Shown: positions 1 through 64,000, counted from the stretch's first letter. The stretch is 64,000 nt of DNA from Natronomonas pharaonis DSM 2160 (GCF_000026045.1 NC_007426.1:186001-250000), one strand, 5' to 3'. A program made the numbers and translations. The notes: generated by a model not told the origin, from the letters alone.

Positions 1-2379
1 TTCTTCGATATCGACGCTGAGTTCGAGTTCGAGCCAGTTTTCACCCGGAGAGGTCGCCGGAAGGTCAAGCACTGTATCGATCGTATCGTCGCCGCTCTCG
101 TCGGAAACGAGGTACTCATTATCGACCACGGTAACGGACCCGCCGTCGGCATCGAGGTCTCCGCTTCCGTCGAGCGCACCGCTTCCGTCAGTGGTAAGTT
201 CGACATCGAAACTGAAGCTCCCGGCGTCAGGGATAGTCACAGTCAGGGTTCCTTCCACGGTCATGTAATCGCTTTCGGGGTCGAGTTCACCCTCCAGACC
301 GTCCGGAACAGACACCTCGGCTGTGATGCCGTCTGCATCGAGGTCCGGGAAGTCGACCGATGTCGAACGCCACGTGTCGCCGTTGTAGGTTCCTTCGACT
401 TCGATTGCGCCGTCGTCATCGCCTTCCGCAGGGAGCTCAAGGCCCTCCTCGCGGGCAGTCTCGACGTCGTCGGGCTCAGAGAAGGAGATGAAACCGCCTT
501 GGCTCGTTACGGAAACCGTATCGGCTCCCTCTGCATCTTCAGCCTCGTCGTCATCCGCCTCGACGACGACCTCGGCGCTTGCAGTATCGTCTTCCGTTTC
601 TATTTCAGCGGTGTGTTCTCCAACGTCGTCTGTGCTGGTCTCCCAATCGAAGAAGACGGAAGCCTCTTCCTCAACGTCGAGGGTGACCGATTCTGTCATC
701 GAGTCGTCGCCGACTGACAACACAACATCCTGTGTGCCCGCGCCGTCACCGACGTTTTCGATTGTGGCGACGATTTCGGCCGTTTCACCGGCGGTAACCT
801 CATCCCCGACGAGGATGGCTTCTAACGCGGGGTCGCCAGCTTCGAGCGCGATATCGCGTTCGGTGGTCTCGTCTTCCTCAATTTCGACTTCAACTGTCGT
901 CTCGTAGTAGCCATCCGCGTCGACCGCAAGGTCGTACGTACCAACAGGGAGGTCGAACGCATACGAGCCGTCCTCATCGGTTTGGGTTGCATCCAGCTCG
1001 TCGACAACGTTCACATCCGCGTTAGCTATCGGGTCGCCGGCTTCTGATTCGACAGTGCCTTCGACGGAGCCGGTCGGAACGTCAGTGTCGGTTATTTCGA
1101 TATCAAGCGGCAGCTCAATCCAGTTTTCACCTTCCTCCGTCGAAGGGAGCCCCAGTCCGCTGTCGACGGTACTGTCGCCGGTCGTGTCCTCAACGAGGAA
1201 CTCGTTGTCGACGACGGTCACTGCACCGCCGTCGTCGGCGATATCACCACTACCGGACAACGCATTGCTGTCGTCTGTCAGCGAGGCTATCTCAAACTCG
1301 AAGGACGTATCCTCGTCGTTGTCGATGACGACCCGGAACTCACCCTCGGCGGTCATGTGGTCAGCGTCCTCATCAATGTCGCCGTACAGTTTCTCGTCGA
1401 CGTACACGTCAACATCCATGCCGCTGGCCTCAAGCGTGGGGAACGAAACTTCTGTCGACTGCCACGAGCCGTCGTCGAATATCTCGCCACGTATCTGGAT
1501 CGGGGTTTCGTCGTCACTCCGAGCCGGGAACTCAACGCCCTCCTCGCGGGCGTCAGCCTCAGTCTCTTCGTTGAAGGCGACGAATCCACCCTGACTCACC
1601 GCAGTGAATTCACCGACCTGCGGTCCGTCCGGCCCGCTTGGCCCGTCGTCTTCGAGTTCGTCAACGATGTCGACTTTCCCGTGGCCCCACCAGACATCGT
1701 CGCCATCATACGACTCCAGTTCGGTCGTGCCGTGCCACATCTGTGAGTCGTCCGTGACATCTATTTCAGCAGTCTCGCCCGCGTAATCGCTGAGGGACGC
1801 AAACTCAAGCGTGACGAGCGTGACGTTCATATCGGGCGAGGCTTCGCCGTCCGCGACCTCAGCAATCATCTCGTCGTACGCGTTTTCGAAAGCGTTGGGA
1901 TTCCATTCAACCGACACGGTACCATTGTCCTGCTCTACGTCGAGGTCTTCATCCTCCGCGAGGAACGACTCGGCGCTGTCGAAGACGAGTATTTCATCGT
2001 CGTAGTCAACTGTCAAGTCGTAGGCAGTCACATCGCCGTCGCCGTCTTCGGTGAAGTCGATAGCCTCGATGTCGACTGCAACCCGGTCGCCCGCCTCGCC
2101 TTCGGCATCCTCGGGAACAACAGCGTAGTCGACGACCTCCGACGCCGGGACATCGGTGCTTGCGTGTGTGTCCGCCGGCCCTGCATTCGTTTGTGGCGCC
2201 CCAGCCGCGGTTGCTGGGACCGCCGTAAGACAGAGCAAAGCGACGGCAAGAGCCACGACTCCCACCCCCGCCAGCGTCCTGCGATGTGTTCTCCGAAGAG
2301 CTCCGGCTTCGGTATCGGTGCTGTATCCCCCGTCGTCATTCGCCGATTCGGCCGGCGATAGATCGCTACGTGCTTGCAT
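1..2379 (-). CDS. Large secreted/surface protein with duplicated beta-rich module (3' end outside window)
   Basis: The reading frame is open from the ATG at 2379 to the window edge (793 codons seen), so the C-terminus is missing. Residues about 30-60 hold a positively charged stretch then a hydrophobic core ending in AVPATAAGA, a Sec-type signal. Residues about 65-200 resemble a cohesin-like fold (YDLTVDYDDEILVFDS). Two homologous modules of about 160 residues lie at about 260-425 and 625-785; both contain SQGGF, an MT-EG segment, VTVVDNE and GENW. Between them are a carboxypeptidase-regulatory-like domain (about 434-512) and a CARDB-like domain (about 512-605). The protein is very acidic, as expected outside a haloarchaeal cell. 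The specific function is unknown; adhesion or cell-surface architecture is inference. A C-terminal PGF-CTERM anchor would lie beyond the window. Confidence 0.85.
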   Translation of the reverse strand, partial: MQARSDLSPAESANDDGGYSTDTEAGALRRTHRRTLAGVGVVALAVALLCLTAVPATAAGAPQTNAGPADTHASTDVPASEVVDYAVVPEDAEGEAGDRVAVDIEAIDFTEDGDGDVTAYDLTVDYDDEILVFDSAESFLAEDEDLDVEQDNGTVSVEWNPNAFENAYDEMIAEVADGEASPDMNVTLVTLEFASLSDYAGETAEIDVTDDSQMWHGTTELESYDGDDVWWGHGKVDIVDELEDDGPSGPDGPQVGEFTAVSQGGFVAFNEETEADAREEGVEFPARSDDETPIQIRGEIFDDGSWQSTEVSFPTLEASGMDVDVYVDEKLYGDIDEDADHMTAEGEFRVVIDNDEDTSFEFEIASLTDDSNALSGSGDIADDGGAVTVVDNEFLVEDTTGDSTVDSGLGLPSTEEGENWIELPLDIEITDTDVPTGSVEGTVESEAGDPIANADVNVVDELDATQTDEDGSYAFDLPVGTYDLAVDADGYYETTVEVEIEEDETTERDIALEAGDPALEAILVGDEVTAGETAEIVATIENVGDGAGTQDVVLSVGDDSMTESVTLDVEEEASVFFDWETSTDDVGEHTAEIETEDDTASAEVVVEADDDEAEDAEGADTVSVTSQGGFISFSEPDDVETAREEGLELPAEGDDDGAIEVEGTYNGDTWRSTSVDFPDLDADGITAEVSVPDGLEGELDPESDYMTVEGTLTVTIPDAGSFSFDVELTTDGSGALDGSGDLDADGGSVTVVDNEYLVSDESGDDTIDTVLDLPATSPGENWLELELSVDIEE

Positions 2380-2410
2380 TAGTACTGCAAACCCCCCATC
2401 TACAACCGCA

Positions 2411-2433
2411 TGTTAAAAACACACATATATAAC
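2411..2433 (-). promoter_or_regulatory. AT-rich promoter candidates for the surface-protein gene
   Basis: On the minus strand two TATA-like stretches, GTTATATATG and TTTTTAACA, lie about 50 and 36 bases upstream of the ATG at 2379. Either would give a short leader of roughly 10-25 bases. Which one is used cannot be told from sequence. Confidence 0.4.
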
Positions 2434-2480
2434 AGGAATGGAATTATGAGTGAGTTTGTTTCCGTTTCCCAGAAGCGACC

Positions 2481-2490
2481 AAATAAAAGG
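2481..2490 (-). terminator. T-rich terminator downstream of tfs
   Basis: On the minus strand the sequence CCTTTTATTT occurs about 36 bases after the TFS stop codon. A T-run of this kind is typical of archaeal intrinsic termination; no strong stem precedes it. Confidence 0.4.
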
Positions 2491-2525
2491 AGACACCCGG
2501 AGTTGCTACGTCGCCGTTAAAACAG

Positions 2526-2852
2526 CTAGTGGTCGTCCTCGCGCCACTTGTGTTCGCACTCGGTACAGGTGAAAAAGCGCGTCTCCGATTCGTCGGCGGC
2601 ACGAATCTGCTTCATCTCGTAGCGGGCGCGGTCGTTACCACACTCGGGGCAGTTGACCCGCGTCGTCGGACCGATTTCGGAGTCGTCGACCTCAGACATG
2701 TCGACCGGGCCGCTGTCGGTGTCTTGGCCCTCAGTCGTCGTCATCCGGTCGGCGTCGTCGTCTCCCTGCTGTTTCTCGAAGCCACAGGAGCGACAGACCC
2801 ACAGCCCGTCCTCGCTGTGCATCATCGAACCGCATTCGTCGCAGAATTCCAT
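2526..2852 (-). CDS. tfs: Transcription factor S (TFS/RpoM-like)
   Basis: A 108-residue protein related to TFIIS and to RNA polymerase subunits RPB9/RPA12. TFS stimulates transcript cleavage by backtracked archaeal RNA polymerase. The N-terminal ribbon has paired cysteines in MEFCDECGSMM and CRSCGF (residues about 1-25). After an acidic linker rich in Asp and Thr, the C-terminal ribbon (about 60-108) has CPECGND and CTECEHKW, with an acidic pair in the RAADESETRFF loop that matches the DE tip known to reach the active site. The ATG at 2852 is chosen because the N-terminal ribbon starts there and a TATA box lies 26 bases upstream; the frame is open to 2942 but that extension is not conserved in character. 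Confidence 0.93.
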   Translation of the reverse strand: MEFCDECGSMMHSEDGLWVCRSCGFEKQQGDDDADRMTTTEGQDTDSGPVDMSEVDDSEIGPTTRVNCPECGNDRARYEMKQIRAADESETRFFTCTECEHKWREDDH

Positions 2853-2875
2853 ACCGGCATATCGGTTGGGCCGTG

Positions 2876-2883
2876 TATTTAAA
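2876..2883 (-). promoter_or_regulatory. TATA box for tfs (leaderless)
   Basis: The minus strand reads TTTAAATA centred about 27 bases before the ATG at 2852, which predicts a transcript starting at or next to the start codon and decides the start choice. Confidence 0.6.
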
Positions 2884-2971
2884 CAGCCGGGTTCGGCGAC
2901 TCCGGAGAAAACAACTGACCGAGTGTGCGCTTTCGGAAACATCTTAGGCGAACCGACCGTCCGTTCGATAG

Positions 2972-4252
2972 ATGTTCGGGACGGACCGCCGAGTCGTCGT
3001 GCTGGCGCTTGCCCGCATGGCGGACGCGGTCGCGAACTCGTTTCTCATTATCGTGCTGCCGCTGTATATCGCCAGCGGCGAGCTCGCGTTGCCCGCCTTC
3101 GAGGGGGCAAGCGTCCTCGGTATCCCGCTGACTGTCGAGCTACTCATCGGCGTCGCGCTGTCGCTTTTCGGGTTCGTAAACAGCTTCGCACAGCCGTTCA
3201 CGGGACGGCTCTCGGACCGCACCGCCAGGCGGAAAATATACATCCTCTTCGGGCTGGTCGTTTTGGCGGTTACAAGTGTCGCCTACGCGCTCGTCGAGAG
3301 CTATGAGGCGCTGCTTGTCGTTCGGGCGCTGCAGGGGCTTGGCGGCGCGTTCGTCATCCCAACGACGATTGCGCTTGTCAACGACCTCGCACGTTCGGAT
3401 GCGGAACGCGGCGGCAACTTCGGCGTTTTCAACACGTTCCGGCTCATCGGCTTCGGTTTCGGTCCCATCGTTGCGGGCGTCGTCGTACAGGCCGGGCCGT
3501 ACGCGTTGCCGCTCGGAACGGAGCTCTCGGGATTCAACGCCGCCTTCGGCGTCGCTGTCCTCGGAGCGCTCGTGAGCTTTACGCTCGTGACGGTGCTTAT
3601 CGAGGAGCCGCCGATGGCGGCCGCCGACGCGACCGACGACCTCTCTATCGCCGTCTTCGGCGATAGTCGGCTGCTTGACCCCGTGTTCGTGCTCGGCGTG
3701 GCAACCTTCTTTATGGCAGTCAGCATCGCGCTGTTTGCCACGCTACAGGAACCGATTAACGACCGGCTCAGCCAAGGGCCGCTCTGGTTCGGGATCCAGT
3801 TTGCGGCCGTGGTTGTGGCGAACGTCATCCTCCAGATGCCCATCGGCCGGGCCGCCGACCGCATCGGCCGGCGGCCGTTTCTGGTCTGGGGTCTCGTGTT
3901 GCTGGTGCCGGCGGTGCTGGCACAGGGGCTCGTAACGTCATCGTGGACGATGCTCGTCGTCAGGCTCTTGCACGGTGTCTCGGTGGCGATGGTCTTTGCG
4001 CCGGCGCTCGCCGTCGCCGGTGACCTCGCCGAGGAGGGTGAGTCGGGGACGACTCTTTCGGTGCTGACGATGGCGTTCGGGCTTGGCACCGCCGTTGGGC
4101 CGCTTTCCTCCGGCGTCCTCTTCGGATACGCCTTCGTCGTGCCGTTTGCCGCCGGGGCTGTGCTTGCGTTCCTCGCGCTGGTGTTGGTCGCCACACAGGT
4201 CGAAGAAACGCTGGAGACGGCGACAGGCGGCCCGATCTTGGGCGGCCGCTAG
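2972..4252 (+). CDS. Major facilitator superfamily transporter
   Basis: A 426-residue protein with about twelve hydrophobic segments, the usual size of an MFS permease in the cytoplasmic membrane. The loop between helices 2 and 3 has the MFS signature (GRLSDRTARRKIYILFG, residues about 77-93) and the pseudo-symmetric second half has GRAADRIGRRPFLVWG (about 292-307). The ending is a short soluble tail. The sequence does not reveal the substrate; drug/metabolite efflux families have similar architecture. The gene stands alone and converges on the HMG-CoA reductase gene, with the two stop codons sharing CTAG at 4249-4252. A TATA-like CTTAGG near 2944 suggests a leaderless message. Confidence 0.9.
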   Translation: MFGTDRRVVVLALARMADAVANSFLIIVLPLYIASGELALPAFEGASVLGIPLTVELLIGVALSLFGFVNSFAQPFTGRLSDRTARRKIYILFGLVVLAVTSVAYALVESYEALLVVRALQGLGGAFVIPTTIALVNDLARSDAERGGNFGVFNTFRLIGFGFGPIVAGVVVQAGPYALPLGTELSGFNAAFGVAVLGALVSFTLVTVLIEEPPMAAADATDDLSIAVFGDSRLLDPVFVLGVATFFMAVSIALFATLQEPINDRLSQGPLWFGIQFAAVVVANVILQMPIGRAADRIGRRPFLVWGLVLLVPAVLAQGLVTSSWTMLVVRLLHGVSVAMVFAPALAVAGDLAEEGESGTTLSVLTMAFGLGTAVGPLSSGVLFGYAFVVPFAAGAVLAFLALVLVATQVEETLETATGGPILGGR

Positions 4253-5877
4253 CGGTTCCGTCCGAGCGACTCGTGGCTCGTCACCCAGTCGGACGCTGAA
4301 ATAGCCGCCCCGAGCGATAGCTCGCCGGCGAGAACGACTGTGGCAGCGATTTCAGCGAGTTTGTTGACGTTGCCGGTGCCGTTGCAGTCGAGCATCGCAA
4401 GACACTCCTGCTGGGTTGCCATCCCTGTGCCGCCGCCGTACGTCGCGACGATGAGCGACGGAATGGTAACCGAGATGTGCAAGGAGTTGTCGGCAAGCAG
4501 CGTCGTGTTGAGAATCGCCGCCGACGACTCGGCGACGTTGGCCTCGTCTTGGCCGGTCGCGATAAACAGCGCCGCCAGCCCGTTTGCCGGATGGGCACCG
4601 TTGGTGTTGGCCCCCGACATAAATGAGCCGAGCGTGCCGATCTTGCTGTGGTGGTCGAGGCTCTCCGGTTCGGCCCCGAGGTGGTGGATGCAGGTTTCCT
4701 CGTCAAGCGTGACCTCCGCGGTGACACGCTTGCCGCGGGTCATCATGTCGTTTACTTTTGAGGCCTTCTTGTCGGTCGCGAAGTTCCCCTCGAGATAGAA
4801 GTTCTCGACGTAACCGGGATACTCCTGGAGCGCCCAGTTACAGGCCGCAAAGGTCGCCTTCCCAACCATATTCTGCCCGGCGGCATCGCCCGTCCGGAAA
4901 CTAAACCGGAGGTGGGCGAGGTTGTTCGTCATGTAATCCTCGATTTCGACGAGTTCGGCGACGCTGGAGGTCTCCTCGGCCTTTTCTTTCATCGTGTCGT
5001 AGTGGTCGAAGACCCAGTCGCGGAAATCGCGCGCGTTGCGTGCGTCCTCGAAGACAAACACCGGAGCCCGATTCATCCGGTCGTCGACGACCGTCGCCGT
5101 CGCGCCGCCGGCCATATTGATGGCCTTCATACCGCGGCTGTAGGAAGCGACAAGCGTTCCCTCGGTCGTCGCCAGTGGAATCGGATAGTAGCCGTCGGCG
5201 TGCTCGCCGTTCACCTTGACCGGGCCGGCGAGACCGAGCGGCATCTGGGCGACGCCGATGAAGTTCTCAATGTTGCCTTCGCCACGCTGGGAGTCAAACG
5301 AGTACTCGGGGACGTGTTCGAGGTCGACGCCCGTTTCTTCTTCGAGGTATTCGTGGCGCATCTGTATGGCCTCTTGACTGTAGTTGTCCTCCTCGTCGCG
5401 GGGAATCGACGGGAGTTCACCCTCGTCGCGAATGGTGTCGCTGATGTCCAGCGACAGCTCGCCGAATGGCTCGGCCAGAAACTCCACGTGGATATCGTGG
5501 TCGCCCGTCGGAATCGACAGTTCCTCGACGACGACAACGACGGTCCGTCCGACCGGGAAGGATATTGGGTCGGATTCGGTGACCTCATCGAGGCGGAACG
5601 TCTCGCCGTCGGCGGTTTCGAGCCGCACCCTGTCGGGGTCAATTTCGTTGCCGTTTATAACTACCCGGGAGACGCCCGCGAACTTGGCGTCCTGGAGCCG
5701 GTTTTTTATCTCGAATTCGACACCCCTGTCCGTGTCCTGCAGGCTGCCATAGGTGTAGAGCCGCTTGAGTACCTTGTCGGGTATATCGAGAGAAACGAAG
5801 CCCCCCGACCCCACGAGGTTGGCGTACACCCGCTTCAGAATCCCGCTGTCTGGTGTTGGAATCACCATCGGTGTCAT
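4249..5877 (-). CDS. hmgA: Hydroxymethylglutaryl-CoA reductase with extra N-terminal domain
   Basis: HMG-CoA reductase makes mevalonate for isoprenoid lipids. The catalytic part (about residues 165-542) is class I in type and complete: the glutamate of LATTEGT (E239), the DAAGQNM loop (331-337), TDKK (368-371), the aspartate of GQD (D444) and the C-terminal histidine of VTSHESLGRNR (H535). Most haloarchaeal enzymes are about 400 residues; this one has about 150 extra N-terminal residues, beta-rich, with FEIKNRLQDAKF and a GDHDIHV segment, that resemble the small domain of C-glycoside deglycosidase beta subunits (DUF6379) by eye. The start at 5877 follows a T-rich TATA-like box near 5895; the ATG at 5868 is an alternative. 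A paralogous role is possible if a canonical hmgA exists elsewhere in the genome. Confidence 0.9.
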   Translation of the reverse strand: MTPMVIPTPDSGILKRVYANLVGSGGFVSLDIPDKVLKRLYTYGSLQDTDRGVEFEIKNRLQDAKFAGVSRVVINGNEIDPDRVRLETADGETFRLDEVTESDPISFPVGRTVVVVVEELSIPTGDHDIHVEFLAEPFGELSLDISDTIRDEGELPSIPRDEEDNYSQEAIQMRHEYLEEETGVDLEHVPEYSFDSQRGEGNIENFIGVAQMPLGLAGPVKVNGEHADGYYPIPLATTEGTLVASYSRGMKAINMAGGATATVVDDRMNRAPVFVFEDARNARDFRDWVFDHYDTMKEKAEETSSVAELVEIEDYMTNNLAHLRFSFRTGDAAGQNMVGKATFAACNWALQEYPGYVENFYLEGNFATDKKASKVNDMMTRGKRVTAEVTLDEETCIHHLGAEPESLDHHSKIGTLGSFMSGANTNGAHPANGLAALFIATGQDEANVAESSAAILNTTLLADNSLHISVTIPSLIVATYGGGTGMATQQECLAMLDCNGTGNVNKLAEIAATVVLAGELSLGAAISASDWVTSHESLGRNR

Positions 5878-6063
5878 TCACACCTTCGCCGTATTCTAAA
5901 AAGCTTGGGTAGGGAGGATACTATTACCTAAATGACGTATATGGTACAAACTATAACGGATGTTTGTGGAACCTATAGAAACGTTACGATAGTTTATGGA
6001 GCGGCGTAGCGGATGGGTTCCATGCCGACCCTTTTTGTACCGGAGCAGCCGTAACCACCGGCA

Positions 6064-6549
6064 ATGACACTCTCCGAGGAAGCCGAATCGCGGCTCGCCG
6101 ACATCGTTTCGCTTCAGCCGACAAAAAACAGTGAGTTGCAGGAGCGGTGGGGGCTCGACGGCGGTAGCGAGGTACACCAGTATCTCGAATCCGAACTCAA
6201 GGAGTACTACTACCGCGACGAAAACAGCCTCATCCGAGCGACACCCGAAGCGGCCGAGCTCGTCGGCATCGATACCGACGAGGATATCGTTCGCGTACCC
6301 CCGCTGCAGTCGGATATCATCGACGTTCTCGCCGGTCCCGATGGGGAACCACAGAGTGTGGTTTCAGTGCTCCACGACCTCGAAGACGCCGGCATTGAGA
6401 CGGATGTCGACGCCGTCCGGTCCGGGCTTCGAAGCCTCGAAGACAAGGGCATCGTTGCCGTTATAAAAAAGACCGTACCGACATTCAGGCTCGCCGTCGA
6501 GCGGGACGACATCGAGGTCGAAACCCTCGAAGAGCCGGCGCACGCTTAG
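6064..6549 (+). CDS. DUF5797-type winged-helix protein
   Basis: A 161-residue acidic protein of a haloarchaea-restricted family (DUF5797 from memory). The N-terminal part (LQPTKNSELQERWGLDGGSE, residues about 18-37) looks like a helix-turn-helix that reads the edge of an operator, followed by a beta wing with YYYRDENSLIRAT. A second winged-helix-like unit is suggested at about 85-140 (VVSVLHDLEDAGI and SLEDKGIVAV). It is probably a DNA-binding regulator; target unknown. A TATA-like CTTTTTGTA at about 6030 gives a leaderless start at 6064. The gene converges on its neighbour, with stop codons overlapping in TTAG at 6546-6549. Confidence 0.75.
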   Translation: MTLSEEAESRLADIVSLQPTKNSELQERWGLDGGSEVHQYLESELKEYYYRDENSLIRATPEAAELVGIDTDEDIVRVPPLQSDIIDVLAGPDGEPQSVVSVLHDLEDAGIETDVDAVRSGLRSLEDKGIVAVIKKTVPTFRLAVERDDIEVETLEEPAHA

Positions 6550-7538
6550 CGCCGTCGCTGGCGCTTCCGGTCGAGCAACTGCGAAACGGCACGCCCCGGG
6601 CCGCCGGACAGCGGCCACTCCTTCGAGCGCCACGCGGGCGGTTCGGGTTCGAAGTCGACACAGCGGCCGGAACACTCCGTAGCGGTAGGTTCCCGTTCCT
6701 TTGCGGCACACCACGGAAACGGACCGGCGGGGTCGCGTAGCTCGAAGTGGCGGCAGTCGGGCCGCATTGTCTCGGCGTAGGAACGCCAGCCGCGTTCGTA
6801 GGCTCGTTCGGCGATTTCCAGCCGCTTCCGCTGCTTCCAGTCGGCGTCGGCGTATTCGAAGTCGATACGGCCGTCACACCGGTCGGTGGGACGGACACCG
6901 GGAGAAGACGCATCGAGCGTACGGGGGTTCCAGACACGCTCGGCGTGGATGCCGTCAGCATCGACGGCGAGGATACCGACATCGACCGGCATCGCTTCGA
7001 GCAACGCGGGTTCGATATCATCGCCCGTCGTGTTCGTTGCTAGCCACACCTCGTCGGCCAACCCAAGGGCGACATCGTGTTCGAGCTGTTCGGCCAGTCG
7101 TCGTGCCGCCGACGCATCAAGGTCGGGCTTGTTCTCGATGGCAACGATGCGGTCGACCCAGTCGGGATACCGATACCGTCGGCGGATTTCGATGCGGTTG
7201 CCGTCGCGACGAGTCTCGATGAACCCGCGGTCGGCCGCTCGGTGTATCGACTCACGGACATACCGCCACGGGTAGCCGGGGTCAGGAAGGCAGTCTCGGT
7301 AATAGTCCCACCCGGTCGGAGCGTGTTGGGCGACAAACAGCAGGTCCGAATCAAGGCGTTCGGGGCCGAAGGCTGCTCGCTGCGTCAGCGCCGTCTCGGT
7401 CGTCTCAATGATGACGGTGTCCCAGCGACGGCTTCTGGTTCCGAGCTGCCGGGCGACGAGGACGCGTCCGTCACCGGACGGCTGCCAGTGGCGCTCGGCC
7501 CACGCACAAACGCGTAGCTCGAAACCGAACTCTTTCAC
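6546..7538 (-). CDS. DUF5787-type protein, possible PD-(D/E)XK nuclease fold plus winged helix
   Basis: A 330-residue conserved haloarchaeal protein (DUF5787 from memory). The start is placed at the GTG at 7538 because the family begins with an EF-FEL-(x)-C motif, seen here as VKEFGFELRVCAW, and because CGCTTACC near 7567 gives a TATA-like box 28 bases upstream; an in-frame GTG at 7625 is the longer alternative. Residues about 105-145 resemble a winged helix (YVRESIHRAADRGFIETRRD). The following VAIENKPDLDASAARRLAEQ and DVALGLADEVWLATN resemble the E-x-K core of PD-(D/E)XK enzymes. A cysteine set near the C-terminus (CRHF, CAAKE, CSGRCVDF) could bind metal. Function unproven; nuclease is inference. 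Confidence 0.75.
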   Translation of the reverse strand: MKEFGFELRVCAWAERHWQPSGDGRVLVARQLGTRSRRWDTVIIETTETALTQRAAFGPERLDSDLLFVAQHAPTGWDYYRDCLPDPGYPWRYVRESIHRAADRGFIETRRDGNRIEIRRRYRYPDWVDRIVAIENKPDLDASAARRLAEQLEHDVALGLADEVWLATNTTGDDIEPALLEAMPVDVGILAVDADGIHAERVWNPRTLDASSPGVRPTDRCDGRIDFEYADADWKQRKRLEIAERAYERGWRSYAETMRPDCRHFELRDPAGPFPWCAAKEREPTATECSGRCVDFEPEPPAWRSKEWPLSGGPGRAVSQLLDRKRQRRR

Positions 7539-7711
7539 GAACGGCTGTGGGGGATACAATGAGGTAAGCGGTTCGGCATCGGCATCAAACGAAGTGGCGA
7601 GGAGGCGACCGGGAACGTCGGGCACCGGGCGGACCCGACGTACTGGCGGACGGGCGTGGTGCGGGCGTCGTTGTGTGTGCCGTCACGACGAGAAAAGCGT
7701 CGTTCTGGCAT
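7535..7711 (-). CDS. Candidate 58-residue ORF upstream of the DUF5787 gene
   Basis: An ATG at 7711 opens 58 codons ending in TGA at 7535-7537, which overlaps the GTG start of the next gene as GTGA, the usual coupled arrangement. A strong TATA box lies about 26 bases upstream at 7731-7742. Against it, the predicted peptide is rich in Arg, Pro and His and not acidic, unlike haloarchaeal proteins, and its third-position G+C is lower than that of its neighbours. An alternative ATG at 7715 gives only 10 codons. The stretch may instead be an untranslated leader. Confidence 0.25.
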   Translation of the reverse strand: MPERRFSRRDGTHNDARTTPVRQYVGSARCPTFPVASSPLRLMPMPNRLPHCIPHSRS

Positions 7712-7730
7712 TCATTTGTTGGACTGGATA

Positions 7731-7742
7731 GCTTATAAACCC
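7731..7742 (-). promoter_or_regulatory. TATA box between the nitrilase and DUF5787 genes
   Basis: The minus strand reads GGGTTTATAAGC, a very good archaeal TATA element, placed after the nitrilase stop codon and about 26 bases before ATG codons at 7711 and 7715. It shows that the DUF5787 gene is not simply read through from the nitrilase operon. Confidence 0.55.
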
Positions 7743-7773
7743 TCGCCTGGTGACGAAAAGCTCCTCGACCCGG

Positions 7774-8592
7774 TCACCGCAGGCCATCGCGGCGGTCATC
7801 AAGCGCCGGGAACTCCGACCGAACATCGGCGACACGGTCAGGCGGACAGTCGGCGACGACGAGCGTCGGCCCATCGTCGGCAGCGGCGACCGGGGTTCCC
7901 CACGGGTCGTAGATAGTCGACCGCCCGACGAGCGATGCGTCGTCGAACGTCGCAGAGCCATTGACGGCCCCGACATACAGCAGGTTCTCGACGGCGCGGG
8001 CGCGCGGCAGGAGCTTCCAGTGTTCGATGCGCGGGTACGGCCACGCGCTCGGGACAAGCACCATCGTAACGTCCTTTTCGGCGAGCTGGCGGTAGAGTTC
8101 CGGGAACCGGAGGTCATAACACGTCGTTACGGCGACGGTGTGTCCGCAGATGTTGGCCGTTGGGAGCCGTTCTCCGGGGACGAGCAGCTCTGCTTCGGCG
8201 GATTCGTACCCGAAGAGATGGTGCTTCCGATAGACGAGTTGTCGCTCGCCGTCGCTGTCGAACAGGACAGCGGTGTTGGCGAGCCCCTCCTCGGCCGGCA
8301 CAGGCTGTGCCGCGTCGGCCGACGCCGCGAGGTCCTCAACGACTGTCCCCGCCAGCACGGCCACATCGAACTCGACGGCTGCCTCACGGAGCCGCTGGTG
8401 AGTCGCGCCGTCGAGCGGCTGTGCGTAGCGCTCGTAGCTATCGAAGGCGAAGTACCCGACGTCGAATATCTCCGGCAGCACAACACAGTCGGCCCCGGCG
8501 GCAGCGGCGTCCGCAATCGCGTCGACGGCTCTCGTAACGTTTTCTTCGACGTCTCGCGGCGTTATCTCCAGTTGGGCAAGCGCGAGTCTCAT
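7774..8592 (-). CDS. Carbon-nitrogen hydrolase (nitrilase superfamily)
   Basis: A 272-residue cytoplasmic enzyme of the nitrilase superfamily, which hydrolyses non-peptide C-N bonds. The catalytic triad is complete: Glu41 in VVLPEIFDVGY, Lys123 in VYRKHHLFGYE and Cys158 in VTTCYDLRFPE. The length and the LRFPELYRQLA segment match the omega-amidase / deaminated-glutathione amidase branch rather than true nitrilases, but substrate cannot be assigned. The ATG at 8592 overlaps the stop of the upstream SRPBCC gene by four bases (8589-8592), so the two are almost certainly cotranscribed and translationally coupled. Confidence 0.88.
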   Translation of the reverse strand: MRLALAQLEITPRDVEENVTRAVDAIADAAAAGADCVVLPEIFDVGYFAFDSYERYAQPLDGATHQRLREAAVEFDVAVLAGTVVEDLAASADAAQPVPAEEGLANTAVLFDSDGERQLVYRKHHLFGYESAEAELLVPGERLPTANICGHTVAVTTCYDLRFPELYRQLAEKDVTMVLVPSAWPYPRIEHWKLLPRARAVENLLYVGAVNGSATFDDASLVGRSTIYDPWGTPVAAADDGPTLVVADCPPDRVADVRSEFPALDDRRDGLR

Positions 8593-9029
8593 CCGTCGTC
8601 CGTCCCCTCGGTGTTGACCGACTCCAAGACGACGGCTTCGAGGTTCGCCAGTTCATCGTCGAGCTTTCGCTTGAAGTAGGTCTCGACGCCCGGGAGGCGG
8701 CCGTCAACGACGAAACGGTTCGTGAGGCGAGTCCCCTCGTCGGTCGGTTCGAGTTCGTGTTCACCCTGTACGTACATGGCTTTGGAGCGACCGGTGAACT
8801 TCACGTACTCCGGTTCGTCCCGCTCGATGTCCTCTGTCTCGATTCGTATCGTCCGGTCAACGCGTGGAATCGGCAGCGAGACGTGCCAGACAGCGGTTCT
8901 GTCGCCGGTCGTCTCGTACTCCTCGACGACGCTTATCGACTCGGCTCGCGTCTTCGGGTCGGCGATGACCGACCAAACCCCCTCCGGTGGCACCGGAATG
9001 TCGAAGACGCGCTCGACGCGTACAGTCAT
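8589..9029 (-). CDS. SRPBCC (START/Bet v1-like) family protein
   Basis: A 146-residue single-domain protein with the helix-grip pattern of polyketide cyclase/CoxG-type proteins: an N-terminal strand (VRVERVFDIPVPPEGVWSVI), alternating strands and a long C-terminal helix (FKRKLDDELANLEAVVLESV). Such folds bind lipids or other hydrophobic ligands in a deep pocket. No catalytic residues are recognisable. It is the first gene of a two-gene unit with the nitrilase-family hydrolase (four-base ATGA overlap), suggesting a shared small-molecule job, but that is inference. Confidence 0.78.
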   Translation of the reverse strand: MTVRVERVFDIPVPPEGVWSVIADPKTRAESISVVEEYETTGDRTAVWHVSLPIPRVDRTIRIETEDIERDEPEYVKFTGRSKAMYVQGEHELEPTDEGTRLTNRFVVDGRLPGVETYFKRKLDDELANLEAVVLESVNTEGTDDG

Positions 9030-9074
9030 ACAGCTACATTGGAGAGCGCGAGTAAAAGGCCGGCCTTTTCGGCG

Positions 9075-9299
9075 TCACTCAGGGGTAACTCGCCACGTCG
9101 TCGAGCGAGCGCGTGACCACTTCTCGATGTCGACGTCCTCAGACTGTTCTGCGAGCCGTGGCAGCCGGGCACCGACCTGCTTGGCAGTGAGGTCGATGGC
9201 GTCGGCGATATGCTTGGCACGGAAGTAGCGGTCACCACCTTTGGCGCGCTCTCTGAGGTGGGCGAGGATGCGCTCGTCTTCCTCGCTCAGTTCGCTCAT
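9075..9299 (-). CDS. Small winged-helix protein (DUF7123-type)
   Basis: A 74-residue acidic protein. The pattern of helix (EDERILAHLRERA), helix-turn-helix (FRAKHIADAIDLTAKQVGAR) and wing (STTWRV) is that of a compact winged-helix DNA-binding domain conserved in haloarchaea. The start at 9299 is chosen because it follows a TATA-like CCTTAAGC 27 bases upstream; the frame stays open upstream but runs through the neighbouring promoter and gene. Role unknown; probably a regulator or chromatin-associated factor. Confidence 0.72.
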   Translation of the reverse strand: MSELSEEDERILAHLRERAKGGDRYFRAKHIADAIDLTAKQVGARLPRLAEQSEDVDIEKWSRARSTTWRVTPE

Positions 9300-9322
9300 A
9301 CTGCCGTATTGGGCCGCGAGCG

Positions 9323-9330
9323 GCTTAAGG
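9323..9330 (-). promoter_or_regulatory. TATA box for the 74-residue winged-helix gene
   Basis: CCTTAAGC on the minus strand lies 27 bases before the ATG at 9299, indicating a leaderless transcript. Confidence 0.5.
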
Positions 9331-9339
9331 GCGTCCCTT

Positions 9340-9528
9340 CTAGCTGTACAGGTGGTACGCGGCGACGGAGAGGCCGCCAGCGGCGACCGCGACCGCGAAG
9401 GACCAGCCGGCGGCCAACTGGTCGCCCGTAACTCCGAAGACGGCGAGCCCGACCGCGCCGAGGACGGCGATGACGCCGAATAGCATCGAGAAGCCGACAC
9501 CCTTGTCCGTCGAGTTAGCGGTTTCCAT
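9340..9528 (-). CDS. Small two-helix membrane protein (DUF7525-type)
   Basis: A 62-residue protein with two predicted membrane segments (about residues 14-33 and 40-58) and almost no soluble part. The start at 9528 is fixed by a TATA-like box at 9551-9558; the longer open frame upstream is antisense to the DUF373 gene. Conserved small haloarchaeal membrane proteins of this size are known but uncharacterised. No partner is evident. Confidence 0.7.
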   Translation of the reverse strand: METANSTDKGVGFSMLFGVIAVLGAVGLAVFGVTGDQLAAGWSFAVAVAAGGLSVAAYHLYS

Positions 9529-9550
9529 ACCCGTACCTACGGGAGCGGTC

Positions 9551-9558
9551 TCATAAAT
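9551..9558 (-). promoter_or_regulatory. TATA box for the 62-residue membrane protein
   Basis: GATTTATGA on the minus strand, about 27 bases before the ATG at 9528, supports the short start. Confidence 0.5.
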
Positions 9559-9628
9559 CCCGCCGGTTGCGGTTCGACGACGGACGGGAGGCTGAACCTT
9601 TTTCTCTACCGGAGCGGAACGACGACAC

Positions 9629-10741
9629 GTGAGTACGCTGGTCGTCTGTGTCGACCGGGACGGCGGCATCGACCACGAGACCCCGGTCGTTGGCTGGGAG
9701 ACCATTCGGGGGCTGGTCACCGAAATCGGAATCGACGACCCGGAGGACAGCCGTGTTAACTGCCTGCTGGAGGCACTCCGGGTCGGACGGGACCTCCGCG
9801 ATTCGGGAGAGACCGCTATCGTCGCCGTCGTTTCCGGGGGCGGTGAGGGGGTAAACAGCGACCGCGCCGTCGCCGAGCAGGTCGACGAGCTCGTCGATGC
9901 ACACGACCCCTCGTCAGCAATCGTCGTCACCGACTCGGCGAACGACGAACGGCTGGTCCCCATCATTGAAAGCCGAGTGCAGGTCGACGCCGTCGACCGC
10001 GTCATTGTCCGGCAGTCCCACGACATTCAGTCGACCTACTACCTCCTAAAACAGTTCCTCGGTGACGAGGAGCTCCGCGGAACGGTGCTCGTACCTATCG
10101 GCGCAGGGATGCTCGCGTTTCCGCTCCTGCTGTTGCTCGCCGACAGCGTCGCGGTGGCGATGGCGTCGATTGCTGCCGTCATCGGGCTATTTCTTCTCTA
10201 TAAGGGCCTCGGTATCGACGACCTCGTCTCGACGCTGCCGTCGCGGGCGCGGACGGCGTTCTACTCGGGACAGGTATCGCTCGTCACCTACGTTGTCGGA
10301 GCCGGGTTGGCACTCATCGGCGTCTTCGCTGGCGGCATCAACGCTGCAGGCATGAGCGCCGAAAGCGAGCTGCTTGTCGCGGTTCGGTTTCTCTTCGACA
10401 GCGTGCCATGGCTGGCCGCGGCAGCGCTGGCGGCGGCGACTGGCCGGCTCATCGACGAATTGCTGGCCGAGCAGCCGGTTTCGACGGCGCTGATGAATCT
10501 CCCGTTCGGCGTCGTCGCCATCGGACTTGTCGTCCGTGGGTTCAGCGGCTATCTGCTGGAGCGAGCCGGGGTCTTCGAGCCGTTCGTCGTTCCGTCGTTC
10601 GAAGCCGGACCCGTTGCAGTCGAGGGGTTCGCCGTCTCTATCTGGGGACGGCTCGCCATATACATCGTCGCCGGCGTGGTTGTCAGCCTGCTCGGCGTTG
10701 TGTTCACGTCACAAATGAACGACGCGGGCGAGCGCGGCTGA
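9629..10741 (+). CDS. DUF373 family membrane protein
   Basis: A 370-residue archaeal protein of the DUF373 family. The N-terminal soluble half (residues about 1-145) starts with LVVCVDRDGGI and contains GGGEGVNSDRAVAEQVDEL, a nucleotide-binding-like alpha/beta arrangement. The C-terminal half carries about six membrane segments. The start is a GTG at 9629; a T-rich TATA-like box at about 9597-9606 makes the message leaderless. The gene is divergent from the small membrane protein upstream and is followed by dph6 after 42 bases. The biochemical role of DUF373 proteins is unknown. Confidence 0.85.
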   Translation: MSTLVVCVDRDGGIDHETPVVGWETIRGLVTEIGIDDPEDSRVNCLLEALRVGRDLRDSGETAIVAVVSGGGEGVNSDRAVAEQVDELVDAHDPSSAIVVTDSANDERLVPIIESRVQVDAVDRVIVRQSHDIQSTYYLLKQFLGDEELRGTVLVPIGAGMLAFPLLLLLADSVAVAMASIAAVIGLFLLYKGLGIDDLVSTLPSRARTAFYSGQVSLVTYVVGAGLALIGVFAGGINAAGMSAESELLVAVRFLFDSVPWLAAAALAAATGRLIDELLAEQPVSTALMNLPFGVVAIGLVVRGFSGYLLERAGVFEPFVVPSFEAGPVAVEGFAVSIWGRLAIYIVAGVVVSLLGVVFTSQMNDAGERG

Positions 10742-10783
10742 ACGAACCGACGGCCATTTGCCCGTTGGGGAGAACGTCCGTGT

Positions 10784-11503
10784 ATGAAGCCGTGGGTGAG
10801 CCTCTTTTCAGGAGGAAAGGACTCGTCGTGGGCGCTCTACCGCGCGCTCGAGGACGGCAAGCCGGTAGAGCGGCTGGTAACGGTCCACCCTGAGGGGGAT
10901 TCGTTCATGTACCACGTCCCTGCGACGGAGCTTGCCTCGCTGGCAGCCGAAAGCATTGGGATACCGCTTGTGAATGTCCGCCCCGACGATTTCGACGATG
11001 GGGCGACAGCGGCGGAGGACTCCAGCCAGCGGGGCGACCGGGAGCTCGAGCCACTCGAAGCCGAACTTTCGGCACTCGCCGACGAACTGGGCGGCATCGA
11101 CGGCGTGACAGCCGGGGCCGTCGAAAGCAGCTATCAGACCGACCGGCTCGAAGGGCTCTGTGACCGACTCGACGCGGAGCTTTTCGCGCCGCTGTGGCAG
11201 CAGAACCCCCGAGAACTGGCCGAAGCGATGTTTGCCGCCGGCTTCGAAATAACCATCGTCAGCGTGTCGGCCCGCGGACTCGACGAGTCGTGGCTTGGCC
11301 GGACACTCGACGCAGAGGCGCTCGCGGAGCTGGAGCGGCTCAACGACGAGTATGGCGTCCACGTGCTCGGCGAGGGGGGCGAGTTCGAAACGCTCGTGAC
11401 GGACGCCCCACACATGGACCGACGCATCGAATTGGAGTACGAGACGACGTTTGACGGGCTTCGCGGGTCACTACAGATTACCGACGCGTGGCTGGCAGCG
11501 TAG
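10784..11503 (+). CDS. dph6: Diphthine--ammonia ligase (Dph6-like)
   Basis: A 239-residue PP-loop ATPase. The ATP-binding motif SGGKDSSWAL is at residues 9-18, and the family segments GDSFMYHVPA and GEGGEFETLVTDAP are present. Dph6 amidates diphthine on elongation factor 2 in the last step of diphthamide synthesis, using ATP and ammonia. An acidic, hydrophilic insert (residues about 68-90, including EDSSQRGDRELE) is longer than in most relatives. Length otherwise fits the archaeal family of about 220-240 residues. It follows the DUF373 gene by 42 bases on the same strand. Confidence 0.88.
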   Translation: MKPWVSLFSGGKDSSWALYRALEDGKPVERLVTVHPEGDSFMYHVPATELASLAAESIGIPLVNVRPDDFDDGATAAEDSSQRGDRELEPLEAELSALADELGGIDGVTAGAVESSYQTDRLEGLCDRLDAELFAPLWQQNPRELAEAMFAAGFEITIVSVSARGLDESWLGRTLDAEALAELERLNDEYGVHVLGEGGEFETLVTDAPHMDRRIELEYETTFDGLRGSLQITDAWLAA

Positions 11504-11665
11504 CGAGCAGACGGCACGCGATACCGGCGGCCCGGACGCCGTACTCCCGCCTCGGCGGACCGCCGCAGTCTATCAGAGCACACCGTCGGTGGTTCCGTCA
11601 TCGAATATAAATCCGCGGGCAGGGAGAGGAAAAAGCACTTACCCGCGGCTCGGGTCGAATACTGT

Positions 11666-12634
11666 ATGAAGGCAGTCGTCCTCGCCGGCGGGTACGCGAC
11701 GCGTCTGTGGCCGATAACGAAACATCGGCCGAAGATGCTGCTCCCGGTCGGCGAGACGACCGTCATCGACCGGATTTTCAGCGCGCTGGAGGCAGACGAG
11801 CGAATCGAGGAGGTGTACGTCTCGACGAACGAACGCTTTGCGGACGCCTTCGAGCAGCATCTGGCCGACCAGTCCTTCGAGAAGCCGGTGGTGTCGGTCG
11901 AAGAAACCACCGAGGAAGCCGAGAAGTTCGGCGTTGTCGGGGCACTCGGGCAGTTGGTCGAACGCGAGGGTATCGACGACGACCTCTTGGTCGTTGCGGG
12001 CGACAACCTCATCGGATTCGACCTCTCGGAGTTTATCGACTACTTCCAACAGAAGGAGACAGCGGTGCTGGCCGCATACGACGTCGGCGACCGTGAGAAA
12101 GCCAAATCATACGGGCTCGTCGAACTCGACGGCGACCGGGTTGTCGATTTTCAGGAAAAGCCAGCGGAGCCGAACAGCACGCTCGTCTCCATCGCATGTT
12201 ATGCATTCCCCCAAGAGTCGATTCGCTTCGAGGAGTATCTCTCCGGCGGGAACAACCCCGACGAACCGGGATGGTTCATCCAGTGGCTCCAGAACCAAGA
12301 ACCGGTGTCGGCGTTCGTCTTCGACGAGCCGTGGTTCGACATCGGGACGCCGGAGTCGTATCTCGAAGCAGTAGCGTGGACGCTTGGCGGCGACAGCGTT
12401 ATCGCGGAGTCGGCCACCGTCGAGCGCTCGACAATCGGGGAAAACGTGCAGGTGATGGCCGGTGCGGAAATCGCCGATGCGACGCTTGACCGCTCGGTCG
12501 TCTTCGAGGACGCCGTCGTCGAAGGGTGTGAGATACACGAGACGATAATCGATGAGGGGACGCATCTGGAGGGTATCGACCTCGCCGGGGCGCTCATCGG
12601 TGCACACACACAGTTGACAAACGGAGTGGAGTGA
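11666..12634 (+). CDS. NDP-sugar pyrophosphorylase with left-handed beta-helix tail
   Basis: A 322-residue nucleotidyltransferase that forms NDP-sugars from a sugar 1-phosphate and an NTP. The signature LAGGYATRLWPITKHRPKML is at residues 6-25, and the metal-binding aspartate region is VVAGDNLIGFDLSEF. The C-terminal quarter (about 250-322) has hexapeptide-like repeats (ATVERSTIGENVQVMAGAEI) typical of a left-handed beta-helix. Glucose-1-phosphate thymidylyltransferase or a related N-glycosylation/exopolysaccharide role is likely; base and sugar specificity are not decided by the sequence. Its stop is two bases before the next ATG, so it forms an operon with the HTH-zinc ribbon gene. Confidence 0.88.
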   Translation: MKAVVLAGGYATRLWPITKHRPKMLLPVGETTVIDRIFSALEADERIEEVYVSTNERFADAFEQHLADQSFEKPVVSVEETTEEAEKFGVVGALGQLVEREGIDDDLLVVAGDNLIGFDLSEFIDYFQQKETAVLAAYDVGDREKAKSYGLVELDGDRVVDFQEKPAEPNSTLVSIACYAFPQESIRFEEYLSGGNNPDEPGWFIQWLQNQEPVSAFVFDEPWFDIGTPESYLEAVAWTLGGDSVIAESATVERSTIGENVQVMAGAEIADATLDRSVVFEDAVVEGCEIHETIIDEGTHLEGIDLAGALIGAHTQLTNGVE

Positions 12635-12636
12635 GT

Positions 12637-12927
12637 ATGAGCACGGACGACCGAACAACGAGAGAAAAGATTCGGGCACACCTTCGGAAAGAAGAGGCCG
12701 AGGCTGGAGCGCTGGCCGCGGAGTTCGGCGTGACAGTCGAGGAGGCGCTCTCGCACGTCGAGCATATTGCGCGTTCGCTGGAGTCCGCCGACGAAGAGCT
12801 ACTCGTGGCACCACCGGCCTGCCGCAGTTGTGGCTTCGAGGACTTCGACGACCTCATCAATCGCCCGTCGCGGTGTCCGGAATGTAAAAGCGAGAACCTC
12901 TCCGAGCCAGTCTTTACCGTCCGATGA
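12637..12927 (+). CDS. HTH / zinc-ribbon transcriptional regulator (COG3357-like)
   Basis: A 96-residue protein with an N-terminal helix-turn-helix (TREKIRAHLRKEEAEAGALA to about residue 45) and a C-terminal rubredoxin-like zinc ribbon (CRSCGF and CPECKSE). This HTH-plus-ribbon architecture is a widespread archaeal family predicted to regulate transcription. The ATG at 12637 is two bases after the upstream stop; a GTG at 12631 overlapping that stop as GTGA is an alternative start adding two residues. Cotranscription with the sugar nucleotidyltransferase is likely. Confidence 0.82.
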   Translation: MSTDDRTTREKIRAHLRKEEAEAGALAAEFGVTVEEALSHVEHIARSLESADEELLVAPPACRSCGFEDFDDLINRPSRCPECKSENLSEPVFTVR

Positions 12928-12983
12928 AGCTCTGTCGGAGCCGCAGCCGGCGACCGCCGAACGCGGTGTGGGCACCCGATAGT

Positions 12984-12992
12984 GTTTAATAT
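12984..12992 (+). promoter_or_regulatory. TATA box for the aSUI1 gene
   Basis: GTTTAATAT lies about 29 bases before the ATG at 13018, consistent with a leaderless or nearly leaderless message. Confidence 0.5.
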
Positions 12993-13005
12993 GGCCGTTG
13001 TGTAA

Positions 13006-13311
<306 letters not shown>

Positions 13312-13377
13312 CCGCACTCTAATACCGCGCGTCGAGCGCCACGGTTTTTTCAGACCTACTGGCGAGCCGCTGGCTTC

Positions 13378-13728
13378 TCAGAACGGCGCGTCGGACGCCT
13401 CCGTTTCTGAACCCTCGTCGGTTTCGAGGTCATAGGGCCACCCCTCAATACCGGGTTCCAGCGAATCAACGCGGCCGTCGAACCCCTCGAAGGAGGCGAT
13501 GAGCCGTGCGGCCTGCTGGCTCGCTTGGCCGTGTGGGCAGACGGTCACCACCCGGTCGGCGTCGGCGACCTGCTCGATGTGCGTCGTTAGCTCTTGGAAC
13601 GGGATGTTATCGCTGCCGGGAATATGGCCCCGGCCGAACTGGGCGGGCGAGCGGATGTCGACGATTCTGAGGTCGGTGTCCGAATCAAGCAGCTCCTGAA
13701 GCGTTTCGGCGCTGATTTCGCCGTCCAT
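13378..13728 (-). CDS. Rhodanese-like domain protein
   Basis: A 116-residue single-domain sulfurtransferase. The active-site loop is VCPHGQAS with Cys64, preceded by the conserved IVDIRSPAQFGRGHIPG. Single-domain rhodaneses carry persulfide sulfur to acceptors in the cytoplasm; the acceptor here is unknown. The start at 13728 is supported by a TATA-like GATTTTAAG at about 13752-13762, which sits across the end of the upstream Nudix gene, so it may be expressed separately from that operon. Confidence 0.88.
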   Translation of the reverse strand: MDGEISAETLQELLDSDTDLRIVDIRSPAQFGRGHIPGSDNIPFQELTTHIEQVADADRVVTVCPHGQASQQAARLIASFEGFDGRVDSLEPGIEGWPYDLETDEGSETEASDAPF

Positions 13729-13758
13729 ACCGTCCTGTAGGGCACCGAGGGCTTAAAA

Positions 13759-14343
13759 TCACAGCAGGTCGGCCTCGTCGGCGAGCAACAGCCCCTCAAT
13801 CGTCGCATCGTTCGCCGGCGGCCCGCGGGCGACATCGAGAGCCGCTTCGACGGGAACGGTCATGACATCGAGGAACTCGTTGCCGTCGAGCCGTCGCTCA
13901 CCGACAGAGAGGTCGTCAGCATAGACAATGCCGCGAGAATGGCGGAGCACGCCGGTCGAACACCAAAACGACGACAGGAGGTCGACCGAATCGGCCACGA
14001 GTCCGGCCTCCTCTTCGAGTTCCCTGCGGCCGGCCTCGGCGAAATCCTCGCCCGACTCGACGATTCCGGCGGGGAGTTCCCGACAGAGCTTGCGGATAGT
14101 CGGTCGGAACTGTTCGACCATCACCACAGACCGCTCCTCGGAGTCGAACCCGAGGGCAGCGGGGTCATCAAGCACGGCAACGATGACCGTTGCTGGCGGG
14201 AGTTCCGCCCAATAGTAGCGTTTCGTGCGGCCGTCGGGCAGTTCGACGAGGTCGTAACCGCCGGTGTACCAGCCGGTCTCGTACTCGGTCTCGGATTCGA
14301 TGACGGTCCAGTCGTGGTCGGCGGGGCTGTAGTCGTCTGTCAC
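13759..14343 (-). CDS. NUDIX hydrolase (ADP-ribose pyrophosphatase-like)
   Basis: A 194-residue Nudix enzyme. The Nudix box is intact at about residues 97-119: G, five residues, E, seven residues, REL-EEE-GL. The N-terminal beta region and the length resemble ADP-ribose pyrophosphatases (NudF/YffH type), which cleave nucleoside diphosphate derivatives. The ATG at 14343 overlaps the stop of the DUF5809-type gene by four bases, so the two are coupled. Exact substrate cannot be assigned. Confidence 0.88.
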   Translation of the reverse strand: MTDDYSPADHDWTVIESETEYETGWYTGGYDLVELPDGRTKRYYWAELPPATVIVAVLDDPAALGFDSEERSVVMVEQFRPTIRKLCRELPAGIVESGEDFAEAGRRELEEEAGLVADSVDLLSSFWCSTGVLRHSRGIVYADDLSVGERRLDGNEFLDVMTVPVEAALDVARGPPANDATIEGLLLADEADLL

Positions 14344-14777
14344 TGTTCGTCCCCCGTGAGACGGTCACGGTAGAGACGGTTAAAGGCCATCCGCCGGACG
14401 GTGCCGACCGCCGCATCCGGCTCATTCTGGAACGTGGCCGCCGTGGCGGCCTCGGCGGCCGGCGAGACGTGCCACGCGACGCGGTCGACGTTGTCGCTGC
14501 CGGCACGGCGGACATCGTAGGTCGATTCCTCGCGCCACACATTGAACGTCTCTCTGTCGGCAACGCGGACCGTGAGCTGTTCGGCAAAGAGCGTCTGTCG
14601 GGCGGTTTCGACGACCGCGGGTGTCACACGTTCGTCGTACTCCTCGCGGTCGAAGGACATCGCCCGAGCGACCTCGCGGACCATCGTCTGTGCCGTCGGT
14701 CCCAGCGCCTCATAACGGGCCTCGGCGTCGGCCCACGTCTCCGGCTGCAGAAAGCCCCGCGTCTGTTGTTCGTCCAT
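14340..14777 (-). CDS. DUF5809-type haloarchaeal protein
   Basis: A 145-residue protein recognised as a haloarchaea-only family (DUF5809 from memory). It is mostly helical by pattern, starting RGFLQPETWADAEARYEALG and including AQTMVREVARAMSFDREEYD. No catalytic motif is visible. The ATG at 14777 is preferred over the GTG at 14783. It lies 25 bases downstream of the DUF5810-type gene and overlaps the Nudix gene by ATGA, giving a DUF5810-DUF5809-Nudix operon. Confidence 0.78.
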   Translation of the reverse strand: MDEQQTRGFLQPETWADAEARYEALGPTAQTMVREVARAMSFDREEYDERVTPAVVETARQTLFAEQLTVRVADRETFNVWREESTYDVRRAGSDNVDRVAWHVSPAAEAATAATFQNEPDAAVGTVRRMAFNRLYRDRLTGDEQ

Positions 14778-14802
14778 ACCCACAGATAGGGTGGCCGGGC
14801 TG

Positions 14803-15252
14803 TTACGCGTTTTCGTCGTCGTCGAGTAGTTCCTTGGTCATCTCGCGTGCCTCCTCAAGAATCTCGGCGGCTTCCGCATCGAGTTGGCCGCTGGTGTCGA
14901 CAGTCGGCGTCGGAGAAGCGCTGTCGTGGTCGTGGTCGTGGTCGTGTCCGTGGCTGTGGCCGTGGTCGTGCTCGTCGTCGAAGAGCGCTCCGGACCGCTC
15001 CTCGGCGGGCTCTTCGTTTTCACCGAGCGCGCCGGCGGTATCCTCAAACACCTGTGGGAACGCCGCGCTTTCGGCGCCGTCTTCTATCACCGATGCGAGT
15101 TCGCTTTCGCCCATCGACGACCAGTTGGGGACGTTGTCATCGAGCCACGCCTCGTGGTCGTCGTCGCCGAGCATGGCGGTGAACGCGAGGTGGTTGGCGA
15201 GGTGGCTGGCGTCGGCCTGCGGGTCAGAACAAACCGGACAGACGTATCCCAT
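14803..15252 (-). CDS. DUF5810-type zinc-finger protein with histidine-rich segment
   Basis: A 149-residue protein starting MGYVCPVCSDPQADASHLANH. The N-terminal CxxC plus two histidines spaced as HLANH form a probable C2H2-like zinc site. A striking stretch of alternating His and Asp/Gly (about 17 residues, near residue 95) could bind metals. The C-terminus is helical and acidic. The ATG at 15252 is chosen because the conserved family begins there; the longer frame to 15348 would precede the finger. It heads the operon with the DUF5809-type and Nudix genes. Confidence 0.78.
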   Translation of the reverse strand: MGYVCPVCSDPQADASHLANHLAFTAMLGDDDHEAWLDDNVPNWSSMGESELASVIEDGAESAAFPQVFEDTAGALGENEEPAEERSGALFDDEHDHGHSHGHDHDHDHDSASPTPTVDTSGQLDAEAAEILEEAREMTKELLDDDENA

Positions 15253-15424
15253 GCCGACAACTGGGGTTCCAGCGCCAAAACGACTGCGTCCGCGACCCCC
15301 CGTGTTGTCACTCTCCTCATTTTGCTTCATTCCCGACAGTTCCGACACGCTTCGGTCATCCGTCGGTCCGCCATCATATGGTGATAAGAGCTAACTCACG
15401 GTATATCGTACGTTATTATACAGC

Positions 15425-16042
15425 ATGGCTTGGATAAACCCACAGGACAGTAAACGCTCGGCGTGGGCAGGAAAAAGCGACGCTGGCAGTGATGCCGACC
15501 CGGCAACCCGGAGCGTATACCAGCGGGCCGTCGAAGCGAACACACCGTACCGGCGGCGCGAGCGGGTGCGGCTGTCGGGCGAGTCAGTCGCAGAGCAGTA
15601 CCGGTCACGGGAGTACACCGACGCGGCCATCTCCTACGACACCGTCGTTAGCGCCGCGGGCGAGCGTCGGGTTGTAGCGCGCGGGCACCTCTGGGGCGGC
15701 GACGACGACGACCAGCGGTACCGGATACAGTATCGGCGAAAGGGACCTCCAACCGAAACCGTGCCGTTCGACGAATACGAGGTTTGGGTCCGATATCAGT
15801 TCGGAACGGTGACACACATTCAGAAAGGCGAGCCTGTCTTCAAGCCGTCCGCCAACCCCGAAGAGGAAAAGCGAACGCTCGCATGGGACAAACTGTACGC
15901 TTCCGACCGATTTCGGCTGATTGAAGCCGAGCTGGTCGGGAATCCTGAACTGGCCAGATATCGGCTCAAGGAACAGGAGGTATGGGAGGCGATTCGTGAC
16001 GTGTTCCGGTATGACCCGAAAGCTTTCGGCGTTACGCCGTAG
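15425..16042 (+). CDS. Unrecognised 205-residue protein
   Basis: No family is recognised. The protein is less acidic than its neighbours and rich in Tyr, Arg and Trp. The N-terminus (residues 1-40) is polar and probably flexible. The central part (about 70-145) alternates as beta strands, for example RYRIQYRRKGPPTETVPFDEY and YEVWVRYQFGTVTHIQ. The C-terminal part is helical (RFRLIEAELVGNPELARYRL). No signal peptide or membrane segment is present. An AT-rich promoter region (GGTATATCG at about 15400) precedes the ATG. It stands alone between the DUF5810-type operon and a rhodanese. It could be an acquired gene. Confidence 0.6.
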   Translation: MAWINPQDSKRSAWAGKSDAGSDADPATRSVYQRAVEANTPYRRRERVRLSGESVAEQYRSREYTDAAISYDTVVSAAGERRVVARGHLWGGDDDDQRYRIQYRRKGPPTETVPFDEYEVWVRYQFGTVTHIQKGEPVFKPSANPEEEKRTLAWDKLYASDRFRLIEAELVGNPELARYRLKEQEVWEAIRDVFRYDPKAFGVTP

Positions 16043-16080
16043 CGATAGCGGTTAGTGGACGCGAATCGAACGGGGGAGGC

Positions 16081-16446
16081 ATGGACGCAATCCGGCCGCC
16101 GGAGCTTCAACGTCGGCTCGAAAGCAGCGACCCCCCAGTGATACTCGACATCCGCCCACGGGAAGCGTATCAGCAGAGCGCCATCGAGGGAAGCCACAAC
16201 GTACCGGTCTACGACGACCTCCGGAGCGGGAACGAGGGATCGCTCCGGGACCGGCTCGACGAGGTTCCCGACGGGGAGGTAGTCGTCGTCTGCAAGCAGG
16301 GTATCGTCGCCAAGCGAGCCACCGAACTGCTCCGTGACGCCGGCCGTGAGGCCGAAACGCTCGCGGGCGGAATGGGCGGCTGGCGCGGCTACCGGAACGG
16401 GACATTCGGATACAAGCTTCGGTCGTTGCTCTGGCGGCTCCGCTAG
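16081..16446 (+). CDS. Rhodanese-like domain protein
   Basis: A 121-residue single-domain rhodanese, the second in this window. Active-site loop VVCKQGIVAKRA with Cys71, preceded by VILDIRPREAYQQSAIEGSHN and followed by GGMGGWRGY. The C-terminal tail is basic (FGYKLRSLLWRLR), unusual in this proteome and perhaps a contact site. It converges on rimI, with both stop codons in CTAG at 16443-16446. Sulfur acceptor unknown. Confidence 0.87.
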   Translation: MDAIRPPELQRRLESSDPPVILDIRPREAYQQSAIEGSHNVPVYDDLRSGNEGSLRDRLDEVPDGEVVVVCKQGIVAKRATELLRDAGREAETLAGGMGGWRGYRNGTFGYKLRSLLWRLR

Positions 16447-16907
16447 GGGAGCGAAAGGACCATGACCTCGGCGTCCTCGCCGTCGGCGTAGTAGCCCGGT
16501 ATCGTATGGTGACGCTCGAACCCGACCGAGCGATAGAGTGATTTTGCCGCGTTGTTTCCAGCACGCACTTCCAGTTTGACGCGGGCAGCACCAGCGACAG
16601 ACAGCGTCGAAATCGCCCGTGAGAGCAGTCGGCGACCGATGCCGCGGCCACGGTGGGACGGCGCGACCGCGAGGTCCTTGATGTGACCAACGGTTGCGCC
16701 GTGGCGGTCAACGGTGTCAGCAACCACGTAACCGACGACCTCGCCGTCGCCGGCGACGAGAAACCCCGGTGTGCCGAGAAACCGCTCGAAGGCACCGTAG
16801 GGCCACGGCTGCTCGAAGGAGGCTTCCTCGATGCAGAGCACGTCAAGGAGGTCGGCACGGCTCGCCTGCCGGATGTGGACCTCGGAGGGACTGTCGACCG
16901 GACGCAC
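16443..16907 (-). CDS. rimI: Ribosomal-protein-alanine N-acetyltransferase (RimI-like)
   Basis: A 154-residue GNAT acetyltransferase. The acetyl-CoA loop is clear in HRGRGIGRRLLSRAI (Q/RxxGxG/A), followed by the family's KLEVRAGNNAAKSLYRSVGF and a C-terminal YYADGEDAEVMVLSL that matches RimI/Ard1 (Naa10-like) enzymes. These transfer acetyl groups to protein N-termini. The start is a GTG at 16907; a upstream TATA-like ACATATG is near 16932. Substrate range in archaea is broad. Confidence 0.87.
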   Translation of the reverse strand: MRPVDSPSEVHIRQASRADLLDVLCIEEASFEQPWPYGAFERFLGTPGFLVAGDGEVVGYVVADTVDRHGATVGHIKDLAVAPSHRGRGIGRRLLSRAISTLSVAGAARVKLEVRAGNNAAKSLYRSVGFERHHTIPGYYADGEDAEVMVLSLP

Positions 16908-17016
16908 ACCCGACGTTGTGCCGAGGGGGGCATATGTTTACCGCCCGGGGGACGGCAACCCCCGTACCGAAGGCCGGTCCCGGAAGATTGATGTGCCGCG
17001 GGCTATGAGTTTTAGG

Positions 17017-17034
17017 TGCACCCATTTGGGTGCA
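17017..17034. repeat. Perfect 8-bp inverted repeat with 2-base spacer
   Basis: TGCACCCATTTGGGTGCA is an exact dyad (TGCACCCA, tt, TGGGTGCA). It could be an operator or a short hairpin; no gene starts immediately beside it. Confidence 0.6.
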
Positions 17035-17212
17035 TCCCCACCCCCACCCCGCTTTCACACGCCCGGAGCGACCGCCCACTCTCTGCTCGCTGTCTCCCCC
17101 ACAGGGCGGTCGTCCGGTCGTCTCCCGCTTTCGCTCATCGTTAGTCAGATACTGGGTAGACGCTGGTGTGGCTACGTATCGGATAGAGCGGCGGCTACCG
17201 GCTGTACCGCAA

Positions 17213-17220
17213 GAAAAAAC
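17213..17220 (-). terminator. Poly-T terminator downstream of acnA
   Basis: A run of six T residues on the minus strand about 22 bases after the aconitase stop codon. Confidence 0.5.
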
Positions 17221-17240
17221 AGAAGGTGTCGTCGGTGCCG

Positions 17241-19214
17241 TTAGTCGTCAGCGGGCGCGGCGCCGCTGCCGTCTTCGGCTTTCTTCTTCGTGTGCGAGAG
17301 CTTGCCGCCGTCGGCGAGGATTTGGCGCTCGCGCTCGGAGGCGTTCAGCTCGGCGGTGAGTTCCCAGTCGTCGTTGACACGAACCGTGAACTCTTCTTGA
17401 CCGGAGCGGACGGCCTCGGCGACGTCGTCGACGATTTCGATGTCGTCGCCCTGCTCGATGTTCTCGTAGTCCTCCTCGTCGATTTCGAGCGGAATCAGCC
17501 CGAAGTTGAAGAGGTTCGCGCGGTGGATACGGGCGAAGCTCTGTGCCAGCACACCTTCGACGCCGAGATACATCGGACACAGCGCCGCGTGCTCGCGCGA
17601 GGAGCCCTGCCCGTAGTTCTCGCCGGCGACGAGGAAGCCGCCGTCGCTGTCGAGAGCGCGCTGGGCGAAGTCCTCATCGACACGCGAGAGCGTGAACTCG
17701 GAGAGCTTCGGGATGTTCGACCGGTACATCAGGATGTCCTGCGTGGCAGGGATGATGTGGTCGGTCGTGATGTTGTCCTCCATCTTCAGGAGGGCCGGGC
17801 CTTCGAGTTCCGCGTCGAGTTCGTCCTTCAGCGGCACGTCGCCGATGTTGGGGCCTTTGACGAGGCCGTCGTCGACGGCTTCGTCGGGAGCGATGATGTC
17901 CGGGTCGTCTTTGCCCATGCCTTCGCCGTACTTGTCGCCCATCTCGAGGCCGGGGGCCTCGACATCGTCGAGGTCGCGGGGGTCGACGATTTCGCCTTCG
18001 ATGGCGGCGGCGGTGGCGACCTCCGGCGAACAGAGGTAGACGTTGTCGTCTTCGATGCCGGAGCGGCCCTCGAAGTTGCGGTTGAACGTCCGCAGCGAGA
18101 CCGAATCGGAGGCCGGGACGTGACCGATGCCGATACAGGCACCACACGTCGCCTCGGAGAAGTTGACACCGGCGGCCATCATCTCGGCCGTCCAGCCCTC
18201 ACGGGCGAGCATCTCGGAAGCCTGCTTGGAGCCGGGTGCGACAATCATCTCCGTCTTCTTGTCGACAGTCTGGCCTTTGACCATCTTCGCGGCCGGCAGG
18301 ATGTCCTCGTAGGCACCGTTCGTACAGGAGCCGATCATAACCTGCTCGACGTCGGTGCCGGCGACCTCGCGGACGGGCACGACGTTGTCGGGCATCGACG
18401 GCTCGGCGATGAGCGGCTCGAGTTCCGAGAGGTCGACCGTGATCTGGTCGTCGTACTCGGCGTCCTCGTCGGGCGAGAGTTCGACGTATTCGTCCTCTCG
18501 GCTGACACGGGAGAGCCAGTCCTTGGTCTTTTCGTCGGTCGGGAAGATGGAGGAGGTCGCACCGAGCTCCGTACCCATGTTCGTGATGGTCGTCCGCTCG
18601 GGGACGGTCAGGCTCTCGACACCGGGGCCGGTGTATTCGAGGACCTTGCCGACGCCGCCCTTGACGGAGAGTCGGCGGAGCAGCTCAAGGATGACGTCCT
18701 TGGCTGTCGCCCACTCGGGGAGCTCGCCTTCGAGTCGAACGTTGACGACCTCGGGCATCTCGATGTAGTAGGCGCCGCCACCCATCGCGACGGCGACGTC
18801 GAGGCCACCGGACCCGATAGCCAGCTGACCGAGCCCGCCGGGGGTCGGCGTGTGGCTGTCGGAGCCGAGGAGCGTCTTGCCGGGCGCGGCGAAGTTCTCC
18901 TTGTGGACGTTGTGACAAATGCCGTTGCCGGGACGGCTGTAGTAGGCACCGAACGTCCCCGCTGCGCTGCGGAGGAAGCGGTGGTCGTCCGTGTTCTTAA
19001 AGTCGAACTGGTAGGTCTGGTGGTCACAGTACTGTGCGGCGAGTTCCGTCTGGACCTCGTCCAGACCGAGCGCCTCGAACTGCAGCCACACGAGCGTTCC
19101 CGTCGTGTCCTGTGTCAGTACCTGGTCGATTTCGATACCGATCTCTTCCCCCGTCTCGAGTTCCCCTTCGACGAGGTGGTCATCGAGAATCTTCTCGGTG
19201 AGCGTCTGTCCCAT
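17241..19214 (-). CDS. acn: Aconitate hydratase
   Basis: A 657-residue [4Fe-4S] enzyme that isomerises citrate to isocitrate in the TCA cycle. The three cluster cysteines are in GSCTNGAYEDI (Cys297) and ATCGACIGIGH (Cys357 and Cys360). Substrate and active-site segments LGSDSHTPTPGGLGQLAIG, GYGQGSSREHAA-like ENYGQGSSREHAA and the swivelling C-terminal domain are all present. The ATG at 19214 is chosen over the one at 19238 because a TATA box at 19241-19248 would place transcription start between them. Monocistronic, with a poly-T terminator. Confidence 0.95.
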   Translation of the reverse strand: MGQTLTEKILDDHLVEGELETGEEIGIEIDQVLTQDTTGTLVWLQFEALGLDEVQTELAAQYCDHQTYQFDFKNTDDHRFLRSAAGTFGAYYSRPGNGICHNVHKENFAAPGKTLLGSDSHTPTPGGLGQLAIGSGGLDVAVAMGGGAYYIEMPEVVNVRLEGELPEWATAKDVILELLRRLSVKGGVGKVLEYTGPGVESLTVPERTTITNMGTELGATSSIFPTDEKTKDWLSRVSREDEYVELSPDEDAEYDDQITVDLSELEPLIAEPSMPDNVVPVREVAGTDVEQVMIGSCTNGAYEDILPAAKMVKGQTVDKKTEMIVAPGSKQASEMLAREGWTAEMMAAGVNFSEATCGACIGIGHVPASDSVSLRTFNRNFEGRSGIEDDNVYLCSPEVATAAAIEGEIVDPRDLDDVEAPGLEMGDKYGEGMGKDDPDIIAPDEAVDDGLVKGPNIGDVPLKDELDAELEGPALLKMEDNITTDHIIPATQDILMYRSNIPKLSEFTLSRVDEDFAQRALDSDGGFLVAGENYGQGSSREHAALCPMYLGVEGVLAQSFARIHRANLFNFGLIPLEIDEEDYENIEQGDDIEIVDDVAEAVRSGQEEFTVRVNDDWELTAELNASERERQILADGGKLSHTKKKAEDGSGAAPADD

Positions 19215-19240
19215 ATCGTGTCTGAATGGATTGTCCATGA

Positions 19241-19248
19241 TTATAAAT
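19241..19248 (-). promoter_or_regulatory. TATA box for acn
   Basis: ATTTATAA on the minus strand lies 30 bases upstream of the ATG at 19214 and only 3 bases upstream of the ATG at 19238, so it decides in favour of the shorter protein. Confidence 0.6.
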
Positions 19249-19389
19249 CCGGCGTGTTATGACCCGACGCACCACCATCGGAGGTGTTTTCGAGAAACGT
19301 TCGTGCTATTGGTTCCGTACTATCCGCTTATCGGTGGACAAGCGTCAAGTAAAGAGATGTGAACAACAGCCAAGGATAGCCCGTGAAGT

Positions 19390-20001
19390 TCAGGCGATCC
19401 GCGAGAACGCCAGTGTCCCGCTGGTGTTCTCGATGTAGACATCAACGACATCGCCTTCGCTCGCGCCCGGAACGAAAATCGTGTAGTCACCACGGTGGGC
19501 GACACCGTCGCCTTTCCGGCCGGTGTCTGTCACCTTGACCGTGTAGGTGTTGCCAGCCTCCACGTCGTCGTCCTGTGTCTGCGTCGACGACGACCCGGTG
19601 TTTTTCGACACCGGTCGGAAGGCACCGCACGCGTCACAGCGGAGCATCAGCGTCTGGTCTTCCTGGACGAGTCGCGTATCCGGCAGCCCACACTCGCTGC
19701 AGCGGACGTACTCGTCGGCGTAGTCATCGACAGCCGCTTCGAAGTCTCGGTCGTCGAAGTCACCGTTGTATCGGCCGACACCTTCGGAGAGTTTCCCCGA
19801 GGTCGCAAGCGTCTGCTGGACGAACCGGTGGATGTGGTCGGCGTCGCGGTTGAGCGCGTCGGCGACGGCTGAAAGGTTGGTAAACCGCGTGAACGCACCG
19901 TCGGTCTGGGCGGCAGCGTCGGGGACGGACAGCCGCTCGCCCGACGAGGCGATGTCGGGAACGTCGGCGAGTGCCCGGTCGAGGCTAGCTTCGTACTCCA
20001 T
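19390..20001 (-). CDS. eif2b: Translation initiation factor aIF2 beta with C-terminal TRAM domain
   Basis: A 203-residue homolog of eIF2-beta, part of the trimer that brings initiator tRNA to the ribosome. Residues 1-100 are the helical and alpha/beta core (TRFTNLSAVADALNRDADHI, HRFVQQTLATSGKLS). A zinc ribbon follows with CSECG and CDACG (about 97-125). Residues about 145-203 add a TRAM domain (YTVKVTDTGRKGDGVAHRGDY, VVDVYIENTSGTLAF), an RNA-binding module not found in most aIF2-beta proteins outside haloarchaea. The start at 20001 fits the family. Divergent from the MptD-like gene. Confidence 0.92.
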   Translation of the reverse strand: MEYEASLDRALADVPDIASSGERLSVPDAAAQTDGAFTRFTNLSAVADALNRDADHIHRFVQQTLATSGKLSEGVGRYNGDFDDRDFEAAVDDYADEYVRCSECGLPDTRLVQEDQTLMLRCDACGAFRPVSKNTGSSSTQTQDDDVEAGNTYTVKVTDTGRKGDGVAHRGDYTIFVPGASEGDVVDVYIENTSGTLAFSRIA

Positions 20002-20076
20002 ACTTGATTGAGGTCCGTCGCGCGTATACGTGTTCCGAGACCGAACCACTTTGGCCGCGGCCGCCGACGGGTGAGT

Positions 20077-20424
20077 ATGAAGCCGACGACGCCACAGGAG
20101 GCGTGTTTCGAAGCCGGCATCAAGTTTGGGACGCTCTATCACCAGTTCGCCGGCACGCCTGTCGCGCCCGAAAGCAGCGACAGCCTCGCGGCGGCGATGG
20201 AAGACGCCATCGAGAATCAGCCGTTCTGTACCGCCGTCACCGTCGACATTCTCGATGAGAAGCTTCGGAAAACGCTCGCCGAGCAATCCGCCGACTACAC
20301 GGAGCTAACGGGCGAATACATGGAAGTAGAACTCATAATCGAGTACGACGGCTGTACGGTTGCCGCTTCGATGGCGATGGACGGCGACTATCCGCGAATG
20401 CAGGTCGACGACGTCGACGGCTAA
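20077..20424 (+). CDS. mptD: Archaeal dihydroneopterin aldolase (MptD-like)
   Basis: A 115-residue protein of the DUF381/MptD family, which cleaves 7,8-dihydroneopterin to 6-hydroxymethyl-dihydropterin for tetrahydrofolate- or methanopterin-type cofactors. It shows the family segments EACFEAGIKFGTLYHQFAGT (residues 8-27) and YMEVELIIEYDGCTVAASM. The ATG at 20077 follows a GTGAGT; the upstream GTG at 20071 is a possible alternative adding two residues. No other pterin gene is adjacent. Confidence 0.82.
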   Translation: MKPTTPQEACFEAGIKFGTLYHQFAGTPVAPESSDSLAAAMEDAIENQPFCTAVTVDILDEKLRKTLAEQSADYTELTGEYMEVELIIEYDGCTVAASMAMDGDYPRMQVDDVDG

Positions 20425-20473
20425 CGGTCGCTGAATCCATACCGTTTTGTCCGGGCCGGGCACACGCGACGGT

Positions 20474-21430
20474 ATGGCCCTCCACGCGCTCGAGGCGATC
20501 GACGACGCCCTCACGGCGACGTTGCGTTACAGACCGCAGGGACTCCGCGAGTGGGTCTGGGTTGGCATCGTCGCCACCGCTGTCGCCAGCCCCGGAATCG
20601 GGCTTTCAGTTGGCAGCAATCCAGACATTCCCGAAGAGAGCTCCGACCAACTCAACGAGTTGCTGGCCGTCGCCACCGGCGAAGCGGCTATCGCCGCAGT
20701 CGCCGCCCTAGCCGCGGTGTGGGCGCTGTTTGTCATCGCGGGCGCGTTCCTCGAGTTTCCCTTCATCCGGTGGCTCCGCGACGGCGAGGCTGCCATCGCC
20801 GAGGAGACGCGGCAGCGATGGCGCCAGGCGCTCGGGCTGGCGGTGTTTCGGCTGGTGCTGCAGGCTGTTCCCGTCGCCACCATTGGATGGCTCGTCGTCA
20901 GTGCTGTCGGCGACGGCGCCCAGCCGATTGCGTACGTGCTGGCTGTCAGCGACTACTGGCTGTGGCTGCTGGCCACCGGGACGCTCGTGGGCGTCGTCGG
21001 CGCGCTCACGACGGCCTTCGTTGTCCCGACGATGGCGCTTTCCGACCGTGGCGTCCTCGGCGCATGGCGTCGGTTCTGGCCGACGCTTACGGGGTCGCTG
21101 ACCGAGTTTCTCGCCTACGCCGTCGCCGCAACGGTGTTTGCGTACATTGGCGGACTGATGGTCGTCGTCGCCGCCATCGTCACGTTCGTTGTTGTGGCAA
21201 TTCCGGGGCTACTGCTCGCGATGGTCGCACCGATGCTCTCGGTTACTGTCCTCGCGGTCGGCGGCGGGGCACTAATGACTGTTGCCGTCATCGCGGTGTA
21301 TGCAATCGTGCAGATGTACCTCCGGTATTACGCGCTGTTCGTGCTCGGGTACGTCGACGGGGACCTCGACTATGCAGCCGAGCGTCGGCAGGCCGTCCGA
21401 AACGGGGAGTCGTCGGCCGACGAGGCGTAG
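20474..21430 (+). CDS. Polytopic membrane protein (DUF7544-type)
   Basis: A 318-residue protein with about six hydrophobic segments. A short cytoplasmic N-terminus (ALHALEAIDDALTATLRYRP) precedes the first helix; an extracellular-type acidic loop (NPDIPEESSDQLNELL) follows it. The C-terminus is soluble and charged. This matches a family of haloarchaeal integral membrane proteins without known function; the layout is reminiscent of glycerophosphoryl-diester membrane domains. It is followed by the DUF5790-type gene after 58 bases. Confidence 0.8.
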   Translation: MALHALEAIDDALTATLRYRPQGLREWVWVGIVATAVASPGIGLSVGSNPDIPEESSDQLNELLAVATGEAAIAAVAALAAVWALFVIAGAFLEFPFIRWLRDGEAAIAEETRQRWRQALGLAVFRLVLQAVPVATIGWLVVSAVGDGAQPIAYVLAVSDYWLWLLATGTLVGVVGALTTAFVVPTMALSDRGVLGAWRRFWPTLTGSLTEFLAYAVAATVFAYIGGLMVVVAAIVTFVVVAIPGLLLAMVAPMLSVTVLAVGGGALMTVAVIAVYAIVQMYLRYYALFVLGYVDGDLDYAAERRQAVRNGESSADEA

Positions 21431-21488
21431 GCGTTTCACTTCCGATTTGTGCCGTGTTTTTAACCCCGGTGGGGTCGAAAGAGAGGGT

Positions 21489-21881
21489 ATGAGCCAGGCA
21501 ACACTCGACGACGACGACCTGTTCGACGAGGCGGCCACCGAGATGCGCGAGGATGTCGAAGCGAGCCTCGACGCCGCTCGCGAGGAGCTGCCGGCCGCAG
21601 CGGACATCTGGACGACGGACGCGGGCAACACCCTCGGCGTGCTCAATGGCCTCAAAGAGAGCCTCGACACGGGCGAGGCCGAAACCCACCTCCGGGACGC
21701 CAAGAAATGGTTCACCATGGGCCGAAAGGCCGACGCCTTCGAGGACGCCGACGACCTCGAAACGGACATCGCTGCCCTCGAAGCGCTGCTCGAAGACATC
21801 GAGACAGCCCACGAACAGGTCAGCGACCTCACTGCAACGATACCCGAACTGCGGAGCGCACTCGACGACAGCGACGACTAA
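21489..21881 (+). CDS. DUF5790-type haloarchaeal protein
   Basis: A 130-residue, very acidic and mostly helical protein of a haloarchaea-only family (DUF5790 from memory). Conserved segments are LFDEAATEMREDVEASL, NTLGVLNGLKESLDTG and HLRDAKKWFTMGRKADAF. The C-terminal third is a probable coiled coil. No catalytic residues are evident. It converges on the creatininase-family gene, with stops overlapping in CTAA at 21878-21881. Confidence 0.8.
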   Translation: MSQATLDDDDLFDEAATEMREDVEASLDAAREELPAAADIWTTDAGNTLGVLNGLKESLDTGEAETHLRDAKKWFTMGRKADAFEDADDLETDIAALEALLEDIETAHEQVSDLTATIPELRSALDDSDD

Positions 21882-22606
21882 GCGAGCGAGCGCCGCTCGA
21901 CAGCGTCCAGCAGTTCTACGAGCGCCGCCGCCGCTTTTTCAAACAGTTCCTCGCCGAGGTCGGCGTCGCCCTCGCGAGGGTCGCCGACGGCCCCGCTTTC
22001 GGTGAACGACGACGAGTCGACCGCGAGGTTCGTTCCGCTTACCCACTCGCCCCACGAGTCGGCGGCCCCCTCGGCGGCGGTATCGGTCCGGTCTTCGCGG
22101 ACCAGCTCGGGATGGAGATGCCGCATCACCGCCGTCTCTGCCGGCCCGCCGTGGCCGAGCGACGCAAAATCAACAGCGTCGAACCACGTGTATTGGACCG
22201 CGTAGGCGTCGCCGTCGCGTGTGAGTCGCGCACACACTTCATTGAGAGCATCAACGTTTCCGCCGTGGCCGTTGACGATGACGACCCGCTCGAAGCCGTG
22301 GCTGGCGAGGCTGGCGACCGTTTCGCCGACGTAGGACCGGAACGTATCGGGGCTGACCCACAGGGTGCCGTCGAAATCGCGGTGCTCTTCGGCGACCCCA
22401 ACCGGTATCGTCGGCCCGACAAGCGGCTTCTCGCCGTGGGTGTCGGCATAGCGGTCAACGCCCGCCTCGGCGATGGCCTCGGCTGTCAACCAGTCGACGC
22501 CCAGCGGCGCGTGCGGGCCGTGTTGTTCAGTGCTACCGACCGGCAGCACCGCGAGGTCCGTCGTCGCATCACGAATATCGGTCCACGTCGCCTCGGAGAG
22601 GTGCAT
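21878..22606 (-). CDS. Creatininase-family amidohydrolase (ArfB/MftE-like)
   Basis: A 242-residue metal-dependent amidohydrolase. Metal ligands are visible in VGSTEQHGPHAPLGVDWLTA (Glu, His and Asp) and in VIVNGHGGNVDAL. In archaea a member of this family, ArfB, removes the formyl group in riboflavin and F420 synthesis; others act on creatinine or in mycofactocin maturation. ArfB is a reasonable guess but not proven. The ATG at 22606 is preferred to a GTG at 22621 because the conserved core begins there. Confidence 0.82.
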   Translation of the reverse strand: MHLSEATWTDIRDATTDLAVLPVGSTEQHGPHAPLGVDWLTAEAIAEAGVDRYADTHGEKPLVGPTIPVGVAEEHRDFDGTLWVSPDTFRSYVGETVASLASHGFERVVIVNGHGGNVDALNEVCARLTRDGDAYAVQYTWFDAVDFASLGHGGPAETAVMRHLHPELVREDRTDTAAEGAADSWGEWVSGTNLAVDSSSFTESGAVGDPREGDADLGEELFEKAAAALVELLDAVERRSLA

Positions 22607-22684
22607 ACCCGCAGATGACACTGGGCGTGCTTGTAAGAGTCGGTCCCAAAAGCGAACGCCCGAGAAGAACCGCGAAAAGCCCGC

Positions 22685-23218
22685 CTACGCGATGAGCAGT
22701 TCTTCGCCGCGCTCGACTTTGATGGTACACGGCGGCGAAATCTTGTTGTACGCACGACGGAAGGCGTCCTTGGCCGCGTCGGCGTCTTCGGGGTGACACC
22801 AGATGGTGAAGACGCGTTCGCCCTTGTTGATGCGGGCAGCCGTTCCGACGATCTTCCCGAATGCCTGTCGCATCCCGTCGGAGACACGGTCGGCACCCGC
22901 ACCGGTCGCCTGCTTGTTCTCTCGGATGACCTGGTGGGGGAACTTCCGAAGAATCATCTTGTAGTCGCCGTCCTCGCCGAGCTCTTTCAGCATGCGGCGG
23001 TTGGCCGACAGGCGAGATGCCTCAAGCGAGCCGTGTCGGATCTGGACTTCCTCGTCGACGATGAGGCTGATCTGTACCTCGTAGTCCTCGGGGTCGGCCT
23101 CGAAGTTGCCCATCTTGTACTGGGCGACCTTCGAGCCCGGGATGCCCGTGATGTATTCGCGTCGCGTGTACGCGGGCTTGTCGATATCCCGGTACATCGA
23201 GGCGGGCTTGTCACTCAT
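22685..23218 (-). CDS. rpl10e: 50S ribosomal protein L10e (uL16)
   Basis: A 177-residue ribosomal protein of the L16/L10e family, which sits near the peptidyl-transferase and A-site region of the large subunit. Recognisable segments are [37 protein letters not shown], and [19 protein letters not shown] with the flexible loop. Length is normal. Single gene with its own TATA box at 23245-23253. Highly conserved, confident call. Confidence 0.96.
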
Positions 23219-23244
23219 AGTACGTCAGATGTGGGTAAGTTCGA

Positions 23245-23253
23245 GTATAAAGG
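23245..23253 (-). promoter_or_regulatory. TATA box for rpl10e
   Basis: CCTTTATAC on the minus strand, about 30 bases upstream of the ATG at 23218. Confidence 0.6.
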
Positions 23254-23282
23254 CTTCGAAGCACGGCGTTCGTGTGAACCAG

Positions 23283-24242
23283 TCACAGCGCCGAGTTGTC
23301 GTCCGCCCCGGACCGAATCGCGGGGACAGCCACTGTCTCATCGAGTCCTCCAGACACGGCGCGGCCGTAGGCGACAACAGCCAGACAGCCCACCGCCGCC
23401 GCGATGAATCCGAAGACGCCACCCTCGGGGCCGACACTCCCGCCGTGGAGAAGCGCCGAACCGACGCGCTCGGTCTCGACGACGCGGATACCAAGCTCAA
23501 GCCCGCTCACTGGAAGCCCATAGACGAAGTGGGCGGCGTTCCACGTGATATGGAACCCGACCGGCAGCGCTATGCGACCGGTGTAGCCGTAGCCCAGCCC
23601 GAGCAACAGCCCGGCGACTGCTATTGTAGCGACGCCGAGCGGTGTCATATTCGGGTTGCCCCCGTGGACGACGCCGAAGCCGGCACCAGAAAGGAGGATT
23701 GCAGCGATGACAGCCCGGCGGGGCGACAGGACAGCTGTCAGTCCCTCCGCGAGGTTGGTCAGCACATAGCCGCGGAAGAGCAGCTCCTCGTAGACACCGA
23801 CCACGATGACAAACACCGCACACAGCCCGAACCACACCGCGAGAGAATAGCCGTCGGGACCAGCAGGCGCGAACGTGGGGCGATAGACACCTGCAACGAC
23901 GCCCGCAGCGTACGCCCCTGTCATGAGTGCCGCACCGAGCACCCCGCCGATTGCGAGCTCTCGGAGCCAGCGCTGGCGGCCGAGCCCGAGGTCGGCCATC
24001 GTCCGCCGGTCGACATGGCGGGCGGCGATGACGACGGCCGCAGCGATGGCGACGCCGACGACGGCCTGGTAGCCGAGCACGAGCGCAAGCGCCTCGCCAG
24101 TCGCGGCGCGTGGGTCAAGCGGGACATCGACGATAGCGACCGGCAACGACGCGACAACCGTGGCGAATACGACGAGCAAGCCAGTCGCGAGGAACCGCCA
24201 CGGGGTACGCAGTCGCCCGCGAACGAACCACACCGATGCCAT
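23283..24242 (-). CDS. CPBP family intramembrane metalloprotease
   Basis: A 319-residue membrane protein with about eight hydrophobic segments. The CAAX-protease/bacteriocin-processing (CPBP, Abi) motifs are present: YEELLFRGYVLTNLA with the paired glutamates, FGVVHGGNPNMTPL with a histidine, and HITWNAAHFVYG. Such proteins cleave peptide bonds within the membrane or modify prenylated substrates; partners are unknown. The gene lies downstream of the rRNA operon on the same strand, separated by about 500 bases and a T-rich terminator. Confidence 0.87.
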   Translation of the reverse strand: MASVWFVRGRLRTPWRFLATGLLVVFATVVASLPVAIVDVPLDPRAATGEALALVLGYQAVVGVAIAAAVVIAARHVDRRTMADLGLGRQRWLRELAIGGVLGAALMTGAYAAGVVAGVYRPTFAPAGPDGYSLAVWFGLCAVFVIVVGVYEELLFRGYVLTNLAEGLTAVLSPRRAVIAAILLSGAGFGVVHGGNPNMTPLGVATIAVAGLLLGLGYGYTGRIALPVGFHITWNAAHFVYGLPVSGLELGIRVVETERVGSALLHGGSVGPEGGVFGFIAAAVGCLAVVAYGRAVSGGLDETVAVPAIRSGADDNSAL

Positions 24243-24735
24243 CGGCTATCCGTTCCGGCGGCAGTACAATCAACGTGGCGCTCGCTGCGTTGTCATCGGA
24301 TGCTGGCCCTTCGACACCTGTTTCTTCATCACCAACCCCCGGGGTTTCGTCGACAGCAGCGGCAGACGTACGTCATTTTCTCGTGGGGGCATCCCCTCGT
24401 CCGGGGTCGGCGTCCAGCGCTGTCAGCGCGGCCGCTTCGGCCGCGCGAGTCGAATGCGTCTACTGGCCCGGGGTTGTGCCCACATCGGTATAGGCCGGGG
24501 GGTGCGTTACGTTCTGCCTGTTCCGTACGCCGCCGGTGGGGCTCGTCGAGTGATGCCTCTCACAGCAGCGCTTGTGAACGTACGTTGAATTCGGTGTGAT
24601 TACACGCGTCGTCGCTGCCGCTGGCGTCGACTCCAGTCGCGACGGGTATCACAGATACACCGTGGTGGTCTCCGCACAGCTGTCGGGCCGCTATGCCCCA
24701 TCCGGGGGCGGGCCAACGGCTGCCTGTCGGATGTG
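24243..24735. other. About 490-base intergenic region downstream of the rRNA operon
   Basis: No gene can be supported. Short open frames exist but show no protein-like conservation or acidic composition. A GC hairpin with 8-bp arms (GCGCGGCC / GGCCGCGC) lies at 24426-24446. No hallmark of RNase P RNA or SRP RNA was seen. Confidence 0.45.
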
Positions 24736-24747
24736 TAAAACTGAAAA
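24736..24747 (-). terminator. T-rich terminator of the rRNA operon
   Basis: Immediately after the tRNA-Cys acceptor stem the minus strand reads TTTTCAGTTTTAC, two T-runs suitable for archaeal termination. Confidence 0.5.
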
Positions 24748-24822
24748 GCCAAGGGCCGGATTTGAACCGGCGTATAGTTGCTCTGCAGGCAACCGCGTAA
24801 GGCCAGACTCTGCCACCTTGGC
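24748..24822 (-). tRNA. tRNA-Cys (GCA)
   Basis: A 75-base cloverleaf with acceptor stem GCCAAGG/CCTTGGC, anticodon loop CTGCAGA flanked by GTTGC/GCAAC (anticodon GCA), and a T-arm GCCGG-TTCAAAT-CCGGC. No intron and no encoded CCA. It is the last gene of the rRNA operon, a typical haloarchaeal position. Confidence 0.95.
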
Positions 24823-24855
24823 GCAGATGTGACTAACGGAGACGATGATTTAAGC

Positions 24856-24888
24856 GTAGCGGTCCGGACGGCCGCCGTCCGGCGCTAC
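24856..24888 (-). other. Hairpin between 5S rRNA and tRNA-Cys
   Basis: Arms GTAGC plus CCGGACGG pair with CCGTCCGG plus GCTAC, forming a strong stem in the spacer transcript, probably a processing element. Confidence 0.5.
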
Positions 24889-24899
24889 AGCAATGAAAA

Positions 24900-24931
24900 C
24901 AGCCCCACCCAGCGGGTGCTGAGTGGGGCTG
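24900..24931 (-). other. Hairpin 3' of 5S rRNA
   Basis: CAGCCCCAC and GTGGGGCTG form a 9-bp stem about 17 bases after the 5S gene; likely a processing or transcript-end signal. Confidence 0.5.
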
Positions 24932-24947
24932 AAATCGGAATGAATGG

Positions 24948-25068
24948 TAGGCGGCGAACCAGATTTCCCAGAGGCTCGCGCACTCAAGTACTCGCTGGAA
25001 CGCTGGCGGGCTTATCTTCCGTGTTCGGGATGGGTACGGGAGTCGCCCCGCCGCTGTGGCCGCCTTAA
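24948..25068 (-). rRNA. rrf: 5S ribosomal RNA
   Basis: About 121 bases beginning TTAAGGCGGCCACAGCGGCG and containing CCCATCCCGAACACGGAAGA and GTACTTGAGTGCGCGAGCCT, which are diagnostic for haloarchaeal 5S rRNA. The terminal stem pairs AGGCGGC with GCCGCCT. Ends are estimated to within a few bases. Confidence 0.95.
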
Positions 25069-25119
25069 TGCCGGCTCGTGGAATCGAACCACGACATGGT
25101 CCAACGCCGGTGGTAGACA

Positions 25120-25163
25120 CCGTATGTACGTGCGATCCAGTTTACGCCCGGACCCGTTTCATC
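25120..25163 (-). other. 3' arm of the 23S rRNA processing stem
   Basis: This 44-base segment is complementary to 28111-28154 with few mismatches; the inner 14 bases (GGACCCGTTTCATC) and the outer segment around GTACGTGCGATCCAG pair exactly. Together they enclose the 23S gene and form the long helix whose bulge-helix-bulge site is cut by the splicing endonuclease in archaea. Confidence 0.75.
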
Positions 25164-25171
25164 AGGCAGAG

Positions 25172-28085
<2,914 letters not shown>

Positions 28086-28110
28086 GTAATGATAGATCGC
28101 TCATAAACCC

Positions 28111-28154
28111 GATGAAACGGGTCCAGTGAGCGTCTGGATCGCACGTACACACGG
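28111..28154 (-). other. 5' arm of the 23S rRNA processing stem
   Basis: Complementary partner of 25120-25163, lying between tRNA-Ala and the 23S 5' end. Confidence 0.75.
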
Positions 28155-28296
28155 TCTCATTCACACATCCGTCGACTGCGCATGTGTGTCCACCCTTCCC
28201 ACTCGCGCTTGCACGGAGTGGTGCATCGGTTCTTCGTACCCGGATTGTACCACGTCTCCCACTTAAGGGACACGATTCGAATCGGGCACGTGAGAT

Positions 28297-28367
28297 GGAC
28301 CCACTGGGATTCGAACCCAGGGCATCCTCCTTGCAAAGGAGGCACTCTACCACTGAGCTATGGGCCC
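28297..28367 (-). tRNA. tRNA-Ala (TGC) in the 16S-23S spacer
   Basis: A 71-base tRNA with acceptor stem GGGCCCA/TGGGTCC, anticodon loop TTTGCAA between CCTCC and GGAGG (anticodon TGC), and T-arm CTGGG-TTCGAAT-CCCAG. This spacer tRNA is standard in euryarchaeal rRNA operons. No CCA is encoded. Confidence 0.96.
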
Positions 28368-28371
28368 TACC

Positions 28372-28403
28372 AGCCTTGGCAGTTCAAAGGTGCTCGGTCG
28401 GTC
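28372..28403 (-). other. 3' arm of the 16S rRNA processing stem
   Basis: The segment contains GCCTTGGCAGTTC and CTCGGTCGGTC, which pair with 30024-30055 upstream of the 16S gene, with an internal mismatch region consistent with a bulge-helix-bulge. Confidence 0.7.
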
Positions 28404-28462
28404 ACGCATCGAGGCCGATAGGCCAAAGGTGGGCTGAGGACAATGCCTCAGTCCCGGACGTT

Positions 28463-29929
<1,467 letters not shown>

Positions 29930-29934
29930 GTATT

Positions 29935-29961
29935 CCCCGAGCTTGAATTCCCAGCTCGGGG
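29935..29961 (-). other. Hairpin directly upstream of 16S rRNA
   Basis: CCCCGAGCT and AGCTCGGGG form a perfect 9-bp stem with a 9-base loop in the pre-rRNA leader. Confidence 0.6.
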
Positions 29962-29973
29962 AGGGTTGGCGGG

Positions 29974-29994
29974 ACACACCTGAAACAGGTGTGT
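29974..29994 (-). other. Second hairpin in the pre-16S leader
   Basis: ACACACCTG and CAGGTGTGT form a perfect 9-bp stem with a 3-base loop. Confidence 0.6.
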
Positions 29995-30023
29995 ACCATA
30001 CTATCGGCGTTCGATGACAATCG

Positions 30024-30055
30024 GACCGACCGAGTGTCACCGAACTGCCAAGGCT
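30024..30055 (-). other. 5' arm of the 16S rRNA processing stem
   Basis: GACCGACCGAG and GAACTGCCAAGGC are complementary to the segment at 28372-28403, closing the long helix around 16S. Confidence 0.7.
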
Positions 30056-30130
30056 AACATCAGATCCCATCTATACGGCGGACCGCAGGTGTGGAATCCT
30101 CATCTTCTTCGGATTCGAACTTATTCCGCG

Positions 30131-30150
30131 GATGGGTATAAACCCATCGG
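30131..30150 (-). promoter_or_regulatory. rRNA promoter element nearest 16S
   Basis: Minus-strand CCGATGGGTTTATACCCATC, a TATA element (TTTATA at about 30137-30142) inside a small dyad. It is the member of the promoter series closest to the structural genes. Confidence 0.55.
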
Positions 30151-30220
30151 ATTCGGTTCGAATCCGCGAGAGAGGACAGGGTTGAACTGCCCCCAATCAC
30201 TTCGTATCTTTCTCCAATCG

Positions 30221-30243
30221 CCCGTTACGTATAAGGGCGTCGG
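30221..30243 (-). promoter_or_regulatory. rRNA promoter element
   Basis: Minus-strand CGACGCCCTTATACGTAACG. It shares the (GA)(C/T)GCCCTTA core with the other elements of the series and is about 93 bases upstream of the previous one. Confidence 0.6.
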
Positions 30244-30295
30244 AGTCGGCCGAGCCGAACGGAGTTCGGCTCGCCCTTCGTACTTCAACCCAAGT

Positions 30296-30320
30296 GCCCT
30301 ATTACACTTAAGGGCATCGG
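30296..30320 (-). promoter_or_regulatory. rRNA promoter element
   Basis: Minus-strand CGATGCCCTTAAGTGTAATA, followed downstream by TGAAGTACGAAGGGCG. The CCCTTAAGT core is the known haloarchaeal rRNA promoter motif. Confidence 0.65.
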
Positions 30321-30375
30321 ATTGAGGACGGCGCCGGAATGCGATTCCGCGCCGCCCTTCGTACTTCAACACCAA

Positions 30376-30401
30376 CACCCTATCACACTTAAGGGCATCG
30401 G
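30376..30401 (-). promoter_or_regulatory. rRNA promoter element
   Basis: Minus-strand CGATGCCCTTAAGTGTGATA, nearly identical to the element 80 bases nearer to 16S, again followed by TGAAGTACGAAGGGCG. Confidence 0.65.
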
Positions 30402-30456
30402 AGTCGAGTTCCGAGCGGACCGGGAAAACCCGGCCCGACCGTGTACTCGATTCCGA

Positions 30457-30483
30457 ATGCCCTGACGTGTATAAGGGCGTCGG
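30457..30483 (-). promoter_or_regulatory. rRNA promoter element
   Basis: Minus-strand CGACGCCCTTATACACGTCA, 80 bases upstream of the preceding element. A TGCGAACG box, known from other haloarchaeal rRNA promoters, lies just upstream near 30534-30541. Confidence 0.65.
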
Positions 30484-30555
30484 AACGAGACGGCCCGAAG
30501 GGCCATCCCGCCGGGGCATCGCGCCCCGCGTCGTTCGCATCTGATTCGATGGGAG

Positions 30556-30576
30556 TGAACGTATTAAGCCCGTCGA
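30556..30576 (-). promoter_or_regulatory. Possible outermost rRNA promoter element
   Basis: Minus-strand CGACGGGCTTAATACGTTC resembles the other elements (GACG, then CTTA-ATACG) and is about 95 bases upstream of the next one. Weaker match than the inner five. Confidence 0.4.
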
Positions 30577-30902
30577 AGTAACCCGGCTTCGTCACGCGAT
30601 TTCATGCCGCTTAGTGGGTGTGGACGACCCACACGGGAGCGAAGAACCAGTCGTCGACGAGAACCTACGACAGTATCGCGCGCGGAGCCCCCGATCTCCC
30701 CGAGGAACGAATGTCAATGAATGTCAATAGTCGTACATTTAACGCCGGGGCGAAAGGAAGATTGGAATATCGCGCGGCTGGAAGTCGGCTACGTCATCCC
30801 ACGCGCGTGTACGCACGGTCAAGCCGCGTGAGGGCCGCGCACCTGCTGCTAACGGCGGCGGCGGCATATCGGTTCCGGTGAAGAATTCGGACGACAGCGT
30901 GT
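30577..30902. other. Intergenic region between rRNA promoters and MC1 gene
   Basis: About 325 bases without a supportable gene. A GTGGGT/ACCCAC inverted repeat lies at about 30615-30633 and a short direct repeat (AATGTCAATG) at about 30710-30730. The open frames here encode basic, low-complexity peptides and are not credited. Confidence 0.4.
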
Positions 30903-31220
30903 CTATATCTCTTCGAGGTGCTGGATACCTTCCTTCGAGACGTTTGCCTCGGTGATTTCTTCGGGCATCCAGTCGGGGCTGTCATTGGGGGCCGTTTCCT
31001 CCCACGCCCAGCCCTGATAGATGTGGACTTTCTTCGTCCCTTTCTCTCTGAGCCGGAGCTCCGTTTCGTCGGCGTTGTCTTCGCTTCCGGCAGGGTCGAG
31101 TCGACGTGCGGCTTTCAGCGCCGCCTGTCTCGGCGTTCGTCCCGAGAAGACGCTCGGTTCATCGCCGTTCTGCTCCCGCAACGCGAAGTTCCGCTTGTCG
31201 TCGTCGTCGTCAGGTGCCAT
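30903..31220 (-). CDS. Chromosomal protein MC1
   Basis: A 105-residue DNA-bending chromosomal protein. The whole MC1 domain (about residues 10-105) is present: KRNFALREQNGDEPSVFSGR, TPRQAALKAARRL, LRLREKGTKKVHIYQGWAWE and SKEGIQHLEEI. MC1 compacts DNA in some Methanosarcina and haloarchaea and binds strongly bent DNA. A short acidic N-terminal tail (APDDDDD) is haloarchaeal in style. The ATG at 31220 is fixed by a Shine-Dalgarno GGAGGAG seven bases upstream, an uncommon feature in this mostly leaderless genome. Confidence 0.95.
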   Translation of the reverse strand: MAPDDDDDKRNFALREQNGDEPSVFSGRTPRQAALKAARRLDPAGSEDNADETELRLREKGTKKVHIYQGWAWEETAPNDSPDWMPEEITEANVSKEGIQHLEEI

Positions 31221-31227
31221 GGTTTCT

Positions 31228-31235
31228 GCTCCTCC
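31228..31235 (-). promoter_or_regulatory. Shine-Dalgarno site of the MC1 gene
   Basis: GGAGGAGC on the minus strand, complementary to the 16S 3' end and 7 bases before the ATG at 31220. It sets the start codon. Confidence 0.6.
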
Positions 31236-31260
31236 GTGTGAGTTCTGCACACACACCGAC

Positions 31261-31270
31261 ATAAATATAT
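31261..31270 (-). promoter_or_regulatory. TATA box for the MC1 gene
   Basis: ATATATTTAT on the minus strand, about 45 bases before the ATG, giving a predicted leader of about 20 bases that carries the Shine-Dalgarno site. Confidence 0.6.
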
Positions 31271-31452
31271 CCCCGAAAACGGCCGACGGAGCGGGTTTCG
31301 GCCATATATTTCATACCGTTGTGTGGAAATATACTTCCGGAGGGAGAGATAGCGGCTGTGGTCGGCGGTTATAGCGGTGCTCGCGCGTCCGACAGCGTGA
31401 CTCGCACGGTACACTTATGTATCTCGTGTGGTGAACGGGCGTACATAGCGCG

Positions 31453-31650
31453 ATGGTGCGAAAGAAGAAGCTCAGCCCGAGTGGCGCAAAAGACGAAGAC
31501 GGCGAATACCACAACGTTCACGTAAATATCCACGAAGACGAACTCGCCGTCGCCGGCATGGAGATCGGGGACGAGGTGTTCGTCCGCGTGCGTGACGGGA
31601 AGATTATCATCCAGAAAGCAGACCCCGAAGACGTCGAACACGAGTTCTGA
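31453..31650 (+). CDS. Small AbrB/SpoVT-like protein
   Basis: A 65-residue protein. After a basic N-terminus (MVRKKKLSPSG) the remainder (HNVHVNIHEDELAVAGMEIG and DEVFVRVRDGKIIIQKA) has the strand-loop-strand pattern of the swapped-hairpin AbrB/MazE fold, which usually binds DNA as a dimer. Conserved in haloarchaea; role unknown (regulator or antitoxin-like, but no toxin gene is adjacent). A TATA-like CTTATGTAT lies at about 31413-31421. Confidence 0.72.
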   Translation: MVRKKKLSPSGAKDEDGEYHNVHVNIHEDELAVAGMEIGDEVFVRVRDGKIIIQKADPEDVEHEF

Positions 31651-31861
31651 TACCGGCACTCACACCGGTTGAACCCCACTGAAGCGTCAAGGAGTGTCTG
31701 GGTCTCCCGCCCCCCACAGAAGCATCCGATACCGCGACCGACTCGACCGACTGACCGTGGCACGGGGCCGCAGGCGTCCGGGTGTGCCAGCGGTAGAAGT
31801 GGCTCCGGCGACGAAAGCCGAGACCGCGTCGCTTATGCGGTTCGGCGGGGCCTACCCACGT

Positions 31862-32914
31862 ATGGGCCTCTATCAGCTCCTCAAGCCGGCGCTGTTCCAG
31901 CTCGACGCCGAGACGGCGCACGGCCTCGGCCACCGCGTTCTCGACGGTATCCAAGGGACACCGCTGGAGCGGATTGTCGCCGACTACTGCACCGTCGTCG
32001 ACCCCCGGCTACGGGTCGACGCCTTCGGCCAGACGTTCCCGAACCCGGTCGGCGTCGCTGCCGGCTTCGACAAGAACGCTGAGATACCGGACGCCTTGGG
32101 TGCGCTCGGGTTCGGCCACGTTGAGGTCGGCGGTGTCACGGCCGAGCCGCAGGCCGGCAACCCTCGTCCGCGGATGTTCCGGCTTGCCGAGGACCGGGCG
32201 CTGATAAACCGGATGGGCTTCAACAACGACGGTGCCGATATCGTCGGCGAACGGCTCGCGGCGACCGACTGCCGCGTTCCTGTCGGCGTCAACATTGGCA
32301 AGTCGAAATCGGCAGCCAACGACGACGCCGAGGCCGACTACCAGTACACCTACGAGCGCGTCGCCGATGGCGGCGACTACTTCGTCGTCAACGTCTCCTC
32401 GCCCAATACGCCCGGACTACGCGAACTGCAGTCTCGCGACCGACTGGAATCGATTCTCGGGACGCTTCAGGACGACGGCGCAAGCCCGCTTCTCGTCAAG
32501 CTCTCGCCGGACCTCACGGACGCCGCAATCGAAGACGCAATCGAGGTCGTCGAGGACCTCGGGCTGGACGGTATTATCGCGACCAACACCACGACCAAGC
32601 GTCCGGCATCCCTCCACAGTGATGCTGCCGACGAGGAGGGCGGGCTCTCCGGAGCGCCGATAACCGATGAATCGACCGACATCGTCCGGTTCATCGCCAA
32701 GCGGACCGACAAGCCGATCGTCGGGGTTGGCGGCATCGACGACGCCGAAAGCGCCTACGAGAAGATACGCAACGGCGCAAGCGTCGTCCAATTATACACG
32801 GGATTGGTCTACGAGGGGCCGACTATCGCCCGCGATATCAACCGCGGGTTGCTCAAGCTGCTCGAACGGGACGGGTTTGCGTCGGTAGAAGACGCAGTCG
32901 GCGTCGATATCTAG
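31862..32914 (+). CDS. pyrD: Dihydroorotate dehydrogenase (quinone), class 2
   Basis: A 350-residue flavoprotein that oxidises dihydroorotate to orotate in pyrimidine synthesis and passes electrons to the quinone pool. The N-terminal helices (LYQLLKPALFQLDAETAHGL) are the membrane-associated quinone-tunnel extension of class 2. The catalytic serine lies in FVVNVSSPNTPGL (about residue 180), with FMN/substrate segments GVAAGFDKNAEIPD, NRMGFNNDGAD and GVGGIDDAESAYEKI. The ATG at 31862 begins the conserved N-terminus; earlier in-frame starts are not needed. Converges on the DUF5611-type gene, sharing CTAG at 32911-32914. Confidence 0.94.
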   Translation: MGLYQLLKPALFQLDAETAHGLGHRVLDGIQGTPLERIVADYCTVVDPRLRVDAFGQTFPNPVGVAAGFDKNAEIPDALGALGFGHVEVGGVTAEPQAGNPRPRMFRLAEDRALINRMGFNNDGADIVGERLAATDCRVPVGVNIGKSKSAANDDAEADYQYTYERVADGGDYFVVNVSSPNTPGLRELQSRDRLESILGTLQDDGASPLLVKLSPDLTDAAIEDAIEVVEDLGLDGIIATNTTTKRPASLHSDAADEEGGLSGAPITDESTDIVRFIAKRTDKPIVGVGGIDDAESAYEKIRNGASVVQLYTGLVYEGPTIARDINRGLLKLLERDGFASVEDAVGVDI

Positions 32915-33303
32915 ACGTTGTCCGGCGTCTCGGCGTCGTCTTCGACAGCGCGTTTCATCGATTCACGGCGGGCCTTGGCGTCCCGGCCCGTACACTCAAG
33001 CAGGAAGTCGTTCTTGGCGTTGTTGGCGTCGGCCGCCGCGTCAACATCGCCCGTCTCCATGAGTTCTTCGAGCTCCCGCTCGTCGAAGTCGACAGCGAGC
33101 TTGTCCTTCTTGCTCGAATAGCTCATTGTCCCCGCTACGACACGGTTGAATACAGGGTTGTCCGGGTCCGCAACCACGTGCAGGTCGTTGCCCTTGTACT
33201 CTTCAGTGCCAGTAATCGGCCCGAAGTACTCCTCAATCGTCGCCTCCATGTCGGGGACGCGCTCTTCGAGGTACTCCCCACGTCGCATCTTGTACTCTTC
33301 CAT
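32911..33303 (-). CDS. DUF5611-type haloarchaeal protein
   Basis: A 130-residue conserved protein (DUF5611 from memory). It begins EEYKMRRGEYLEERVPDMEA and continues with FGPITGTEEYKGNDLHVV, a compact alpha/beta pattern, and ends in a charged helical tail (NAKNDFLLECTGRDAKARRE). No catalytic motif is recognised. The ATG at 33303 is used; an internal ATG at 33288 (MRRGEYLE) is a possible alternative. Its promoter would overlap the end of the adjacent zinc-finger gene. Confidence 0.8.
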   Translation of the reverse strand: MEEYKMRRGEYLEERVPDMEATIEEYFGPITGTEEYKGNDLHVVADPDNPVFNRVVAGTMSYSSKKDKLAVDFDERELEELMETGDVDAAADANNAKNDFLLECTGRDAKARRESMKRAVEDDAETPDNV

Positions 33304-33328
33304 GGGCGGAGTATCGTAACGCGGAGGT

Positions 33329-34165
33329 TTACCGATTTCGCTCGCTCTCCAGCCACGCGCTGCAGTCGGGACAGGGGTCACCTTCGCGGTAGCCGGAATG
33401 TGCCTGAACGGAGAAATCGCAGTCGGGGCAGACGATACGGCCGTCGGGAACGGTGATACCGGACAACGACTGCTCGTCGACCGGCTCGGTATCCTCATCC
33501 GGGGCAGCCGCGATAGGTTCGGAGTCAGCGGTGTCGGTGCTTTCGTCGGCATCATCCGGCCACTGGCCCGGAGCGCGCTCTAGCTCGTCTGCGGCCTCGC
33601 CGTCAGTGTCGTCCGAGAGGATAACGGCGTCCTCACCATCCGGGTCCGGTTCAGGCGCGCCGTCGTCGGTCGGTGCCTCGGCGACGACATCGCGAGCCGT
33701 CTCCTCGTCGTCTTCGGCGGGGTCGACGGTTTCGTCGATAATCTCCGCACCGCCGTCGTCCGGGAGGTCTTCGTCGGCGTCAGACGCGACATCGATGTCG
33801 TCTGTCTCGGTGGTGGCGTCAACCGACGTCCCGCCGCTGGCAGACCCCTCGCCGCCTGTTCCCCCGGTGTTGGCGTCCTCCCCAGCAGGTTGCGGGCCGA
33901 TCTGCCCCTCGGCGTCCCCGGTCGCTGCCTCGGCGCTCTCCTCGCCCGGCGCGTCAACGGATGCATCATCGTCAAGGTCAACCTCCTCAGCATCGACGAC
34001 GGCGGTGACCTCCGTGCTTTCGGAGACGACCCGCTCCTTGCCGCAACGGGTACATCGCTCTATCTCCCGTTCGGTGGTGACGACTTCGCTGCCCTGCGTC
34101 TCGCGTTCCCGTTCGACCCCGTCAGGCTCGAAGGAGTGGCCGAGTATCGAACACTGTAGTCCCAT
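33329..34165 (-). CDS. Zinc-finger protein with long acidic linker (DUF7093-type)
   Basis: A 278-residue protein with two small folded ends and a disordered middle. The N-terminus (MGLQCSILGHSF, then CTRCGKERVV at about residues 35-45) and the C-terminus (CPDCDFSVQAHSGYREGDPC and CPDC, about 240-270) are cysteine-rich metal sites. Residues about 60-225 are almost entirely Asp, Glu, Ala, Thr, Gly and Pro. This is a haloarchaeal family of unknown role; it may be a tether between two binding sites. The ATG at 34165 is preferred to 34174 because the conserved GLQC segment follows it. Confidence 0.75.
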   Translation of the reverse strand: MGLQCSILGHSFEPDGVERERETQGSEVVTTEREIERCTRCGKERVVSESTEVTAVVDAEEVDLDDDASVDAPGEESAEAATGDAEGQIGPQPAGEDANTGGTGGEGSASGGTSVDATTETDDIDVASDADEDLPDDGGAEIIDETVDPAEDDEETARDVVAEAPTDDGAPEPDPDGEDAVILSDDTDGEAADELERAPGQWPDDADESTDTADSEPIAAAPDEDTEPVDEQSLSGITVPDGRIVCPDCDFSVQAHSGYREGDPCPDCSAWLESERNR

Positions 34166-34251
34166 TACCGACACGTGGCCGGGTGACAGGCATAAAACTT
34201 GACTCCCGAAGCCGCCGAACGGTTAAGATGCCACCGTGAGAAGGCACAGTC

Positions 34252-34551
34252 ATGCAGGCGAAGCGAGAGTACCGCGACCGGGCGGAGACGGAAGTCGCGG
34301 TGCTCGATGCCCTCGTCGACCGGGCGGAGGAGGGGATGACCGTCTTCGAGCTCCGGTCCGGCACCGAGACCGACATCGATGACCTGGAGGCGGCGCTTTC
34401 GACCCTCAAAGAGGAGGGGCTCATCACCGTCGAGAACAGCGACGACGAGCCGATGCGTATCTACCCCGAACCGAAGGTAGTCCCCGAGCCGAGCGAGAAC
34501 GGCGAGGAGCCGTCGCTGCTGTCGAGCCTCCGTGACCGCCTCGGCTTGTAG
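34252..34551 (+). CDS. DUF6432-type winged-helix protein
   Basis: A 99-residue protein with a single winged helix: ETEVAVLDALVDRAEEGMTV, FELRSGTETDIDDLEAALST (recognition helix region) and LKEEGLITVENSDDEPMRIY (wing). The C-terminus is an acidic/proline tail ending in SLRDRLGL. The family is known only in haloarchaea. Probable DNA-binding regulator. Divergent from the zinc-finger gene and 99 bases upstream of the YgfZ-like gene on the same strand. Confidence 0.8.
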   Translation: MQAKREYRDRAETEVAVLDALVDRAEEGMTVFELRSGTETDIDDLEAALSTLKEEGLITVENSDDEPMRIYPEPKVVPEPSENGEEPSLLSSLRDRLGL

Positions 34552-34650
34552 CCGTCTCGGACGGCCGCACAGTGGGCGACGGCAGGCGTATCGGAACGCC
34601 GAAATGTGGGATGCGCGGCTGTTTTACGCGTTCGGCACGTCTTACTGACA

Positions 34651-35733
34651 ATGACAGTCGTCGCGGAACTACAGGAATCCTACGGGGCGACGTTCACCGA
34701 ACGCGGCGGCCGGCAGGTTGTCGACCACTACGGGCGGCCGGAGCGAGTCCACAGAGCGGTTCGGAACGTCGTTGGGACCGTCGAGATGGGGTATGGAATC
34801 ATCGACGTCGGCGGCGACGACCGCCTTGAGTTCGTCGACAACGCCGTCACCAACCGAGTTCCGGAGACGGACGGCGCAGGAAGCTATGCACTACTGTTGG
34901 ACCCACAGGGCGGCATCGAAACTGAACTCTACATCTACAACGCCGGCGAGCGGCTGCTGTGCTTCGTTCCGCCGGGGCGGGCCGAGCCGGTCGCCGAGGA
35001 GTGGGCCGACAAGACGTTCATCCAGGATGTCGACATCAATGTCGCGACCGACGACTACGGGGTCTTCGGCGTCCACGGCCCGAAGGCGACCGAGAAGGTC
35101 GCCTCGGTGCTGACCGGCCCGACGACACCCGAGGAGCCGCTTGAGTTCGTCCGCGGGCGCGTCGGCGACTGGGGGACGACCGTCATCCGTACCGACGGCC
35201 TCACCGGCGAGGAGGGGTACGAAATCGTCTGTGCGGCCGACGACGCCGCGAACGTCTTCGATGCGCTCGTCAACCACGGGCTCAACGCGGCCCCGTTCGG
35301 CTACCGGACGCTGGAGTATCTGTGGCTCGAAGCGGGGACGCCGCTCTTCGAGACGGAACTGGAGGGGACGGTCCCCAACGTCCTCGGATTGCGGAACGCG
35401 CTCGACTTCGAGAAGGGCTGTTATGTCGGCCAAGAGGTCGTCTCCAAGATCGAAAACCAAGGGCGGCCGTCCAGAGAGCTCGTCGGCATCAAACTCGACG
35501 CGGAGCCGACGGCCGGGGCAGCAGTCTTCGACGGCGACAGCCACGTCGGCGAGGTGACCCGCGGCGACTACAGCCCGGCGCTTGACGGCGCAATCGCGCT
35601 CGCGCTCGTTGAGTACGGGCTCGAAAGCGACGACCTGACGGTCCGCATCGACAGTGACGATGTCGCCGCAGAGCGTGTCCAGCTCCCGTTCGTCGACGGG
35701 TCGGCACGGTCGGCACGACTCCCGAGCTACTGA
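34651..35733 (+). CDS. ygfZ: YgfZ/GcvT-like folate-binding protein
   Basis: A 360-residue protein of the aminomethyltransferase superfamily. It carries the YgfZ signature KGCYVGQEVVSKIENQG (about residue 258) with its conserved cysteine, which marks proteins that help Fe-S cluster enzymes rather than glycine cleavage. The GcvT-type core includes GIIDVGGDDRLEFVDNAVTN and FGVHGPKATEKV. No other glycine-cleavage gene is nearby, which fits the YgfZ role. The ATG at 34651 lies about 27 bases after a TATA-like TTTTACG, so the message is leaderless. Confidence 0.85.
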   Translation: MTVVAELQESYGATFTERGGRQVVDHYGRPERVHRAVRNVVGTVEMGYGIIDVGGDDRLEFVDNAVTNRVPETDGAGSYALLLDPQGGIETELYIYNAGERLLCFVPPGRAEPVAEEWADKTFIQDVDINVATDDYGVFGVHGPKATEKVASVLTGPTTPEEPLEFVRGRVGDWGTTVIRTDGLTGEEGYEIVCAADDAANVFDALVNHGLNAAPFGYRTLEYLWLEAGTPLFETELEGTVPNVLGLRNALDFEKGCYVGQEVVSKIENQGRPSRELVGIKLDAEPTAGAAVFDGDSHVGEVTRGDYSPALDGAIALALVEYGLESDDLTVRIDSDDVAAERVQLPFVDGSARSARLPSY

Positions 35734-35787
35734 CGGCTGCAGGCGGGTGGGGGTTTTTAACCCAGCGCCGAGATACCCCGGCAAGGA

Positions 35788-37041
35788 ATGTCCGGCGACG
35801 TACTCGTAGTGACAAGTGGCAAGGGCGGCGTCGGGAAGACGACGACAGTTGTCAATCTCGCCATCGCACTCCGCCAGCACGGCCACTCGGTGGCGGTCCT
35901 CGACGCCGACCTCGGCATGCCGGATGTCGGGGAGTTCCTCAGTATCGACGCGAAGCCGACGCTACACGACGTTCTGGCCGGCCGAGCGGATATTACTGAA
36001 GCAACCGTCGAAATCGGCGACGGGCTGGCGTTCGTCTTCGGCGATACCTCGCTTGAGGGATTCGCACAGGCGGACCCCGCAAAGCTGGAAGCCGTTATCA
36101 GCGACCTCACTGACGAGTACCAGTGTGTCCTCGTCGACACCGGTGGCGGCCTGACCTACGAGACAGTGTTCCCGATGGACCTTGGCGATGCCGTCCTGCT
36201 GGTGACATCGCCGGTGCCGGCCGCCATCGCAGACACAAAAAAGAGCAAGCAGGTCGCCGAACGGCTCGGTGTGCCAGTCTGCGGCGTCGTCGTGACACAC
36301 GCTGATGGCGACGCACACCCCGAATCCGTCGCCAGTGAACTGGATGTCGACTTTCTCGGCAGTGTTCCGGACGACGAGGCCATCGTCGAAAGCGCCGCCA
36401 AGCGGCAGCCCGTCGTTGCGTACGCGCCCGAAAGCGCAGCCACAGTCGCCTACTACCGGCTGGCCGAGCGCATCGCCGACGAGGAGACTGCCGCGCTCGA
36501 ACCGCTCGACACGGCCGCGAAGGCTCCCGAAGAGGTCTTCGAGTCCGCAACGGATATCACGGATGTCGACGACAGCGACGACGCCACGGAATCGGAAGCA
36601 GACGGCGAGTCGGACGCGGAACCGGACACCGAAGCGGAGAGAGACGAAAGCGGAGACGAAGCGGAACCCAGAGGCGCCGAGGACGATGATGCCAGCGAAG
36701 CCGATAGTGAAGCGGCGGTGGGCGAAAGCGAAAATGAAGTAGAAGACACAGGCGGCGACGGCCGGACGGAAGCGGACGACGGGAAGCGCCACGGTGTCGA
36801 CGACACATCGGACGCGGACGACGAGAAGCCGGCCGCCGATGAACCGACGACAGAGGCAAAAACGCCGGCTGAAATGGCTGGCGGAATCGATGAACCGGAG
36901 CCGGGCCTACACACCGGAGGTACCGACGACGCGGATGCTAGCGAGGAAGGGGCCCGTGGTGGCCGTGATGATACAGAAACAGAAGACGGCTCAAAAGACG
37001 ACGAGGGGTTCTTCGACCGGCTGTTCTCGCGGTTCCGGTAG
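35788..37041 (+). CDS. minD: MinD/ParA-type ATPase with long acidic tail and amphipathic C-terminus
   Basis: A 417-residue protein. Residues 1-245 are a MinD-type ATPase: deviant Walker A GKGGVGKTTTVVNL (11-24), LDADLGMPDVGEFL, and the Walker B-like LVDTGGGLTYETV. Residues about 250-400 are a disordered tail of Asp, Glu, Ser and Gly. The last 12 residues, EGFFDRLFSRFR, form a short amphipathic helix similar in kind to the membrane-targeting sequence of bacterial MinD. Haloarchaea have several MinD paralogs; one (MinD4 of Haloferax) affects polar positioning. This gene converges, six bases apart, on the coiled-coil protein gene. Partner relationship is inference. Confidence 0.85.
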   Translation: MSGDVLVVTSGKGGVGKTTTVVNLAIALRQHGHSVAVLDADLGMPDVGEFLSIDAKPTLHDVLAGRADITEATVEIGDGLAFVFGDTSLEGFAQADPAKLEAVISDLTDEYQCVLVDTGGGLTYETVFPMDLGDAVLLVTSPVPAAIADTKKSKQVAERLGVPVCGVVVTHADGDAHPESVASELDVDFLGSVPDDEAIVESAAKRQPVVAYAPESAATVAYYRLAERIADEETAALEPLDTAAKAPEEVFESATDITDVDDSDDATESEADGESDAEPDTEAERDESGDEAEPRGAEDDDASEADSEAAVGESENEVEDTGGDGRTEADDGKRHGVDDTSDADDEKPAADEPTTEAKTPAEMAGGIDEPEPGLHTGGTDDADASEEGARGGRDDTETEDGSKDDEGFFDRLFSRFR

Positions 37042-37047
37042 CGCCGG

Positions 37048-39351
37048 TCAGGTGTCGCCGCCCTGGAACGCCCCCGACAGCTGTTCTTTGAACGATTCGA
37101 GTTCGTCGAGCCGGTCGTGTATCTCTTCGAGTTCGCCTTCGAGTCGGTCGAACTTCGACTCGAGGTCAGTCTGCGTGTCGGCAACAGCGTCGATGTTGGC
37201 CTCAAGGTCCGACTGGACGGCGCGTATCTCTTCGAGGTCCGTGCCGATAGTCGATTCGAGGTCCATGTAGCTGTCCCTGACCGATTCGATTTCCGACGCC
37301 AGTTCCGATTGGCCGTCCTTGACGGAGGTTAGTTCGGCCGTCAGTTCCGACTGCTCGTCGCTGACCGCGTTCACCTCCGATGCCAGCGCCGATTGCTCTT
37401 CGTCTATCGATTCAACGGTCGCATCAAGTGCGGACTGTCCGGCTTCGAGGGATTCGACTGTCGCCGACAACTCCGATTGCTCCGTAGCTACTGACTCTAC
37501 CGTCTCCGACAACTCCGATTGCTCCGTAGCTACTGACTCTACCGTCTCTGACAGCTCTGATTGCTCCGAAGCTACTGATTCTACCGTCTCCGACAACTCC
37601 GATTGCTCCGAAGCTACTGAATCAACTGTCTCCGACAGCTCTGACTGCTCCGAAGCCACCGACTCGACTGTCTCCGACAACTCCGATTGTGCCGTCTCAA
37701 CGGCGTCGACATCGTCAACGACGGCCTCGTGGTCCGCTTGGAGGTCATCGACGGTCGCTTCGATGGCGTTCTGGTTCGATGTGAGTGATTCGATGTCCTC
37801 TTCAACATCGGTAAGCGGCGCAACGGTCTCGGAGAGTTCGTCGACAGCCGAATCGAGCGCTTGGGTGCGGTCATCAAGCGACGACAGCTCCGAGTTGAGG
37901 TCTTCGACGACTGAATCGAGTGTGCCGTGCTGGTCGATGAACGCTTCGAGAGTGTCAGCATAGGCGGCAAAGTCGCTGACTTCGCTTTGGAGGTGGTCGA
38001 TACGGACCTCCTGGCTGCGGCTCCCGCGTGCACCGAGCTTTGTCCGGAGCGCCGACAGCGTCTCGTCGGTGACGTATCCTTCCTGTAGCTCCTTCAACAG
38101 GACCCGGGCAATGCCACCGGAGGGGGCCGCAAGGCCGCCCGGCGCGCCAGCGGGGCTGCCAGCGGCGTCCGTCGCCGAGTCGTCGCTTCCCGCCGCTTCT
38201 GTGTCTGGCGAGTCGCCACCGCTGGCTGCCTCGCCAGCCTCGGGTGTATCCTGTCGGCCTGTATCGTCAGCTACGGCCGCTTCATCCAGTGCATCATCCA
38301 GTTCCGCCTCCGGCGTCGTGTCGGCAACTGGCGGGCTGGTATCGCTGGCTTCGTCGTCGACTTCGTCAGCCGGGGCGGCCGCGCTGTCGGCTGTCGACGA
38401 CGACGTATCCGCCTCGTCAGCCGGCGAGTCGATGTCCGCAGCGGCCGCAGTCGGCTCGTCGGCGCCCGTGTCGGCATCAGCAGCCTCGTCGCCTGCCGTT
38501 TCGGCAGCCGGCTCAGTCGCTTCGGGGGCCGACGCTACATCCGCCGCAGCCGGCTCGTCGCCACCGGCTGTAGGCTCACTGGCGGCTTCGTCATCGCTTT
38601 CGGCGGCGTCGACCGCATCCGCGTCGGCCGACGGTGTCTCCGCTTCGAGTGTGGACGGCTCGTCGGCTGCTTCCTCGGCGGGTACGTCGTCCGTCGTCTC
38701 AAGCAGGTCCCGTTCAGCGGCTGCAAGACCGCTTGCCTCGTCGTCGACCGCATCCGCGTCGGTCGGCGGCTCCGGGCCGGCGTCGGCTTCCGCCCCGGCC
38801 GTTGGTGCTGGGTCGGCGGCCGTCGACTCCGTGTCAGAGGTGTCCTCTGAGGCAGGCTGTGCCGCTCCCATCTCATCGGGCGAGCCAGCGGTCGAGCCGT
38901 CGGCCGTGTCGTCAGCCGCTTCGGCCTCGTCGGCGGCCGGCAGCGAGTCGCGCTCACCACCGACGAACTCCCGGAGCGCATCGGAGCGGGCGCGGTCAAC
39001 GAGGCTGTCGAGGTCCGGACCGTCCGCAACTGATAGCTCCGGCTCCGTCGTCAGCGACTCGGGGTCCGCGTCGGGGACCCGATAGAGGACCGTATACTGT
39101 TCGCCGGGCTCGAACTCCCGTTCGAACACCGGGGCGTCGCCGACGACCCAGTGTTCGGCCCCGTAGTCGGTGTGGAACTGGATGTCCGACTCGGGGCGTG
39201 AATCGAGCGCGGGGTCCGTCAGCCGGAGTGTTACGAGCGCGTCGCGCTCCGACGCGATTTCGAGCCGTACTCGGCCGTCGGCGGCGACCGCCTTCCGGAC
39301 GGTGACGCCGTCTTCATCGACGTTCAGTGTGGCTTCTGTCCCCTCGTCCAT
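37048..39351 (-). CDS. 767-residue coiled-coil protein with tetradecad repeats
   Basis: Not assigned to a named family. Residues 1-105 form a beta-rich domain (EATLNVDEDGVTVRKAVAAD, VTLRLTDPALDSRPESD, FEPGEQYTVLYRVPD). Residues about 140-405 are a disordered Ala/Asp/Glu/Thr/Ser linker. Residues about 410-480 are a helical unit (GGIARVLLKELQEGYVTDET, LQSEVSDFAAYADTLEAFID), followed by a long coiled coil to the end. Residues about 552-694 contain about ten 14-residue repeats of the type QSELSETVESVASE. There is no signal peptide or membrane segment, so it is cytoplasmic. It lies tail-to-tail with the MinD-type ATPase; the architecture suggests a scaffold or cell-organising filament. Confidence 0.75.
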   Translation of the reverse strand: MDEGTEATLNVDEDGVTVRKAVAADGRVRLEIASERDALVTLRLTDPALDSRPESDIQFHTDYGAEHWVVGDAPVFEREFEPGEQYTVLYRVPDADPESLTTEPELSVADGPDLDSLVDRARSDALREFVGGERDSLPAADEAEAADDTADGSTAGSPDEMGAAQPASEDTSDTESTAADPAPTAGAEADAGPEPPTDADAVDDEASGLAAAERDLLETTDDVPAEEAADEPSTLEAETPSADADAVDAAESDDEAASEPTAGGDEPAAADVASAPEATEPAAETAGDEAADADTGADEPTAAAADIDSPADEADTSSSTADSAAAPADEVDDEASDTSPPVADTTPEAELDDALDEAAVADDTGRQDTPEAGEAASGGDSPDTEAAGSDDSATDAAGSPAGAPGGLAAPSGGIARVLLKELQEGYVTDETLSALRTKLGARGSRSQEVRIDHLQSEVSDFAAYADTLEAFIDQHGTLDSVVEDLNSELSSLDDRTQALDSAVDELSETVAPLTDVEEDIESLTSNQNAIEATVDDLQADHEAVVDDVDAVETAQSELSETVESVASEQSELSETVDSVASEQSELSETVESVASEQSELSETVESVATEQSELSETVESVATEQSELSATVESLEAGQSALDATVESIDEEQSALASEVNAVSDEQSELTAELTSVKDGQSELASEIESVRDSYMDLESTIGTDLEEIRAVQSDLEANIDAVADTQTDLESKFDRLEGELEEIHDRLDELESFKEQLSGAFQGGDT
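37270..37695 (-). repeat. In-frame 42-bp tandem repeats encoding a coiled coil
   Basis: About ten 42-base units, each coding 14 residues with consensus QSELSETVESVASE. The central five or six units are nearly identical in DNA (for example GAAGCTACTGA and TCCGACAACTCC on the plus strand), while the outer units have diverged. Unit length is two heptads, so copy changes keep frame and coiled-coil register. Confidence 0.85.
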
Positions 39352-39418
39352 ACCGGGTTCTCGGCGCGACGATATTTATGCCCCGGGGTCGTTGAGCGGA
39401 AAAAGTCGGGCGGGCAGG

Positions 39419-40969
39419 TCAGCGGCGGCTGCTCTCCAGTTCGATATCGAGGTCCGCCAGCAGTTCCCGTGCCTCCTCGCGTTTCTCTTGGTGGTCGTCG
39501 AGGAACTCGGCCATCAGTTCGGCGGCCTGCTCCTTGCAGCCACCACAGAGGCGGTCGCCGCCGATGCACTCGTCGTAGACCTCGGTCGCGAGGCCGTCGT
39601 CGTCGCCGGCGAGCAGATAGGCGTATAGCTCATAGACGGGGCAGCCGTCGGGCTCGCCGCCCAGTTCACGCTGCTTTTCGGCGGTTTCGCGGCCGCCGGT
39701 CGCCGCGGCCTTGACCTTGTCGTAGCCGTCTTCCGGGTCGTCGAGCAGGCTGATGTGGCTGGCGGGGTCCGACGACGACATCTTGCCACCGGTAAGCCCG
39801 GTCATAAACCGGTGGTATATCGACGACGGCGGCCGGAAGCCGTAGCCACCGTGGTCGAGTTCGACCTCGCGGGCCAGCTCCGCCGCGGCTTCGCGGTCGA
39901 GCTCGAAGCTGTCGATGTGGCCTTCGTAGACCCGTTTTTCGCCGTCGATGGCTTCGATGAGCGCTTCAAAGGCGTCCGCGGTCGCGTTTCGGTCGAAGAA
40001 GCGAACACGTGGGCGTAGCGGCTCTTTGCCGCCGGCGTCGAGCTTTGCGACCGCACTCTCCAGCGCCGGGTCGTCCGGGGCTTCCGACTCCAACCATGCG
40101 GCGGCGTCCGAACACCGTACGTCGTCTTCGTTGTCGGCCAGCGCCTCGTAGGCGCGGGCGACGAGGTCGCGTTCGGCGTCTTCCAGCTCGAAGCTCGCGT
40201 AGGCCTTGGTCACCTTGAAATACCGCATCCGCGAGGCGAGGTCCCGCGCAAGTCGGACGTGGGGGTCTTGGTCGGGGCCAACGGGGATGACCGTCGGCTT
40301 CGGCTCGTCGAGTTGCGGATAGAGGATATCCGCCATCTGGGTGACGACCGACTGCATGTGCGAGACCGACGTTTCGCCGTCGAAGCCGTAGATGCCCTGA
40401 AACTCCGAGAAGTTGGCCTTTGCGCCGAGCTCAAAGGCCAGCTCCTGCAGTTCGTCGTTTTCGCTTTGCCGGTAGAGTTCGCCCTCATCGGGGTCGAAGC
40501 CGAGCGCCAAAAGCGAAAGCAGGTAGCTCTCGGCGTGCTCGTCGATTTCCGTCCACGACATCCCGCGTGCGGAGTTGGCTTCGAGGTCGGCAATGAGGGC
40601 GTAAACGTCGCCGCCCTGCTGTTGGTGCCAGATGAGTTCGTCGAAAACGAGCTTGTGGCCGATGTGTGGGTCGCCGGTCGGCATGAAGCCCGAAAGCGCC
40701 GCGAACGGCTCGTCGTTGGCCATCGCCTCGGCGACCGGCTCGTAGTCGCGGTGGCCAAAGATGACGCCGCGGCGCATCAGGTAGTGGGGGTTCGGTACGT
40801 CCGCAAGAAGCGCATCGAACGTCTCGATGCCGAACTCCTCGAAGAGCTTCCGGTAGTCGGCGACCGTCGACGAGCCCCACGGGTCGAGGGTAACGTCGTC
40901 GGCTCCCTTCGTCCCGCCGTCGGTCCGGGCGGGCGCGACCGGCTCCGTGTGGGGGTCGTCGTCCGTCAT
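39419..40969 (-). CDS. trpS: Tryptophanyl-tRNA synthetase
   Basis: A 516-residue class I aminoacyl-tRNA synthetase that charges tRNA-Trp. The HIGH-type motif is PTGDPHIGHKL (about residue 105) and the KMSKS-type motif is GGKMSSSDPASH (about residue 397). The archaeal/eukaryal-type body includes MPTGDPHIGHKLVFDELIWH and PVGPDQDPHVRLARD. The C-terminal region has a CIGGDRLCGGCKEQ cysteine cluster that may bind zinc. The ATG at 40969 is chosen as the start of the acidic leader; the frame is open to 41059 but overlaps the end of endA. Lies 60 bases downstream of endA on the same strand. Confidence 0.94.
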   Translation of the reverse strand: MTDDDPHTEPVAPARTDGGTKGADDVTLDPWGSSTVADYRKLFEEFGIETFDALLADVPNPHYLMRRGVIFGHRDYEPVAEAMANDEPFAALSGFMPTGDPHIGHKLVFDELIWHQQQGGDVYALIADLEANSARGMSWTEIDEHAESYLLSLLALGFDPDEGELYRQSENDELQELAFELGAKANFSEFQGIYGFDGETSVSHMQSVVTQMADILYPQLDEPKPTVIPVGPDQDPHVRLARDLASRMRYFKVTKAYASFELEDAERDLVARAYEALADNEDDVRCSDAAAWLESEAPDDPALESAVAKLDAGGKEPLRPRVRFFDRNATADAFEALIEAIDGEKRVYEGHIDSFELDREAAAELAREVELDHGGYGFRPPSSIYHRFMTGLTGGKMSSSDPASHISLLDDPEDGYDKVKAAATGGRETAEKQRELGGEPDGCPVYELYAYLLAGDDDGLATEVYDECIGGDRLCGGCKEQAAELMAEFLDDHQEKREEARELLADLDIELESSRR

Positions 40970-41028
40970 GGGAAACCGTCGGAGTGGTCGGCCCAAAAAC
41001 CGTTCGTTTGCGTCGGCATCGACGCCAC

Positions 41029-42039
41029 CTATGGGGTCAGCCGGGAGACCGACACCCACCGAATCTCGTCCCCGTCGTCGACGAGCGCGAACACCATCCG
41101 CTTGCGGACGCCGTGGGCCAGCCGCACATCGAGCGCCACGTCCCGCGGCGACAGGGTGGCGTCGGCCGGGAGCACCCGAACCAGCAGCTCGGAGTGGCCC
41201 AGCTCCGAGACGCTGTCGACATCGGCGTACGTCCGGAAGTCGGCCCCGAATTTGAACCCCGTCTTGGGGACGACGCCGCGCTCCCGGAGCGTCCGATAGA
41301 CGGTTAGCCGTCGGTCGAACCGTTCGCCCTCGGCGTCGCGTCCGCGGGCCTCGACAGCCGCAGCGCCGCCCGCAACGGAGAGGACGCCCGTCGCCGCGAG
41401 ATGGGCGGCTTCGAGCAGCGACAGTTGGAGCGGGCCGTCCTCGCGGTCCATTCGCTGGCCATAGAAGCCCTGCTCGTAGAGCGCCGGTGGCGCATCCCAG
41501 CAGAGCACCCGGTCTTCGAGCAACACGCCGTCTGCGGTCAGGTCCGCCTCAAGGCCGCTCGTGCCGTCGACCGCCGGGCGGTCGGTTTCGAGATACGTCA
41601 GTTCGCTTTCTTCGTCGACAACGGCGAGGACCACATCGCCGAGCGAGTCGAGCCGGACGGAGCCACGCTCGTCGACGACCCGGACCCGGTAGGCGACCGT
41701 TCCGTCCCACGGGCCATCACCGCGCGGGTGGACGACGAAGTCGATGCCCGCGTGGTCCGCAACCCAGCCCTCCAGCGCCGGTGAGACGTAGAAGCCACGC
41801 TCTCGGAGGTCCCGGTAAACCAGAAACGGGACCACAAGGTCGGGGGTGTCGGCCAGAAACGCCTCCAGCCCCATCCCGTCGACCGCATCGAGGTCGCCGC
41901 GGGCGAGCAGGTAGGCGGCCTCGACGGGCGCGAGTCGGACGCCCGCCCCGTCGGGGCGGCCGTAGCCGCTGGAGTCATAGTAACGTTCGCGGCCGTTCGG
42001 ACCGACCTCGACGAGCCCGTCGGACAGGTGGCCTTCCAT
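41029..42039 (-). CDS. endA: tRNA-splicing endonuclease
   Basis: A 336-residue protein, the double-length euryarchaeal form with two related halves that acts as a homodimer. It cuts the bulge-helix-bulge of intron-containing pre-tRNAs and of pre-rRNA. The catalytic triad is in the second half: Tyr at about 270 (DFRTYADVDS), His at about 281 (LGHSELLVRVLP) and Lys at about 312 (HGVRKRMVFALV). The first half has the inactive counterpart. It is immediately upstream of trpS; haloarchaeal tRNA-Trp genes contain an intron that EndA removes, so the pairing is biologically coherent. Confidence 0.93.
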   Translation of the reverse strand: MEGHLSDGLVEVGPNGRERYYDSSGYGRPDGAGVRLAPVEAAYLLARGDLDAVDGMGLEAFLADTPDLVVPFLVYRDLRERGFYVSPALEGWVADHAGIDFVVHPRGDGPWDGTVAYRVRVVDERGSVRLDSLGDVVLAVVDEESELTYLETDRPAVDGTSGLEADLTADGVLLEDRVLCWDAPPALYEQGFYGQRMDREDGPLQLSLLEAAHLAATGVLSVAGGAAAVEARGRDAEGERFDRRLTVYRTLRERGVVPKTGFKFGADFRTYADVDSVSELGHSELLVRVLPADATLSPRDVALDVRLAHGVRKRMVFALVDDGDEIRWVSVSRLTP

Positions 42040-42117
42040 AGCAGTCAGTGGCGGACGCTCGGGTAAATCGCCTGCGGTCGGCGGGCGACGGGCTGTTGGC
42101 TGCGGCCAGCGTCGGTG

Positions 42118-42840
42118 TCAGCGGTCGCGCCCCACCGAACAGTCGGTGTCGAGACAGCGACGCCCGGTTGCCGTCTCGAAGACCGGCAGCCCGCAACCAC
42201 AGCGGCCGTCGACGACACCGTCGGGTATCGAGAAGGCCGTCTCACAGTCCGGATACTGCTCACAGCCGGCGAGCAGTCCGCCGCGGCGGATGATGTCGAG
42301 GTCGCTGCCACACTCCGGACAGGCCCACTCGCCTTCGAAGGCCGCCCGCACCGCCTCCAATAGTGAGCCACAGTCGGGGTCGAGACACAACTCGAACGGC
42401 TCGCCGCGGTCGACGCGGACGGTCGGCAGCCCACACGAACAGTCGTCGCCGGTCGTTGTCGCACCGCTCGGCAGGCCGAACCGCTCGCCACAGTCGAGAC
42501 AGGAGACTCCGCCGCCGGAGCGGACGAGGTCGCCGCCACAGCGGCAGTTCCCGACGGGCGTGCCGGCAACGGTCGCCTCGTGTTCGGTGACGGTCACGTC
42601 GCCGACGGCCTCGATACGGAGCGTTTCGTCGCCATCGACAGCGACGAGCCACAGCGGGTCACGGGTCAGCGATAGCTCCGATGCGCGGGTGAGCCACGCG
42701 GCCGGCTGATAGCCATCAATATCGTGGACGAGAACGGTGTTGTCGGGCTTGACGACCGCGAGTACGGTGCCACGGACAGTGCGGTCCCGCGGTCCCTCGA
42801 AGCGGACGAGACAATCCCCGGTGATGGTGCGTATCGGCAT
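42118..42840 (-). CDS. NucS-like N-terminal domain fused to topoisomerase-type zinc ribbons
   Basis: A 240-residue protein. Residues about 1-85 (GDCLVRFEGPRDRTVRGTVL, VVKPDNTVLVHDIDGYQPAA) resemble the N-terminal beta-barrel of the mismatch endonuclease NucS/EndoMS (DUF91), but the catalytic PD-(D/E)XK domain of NucS is absent. The rest holds four cysteine-rich units at about 98-122, 133-158, 170-200 and 212-234; the third (CPECGSDLDIIRRGGLLAGC) is a classic topoisomerase I C4 zinc ribbon. A single-stranded DNA or branched DNA binding role is inferred. The ATG at 42840 is chosen because the NucS-like domain starts there. Confidence 0.78.
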   Translation of the reverse strand: MPIRTITGDCLVRFEGPRDRTVRGTVLAVVKPDNTVLVHDIDGYQPAAWLTRASELSLTRDPLWLVAVDGDETLRIEAVGDVTVTEHEATVAGTPVGNCRCGGDLVRSGGGVSCLDCGERFGLPSGATTTGDDCSCGLPTVRVDRGEPFELCLDPDCGSLLEAVRAAFEGEWACPECGSDLDIIRRGGLLAGCEQYPDCETAFSIPDGVVDGRCGCGLPVFETATGRRCLDTDCSVGRDR

Positions 42841-42942
42841 GGGGCTGTTGGCCCCCTCACGGTATTTGAATCTACGGCCCACAGTGGCGGTCGAGCAACC
42901 GCAGTCCGGACCGTTAAGTAGGCCTCGCGCAAGTGTTGCCGT

Positions 42943-43938
42943 ATGGAGACGCTACTGCTGGACCCCGACGATGTCGACGCGGCCGCCGATATGGCCGAAG
43001 TCATCGTCGCCGTCGAGGAGGCCTTCGCGGCCTACGAACGCGGTGACGTACAGATGCCGGCCAAGTCCTACATCGACCTACCGGAGTACAACGGTGATTT
43101 CCGGTCGATGCCGGCGTACATGGAAGCCGACGACTGGGACGCCGCCGGCATCAAGTGGGTCAACGTCCACACCGACAACCCCGATGAGTACGACCTGCCG
43201 ACAGTGATGGGGACGATGGTGTATTCGGACCCGAGAAACGCTTTCCCGCTGTCGATTATGGACGGGACGACGCTGACCCGGAAGCGGACGGGCGCGGCAG
43301 CAGCTGTCGCAACGGACCATCTCGCCATCGAGGACGCCAACTCGCTTGGCATCGTCGGGGCGGGCGTCCAGTCGTACACGCAACTGGAGGCCATCAGTGT
43401 TGTCCGAGACATCGACGAGGTCGTCGTCGCCGACAAGCGGGACGAGGCCGTCGAGGCGTTCATCGACCACTTCGGAGACGAGTTCGATGTCCGTCGTGGC
43501 TCCATCGCCGAGGCTGCGTCGTGTGACGTGCTCTCTACCGTTACGCCGGTTCGGTCACCAATCGTAAGCGCCGACGACCTCGCCGACCACACCCACATCA
43601 ACGCCATGGGTGCCGACGCACCCGACAAGAACGAACTGGAGCAGGACGTCGTGACCGACGCCCGAATCGTCATCGACGACCACGAGCAGTGTACGCACTC
43701 CGGGGAAATCAACGTCCCATGGAGCGAGGGCGTTCTCGACGACGCGGATATCAGTGCTGAACTCGGCGAAATCGTCGTCGGCGACGAGCCGAGGCGGCGC
43801 GACAGCGATGGCGTTACCGTCTTCGACTCGACCGGGCTCGCCATTCAGGACGTCGCTGCCGCACGCGCGGTCTACGAGCGGGCTACTGCTGATGGTGCCG
43901 GCACGAGCTTCGGGCTAGTTGATACGAAGCTCCGATAG
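42943..43938 (+). CDS. Ornithine cyclodeaminase / mu-crystallin family dehydrogenase
   Basis: A 331-residue NAD(P)-binding protein. The N-terminal dimerisation part carries MPAKSYIDLPEYNGDFRSMP and the substrate loop DGTTLTRKRTGAAAAVATDH with the conserved Arg-Lys pair. The Rossmann fold begins with LGIVGAGVQSYTQLEAI (about 138-154). Members include ornithine cyclodeaminase, archaeal alanine dehydrogenase and ketimine reductase; similarity in the substrate loop to the Archaeoglobus alanine dehydrogenase type makes that a candidate. Divergent from the NucS-like gene with about 100 bases between them. Confidence 0.85.
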   Translation: METLLLDPDDVDAAADMAEVIVAVEEAFAAYERGDVQMPAKSYIDLPEYNGDFRSMPAYMEADDWDAAGIKWVNVHTDNPDEYDLPTVMGTMVYSDPRNAFPLSIMDGTTLTRKRTGAAAAVATDHLAIEDANSLGIVGAGVQSYTQLEAISVVRDIDEVVVADKRDEAVEAFIDHFGDEFDVRRGSIAEAASCDVLSTVTPVRSPIVSADDLADHTHINAMGADAPDKNELEQDVVTDARIVIDDHEQCTHSGEINVPWSEGVLDDADISAELGEIVVGDEPRRRDSDGVTVFDSTGLAIQDVAAARAVYERATADGAGTSFGLVDTKLR

Positions 43939-43956
43939 AAACGGGAACGGAACCGC

Positions 43957-44157
43957 CTACTCCCAGGAGACGCGCTTTCTGACGCCCCGGAGCGTTTTGG
44001 AAATCCGCCAGACGACGACGAAGAACGGAATCAGCGGCAGGAGTACGAGCAACAGCACTGCCGCTGCCGCGATTTTCGGGTTCCGAAGCTCGCCGTTCGA
44101 CGCCGGCCGTCGAAGCGCCCCCAGTACGCCCTCGTTTTGCTGTGTTTCGTCGGCCAT
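43957..44157 (-). CDS. Small single-pass membrane protein (DUF7535-type)
   Basis: A 66-residue protein with a soluble N-terminus (ADETQQNEGVLGALRRPASN), one long hydrophobic segment (IAAAAVLLLVLLPLIPFFVV, about residues 29-48) and a basic C-terminal tail (RISKTLRGVRKRVSWE) that should stay in the cytoplasm. Conserved haloarchaeal proteins with this layout exist; function unknown. It lies between the ornithine cyclodeaminase-family gene and leuS. Confidence 0.7.
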   Translation of the reverse strand: MADETQQNEGVLGALRRPASNGELRNPKIAAAAVLLLVLLPLIPFFVVVWRISKTLRGVRKRVSWE

Positions 44158-44276
44158 ACCGATAATACGGCGTCTACACGTATGAGCGTTGGCCCCAGTT
44201 CCCGCAGTGTAGGACCGCCGGGCGGATGGAAAGCTTAAGGCCGAACCGCCGGAACGTTCCCGATAACTTCCTCTCT

Positions 44277-46919
44277 ATGACCGACGACGGCTACGACCAC
44301 GGCGCGGTCGAAGAACGCTGGCAGGAGGCGTGGAACGACGCCTCCGTGTATCGCACGCCCGACGACGTCGAGGACCCGACCTACGTTCTCGGGATGTATC
44401 CGTACCCGTCCGGACAGCTCCACATGGGCCACGTCCGGAACTACACGATTACGGACGCCTACGCACGCTACCGCCGGATGGACGGCGATGACGTGCTGCA
44501 TCCGATGGGATGGGACGCGTTCGGGCTTCCGGCTGAAAACGCCGCCAAGGAGCGGGATACCAACCCCCGCGACTGGACGGTCGACTGCATCGACACGATG
44601 CGCGACCAGATGGAGTCGATGGGGTTCGGCTACGACTGGGAGCGAGAGGTGACGACCTGCGAGTCCGACTACTACCAGTGGAACCAGTGGCTTTTCCGCC
44701 GGTTCGTCGAAGAGGACCTCGCCGAGCGGCGCGACGCCGAGGTCAACTGGTGTCCGGACTGTGAGACGGTACTGGCCGACGAGCAGGTCGAGGGCGACGA
44801 CGAGCTCTGTTGGCGCTGTGATACGCCGGTCGTGACCCGCGAACTCGAACAGTGGTTCCTGAAGATTACCGACTACGCCGACGAACTGGTCGACGACATC
44901 GACGAGCTGGAAGGGTGGCCCGACTCGGTCCGGCAGATGCAGCGCAACTGGATCGGCCGCCAGCACGGCACGGAACTTGAGTTCGAAATCGAAGACCACG
45001 GCCCCGTCGAGGCGTTTACCACCCGCGTCGACACCATTTACGGCGCGACGTTCTTCGCGCTGGCCCCGGACCACCCCATCAGCGAGACGCTGGCCGACGA
45101 AGACGAGGCGGTGCGGCGGTTCATCGAATCGGAGGCCGACCCCGACGGCGACGAGCCGAACGGCGTCGAAACCGGCCTGACGGCGACCAACCCGGCGACC
45201 GGCGAGGAGATTCCCGTCTTCGTGGCCGACTTCGTCCTCTCGGATGTCGGCACTGGCGCGCTGATGGGCGTCCCCGCCCACGACGACCGCGACCACGTCT
45301 TCGCCGAGAAGATGGGCGTCGACATCGTCCCGGTTGTCGCGCCCAGCGAAGACGAGATTCCGGACGTCGACGACAGCGCATACACCGAAGACGGCGTTCT
45401 CGTCGACTCCGGCGACTACAGCGGTCTCGACAGCGAGACCGCACGCGAGCGGCTCACCGAGGATATCGACAGCGCAAGCCCCCACACCCAGTACCGGCTC
45501 CGCGACTGGGGTATCTCGCGGCAGCGCTACTGGGGAACGCCGATTCCGGTCGTCCACTGTGAGGACTGCGGCCCCGAGCTGGTGCCCGAGGAGGACCTGC
45601 CGGTCGAGTTGCCGGAGTTTGTCAACACGACTGGCAACCCGCTCGATGCGGCCGACGACTGGAAAGAGACGACCTGTCCGGCGTGTGGCGACCCGGCCGT
45701 GCGGGAGACGGACACGATGGACACCTTCGTCGATTCCTCGTGGTATTTCCTCCGGTACGTCTCGCCGGGTCTCGAAACAGCAGCCTTCGACCGCGAGCGG
45801 GCCAACGACTGGATGCCCGTCGACCAGTACGTCGGCGGCATCGAACACGCCGTAATGCACCTGCTGTACAGCCGGTTCGTGACGAAGGTGCTGGCCGACC
45901 ACGAGGACCTCGACCACCGCGAGCCCTTCGAGAACCTGCTCGCACAGGGGATGGTCCAACTGGAGGGCGAGAAGATGTCGAAATCGAAGGGCAACGTCGT
46001 CTCCCCGCAGGCCATCGTCGATGAGTACGGGGCCGACACGGCGCGGCTGTTCATGATGCAGGCCGCCCAGCCCGAGCGCGATTTCGACTGGACCGAAGAG
46101 GGCGTCCGTTCGGCGTATACCTTCCTGACACAGCTAAAGGAACTCGTTGCGGCCTACGCCGGCGGAGACATCGAAACCGCCGCCGAGGCTGACGCAGTCG
46201 CGGGCTACATCGAAAGCGAACGGGAGGCGACCGTGGCCGTCGCCACCGAGGAGTACGAGGAACTGGTGTTCAACACCGCCGTCCGACAGGCACAGTCGTT
46301 CGTCGGGACGCTCCGACAGTACCGCTCCCACACGGCGGTCCACGGGCCGACCTTCGAGCGCGGGCTCGAAACCGCGCTCAAACTGCTCGCGCCGGTCGCC
46401 CCGCACATCTGTGAGGAGTTGTGGGCGGAACTCGACGGCGACGGCTTCATCGCAGAGGCGGCGTGGCCGAGCGCCGATGTCGACCGCGAGACCGTCGAAA
46501 AGCGACGACGACTCGTCGAGAACACCCGCGAGGATGTTCGCCAAATCATCGATGTCGCGGGCATCGACGACCCCGAGCGAGTCGACATCGTCGTCACTCC
46601 CGAGTGGAAGCACCGGGCGCTGAACATTGCCATCGACAGCGACGCGCCGAACGTCATCTCCGAGTTGATGCAGGACGACGACATCAAGCGACACGGGGAC
46701 GACGCGGCCGCCTACGGCCAAGACCTCCAAGAAGAGCGGGAGGCGCTCCAGCGGACGCTTGACCCCGAGACCGAGCGGGAAGCGCTGGAGTCGGCCGCGT
46801 GGCTCGTCGAACGGGAGTTCGACACCGAGGTCCGCGTGCTGACCGCCGCCGAAGCCGACGACGGCGTCGCCGGCGACGCCGAGCCGTCCCGACCCGCCAT
46901 CGACATCCACGAAGGGTAG
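44277..46919 (+). CDS. leuS: Leucyl-tRNA synthetase, bacterial-type
   Basis: An 880-residue class I synthetase for leucine. HIGH-type motif HMGHVRNYTI (residues 49-58) and KMSKS motif GEKMSKSKGNVVSP (about 564). The zinc-binding domain has CPDC and CWRC pairs (about 160-190); the CP1 editing domain contains TTRVDTIYGATFFALAPDHP and a YRLRDWGISRQRYWG segment follows. The HMGHVRNYTI and DAFGLPAENAA segments are those of bacterial, not archaeal/eukaryal, LeuRS. The ATG at 44277 is chosen as start of the aligned N-terminus; an earlier in-frame ATG at 44226 would overlap the promoter-like GCTTAAGG. Confidence 0.95.
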   Translation: MTDDGYDHGAVEERWQEAWNDASVYRTPDDVEDPTYVLGMYPYPSGQLHMGHVRNYTITDAYARYRRMDGDDVLHPMGWDAFGLPAENAAKERDTNPRDWTVDCIDTMRDQMESMGFGYDWEREVTTCESDYYQWNQWLFRRFVEEDLAERRDAEVNWCPDCETVLADEQVEGDDELCWRCDTPVVTRELEQWFLKITDYADELVDDIDELEGWPDSVRQMQRNWIGRQHGTELEFEIEDHGPVEAFTTRVDTIYGATFFALAPDHPISETLADEDEAVRRFIESEADPDGDEPNGVETGLTATNPATGEEIPVFVADFVLSDVGTGALMGVPAHDDRDHVFAEKMGVDIVPVVAPSEDEIPDVDDSAYTEDGVLVDSGDYSGLDSETARERLTEDIDSASPHTQYRLRDWGISRQRYWGTPIPVVHCEDCGPELVPEEDLPVELPEFVNTTGNPLDAADDWKETTCPACGDPAVRETDTMDTFVDSSWYFLRYVSPGLETAAFDRERANDWMPVDQYVGGIEHAVMHLLYSRFVTKVLADHEDLDHREPFENLLAQGMVQLEGEKMSKSKGNVVSPQAIVDEYGADTARLFMMQAAQPERDFDWTEEGVRSAYTFLTQLKELVAAYAGGDIETAAEADAVAGYIESEREATVAVATEEYEELVFNTAVRQAQSFVGTLRQYRSHTAVHGPTFERGLETALKLLAPVAPHICEELWAELDGDGFIAEAAWPSADVDRETVEKRRRLVENTREDVRQIIDVAGIDDPERVDIVVTPEWKHRALNIAIDSDAPNVISELMQDDDIKRHGDDAAAYGQDLQEEREALQRTLDPETEREALESAAWLVEREFDTEVRVLTAAEADDGVAGDAEPSRPAIDIHEG

Positions 46920-46973
46920 GTCGGCGACGACAGCGCAGCCAGCTTTTTTGTTGACGCCGCCGACGGCGAGCTC

Positions 46974-47432
46974 GTGGGCAGCCACGCCGACCGCGTCGCC
47001 GACGCGCTCCGGGAAGCACTCCGCGAGTGGCGACCGGACCGCGAGTGGACGACCGAACGGTACGTCGGCCGCACGCCGGTCGATGTCGCCGGTGAGGGCG
47101 AGCCGCTGGCGCTTGTCGAACTGGAATGGCGGCGCGCCGACCCGGCCAACAACACCGTCAAGCTGTTCCGGCGGCTGGATGCCGACGCCACTGAACGACC
47201 GGCCGTCGTCGTCCAGCTTTTCACCGGCTACTACGCGCTCGCCGACGGCGGCGTCTCCTCGAAACAACGGAACGCCGTCTTCGCGGGCGAGCGGCTGGCA
47301 CAGACGGTCGATGCCGTCGACTACGAGCCGCTGCGGTTGGGTATCGACCCGCCGAAGCGCGGCGGGACGCTGCCGGACGGCTGGCGAGACGCCGTCGAGG
47401 AGGCTGCCGCCGAAGTAGACGACCGGCTGTAG
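46974..47432 (+). CDS. Uncharacterised protein, possible restriction-endonuclease-like fold
   Basis: A 152-residue protein starting at a GTG (46974) 54 bases after leuS. It reads helix (ADRVADALREALREWRP), strands with LALVELEWRRADPANNTVKL, then helix. The acidic pair in VELEWRR followed by NNTVKLFRRL recalls a PD-(D/E)XK core, but the usual lysine is not clear. Conserved in haloarchaea; function unknown. No signal or membrane segment. Confidence 0.65.
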   Translation: MGSHADRVADALREALREWRPDREWTTERYVGRTPVDVAGEGEPLALVELEWRRADPANNTVKLFRRLDADATERPAVVVQLFTGYYALADGGVSSKQRNAVFAGERLAQTVDAVDYEPLRLGIDPPKRGGTLPDGWRDAVEEAAAEVDDRL

Positions 47433-47438
47433 CGGCTG

Positions 47439-47603
47439 CTACCGGCGCTTGCCCTCGCGCATCCCTTCGCTAAGGCTCAAAAGCGTCCGTCTGATGAAGA
47501 GATAGATGCCAAAGACGATGAGCAAAAGCACCGTGATAATGCCGACTAACACGGGGTCGACATCGACGAACAGCGCCGTCGACGGCGGGCGCGAGAGGCT
47601 CAT
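47439..47603 (-). CDS. 54-residue single-pass membrane protein
   Basis: The ATG at 47603 opens SLSRPPSTALFVDVDPVLVG followed by a hydrophobic helix (IITVLLLIVFGIYLFI, about residues 21-36) and a basic, polar C-terminus. The frame is open to 47660 but the shorter start gives a sensible leader. Small haloarchaeal membrane protein without known role. Converges on the gene at 46974. Confidence 0.6.
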   Translation of the reverse strand: MSLSRPPSTALFVDVDPVLVGIITVLLLIVFGIYLFIRRTLLSLSEGMREGKRR

Positions 47604-47696
47604 ATTCGGTCGTTGCGGCGGCGTCGCAAAGATGTTTCGGGCACGGTCGACGGAGGGCATAAAAGTTCATGCCGACGGGGATGAAACGCCCTGCCG

Positions 47697-48461
47697 ATGA
47701 GCCTCCTGCCCTCCAGCCCCGACGTCTCGCCGGACGGCGACCCGCGGGTCGTCGGACTCGACAGCGAGGAGGCCGACGAGCTGATGGCCGCCCTCTCGTC
47801 GGAGACTGCCCGTCGCCTCCTCGCGGAGCTCCACGAGGACCCCGCTCCCCCCGGCGAGCTTGCCGAACGGGTCGACACCTCGCTGCAGAACACCCAGTAC
47901 CACCTCGAAAAACTCGAAGACGCCGGCGCAATCGAAGTCGTCGGCACCGCCTACTCCGAAAAGGGCCGGGAGATGTCCGTCTACGGCCCGGCCGACAGTC
48001 CACTCGTCATCTTCGCCGGCGAGGAGGAGCGGGCCTCCGGCCTCAGAGCAGCCGTATCGCGGCTGTTCGGCGGCGTGCTGGCGCTTGCGGCCGGCGGCGC
48101 GGTCGTCCAGCAGCTCTTCGGCGAGCAGCTACTCGCCGGGACGGATGAGGCGGCGGAGCCGCCGGAGCCAACCCCGACGCCCGAACCGGAAGAACCGGAG
48201 GAAGACGACCCCGGTGCGTTCGATGTCGAGCCGGAGCCAACACCGGAAGCGACACCGGAACCAACACCCGAAGAAGTCGCGGACACGCCAGCGCCGGCCC
48301 CCGAGGAGGCACCTGATGCGGCCGATGGGCTTTCGGCCGCGATAGAAGGCCTCTTTGCCGCCGGACTACCGCCCGGACTGGCCTTCTTTCTCGGCGGGTT
48401 CGTTGTCCTGCTTGCGGTCGTCGGAACGACGTACCTCAGACAGCGGCGCACGCATAGGTGA
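47697..48461 (+). CDS. HTH regulator with membrane-anchoring C-terminus
   Basis: A 254-residue protein. Residues about 20-100 are an ArsR-like winged helix (LMAALSSETARRLLAELHED, PPGELAERVDTSLQNTQYHL, KLEDAGAIEVVGTAYSEKG). A hydrophobic segment (VLALAAGGAVVQQL, about 123-136) follows, then a Pro/Glu/Thr-rich spacer (about 148-215), and a second hydrophobic segment (AFFLGGFVVLLAVVGTTYL) at the C-terminus. It could be a membrane-tethered transcription factor. Its stop codon touches the end of the TnpB remnant on the other strand. Confidence 0.78.
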   Translation: MSLLPSSPDVSPDGDPRVVGLDSEEADELMAALSSETARRLLAELHEDPAPPGELAERVDTSLQNTQYHLEKLEDAGAIEVVGTAYSEKGREMSVYGPADSPLVIFAGEEERASGLRAAVSRLFGGVLALAAGGAVVQQLFGEQLLAGTDEAAEPPEPTPTPEPEEPEEDDPGAFDVEPEPTPEATPEPTPEEVADTPAPAPEEAPDAADGLSAAIEGLFAAGLPPGLAFFLGGFVVLLAVVGTTYLRQRRTHR

Positions 48462-48462
48462 A

Positions 48463-49005
48463 CTACCCCTGCCTACTCACTCGCGGCGTAGCCGCTCGTT
48501 CCTTGAGGCAGGGGCTTCCTGCTTCCAAGACGCGCTTTGCAGGAACAACCGCAGTTCCCGCAGGGAGCGCAGTCTCCACAGGCGTTCCTTCGGAGTGACC
48601 CACTCCTAGGTCGGTAAGTCCGCGAGAAAGAATGTTCCACGCTGCGTTTGCGTCTCTGTCCGCTTCAAAGCCACAGGCAGGACAAGAATGTTCTCGTACC
48701 CACAGCGGTTTGTCGGTTTCGACGCCACACTGGGCGCACTCTTTTGTGGTGCCTTCCGGTTCAACTTCCACGAAGTGCGTGCCATCACGCTCACACTTCG
48801 TTTCGAGCATACCGGTGAAGGTATTCCATGCTGACGAGGCCGTGTTGCGGCTGTTACGCGGCGATTCCAGCATCCCTTTCACGTCGAGGTCTTCGACGGC
48901 CACCAGCTCGTACTCCTGAGCGTAGTAGTTCGAGAGTTTATGCAGGAAATCACGCCGCTTGCGCGGACTGCGATGCTCCTTGAGGGAGGGGCTTAGCGCC
49001 TGCAT
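48463..49005 (-). pseudogene. Truncated TnpB (IS1341/IS605-type) remnant
   Basis: The 180 codons encode only the C-terminal part of an RNA-guided nuclease TnpB: RuvC-II glutamate in LVAVEDLDVKGML, the CxxC zinc finger (CAQCGVETDKPLWVREHSCP) and RuvC-III aspartate in EADRDANAAWNIL. The N-terminal half with the RuvC-I aspartate is missing, so the protein cannot be an active nuclease. The first 17 codons (QALSPSLKEHRSPR) resemble the last ones (GSPCLKERAATPR), suggesting the remnant joins the tail of one copy to the middle of another. No TnpA gene is nearby. Confidence 0.85.
48466..48514 (-). mobile_element. Right-end hairpin of the TnpB element
   Basis: CCCCTGCCT pairs with AGGCAGGGG (9 bp) and an inner GCGGC/GCCGC stem has a 3-base loop. 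The hairpin overlaps the 3' end of the tnpB reading frame, where IS605-family right ends and the scaffold of the omega RNA are normally found. Confidence 0.6.
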
Positions 49006-49135
49006 TTAGCTAAAATATCGGTTTGACTCTACGGTGTGTTCTTTACAAATGGGGGAGATTGTCTATCTGCGCTGAACGCTTCGGCCCTCCCCACCCACCT
49101 GCGACTGCCCCCCGCCGGCGTTCGGCGCGTCTTTC

Positions 49136-49654
49136 CTATGGCCGCCGTGGCTCGACAGTGAACCGTTCGAAAACCTCACCGGCGGGTTCGACAAGTTGCC
49201 CGCGAGCGACCTGCTCGTCGTCATCCCACTCTAGTTCGGCGTGGGCCGGGCGGTGCCAGCGCGGGTCGGCGTGGCTGCCGGGGTTGAGCATCGGCACGGT
49301 GCCGTCCTCGAAGGTCGGCTCGTGGGAGTGGCCGAAGACAACGAGGTCGGCGCTGGATTGTCGACCAAACATCGCAAGCGCCGTTTCGGTGTGTTCGTGG
49401 CCGTGGACAACGGCGATGCGCAGTCCCTCCCACACGACGATGCGCTCGGCCGGCAGCCGCTCGCGGACGGCTGCGGTGGCGTTGTTGCCGTAGACGGCCG
49501 CCAACGGTCCCCGTTCCTCGAACGCATCAAGCACCGCCTCAGTCATAAAGTCACCAGCGTGGACGACACGCGACGCCTCCGCGACGGCGTCGGCAGTCCG
49601 ACCCGAGAGCCGTGGCGAGTCGCGGCCGTGGGTGTCCGAGAGTACAGCGAGCAT
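49136..49654 (-). CDS. YfcE/MJ0936-type metallophosphoesterase
   Basis: A 172-residue phosphodiesterase. Metal ligands are in VLSDTHGRDS (residues 4-13), VVHAGDF, VYGNNA and VVHGHEH plus VVFGHSHEP, the five motifs of the calcineurin-like family. The length and single domain match the archaeal MJ0936 type, active on bis-p-nitrophenyl phosphate in vitro; natural substrate unknown. The start is the ATG at 49654; the open frame continues upstream but only as antisense to pdxT. Confidence 0.9.
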   Translation of the reverse strand: MLAVLSDTHGRDSPRLSGRTADAVAEASRVVHAGDFMTEAVLDAFEERGPLAAVYGNNATAAVRERLPAERIVVWEGLRIAVVHGHEHTETALAMFGRQSSADLVVFGHSHEPTFEDGTVPMLNPGSHADPRWHRPAHAELEWDDDEQVARGQLVEPAGEVFERFTVEPRRP

Positions 49655-49787
49655 GCGTCCGCGTAGTCCGTCACCCACCAAGACAGCGTCGGCTGCGAAT
49701 CGCCGATTGAGCACGTCCAGTGGTTGACAGTTGGGTCCCAAACCGGCCGAATCGAGCCCTTTTTGATGCGAGCGGCAAAGGTACGGT

Positions 49788-50366
49788 ATGCTCAAAGCCG
49801 GCGTCATCGCGGTACAGGGCGACGTGGCCGAACACGCCGATGCGATTCGACGGGCAGCCGACCGCCACGGCGAGGACTGTACGGTCGAGAGTATCCGGTC
49901 GGCCGGCGTCGTTCCGGAGTGTGACCTGCTGTTGTTGCCCGGCGGCGAATCGACGACCATCTCTCGGTTGCTCGCCGAGGAAGGCATCGACGAGGAAATC
50001 GAAGCCTTCGCCGCCGCCGGCAAACCGCTGTTGGCGACGTGTGCCGGGCTCATCGTTGCCAGCCGTGACGCAAAGGACGACCGCGTCTCGACGCTGGATA
50101 TTCTCGATGTCTCCGTCGACCGGAACGCCTTCGGCCGGCAGAAGGACTCGTTTGAAGCCGCAATCGATGTCGAGGGACTGGATGAGCCGTTCCCGGCAGT
50201 CTTCATCCGCGCGCCGCTGATAGACGAGGTCGATGCGGCTGTCGAGACGCTGGCCGCTGTCGACGACCGCCCGGTCGCTGTCAGACAGGACAACGTCGTC
50301 GGAACCTCGTTTCATCCCGAGCTAACCGACGACAGCCGCATCCACGGGCTGGCGTTTTTCAGCTAG
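49788..50366 (+). CDS. pdxT: Pyridoxal 5'-phosphate synthase glutaminase subunit
   Basis: A 192-residue glutamine amidotransferase that supplies ammonia to PdxS for vitamin B6 synthesis. Catalytic triad: Cys85 in LLATCAGLIV, His176 and Glu178 in SFHPELTDD. The family segments GVIAVQGDVAEHADAI and PGGESTTISRLL are present. pdxS is not in this window. A TATA-like CCTTTTTGATG at about 49758 gives a leaderless start at 49788. Its end overlaps the next minus-strand gene by 8 bases. Confidence 0.94.
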   Translation: MLKAGVIAVQGDVAEHADAIRRAADRHGEDCTVESIRSAGVVPECDLLLLPGGESTTISRLLAEEGIDEEIEAFAAAGKPLLATCAGLIVASRDAKDDRVSTLDILDVSVDRNAFGRQKDSFEAAIDVEGLDEPFPAVFIRAPLIDEVDAAVETLAAVDDRPVAVRQDNVVGTSFHPELTDDSRIHGLAFFS

Positions 50367-50817
50367 CGACGGCGGTTCGCCGCTGGGGCGAAAGCAGGTG
50401 GCCGGCGACCGCAAGCAGGGCAGCGACCGGCATTGCAGCGAGATACAGAATCGCGTATTCGAACTGCCCAGCGAAGGCGACCTCGGTGAGATAGAAGACG
50501 GCGAGGAAGCCGAAAGCGATGACGGCCGGGACGGGATTCCGGTCGACGAGATACGAGTAGGCGGCGGCAAAGCCCAACACGAAGACGGCGATTGGAATCA
50601 CGAACGCAAGCAGCCACTCGCCGCCGGTGAAGAAGGCCACGACCCCTTCGAGGCCGCGGCCGAATGCCTCGGCGAGGCCGAGCGGCCATAGCCACAGCGC
50701 CTCGGTGGTGAACGGCATCACCAGAAACGCCACCTGGAACGCGAGCAGGTACACAACGCCGACGAGGGTGGCCCGGGCAGCGGCCGTCCTGTCGCGTAGG
50801 CTGATACTGGAGGGCAT
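50359..50817 (-). CDS. Four-helix membrane protein of unknown function
   Basis: A 152-residue protein with four hydrophobic segments (about residues 16-36, 64-86, 97-115 and 120-142). The N-terminus is short and charged; a C-terminal basic tail should face the cytoplasm. No family is recognised with confidence. Tail-overlapping with pdxT (8 bases) and divergent from the DUF151 gene. Confidence 0.72.
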   Translation of the reverse strand: MPSSISLRDRTAAARATLVGVVYLLAFQVAFLVMPFTTEALWLWPLGLAEAFGRGLEGVVAFFTGGEWLLAFVIPIAVFVLGFAAAYSYLVDRNPVPAVIAFGFLAVFYLTEVAFAGQFEYAILYLAAMPVAALLAVAGHLLSPQRRTAVAS

Positions 50818-50899
50818 CGGCTATGGGTGTCGGCGCGGGCATAAAATAACGTTTCCCCGGAGCCGGCGGGTTTTTGCGTCGGCGTCGCCCACGACAGGT

Positions 50900-51346
50900 A
50901 TGAACGCACACATCGAGGGCGTTCGCGTCGCCGAGACGCCGACGGGGCCGGTCGCCATCGTCACGCTCGGGGTCGACGACGCCGACGACGTGTTACCTAT
51001 TTTTGTCGGCTTCGAGGAGGCCGCCAGCATCGCTCGGGGGCTCGATGCCGCCGACATCGGCCGACCGCTCACCCACGACCTCCTGTTGGACACCATCGAA
51101 GCGCTCGGCGCACGCGTCACCGGGGTCGTCGTCTCGGGGCTCGATGAGGGAACCTATCTCGCCGACATCCACATCGAAACGCCGCGCGGCGAGGAGGTCG
51201 TCGACGCCCGGCCGAGCGACGGGTTGGCGCTTGCGGCCCGGACGAACGCCGACATCGACCTCAACGGCAAGGTCTTCGAAGCGGGCCGAGAGCCGAAAGA
51301 CGAATACGAGGATTTAGACGACATCCGAGAGATGATGGAGGTATGA
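50900..51346 (+). CDS. Bifunctional nuclease family (DUF151) protein
   Basis: A 148-residue protein of the BFN/DUF151 family. Typical segments are VLPIFVGFEEAASIARGLDA, RPLTHDLLLDTIEALGARV and DARPSDGLALAARTNADI. Plant and bacterial members have been reported to have nuclease activity; role in archaea is not established. The stop overlaps the hisE start by four bases (51343-51346), so it is coupled to histidine synthesis genetically, though not necessarily functionally. Confidence 0.87.
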   Translation: MNAHIEGVRVAETPTGPVAIVTLGVDDADDVLPIFVGFEEAASIARGLDAADIGRPLTHDLLLDTIEALGARVTGVVVSGLDEGTYLADIHIETPRGEEVVDARPSDGLALAARTNADIDLNGKVFEAGREPKDEYEDLDDIREMMEV

Positions 51347-51648
51347 GCGGCGACGGACACGACGGAGACGAGGTACTCGACGAGCTGTTCGAGGTCATCG
51401 AATCACGGAAAGAAGAACTGCCGGACGGCTCCTATACGGCGTCGCTTTTTACCCACGAGAAAGGCGAAAACGCAGTGTTGGAGAAGCTCGGCGAGGAGAC
51501 GACGGAGCTACTGTTGGCGGCCAAAGATGACGACGACGAGGAGCTGGCACACGAGGCCGCTGATATCGTCTACCACCTGCTCGTGTTGCTCTCGATGAAG
51601 GACATGGAGCTTGCGGACCTGCGGGCGGAACTCAGAAAGCGGCGGTAA
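51343..51648 (+). CDS. hisE: Phosphoribosyl-ATP pyrophosphatase
   Basis: A 101-residue all-helical MazG-like enzyme for step two of histidine synthesis (PR-ATP to PR-AMP). Signature segments are SYTASLFTHEKGENAVLEKL and GEETTELLLAAKDDD, with the acidic metal ligands in EE-TEL and HEAADIVYHLLVLLS. Length matches HisE. The other his genes are absent here, consistent with dispersed his genes in haloarchaea. ATGA overlap with the DUF151 gene. Confidence 0.93.
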   Translation: MSGDGHDGDEVLDELFEVIESRKEELPDGSYTASLFTHEKGENAVLEKLGEETTELLLAAKDDDDEELAHEAADIVYHLLVLLSMKDMELADLRAELRKRR

Positions 51649-51701
51649 GGCGGACTCGGTTTGCTGGCACGCGGCGCGGCTGTCGAGACGCGACGACGGG
51701 C

Positions 51702-52022
51702 TCAGGCTGGCTCGAACCGGTAGGTGAGAATGTCACTTTCGTCGTCCCACTCGAAGCCACCGGGGTGGGCGCGTTGCATTCGCTCCCGGTAGGCCTCCAG
51801 CGAGGGCGAGCCCTCACGGCGGGCGTCGTCGTCGGTCAGGTCGCCGAGAGTCCGCTCTTCGACGGCGGTGACTTCGAAGGTCGTGCCCTCAAGCTCGAAC
51901 GTATCGCCGGCCTCGGCGTAACGGTTCGACGCACCGCGGCTGAGTTGCGTGATGTCGCCGTCGAGAACAGCCGTTTTGACGTGGTCGTTCGGCAACAGCG
52001 CGTCCGCATCGATTTCGGCCAT
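51702..52022 (-). CDS. ASCH-domain protein
   Basis: A 106-residue protein with the ASCH/PUA-like beta-barrel pattern: HVKTAVLDGDITQLSRGASN, RYAEAGDTFELEGTTFEVTA and RTLGDLTDDDARREG. ASCH domains bind RNA or nucleosides and some act as amidohydrolases on modified cytidine. No partner is evident; the gene is alone on the minus strand between hisE and a lipoprotein. Confidence 0.82.
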   Translation of the reverse strand: MAEIDADALLPNDHVKTAVLDGDITQLSRGASNRYAEAGDTFELEGTTFEVTAVEERTLGDLTDDDARREGSPSLEAYRERMQRAHPGGFEWDDESDILTYRFEPA

Positions 52023-52127
52023 GGCCGCTCTACGGCTGCGGGGCGGTTAGAACTGGCGGCACCGGCACGCTCAAACCGCTGTTTGAGCCATCAGGGGGTT
52101 GATAGTCGCCCCGGCCGGAAACTGGGT

Positions 52128-52649
52128 ATGGCCCTCCCGAACGCCGCCAACACATCGCCGACGACCACCCGACGCCGACTGCTTATTGGCACCGGCGCGG
52201 CCGCAGCGACGGCGACGGCCGGCTGTACGACCGTCGTCAACTGGCTCGCCGACATGGCGCTGGCCGATGTCAACCTGTTCAACGAAACGGACGGCGAACT
52301 CGCCGGGACGATAACCGTCACCGGCCCGGACGGTGGGACGCTACTGGACGAATCGTTCGAGCTGTTGCCGGGCGACGACGATGACAACAACGGTGACGGA
52401 GACGAAAACGGGGGCGAGGACGACGGCAGCAATCTCGCCGCCTACAGCGATGTCTGGACCGACCCAGGCGAGTACGAAGCGACCGTCACCGTCACCGACG
52501 GGCCGCTGGAGGGGAGTGAAGCAACGGAGACGGTCACTATCGACGATACGGAGGAGGAGATGCTGGCAGTGCCGCTCGGGGCTGAAGAGGAGACAGGTGA
52601 CATCGTCTTCCGGGTCGGCACTGACCTGACGGACTTCGCCGATGAATAG
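52128..52649 (+). CDS. Tat-exported lipoprotein
   Basis: A 173-residue protein. The N-terminus has a twin-arginine signal (TTTRRRLLIGTGAAAATAT) followed by a lipobox-like AGC, so it should be exported folded and lipid-anchored outside. The mature part has an acidic Asp/Asn/Gly spacer (about residues 84-105) flanked by two Ig-like beta segments (GTITVTGPDGGTLLDESFEL, EYEATVTVTDGPLEGSEATE). Function unknown; a cell-surface binding role is inference. Confidence 0.78.
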   Translation: MALPNAANTSPTTTRRRLLIGTGAAAATATAGCTTVVNWLADMALADVNLFNETDGELAGTITVTGPDGGTLLDESFELLPGDDDDNNGDGDENGGEDDGSNLAAYSDVWTDPGEYEATVTVTDGPLEGSEATETVTIDDTEEEMLAVPLGAEEETGDIVFRVGTDLTDFADE

Positions 52650-52700
52650 CCGACAGCGCGTCTAGGCGGAAAGACACTCCGAAGCAAGCCCGAGGCAGCC

Positions 52701-55700
52701 TCACATGAAGTCCGCGATGCCGCTCTGTTTGTTCGTGTCGTCTTCGAATATCGACTCGACGGCGCGGTCGAGAATCCGCAGCCGCTGTTTGGTGTACTCC
52801 CGGCAGCCGTACTCCTCGGCGACCTGAATCGCGGTGTCGATGTACTTGTTGACAGACCCTTGATGGACGGTGAGGTTGACGCGGCCGCCGCATTCGCGGC
52901 AGTCGCCGGTCAGCGGGACACGGCGATACTTTTCGCCGCAGTCGAGACAGCGCGTTTCCTGTCTGGAGAAGGCCCGGAGATTGCCGATAATATCCGGCAG
53001 GAAGTGGTACTCGATGACCCGCTCGGCGACATCAGTCTCATCGACCGACCGGAGCTTCCGGGAAAGCTCGAGCTGGGCGTCCATCTTTTCCATCATGTCG
53101 CCGAGCGTCTTGTATGCCGACAGGTCCGGCCCGGCAGCGAGGTCGACGGTGTCGTGAGTGTGCTCAAAGCCGCGGTACTCGTCGGCGGTGCCGAGGGTGT
53201 CTTCGCCGAGTTGGATGAGCGATTCGACCTCGCCGGGGTCGGCCATCTCGCGGGTGGCCTCGAAGAACGCACGGGGATACGAGGAGACGATGTCCATGTT
53301 GTGGGCCTCGTCGTCGATTTCGGCGGGGTCGATGCGCGACGACATCACAAGCGGCGCGTCCATCCGGCCGCCGCGCTGGTCGGGGAGAAACGTCTTCGAG
53401 AAGTTGAGCAGGCCATCGAGGAGGAGCATGACACAGTCCTCGTCGCCGTCGCAGTTCCGCCGCTTTGCGGCGTGGAAATACGGATGTGCGTAGCCGACTG
53501 CGGCCGACGTAAAGCCGATGACCCGGCCGACAACGGCCGCCGAGGTGTGGGGAGCCATCCCGAAGACGAGTTCGCCGACGATGTCGTCGCGGTCCTCGGC
53601 GTCGTAGAACGGCTCCAAGCCGTAATACTGTTCGAGGAGGTCATCGACGAAGTCGGCGGTCCGCAGCATGTGCTCGGCTGCGCCGTTGGATAACACCACG
53701 TCCTGAACCCGGAGTTCGACGAGCTGGTCTTCGTGGGTCAGCGGCTCGCCGTGGATATCCGTCTCGTAGCCGAGCGACCGGAGCTGGTCGGCGGTCACGT
53801 CGAGTTCGGCCGCCCGGACCGACGTGACCGGCAGGTCGGTCATGTCGTAGCGAACAGTGCCGTCTTTGAACGCCGAGACGCCGTGTTTCGCTCTGAGAAC
53901 GCCTTTTTCAATCGGCTCGGGGACCTTGTGCTCCGAGGACAGTCCTTTGACGCCTTTGAGCACGTCAAAGGCGTTTTCGCGTTCGCCGACGTTCGACAGC
54001 GCCGAGCGGTACTCCTCGTGGACGTTGACGGTCCGATTCTGGACGGCGTCGGCCTCCCGTTCGCAGTTCGGACAGATTGCCCGCCCCGACTCGTCCGGGT
54101 CGACATCGATGTTACAGTCGTAGCAGACGTACCGGGGGTCGGTCACCGATTCGCAGTCGGGACACCGCGCCCGGAACGTCTCGGTGTCACAGGCGGGGCA
54201 CTGTCGGCGGCCGACCTGTACCTCGACCTCGCCCGGTGTGTCCTGCATCGACTCGGCGTGGGTGGCCGCTTCGGCGATATCCCGCTGGGAGCCGCCCGCC
54301 TCGCCGATGGGAAACAGCGTGTGGACGGCCGGCGAGAGGTCGCGCTTTTCGGATTTTTCGGGGCGGCCCATCCGACAGCCGATGCGGGTTGGCGCGCGCT
54401 CGCGGACCTCGAAGGGGGCGACCTCGTTGACCGCGCGGACGGCGTTGTCGCCATCGTCGTAGCTGCGGGCGGCCGTCGATAGCTCGTCCCAGGTCCGTTC
54501 GAGGCCCTCGGTGAGCCCGAGCGACCGGACCAGCGGCTCGGCGTCGGGGACCGTCAGTGTCTCCTCGCCCTGCGTGTGCTCGACGAGCAGCACCTCCAGC
54601 GCCTCCCGAACCGGTTCCGACCGTGGGACGACAAGCGTCGATTCGGCCGCACCGTCCGGCGGGCGGGTCTGCTGTGCCCCGTCGGTCTCCGCCCAGTGGC
54701 CCTCGCTTGCGGCGGCCGCAAGCGCCTCGAACCGCTCGACGTCGAGGTCGTGCCACAGGTAGGTGTACTCCGGATGTAACGGCGCGTCGTAACGCTCGGC
54801 CCATTCGAGCGCCTGTTCGGCGCTTGGGTGTTCGAGGTCGACCCGCGGCGAGTCGGCCAGCGCTTGTACATCCGCACCGGCCGCCGCGAGGTCCTGTGTC
54901 CACCACTCCGGGGCGTAGGCGGCCGGCGACAGCGGATGGTTGTTCTCGACGAACTCGCCGTAGTTGACCAGGTACTCGCCCAAATCGAGAATCGCCTCGA
55001 CGCCGTTTCTGATTTCGAGCGCCTCTTCGGGGTCGTCGACCCGACGGACATCACCGTTTGCGAGTTTGACCGTCGGCCCCTCGATGGTGTCGACGGGGAC
55101 GACGCCAGCGGCCTTGCCGGGGCGTTCGGTCTTGATTTGGGTGCCGGTCGCGAGGAAGTCGTCGATGAGATGCATCGCCGCTGGGTGGACGCCGGCCGTC
55201 GCGAAACCGTGGTTTCGCGCCCGGCCATACCGCAGGCGGAAGCCGCCGGGCTCTGAAGGGTGGCCGAAGACCGGGCGACCGGCAATGAGGTCACGGAGGA
55301 ATTTCTTCTGCGGGTCGGGACGCGGCGGGCCGGACGGCGCGTCGGCCTCTTCGTCGCCAGCAGAACTGTCGTCGATATCACTGTCGTCGGCAGCGTCCTC
55401 GTCGGTCCCGTCGTCGCTGTCAGCGTCGGCCTCGTCAGTATCCTCGCCGGTCTTGTAGGTACCGTCGATGAGGTCCTGCAGCCACGGCCAGTCGACTTCG
55501 TCGAGCTGTGAGGTGTACCGCTGAATCTTTGGGGCCTTCTGTGCGATGCCCTCCCCGAGCACGAGGCACATGCCGCCGCGGGCGCTGTTGGTGTCGACGC
55601 GTTCGAGGTCCCGGAAGCCCGAAACCTCCTCGTCACCGGTGGCCTCCCCATCGAGCATGATGGGCATGTGCTCGGCGATGAATTTCGTCTCCTCGTCTTT

Positions 55701-56297
55701 CGGGGCGTACTGCAGCCCCGTCTCGTCGTCGTATAGGGACAGTTCCTCGGCGTACCGCTCGGTTTCGTCGTTTCTGGCTTTGTACTCGTCGATGCCGATG
55801 AGCGTCCGGGTGTAGTCGGCAACGAGCACCGAAAGCGCCTGTGCGGTCCCGCCGGCCGACCGGATGGGGCCGGCGTAGTAGATGTTGATGAACTCCGTGC
55901 CATCGTCGTTCTCCAGCAACTCGACCCGGTCGATGCCTTCGATGGGGGCCGCGACGACGCCCTCTGTCAGCAGCGCAACGGCGGTCCGGACCGCTCCCTC
56001 GACCTTGCCAGCGCGAGTCTCGTAGTCGCCGACCTCGTCGTTAGCGAAGTCGGCAGCCAGTTCGAGGGCCGCCTCCTCTCTGGAGAGGTCGGGGTCGGCC
56101 TCCATCTCCCGAACTCGCTCGGCGACCCCGTCGATGCCGAGGATGTTCTCGACCCGGTCGGCCATGTCCTTGGCGATGGGGATTTCGATGTCCTCTGTCG
56201 GGTCGCCGCCGCGTTTGCGGGCCTCGCGAGCGACAGACAGGGCCGTATCGAGGTCGGATTCGAGCCGCCGGAAGTACTGCTCGTCGTCCTCGCGCAT
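52701..56297 (-). CDS. polC: DNA polymerase D large subunit (DP2)
   Basis: A 1198-residue catalytic subunit of replicative DNA polymerase D. The double-psi-barrel active site is marked by RRNCDGDEDCVMLLLDGLLN and DQRGGRMDAPLV (about residues 945-980). Zinc-binding modules lie at about 665-715 (CPACDTETFRARCPDC, CYDCNIDVD, CPNC) and near 1145 (CLDCGEKYRRVPLTGDCREC). An acidic Asp/Glu insert of about 45 residues lies at about 283-330. There is no intein, although many archaeal DP2 genes carry one. Located 15 bases after the PPC gene on the same strand. Confidence 0.95.
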   Translation of the reverse strand: MREDDEQYFRRLESDLDTALSVAREARKRGGDPTEDIEIPIAKDMADRVENILGIDGVAERVREMEADPDLSREEAALELAADFANDEVGDYETRAGKVEGAVRTAVALLTEGVVAAPIEGIDRVELLENDDGTEFINIYYAGPIRSAGGTAQALSVLVADYTRTLIGIDEYKARNDETERYAEELSLYDDETGLQYAPKDEETKFIAEHMPIMLDGEATGDEEVSGFRDLERVDTNSARGGMCLVLGEGIAQKAPKIQRYTSQLDEVDWPWLQDLIDGTYKTGEDTDEADADSDDGTDEDAADDSDIDDSSAGDEEADAPSGPPRPDPQKKFLRDLIAGRPVFGHPSEPGGFRLRYGRARNHGFATAGVHPAAMHLIDDFLATGTQIKTERPGKAAGVVPVDTIEGPTVKLANGDVRRVDDPEEALEIRNGVEAILDLGEYLVNYGEFVENNHPLSPAAYAPEWWTQDLAAAGADVQALADSPRVDLEHPSAEQALEWAERYDAPLHPEYTYLWHDLDVERFEALAAAASEGHWAETDGAQQTRPPDGAAESTLVVPRSEPVREALEVLLVEHTQGEETLTVPDAEPLVRSLGLTEGLERTWDELSTAARSYDDGDNAVRAVNEVAPFEVRERAPTRIGCRMGRPEKSEKRDLSPAVHTLFPIGEAGGSQRDIAEAATHAESMQDTPGEVEVQVGRRQCPACDTETFRARCPDCESVTDPRYVCYDCNIDVDPDESGRAICPNCEREADAVQNRTVNVHEEYRSALSNVGERENAFDVLKGVKGLSSEHKVPEPIEKGVLRAKHGVSAFKDGTVRYDMTDLPVTSVRAAELDVTADQLRSLGYETDIHGEPLTHEDQLVELRVQDVVLSNGAAEHMLRTADFVDDLLEQYYGLEPFYDAEDRDDIVGELVFGMAPHTSAAVVGRVIGFTSAAVGYAHPYFHAAKRRNCDGDEDCVMLLLDGLLNFSKTFLPDQRGGRMDAPLVMSSRIDPAEIDDEAHNMDIVSSYPRAFFEATREMADPGEVESLIQLGEDTLGTADEYRGFEHTHDTVDLAAGPDLSAYKTLGDMMEKMDAQLELSRKLRSVDETDVAERVIEYHFLPDIIGNLRAFSRQETRCLDCGEKYRRVPLTGDCRECGGRVNLTVHQGSVNKYIDTAIQVAEEYGCREYTKQRLRILDRAVESIFEDDTNKQSGIADFM

Positions 56298-56312
56298 CTA
56301 GCGCTCCCGCAT

Positions 56313-56735
56313 CTACAGCGGCCAGAGGTCGAGGTCGGTTGTCTCGTCGTGTTCGCGTTCGAGGTGGGCGTCGAACGTTCGCACGTAGAGTTCGCCGGCG
56401 AAGGTCGTCGCCGAATCGAGATGGCCGCCGACCATCGAGCCGTCCTCGCGGGACAGCGTCACGTGCGTGTGGGCGAACCGTTCGCCGTCGAGGTGGGAGA
56501 TGTTCCCAAGCGCCGTCGTCACCTCGAAGGGTTCGTCGAACTCGACGGGGTAGTACTCCTGTTCGACCTGGTCGTAGAAGTAGACCGTCGCATCCTGGAC
56601 GGCACCCAAACCGAGGAAGAACGCGGCGTCAATGTCTTCCTCGGCCGCGAACGCCTCTATCTGCTCGCGCCAGTCACGTCCGTGTTCGAGCCGGGCGACG
56701 TACTCGCGGTCGCCCTCGACGCGCTGATAATCCAT
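56313..56735 (-). CDS. PPC (DUF296) domain protein
   Basis: A 140-residue single-domain protein with the PPC/PCC fold also found in plant AT-hook proteins. Diagnostic segments are LEHGRDWREQIEAFAAEEDI, AAFFLGLGAVQDATVYFYD and AHTHVTLSREDGSMVGGHLD with the conserved His-Thr-His and GGH. These prokaryotic proteins form trimers and are presumed to bind DNA or nucleotides. The ATG at 56735 follows a T-rich TATA-like stretch near 56762. It is cotranscribed with polD large subunit (15-base gap), which is suggestive but unproven functionally. Confidence 0.85.
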   Translation of the reverse strand: MDYQRVEGDREYVARLEHGRDWREQIEAFAAEEDIDAAFFLGLGAVQDATVYFYDQVEQEYYPVEFDEPFEVTTALGNISHLDGERFAHTHVTLSREDGSMVGGHLDSATTFAGELYVRTFDAHLEREHDETTDLDLWPL

Positions 56736-56813
56736 GTTGGAGCAATCGACGGCACCGCCCAAAAAGCGTTCGGGGATACCGTGCCGCCGCGGGCGTCCCG
56801 ACCGAAACGCCGG

Positions 56814-56981
56814 CTACCGCCACTCGTCGACGGCGACCGTCGACGAGGTCGGCATCGTGAGATAGGCTCCGTCCCGGCAAAGCTCCGCGATGACGAGCTG
56901 CTCGCCGTCATCGCCGTCGTCGACCGAAGCCATAACCTCACAGTCCGAAACCGTCACCGGCGTGGCCGGGTTCTGTGACAT
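56814..56981 (-). CDS. 55-residue acidic small protein
   Basis: A short gene opening with ATG at 56981 and ending with TAG at 56814-56816. The product begins SQNPATPVTVSDCEVMASVD, is acidic, and continues with strands (EQLVIAELCRDGAYLTMPTS, TVAVDEW). A very good TATA box at 57004-57012 lies 27 bases upstream. The pattern resembles a family of about 55-60-residue haloarchaeal proteins of unknown function. It sits between polD small subunit and the PPC gene on the same strand. Confidence 0.65.
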   Translation of the reverse strand: MSQNPATPVTVSDCEVMASVDDGDDGEQLVIAELCRDGAYLTMPTSSTVAVDEWR

Positions 56982-57003
56982 ACATGCTAATAGTTGACAG
57001 TGG

Positions 57004-57012
57004 GTATATAAC
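57004..57012 (-). promoter_or_regulatory. TATA box for the 55-residue protein
   Basis: GTTATATAC on the minus strand, centred about 27 bases before the ATG at 56981. Confidence 0.6.
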
Positions 57013-57068
57013 GGTGACGATGTGACGCCGTGTCATACCGTCGTCTGACGGCAGCTACATATAAATCT

Positions 57069-57100
57069 TATAAACAAAAATGAGGATTCTGAACAAAAAG
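57069..57100 (-). terminator. T-rich terminator after the polD small-subunit gene
   Basis: Two T-runs on the minus strand, CTTTTTGTTC and CATTTTTGTTT, follow the stop codon at 57124 within 55 bases, separating the gene from the 55-residue ORF. Confidence 0.55.
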
Positions 57101-57123
57101 GCGAAAGAAAGCCGAAATCCGGC

Positions 57124-58875
57124 CTATGAGAACTTGTGGACCGTCATATCGAGGGAGCCGAGGTCGACGACCGGCGCGAAGCCGGCGTCGGGGTCGATGT
57201 TGACGCTCTTTTGGAAATCGGTCTGGGCCTGCCAGCAGCCGGAGTTGACCGCCAGCACGTTCCGGTACTGTCCCCAGCCGAGCTTGTGGACGTGGCCGGT
57301 ATGGAAGATATCCGGCACCTCGTCCATAACGAGGTAGTCCTGCTGTTCGGGGGCGAGCCGTGTGTGGCCGCCGAACTGTGGGGCGACGTGGCGCTTTTTC
57401 AATAGCTGAAACATCGCCAGATGTGGGTCGTCGTAGCTGGCCTTCGCGTCGGGCATCTCGGCGATGACCTCATCGAGCGAGACGCCGTGGTACATCAGCA
57501 CCGAAACGCCCTCCAGCGTGACGACAGCGGGGTTGGACGCAATCTGTGCGTCATGGGCGGTCATTATCGACCGGAGCTCCTCGTCGAAGCCAGGTTGGGG
57601 TTCGGCGAGCCTGACGGCGTCGTGGTTGCCGGGAATCATCACGATCTCGATGTCGCCCGGAACCGATTTCAGCCGCTCCGAGAACTGCTCGTACTGGTCG
57701 AAGATGTCGACGATGTCAAGTTCCTCGTCTTGGTCCGGGTAGACGCCGACTCCTTCGACCATGTCGCCGGCGATGAGCAGATACTCGATGTTCGCCGCTT
57801 CGTCGGTATGGAGCCACGCGGCGAACCGTTCCCATGCGTCGGCCATGAACTCCTGGCTACCGACGTGTACGTCGCTTATCAACGCTGCCTCGACATGGCG
57901 GTCGGCCGTCGACGGCTCGTGGGTCCGCGGCACGTCCGGGAAGTAGAGGTCGTCGACGAACATGATGGAACCGTCATCGGAGAGTGTCCCCTCAACCGCG
58001 ACGACCTCATCGTAGAGGAGTTCATCGACGAGCCCGGCGATGTCCCGGTCTTTCAGTATCATGCAGGGGAAGACGCCGGTGGTGTCTTCGAGTTCGATAA
58101 GCCAGTGTCCGGACGCGGTAGAGCGGATATCCGAGACCATCCCGACCATCTCGGCTTCGCCGCCGCCCGGACTCGCCTCCAACGCAGAGGCGTTGCGGTG
58201 GTTGACCCGTCCTTTCAGCGTCTTCGAGAGGCGCTCGTAGCGGTCCCGGAAGGTCGCCACGAAGTCGTCGTACTCCCCGGTTCCGGTCGACCGACCGGTC
58301 ATGTCGTTGCCGATGTCGAGGTCGCGGAGCGACTGGTCCGTGTTCCGTTCCCGTGTGGACGCCTCACTTGACCCCTCTGTTTCAACTGGAGGTTCTCCCC
58401 CAGATTCAGCGGCGGTGGCGGGTTCTGCAGCCGAAGAAGAGGGGTGTTCATTTCTACCAGACTGCCCGACTCCGCCACTACCATCCTCAGTTTCAACTGG
58501 AGACGGGTCGTCATCGGCAGCGTCGGGGACCGGCTCCGGCTGCGAGGCTTCCTGTGCCTGCTCGCCGGCATCGGAGCCGTCCGAAACAGCTCCGGATGAG
58601 GCACTCGAGGTGGTCGTTTCGGGGTCGTCCGGGCTGGCGCCGTCGTCCCCCTCCGAAATGGGGTCCCGGCGAGCGGTTGGCCCACCCTCGTCAAGGGCGG
58701 CGCGGACATCGTCGGCAGTGAGTTTCAGCGCGTCGTCCGGCGTTGCCTCGACAGCGACAAGCAGCGCCGTGGCAGTGTCGTCAGCACGGGCAAGCAGCGT
58801 TATCGCCTCGCGGTCGGCCGTGTAGCCGTGGCTGGCGAGTTCGCGGGCGATGCGGGCCGGCGCTTCCTGCGGCAC
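57124..58875 (-). CDS. polB: DNA polymerase D small subunit (DP1)
   Basis: A 583-residue protein combining an N-terminal helical domain (about 1-62), a disordered Ser/Glu/Pro/Thr linker (about 65-200), an OB-fold (about 240-315) and a Mre11-like 3'-5' exonuclease (about 325-583). Phosphoesterase motifs are all present: ALISDVHVGSQ, LLIAGDMVEGVGVYPDQ, MIPGNHDAVRL, YHGVS and FHTGHVHKLG. The active-site histidine and aspartates appear intact, so proofreading should work. It is separated from the DP2 gene by two small genes. Confidence 0.95.
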   Translation of the reverse strand: MPQEAPARIARELASHGYTADREAITLLARADDTATALLVAVEATPDDALKLTADDVRAALDEGGPTARRDPISEGDDGASPDDPETTTSSASSGAVSDGSDAGEQAQEASQPEPVPDAADDDPSPVETEDGSGGVGQSGRNEHPSSSAAEPATAAESGGEPPVETEGSSEASTRERNTDQSLRDLDIGNDMTGRSTGTGEYDDFVATFRDRYERLSKTLKGRVNHRNASALEASPGGGEAEMVGMVSDIRSTASGHWLIELEDTTGVFPCMILKDRDIAGLVDELLYDEVVAVEGTLSDDGSIMFVDDLYFPDVPRTHEPSTADRHVEAALISDVHVGSQEFMADAWERFAAWLHTDEAANIEYLLIAGDMVEGVGVYPDQDEELDIVDIFDQYEQFSERLKSVPGDIEIVMIPGNHDAVRLAEPQPGFDEELRSIMTAHDAQIASNPAVVTLEGVSVLMYHGVSLDEVIAEMPDAKASYDDPHLAMFQLLKKRHVAPQFGGHTRLAPEQQDYLVMDEVPDIFHTGHVHKLGWGQYRNVLAVNSGCWQAQTDFQKSVNIDPDAGFAPVVDLGSLDMTVHKFS

Positions 58876-58956
58876 AGTCGTTGGTTCGCTGCCGTGGGCA
58901 AAAGGTTGCCGTCACGGGGCGGCAACCACAACAAAAACATCGCGGACCCAGAACGT

Positions 58957-58964
58957 TCAAATTT
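58957..58964 (+). promoter_or_regulatory. TATA-like box for the signal peptidase gene
   Basis: TCAAATTT lies 26 bases before the ATG at 58987 and supports that start over earlier in-frame codons. Confidence 0.5.
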
Positions 58965-58986
58965 CCTGGGGCGTTACGCAGCGCCA

Positions 58987-59817
58987 ATGAGCGACAGGAC
59001 GGACGGCGGTCGCGAGGGCGACCCGTCCGAGACGGAGCCGGAACCGGAGGGCGACCCCTTCGAGTACCCGGCTGCCGAAGACCGCGACGATGGGGATGGG
59101 GAAACGGGCGACAGCCCGGAGGGGCTGGTAGAGTGGGTCAGGTGGTTCCGAACGACCGACGACGGCGCTGTCGTCTACCTCCGTGACATCGTCACGAGCG
59201 TCGCCGCCGTCCTGCTGGTTGGGGCGGTGCTTTTCGGCATCAGCGGTATCTGGCCGCCGATGGTGGCCGTCGAGTCCGGCAGTATGGAGCCGAACATGGA
59301 GCGGGGAGACCTCATCTTCATCGTCGACAACGAGCGGTTCACGCCGGACGAGGCCATCAGCAACGACGGGTCCACGACCGGCGTTGTGCCAGCCGATGTC
59401 GCCGCCGAGCACGACCGGACGAAGTTCAGCGACCACGGCGATGTCATAATCTTCCTCCCGAACGGAGAACATCCGATTCAGGTCATCCACCGCGCGATGC
59501 TGTGGGTCGAAGACGGTGAAAACTGGTACGATAGAGCCGACCCCGACGCTATTGGCGGGGCCGAAAACTGCGATGAGCTCGAAGCCTGTCCCGCACCGAA
59601 CGGCGGGTTCATCACCAAAGGCGACGACAACGGCGACTACGACCAAGTCAATCAACTCAGCGACCCGGTCAAACCGGAGTGGATTACCGGCACCGCGGAG
59701 GTCCGAATCCCGTATCTCGGCCACATCCGCCTGACGTTCGCCGGCCAGCCGGCCCCACCAGTGACTGAACCCGTCGGCGCAACGAACGCTACGAGCGCGG
59801 GACCGCAGGCAGTCTAG
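58987..59817 (+). CDS. sec11: Signal peptidase I (Sec11-like, S26B)
   Basis: A 276-residue membrane protease that removes Sec signal peptides. After a 45-residue acidic cytoplasmic tail comes one membrane helix (about 66-88). The nucleophile is Ser99 in VESGSMEPNMERGD, the catalytic His168 in VIHRAMLWV (archaeal enzymes use Ser-His-Asp), and the aspartate lies in TKGDDNGDYDQ (about 213). A long insert between Ser and His (NERFTPDEAISNDGSTTGVV) is typical of haloarchaeal enzymes. Start at 58987 fits a leaderless message. Confidence 0.9.
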   Translation: MSDRTDGGREGDPSETEPEPEGDPFEYPAAEDRDDGDGETGDSPEGLVEWVRWFRTTDDGAVVYLRDIVTSVAAVLLVGAVLFGISGIWPPMVAVESGSMEPNMERGDLIFIVDNERFTPDEAISNDGSTTGVVPADVAAEHDRTKFSDHGDVIIFLPNGEHPIQVIHRAMLWVEDGENWYDRADPDAIGGAENCDELEACPAPNGGFITKGDDNGDYDQVNQLSDPVKPEWITGTAEVRIPYLGHIRLTFAGQPAPPVTEPVGATNATSAGPQAV

Positions 59818-59845
59818 AACAGTTCTGTCGTCCGTTCGCTACGTG

Positions 59846-60172
59846 TCAGTCGTCGTCGCGCTTCCGCTTTACCGGCACGACGACGGCTTGGACGATATCG
59901 CCTTCCTCGATGTCCAGCGCCTCCCGCTCTGCGTCAGGTATCGACACCCGGCCGCCGCTTTGGACGCGGGTTTTGAACGTCGCCATCTGGCTCATCGTAC
60001 CGATCTGGTCGGAGAGGTCGCCGAGGTCCGGCGTTGCCGTCCCGCCGCCGAGGAGGAGTTGTTGAAGCGCCTCCTGCTGCTTCTTTGTCGCCTGTTCGGA
60101 GGTTTCCTGTACCGTTTTCAGCAGATTCGGCGGCCACATGATGCCGTCTTGGCCGCTGTCGTCGTCGGACAT
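59846..60172 (-). CDS. AbrB-domain protein, possible PhaR-type regulator
   Basis: A 108-residue protein. Residues about 12-60 are helical (PNLLKTVQETSEQATKKQQE), phasin-like in character. The C-terminal 45 residues form an AbrB/SpoVT swapped hairpin (KTRVQSGGRVSIPDAEREAL, DIEEGDIVQAVVVPV). In some haloarchaea an AbrB-type repressor, PhaR, controls granule proteins of polyhydroxyalkanoate storage. Here it is divergent from a MaoC hydratase gene, with back-to-back TATA boxes. PHA involvement is inference; phaC/phaE are not in this window. Confidence 0.75.
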   Translation of the reverse strand: MSDDDSGQDGIMWPPNLLKTVQETSEQATKKQQEALQQLLLGGGTATPDLGDLSDQIGTMSQMATFKTRVQSGGRVSIPDAEREALDIEEGDIVQAVVVPVKRKRDDD

Positions 60173-60199
60173 CGTAGCCGTGCCTACCGCCGCCGCGCG

Positions 60200-60242
60200 A
60201 ATAAGTGTTGTAGTACCCCGCGGGCCGGCACCGGGATTTAGG
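60200..60242. promoter_or_regulatory. Divergent promoter region of the AbrB and MaoC genes
   Basis: A minus-strand TATA-like CACTTATT (60200-60207, about 31 bases before the ATG at 60172) and a plus-strand GATTTAGG (60235-60242, about 28 bases before the ATG at 60267) lie about 30 bases apart, so a single regulator could control both genes. Confidence 0.5.
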
Positions 60243-60266
60243 GACGCCCACCCCGATACGGGACGC

Positions 60267-60740
60267 ATGACCGAAGAAGAGACCGGACCGGACGTACCGA
60301 TTGCCGCCGGCGAGGACCGACCGGACTGGGAAACGGAAAGCGACATCGACGGCGAGCCGTCGGTTGGCGATACGCTCCGGTTCAGCAAACCGGTCTCGGA
60401 AGCCGATGTCGAGCGGTTCGCGCTCGCGTCGGGCGATACGAACCCCCTACATCTCGATGAGGCAAGCGCGGCCGGGACGCGCTTCGGGGGGCGAATCGTC
60501 CACGGCGGACTCATTGCTGGCATCATCAGCGCCGCGCTTGCCCGGCTCCCGGGGACCGTCGTATATCTTGAACAGGACCTGACGTTCCGTTCGCCGGTCC
60601 GTATTGGCGAAACGGTGACCGCTGAACTCGAAGTCGTCGACGACCTCAGCGAGGCGAAATACCGGCTCCGAACGGTCGCCCGGACGGACGGCGACGCCGC
60701 CGTCGAAGGGACCGCGACGGTTCTCATCGAGGACGCCTGA
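60267..60740 (+). CDS. MaoC-family (R)-specific enoyl-CoA hydratase
   Basis: A 157-residue hot-dog-fold enzyme. The hydratase motif is ALASGDTNPLHLDEA (about residues 61-75), with the catalytic Asp and His, followed by TRFGGRIVHGGLIAGIIS. MaoC/PhaJ enzymes hydrate trans-enoyl-CoA to (R)-3-hydroxyacyl-CoA and can feed polyhydroxyalkanoate synthesis or act in fatty-acid breakdown. The N-terminal 35 residues are an acidic, flexible extension. Divergent from the AbrB gene. Confidence 0.85.
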   Translation: MTEEETGPDVPIAAGEDRPDWETESDIDGEPSVGDTLRFSKPVSEADVERFALASGDTNPLHLDEASAAGTRFGGRIVHGGLIAGIISAALARLPGTVVYLEQDLTFRSPVRIGETVTAELEVVDDLSEAKYRLRTVARTDGDAAVEGTATVLIEDA

Positions 60741-60778
60741 GCACACGAGGGCGGTGGGCCGAAAACGTATGGTGTCCG

Positions 60779-61285
60779 TTACCGCTCGACGACAAGCAGC
60801 GCGACCCGTTCGAGAACGAGCGCCTCCAGCGAAGCGGTGGTCGCTTCCAGCTCAGCCACACCGATGTCGTAAAACGAGCGGACGCGGTCGCGGTCGTAGT
60901 TCCCGAGCGTCTCGGCAGGCAGAAGCGAGTCGGCGACGGCGTCGGCGGCAGCCGCCTCGTCTCCGTCACCGGAGACAACGACAACCGTGGAGGTTTCACC
61001 CTCCGAGACGCCTATTTCGAGCGCGCGGTCGATCTGTCGCCGGCCGGCCGCATAGAGCATGATTTCAACGCCGCGGTCGCGGGCGATGGCTGCACCACGG
61101 CTCCGTTCGCGGTCAGCCAGTTCGACGGCGCGTTCGAGGTGGCGCCGGGAGACGATACATCGGGCGTCGAACGCCTGCACGGTCACGCCGTGGTCGGTAC
61201 CGACCTCGTCGAGGAATTGGACGAACGAACCCACGTCGGGGGCCGTCTCGCCGCCGATGTCCGCGATGCCTTCGACCACCCGCAT
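60779..61285 (-). CDS. cgi121: KEOPS complex subunit Cgi121
   Basis: A 168-residue protein of the Cgi121/CGI-121 family, which brings tRNA to the KEOPS complex for N6-threonylcarbamoyladenosine (t6A) at position 37. Segments HGVTVQAFDARCIVSRRHLE, GRRQIDRALEIGVSEGETS and VVVVSGDGD match the family. The gene directly follows the Hel308 helicase gene (about 16 bases), as in other haloarchaea, so the two are likely cotranscribed. Confidence 0.87.
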   Translation of the reverse strand: MRVVEGIADIGGETAPDVGSFVQFLDEVGTDHGVTVQAFDARCIVSRRHLERAVELADRERSRGAAIARDRGVEIMLYAAGRRQIDRALEIGVSEGETSTVVVVSGDGDEAAAADAVADSLLPAETLGNYDRDRVRSFYDIGVAELEATTASLEALVLERVALLVVER

Positions 61286-61301
61286 GGTTAGCGTCCCTCC
61301 A

Positions 61302-63545
61302 TCAGAAATCACCGAGGTTGGCCTGTCCGTCGTCGGTACCGGCAGCCGCCGCGGACTCCTTGACATCCGCATCAGGCGTAACACCGTCCATCTCCGGCTG
61401 CTGGTGGCCCGCGGCTTCGAGGACGTTCTCGGCAGTTTGTTCGCGCCCCCGCAACGCCGCCAGCACAACCGATTTGTCGGCGTTTCTGAGGTCGGCCCGG
61501 GTCTCGATGCCGGCGTCGTAGAGCCGCCGGGCGCGCTTCCGACCGACGCCGCGGACGCCGGCGAGGTCGATGAGCTCCTCGCCGACGCCGTGTTCGACCC
61601 GTTTTCGGGCCTCCCGTATCGCCGAAACATCGGCGAGGTCCTGTTCGCTAGCGAGGGATTCGGCGGCTCCCAGCAACCATTCGGCGGTATCGACCTTGCC
61701 ACGGATGTCGCCGGGGCCGACGCCATATCGTTCGGCAATGTCGTCCTCGTCGAGTTCGCTCGCCCAGTCTTCGAGCATCCGGGCAGTCTTCAGCGCCGAC
61801 AGCCAGTCCTCGAAGCGGCCCTCCTCGAACTCACTCGGAAGCTCACCGAGCAGTTCGGCCTCCCGCTCGTAGGCCAACATCGTGTACTCCTCGCGGTCGC
61901 CGGAGCGCAGGTAGAGTTCGTACATGTCCGGCGTCCGTGCGACGAGTTGGTACAGCCCCATCGCCGTCGGGCTGGCCGCGTCGGCGAGCCCGTCGATGAT
62001 TTCGGCGGCGCTCATCGGGTCGAGGTAGAGCCGCGAAACGGTGTGGCCGAGGTCGGTCGCCTCGATGGCGTCGCCGTCGCGGTCGATGAAGCCGTTCGTC
62101 TCCAGATACGAAAGCGTCGTGTCGACGACCCGTTCGAGGTTGTCTTCACCGTCCCCGTGGCGGTACTGGGTGGCATACAGCGTCCGGTCGAGGAACGAAA
62201 GCAGCGCCGACCGCGAGTCCGCGAAGCCGGATGCAACCGTCGCAAGCAGGTGGGTCCGCATCGACGGCTCGCGGGCGAGTTTCGATTCGACCGGCTCGGG
62301 GTCGGCCCAGACGTACCGGTCCAACAGTTCATCGAGTTCGTCGTGGCTGTCGGCCAACAGTACCGCCTCGCCGTAGGGGTCTCTGCCCGGGCGGCCCGCA
62401 CGACCCATCATCTGGTGGACCTCCAACACCGAAAGCGGCTGCATGCCGCCGGCGTCGCCGGAGTAGCGCCGCCAGTCGCGGACGACGACCCGTCTGGCGG
62501 GCGTGTTGACGCCGGCCGCCAGCGTCGGCGTCGCACAGATGGTCTTGATAAGCCGGTCACGGAAGGCGTCCTCGACGAGGCTGCGGTGCTCGCTGGAACA
62601 GCCCGCGTGGTGGAACGCCGCGCCCTGTTCGACGCAGTCGGCGAGGTCGTCGCTGGTTTCGGTGTCGGAGACAGCCCGTATCTCCTCGGCCAGCGACGAC
62701 AGCGCCGCCCGCTCGTCGGCATCGAGACCGTCGACGGTCGTCTTCGCCAGCCGCTTTGCCGCGCCCTCGGCGTTCCGCCGGGAGTTCACGAACACGAGCG
62801 TCGACCCGCCCTCGTCGAGGGTCTCTCTGACGACAGCCTCGGTCGGCTTCTCGGTCCGTTGTACTGGAAGTTCCTGCTGGGTGCCGTCGCCGAAATGAAG
62901 CGCCTGCCCGTAGTGGACCCCTTTCCGGAGTTCGATGGGCCGCCACGAGGAGTCGACGAGTTCGGCATCGAGCCACTCGGCCATCTCGCCGGCGTTGCCG
63001 ACCGTCGCCGACAGCGCCACGACCTGCAGGTTGGGGTTGACGCGCCGGAGCTTCGCCAGCGTCACCTCAAGCGTCGGCCCCCGGTGCTCGTCGTCGACGA
63101 GGTGGACCTCGTCGGCGACGACACAGTCGAGGTCGTCTATCCACGGCGCGCCGTTGCGGACCAGCGAGTCGACCTTCTCGCTCGTGGCGACGATGATGTC
63201 CTTGTCGGCGAGCCACTCGCCGGTGTCCTCGTAGCTCCCCGTCGTGACTCCCACCGAGAGACCGTACTCTTCGAAGGCCGCAAACTCCTCGCGCTTCTCG
63301 CTGGCGAGGGCACGCAACGGAACGATGTACAGCGCCGTCCCGCCGCGGTCGATGGCCGAAAGCATCGCCAACTGGGCGACGAGCGTCTTGCCGCTGGCGG
63401 TCGGCACCGAGGCGACGAGGCTCTCGCCGTCGGCGACACCGGCGTCGACGGCCGCCGCCTGCGGCGGGTACAGCGATTCGATACCCTCCTCACGGAGGTG
63501 GTCGGCGAACCACGGCGGCACGCCGGAGACCTCGGAAACGTCCAT
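61302..63545 (-). CDS. hel308: ATP-dependent DNA helicase Hel308
   Basis: A 747-residue superfamily 2 helicase that unwinds lagging-strand branches at stalled forks. Walker [14 protein letters not shown] (about residues 44-56), DEVH box ([11 protein letters not shown], about 145), [20 protein letters not shown], and motif [15 protein letters not shown]. The winged-helix, ratchet and C-terminal helix-hairpin-helix region ([20 protein letters not shown]) are present, and the tail ends in a PIP-like sequence ([10 protein letters not shown]). The start at 63545 follows a TATA box at 63569-63576. Confidence 0.94.
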
Positions 63546-63568
63546 TACGTCCCGTTTATGCGCCGTCC

Positions 63569-63576
63569 AATTTAAA
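63569..63576 (-). promoter_or_regulatory. TATA box for hel308
   Basis: TTTAAATT on the minus strand, about 28 bases before the ATG at 63545; selects this start over an upstream frame extension. Confidence 0.6.
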
Positions 63577-63637
63577 CGGAATGTTCGGGTCACAGCAAAG
63601 AGGGGAGCGAATCGGCACGCTGTCTGGACCCGTCATC

Positions 63638-63647
63638 CCTTTTATCG
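63638..63647 (+). promoter_or_regulatory. TATA-like box for the ferredoxin gene
   Basis: CCTTTTATCG lies about 25 bases before the ATG at 63667, making the message leaderless. Confidence 0.5.
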
Positions 63648-63666
63648 CGCGCGCCGAACGGCGGGC

Positions 63667-63909
63667 ATGAAGGTTCGGTTCGACCGCGAGACGTGCATCG
63701 GGATGTTCCAGTGTGTCGCCGAGTGGGACGCTTTCGAGGAAGACGAAGACGAAGGCAAGGCCGACCTCGACGGTGCTGAGGAGGTAGCGCCGGGAATCTT
63801 CGAGCGCGAGGTGCCCGAAGACGCCGAGTTCGACGCGAAGTTCGCAGCCCGGAGCTGCCCGGTCGACGCCATCGAAATCTACGACGAGGACGGCGAACAG
63901 CTCGTCTAA
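63667..63909 (+). CDS. Ferredoxin with three cluster cysteines
   Basis: An 80-residue ferredoxin of the single-cluster type. Cysteines are in DRETCIGMFQCVAEWD (residues about 10 and 16) and in ARSCPVDAIEIYD (about 64). The usual four-cysteine CxxCxxC set is reduced to three, which would fit a [3Fe-4S] cluster or an incomplete site. The protein is very acidic, as expected. It may pass electrons in a cytoplasmic redox chain; partners unknown. Divergent from hel308. Confidence 0.85.
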   Translation: MKVRFDRETCIGMFQCVAEWDAFEEDEDEGKADLDGAEEVAPGIFEREVPEDAEFDAKFAARSCPVDAIEIYDEDGEQLV

Positions 63910-63975
63910 GCGGGTCGGAGTCGGCGGAAAGCATATGTGGGTCGGCGTTGAGCCCCCACGTGAGGTGGTACCACG

Positions 63976-64000
63976 ATGACGGCATCCGGACACGAGCGTG
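63976..64000 (+). CDS. Possible start of a gene cut by the window edge
   Basis: An ATG at 63976 opens TASGHERV before the sequence ends. A TATA-like GCATATG lies about 43 bases upstream. Too little sequence remains to identify it, and the start itself is uncertain. Confidence 0.25.

Follow-up and report, generated by a model that had tools for sequence, protein, structure and literature searches.

A MinD4-like ATPase encoded tail to tail with an Ig-like/coiled-coil protein in Natronomonas, a candidate positioning module

Introduction

ATP-bound dimers of MinD family ATPases attach to the membrane through a C-terminal amphipathic helix, and the activators of ParA/MinD ATPases carry a short basic activating peptide. 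Among haloarchaea, MinD4 of H. volcanii oscillates, forms polar caps and needs its C-terminal tail (PMC11621097, PMC11588486). It places archaella and chemosensory arrays at the cell poles (PMC11588486, PMC11621097), and loss of its tail impairs motility (PMC11621097). For the MinD proteins of haloarchaea, a partner resembling MinE has yet to be identified (PMC11621097).

Here we describe a locus within a stretch of 64,000 nucleotides from Natronomonas pharaonis DSM 2160 (NC_007426.1:186001-250000), hereafter the window; positions without a prefix are counted from its first letter. An earlier note on this DNA had proposed that a MinD-type ATPase and a coiled-coil protein encoded here form an undescribed system of cell organisation. 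We compare both proteins with their haloarchaeal relatives and weigh this proposal against its alternatives.

Results

Organisation of the locus

The site is bordered on the left by a YgfZ/GcvT-like gene (34651..35733, plus strand), which adjoins trpS in genomes lacking the pair, and on the right by the tryptophanyl-tRNA synthetase gene trpS (39419..40969, minus strand), followed by EndA. Between these lie two convergent genes with a gap of 6 bp, the first encoding a MinD/ParA-type ATPase of 417 aa (35788..37041, plus strand) and the second a coiled-coil protein of 767 aa (37048..39351, minus strand), here termed CC2. The two ORFs and their tail-to-tail arrangement, as given in the earlier note, were confirmed to the coordinate. 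Both appear to be genuine genes subject to purifying selection, with dN lower than dS in all ortholog pairs for each of them.

The ATPase is a variant of a known haloarchaeal MinD type

The ATPase domain of the window MinD (aa 1–236, 35788..36495, plus strand, as are the features that follow it) contains an intact deviant Walker A motif, SGKGGVGKTTT, with the signature lysine K12 and the P-loop lysine K17, together with the switch aspartates D41 and D117. All four residues occupy invariant columns of the MinD alignment, and the combination of motif and aspartates assigns the protein to the ParA/MinD ATPase family. At residue 46 (codon 35923-35925), where the DADLGMPN motif otherwise has a conserved Asn, the window MinD carries Asp; the three orthologues retain Asn.

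The ATPase domain is followed by an acidic low-complexity region (aa 237–406, 36496..37005) and by the C-terminal amphipathic patch GFFDRLFSRFR (37006..37038), a candidate membrane-targeting sequence with a hydrophobic moment of 0.63 over the last 11 residues, whose counterparts in orthologues are GLFRRILGRFR and GFFSRLTGIFG. Both the acidic tail (182 aa, 37% D+E) and the amphipathic C-terminal helix reported previously for this protein were seen. The idea that the tail is an unusual addition to a MinD was rejected: tails of this kind, or longer ones, are present in many MinDs encoded between prf1 (release factor) and argS and characterise much of that radiation. Because an acidic tail and an amphipathic C-terminus are common in this group, their presence in the window MinD is not special.

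The NCBIfam profile TIGR01969 (minD_arch) matched the window MinD across the ATPase domain (E = 2.9e-56), with a score of 190.5 bits that does not reach the cut-off of 201.75 bits; only 8 of 40 relatives have any gene that does. Profile matches to the solved MinD proteins 1hyq and 1g3q had E values of about 1e-58, and the closest solved relatives were archaeal MinD structures, then FleN/FlhG. A profile scan of named genomes returned mostly distant bacterial MinDs and one useful haloarchaeon, Haladaptatus. Matches to the window MinD at E<=1e-40 were present in 318 of 391 haloarchaeal genomes and, at the loci read outside Natronomonas, the best match was usually flanked by prf1 and argS, with the A-type ATP synthase operon nearby. 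The window MinD, located between ygfZ and CC2/trpS and not between prf1 and argS, is 43–48% identical to the MinDs of that site and about 35% identical to a MinD2-like paralogue. In the phylogenetic tree the four window-type MinDs, which share 61–75% identity among Natronomonas, grouped together (98/100) at the end of a long stem that arises within the argS-site radiation, where branch order is poorly resolved, and stood apart from the 254-aa MinD2-like clade and from the other paralogue clades.

Since the H. volcanii atp operon is HVO_0311-0317 and MinD4 is HVO_0322, the MinD of the prf1-argS site is presumably MinD4, an assignment drawn from the gene order after HVO_0311-0317. The extent of the atp operon is that described in PMC3828320; annotation of HVO_0319-0323 was looked for in papers and not found. 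We regard the window MinD as a variant of an established haloarchaeal type. A prf1-argS-site MinD was not found in any of 20 Natronomonas genomes, including that of the motile N. moolapensis, and the four window-type MinDs were the sole Natronomonas matches of E<=1e-40 strength. In genus g25, two genomes (G086 and G135, loci L129 and L130) encode a second, short MinD of 240–247 aa beside the gene for a ThrRS-like protein; this MinD seems to be one more paralogue derived from MinD4.

Domain structure of CC2 and its haloarchaeal family

CC2, all features of which are encoded on the minus strand, begins with an acidic N-terminus (MDEGTEATLNVDEDG) and an N-terminal domain (aa 1–125, 38977..39351) that AlphaFold2 models as an Ig-like beta-sandwich, with pLDDT above 90 over aa 11–110. 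This is followed by an acidic, Ala-rich linker (aa 126–411, 38119..38976; 29% Ala and 30% D+E over 270 aa) predicted from its composition to be disordered, and by a conserved helical signature (aa 412–480, 37912..38118) containing RIDHLQSEVSDFAAYADTLEAFIDQHG, which AlphaFold2 models as all helical and in which R, L, Q, A, Y, F and G are invariant in the alignment. The C-terminal part is a long coiled coil (aa 481–760, 37072..37911) with a clean hydrophobic period of 3.50 residues, within a continuous helix predicted by AlphaFold2 from aa 478. Here a tandem repeat of 42 bp (37460..37689; 5.5 copies, 88% matches) encodes 14-residue, two-heptad units, EQSELSETVESVAS; the array is absent from the aligned orthologues, relative to which it enlarges the coil. 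No hydrophobic segment of the 767-aa protein was strong enough for a membrane span (maximum KD19 0.98).

The earlier description of a repeat-bearing protein with a beta domain, a linker and a coiled coil was borne out by these analyses, whereas the term giant proved overstated. Orthologues range from 376 to 539 aa, those adjacent to MinD (the window protein included) having 376, 394, 421 and 767 aa, and the window CC2 is long because its linker and coil are expanded. The N-terminal domain and the helical signature are conserved among orthologues; the linker and the coil vary freely.

Sequence searches of Pfam, NCBIfam and PDB gave no match for the beta domain of CC2. A fold search against the PDB returned nothing at E<=1e-3; the delta-COP mu-homology domain and a cellulose-binding domain came up weakly. 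Where SMC, Rad50, EzrA, ZapB and SNARE-like models matched through the coil alone, the resemblance was put down to shared heptads and set aside; the matches to SMC, Rad50 and ASRP covered coil regions only, far below the cut-offs and with no ATPase head domains, and the Pfam matches to ZapB and EzrA remained below gathering scores.

A profile search detected homologues of the CC2 domain in 226 of 242 haloarchaeal genomes, usually as one copy each. As this profile included window-type sequences, individual universal copies were independently compared with the window protein by BLASTP, which gave masked E values of 1e-12 to 1e-20; the aligned beta domains were 30–42% identical. CC2 also carries the helical signature of the family (R..HLQ, AY and F..G, then the coil). 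On sequence comparison, CC2 is a paralogue of an unnamed Ig/coiled-coil family composed of an Ig-like domain, an acidic linker, a helical signature and a coil. The CC2 copies formed one clade in the tree (100/98), separate from the universal copies, and N. pharaonis encodes two family members, the window CC2 and the usual copy (beta domain at C1:1522262-1522672; L112 7237-8673). At the loci read in Natronomonas and its relatives, the universal copy is accompanied by a metallo-beta-lactamase-fold gene and mostly by a diphthamide-synthase-like (Dph2-like) gene, with YlbF-like and HisG-like genes (the latter named by eye, without a Pfam match) as further common neighbours; at none of the loci read was it adjacent to MinD.

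Distribution of the pair

The pair is conserved in 4 of the 20 Natronomonas genomes (N. pharaonis, G004, G006 and G018). In all four genomes with a window-type MinD, CC2 lies tail to tail with it at gaps of 3–51 bp, and the gene order is ygfZ, minD, CC2, trpS, endA, with two further genes separating ygfZ from minD in G018. No direct MinD-CC2 adjacency was found outside Natronomonas in a class sample of 391 genomes. The conserved neighbourhood, suggested earlier as a check on the proposal, is a reality in these four genomes but is confined to one genus.

In G003, G005, G008 and G019, ygfZ directly adjoins trpS and both MinD and CC2 are absent; the region is rearranged in other species. In the fragmentary assembly G009 (L278, C573:1-4724), a CC2 of 539 aa adjoins ygfZ and MinD is missing. 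A tree built from TrpRS, EndA and YgfZ, some nodes of which are weak, disperses the four carriers across the genus, in each of its two halves, with the empty-site species nested with G004 and G006. The simplest reading of this tree, allowing for its weak nodes, is that an ancestral pair was lost jointly at least twice. Joint loss through one deletion is no proof of a functional link.

A second co-location was observed in genus g16, where G034 (L244, C1:1258000-1277000) and G043 (L245, C1:1374000-1393000) encode a MinD of 315 aa directly after arlI-arlJ and, about 4 kb from it, a duplicate of the coiled-coil family situated among cheW, an MCP gene, cheY, cheB and cheA in an archaellum/chemotaxis cluster. 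Because this duplicate groups in the tree with the universal copy of its own genus, and not with CC2, it represents a separate duplication; the two genomes are congeneric and therefore count as one event. Of the evidence from outside Natronomonas, this co-location speaks most strongly for a link between MinD and the coiled-coil family, and it points to motility or chemosensory machinery, positioning of the archaellum or of the arrays being a natural candidate for the role of the g16 proteins. Additional family copies outside g16 include two loci with a MinD-like gene approximately 2.5–5 kb away and other genes between, co-locations that are possibly due to chance.

Discussion

We tentatively favour, at somewhat less than an even chance, the view that the MinD4-type positioning ATPase and CC2 work together as a positioning module. 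A MinD4-type ATPase would have come to lie, in a Natronomonas ancestor, beside a duplicate of the near-universal Ig/coiled-coil protein. The MinD would bind ATP, dimerise and sit on the membrane via its C-terminal amphipathic helix, while CC2 would form a long dimer through its coil, with the Ig-like heads held on flexible acidic tethers. Either these heads or the helical signature may contact MinD or a cargo, and the membrane pattern of MinD would then place CC2 and its cargo at the poles or at another site. The undescribed organisation system envisaged in the earlier note accordingly survives in part. It draws support from the synteny of the pair in four of four genomes with a window-type MinD, the scattered carriers, the joint absences and the g16 co-location; against it stand a known MinD type with an ordinary tail, the restriction to one genus, the CC2 of G009 without MinD, and motility genes that do not co-vary with the pair.

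Joint function ranks barely above a view in which the two genes are unlinked neighbours, a MinD4 that moved to the ygfZ-trpS site and a coiled-coil duplicate that came to sit there too, inherited or deleted together by proximity, which we regard as a serious possibility of a little over a third. Being convergent, the genes are not co-transcribed; they are adjacent in one genus only, CC2 persists without MinD in G009, their joint loss may represent a single deletion, and the universal coiled-coil family and MinD4 lie apart at the loci read elsewhere. It is less easily reconciled with an adjacency that survives deep divergence within the genus, where the MinDs are only 61–75% identical and the gaps stay at 3–51 bp, or with the second co-location of MinD and the coiled-coil family in g16.

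It is unlikely that the pair serves, in Natronomonas, specifically as the MinD4 system for polar placement of archaella and chemosensory arrays. This reading has in its favour that MinD4 fulfils that task in H. volcanii (PMC11588486, PMC11621097), that archaellins and CheW-domain genes are present in N. pharaonis, and that the g16 MinD and duplicate lie in an arl/che cluster. The G018 genome (99% complete) carries the pair and yielded no archaellin or CheW matches, whereas G003, G005, G008 and G019 show the reverse, with archaellin and CheW present and the pair absent; G003 is the motile N. moolapensis, which has neither gene. The pair was rejected as a marker of motile species, since archaellin and chemotaxis genes do not co-vary with it in Natronomonas. 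Because archaellins and CheW were undetectable in G018, the cargo of the proposed module cannot be archaella or chemosensory arrays alone, and the pair would not serve motility exclusively.

A structural or filament-forming role for CC2 through self-assembly, perhaps shared by its universal relative, with MinD unrelated or regulating disassembly only, is quite improbable: the long regular heptad coil, its tandem two-heptad expansion and the near-universality of the family would suit such a role, but no filament family matched above its cut-off, and the highly variable length and linker of CC2 orthologues suggest a spacer-type function.

More broadly, the positioning-module reading could be extended to the whole near-universal Ig/coiled-coil family, whose members would be the partners so far missing for archaeal MinD proteins; their genes would ordinarily lie apart from minD, and the Natronomonas and g16 duplicates, moved next to or near a MinD, would expose the link. 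We consider this a long shot, about as doubtful as the polar archaellum reading. The new element of the locus is this circumstantial link between MinD and a near-universal, uncharacterised coiled-coil family. The locus names a specific candidate MinD partner, and the family behind it occurs in more than 90% of the sampled haloarchaeal genomes. If the link is true, the internal organisation of archaeal cells would become directly accessible to genetics. If it is false, a widely conserved and apparently unstudied protein family is still defined, and a whole genus appears to be without the MinD that occupies the prf1-argS site in most haloarchaea.

Among known systems, the proposed combination of an ATPase with a coiled-coil cell organiser resembles PomZ with PomX/PomY of Myxococcus and other ParA/MinD partner systems, with no sequence relation seen between the Pom proteins and the window pair. 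The N-terminus of CC2 is acidic, unlike the basic peptide of MinE/PomX-type activators. Universal Ig/coiled-coil copies share with CC2 the beta domain, acidic linker, helical signature and coil, but are usually single and lie near a metallo-beta-lactamase-fold, YlbF-like or Dph2-like gene. H. volcanii MinD2 (HVO_0595), like the window MinD, adjoins a gene of obscure function, the small HVO_0596; in contrast, N. pharaonis encodes its MinD2-like protein elsewhere (C1:2538560, next to an ORF of 176 aa), and the window MinD, about 35% identical to that protein, forms another clade. The closest kin are the prf1-argS-site MinDs, presumably MinD4, which share the acidic tail and often the amphipathic C-terminus. 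H. volcanii MinD4 (HVO_0322) is likewise a MinD-type ATPase with an extended tail, from which the window MinD differs in its ygfZ-trpS site, its long branch, its independence from motility genes across the genus and its coiled-coil neighbour.
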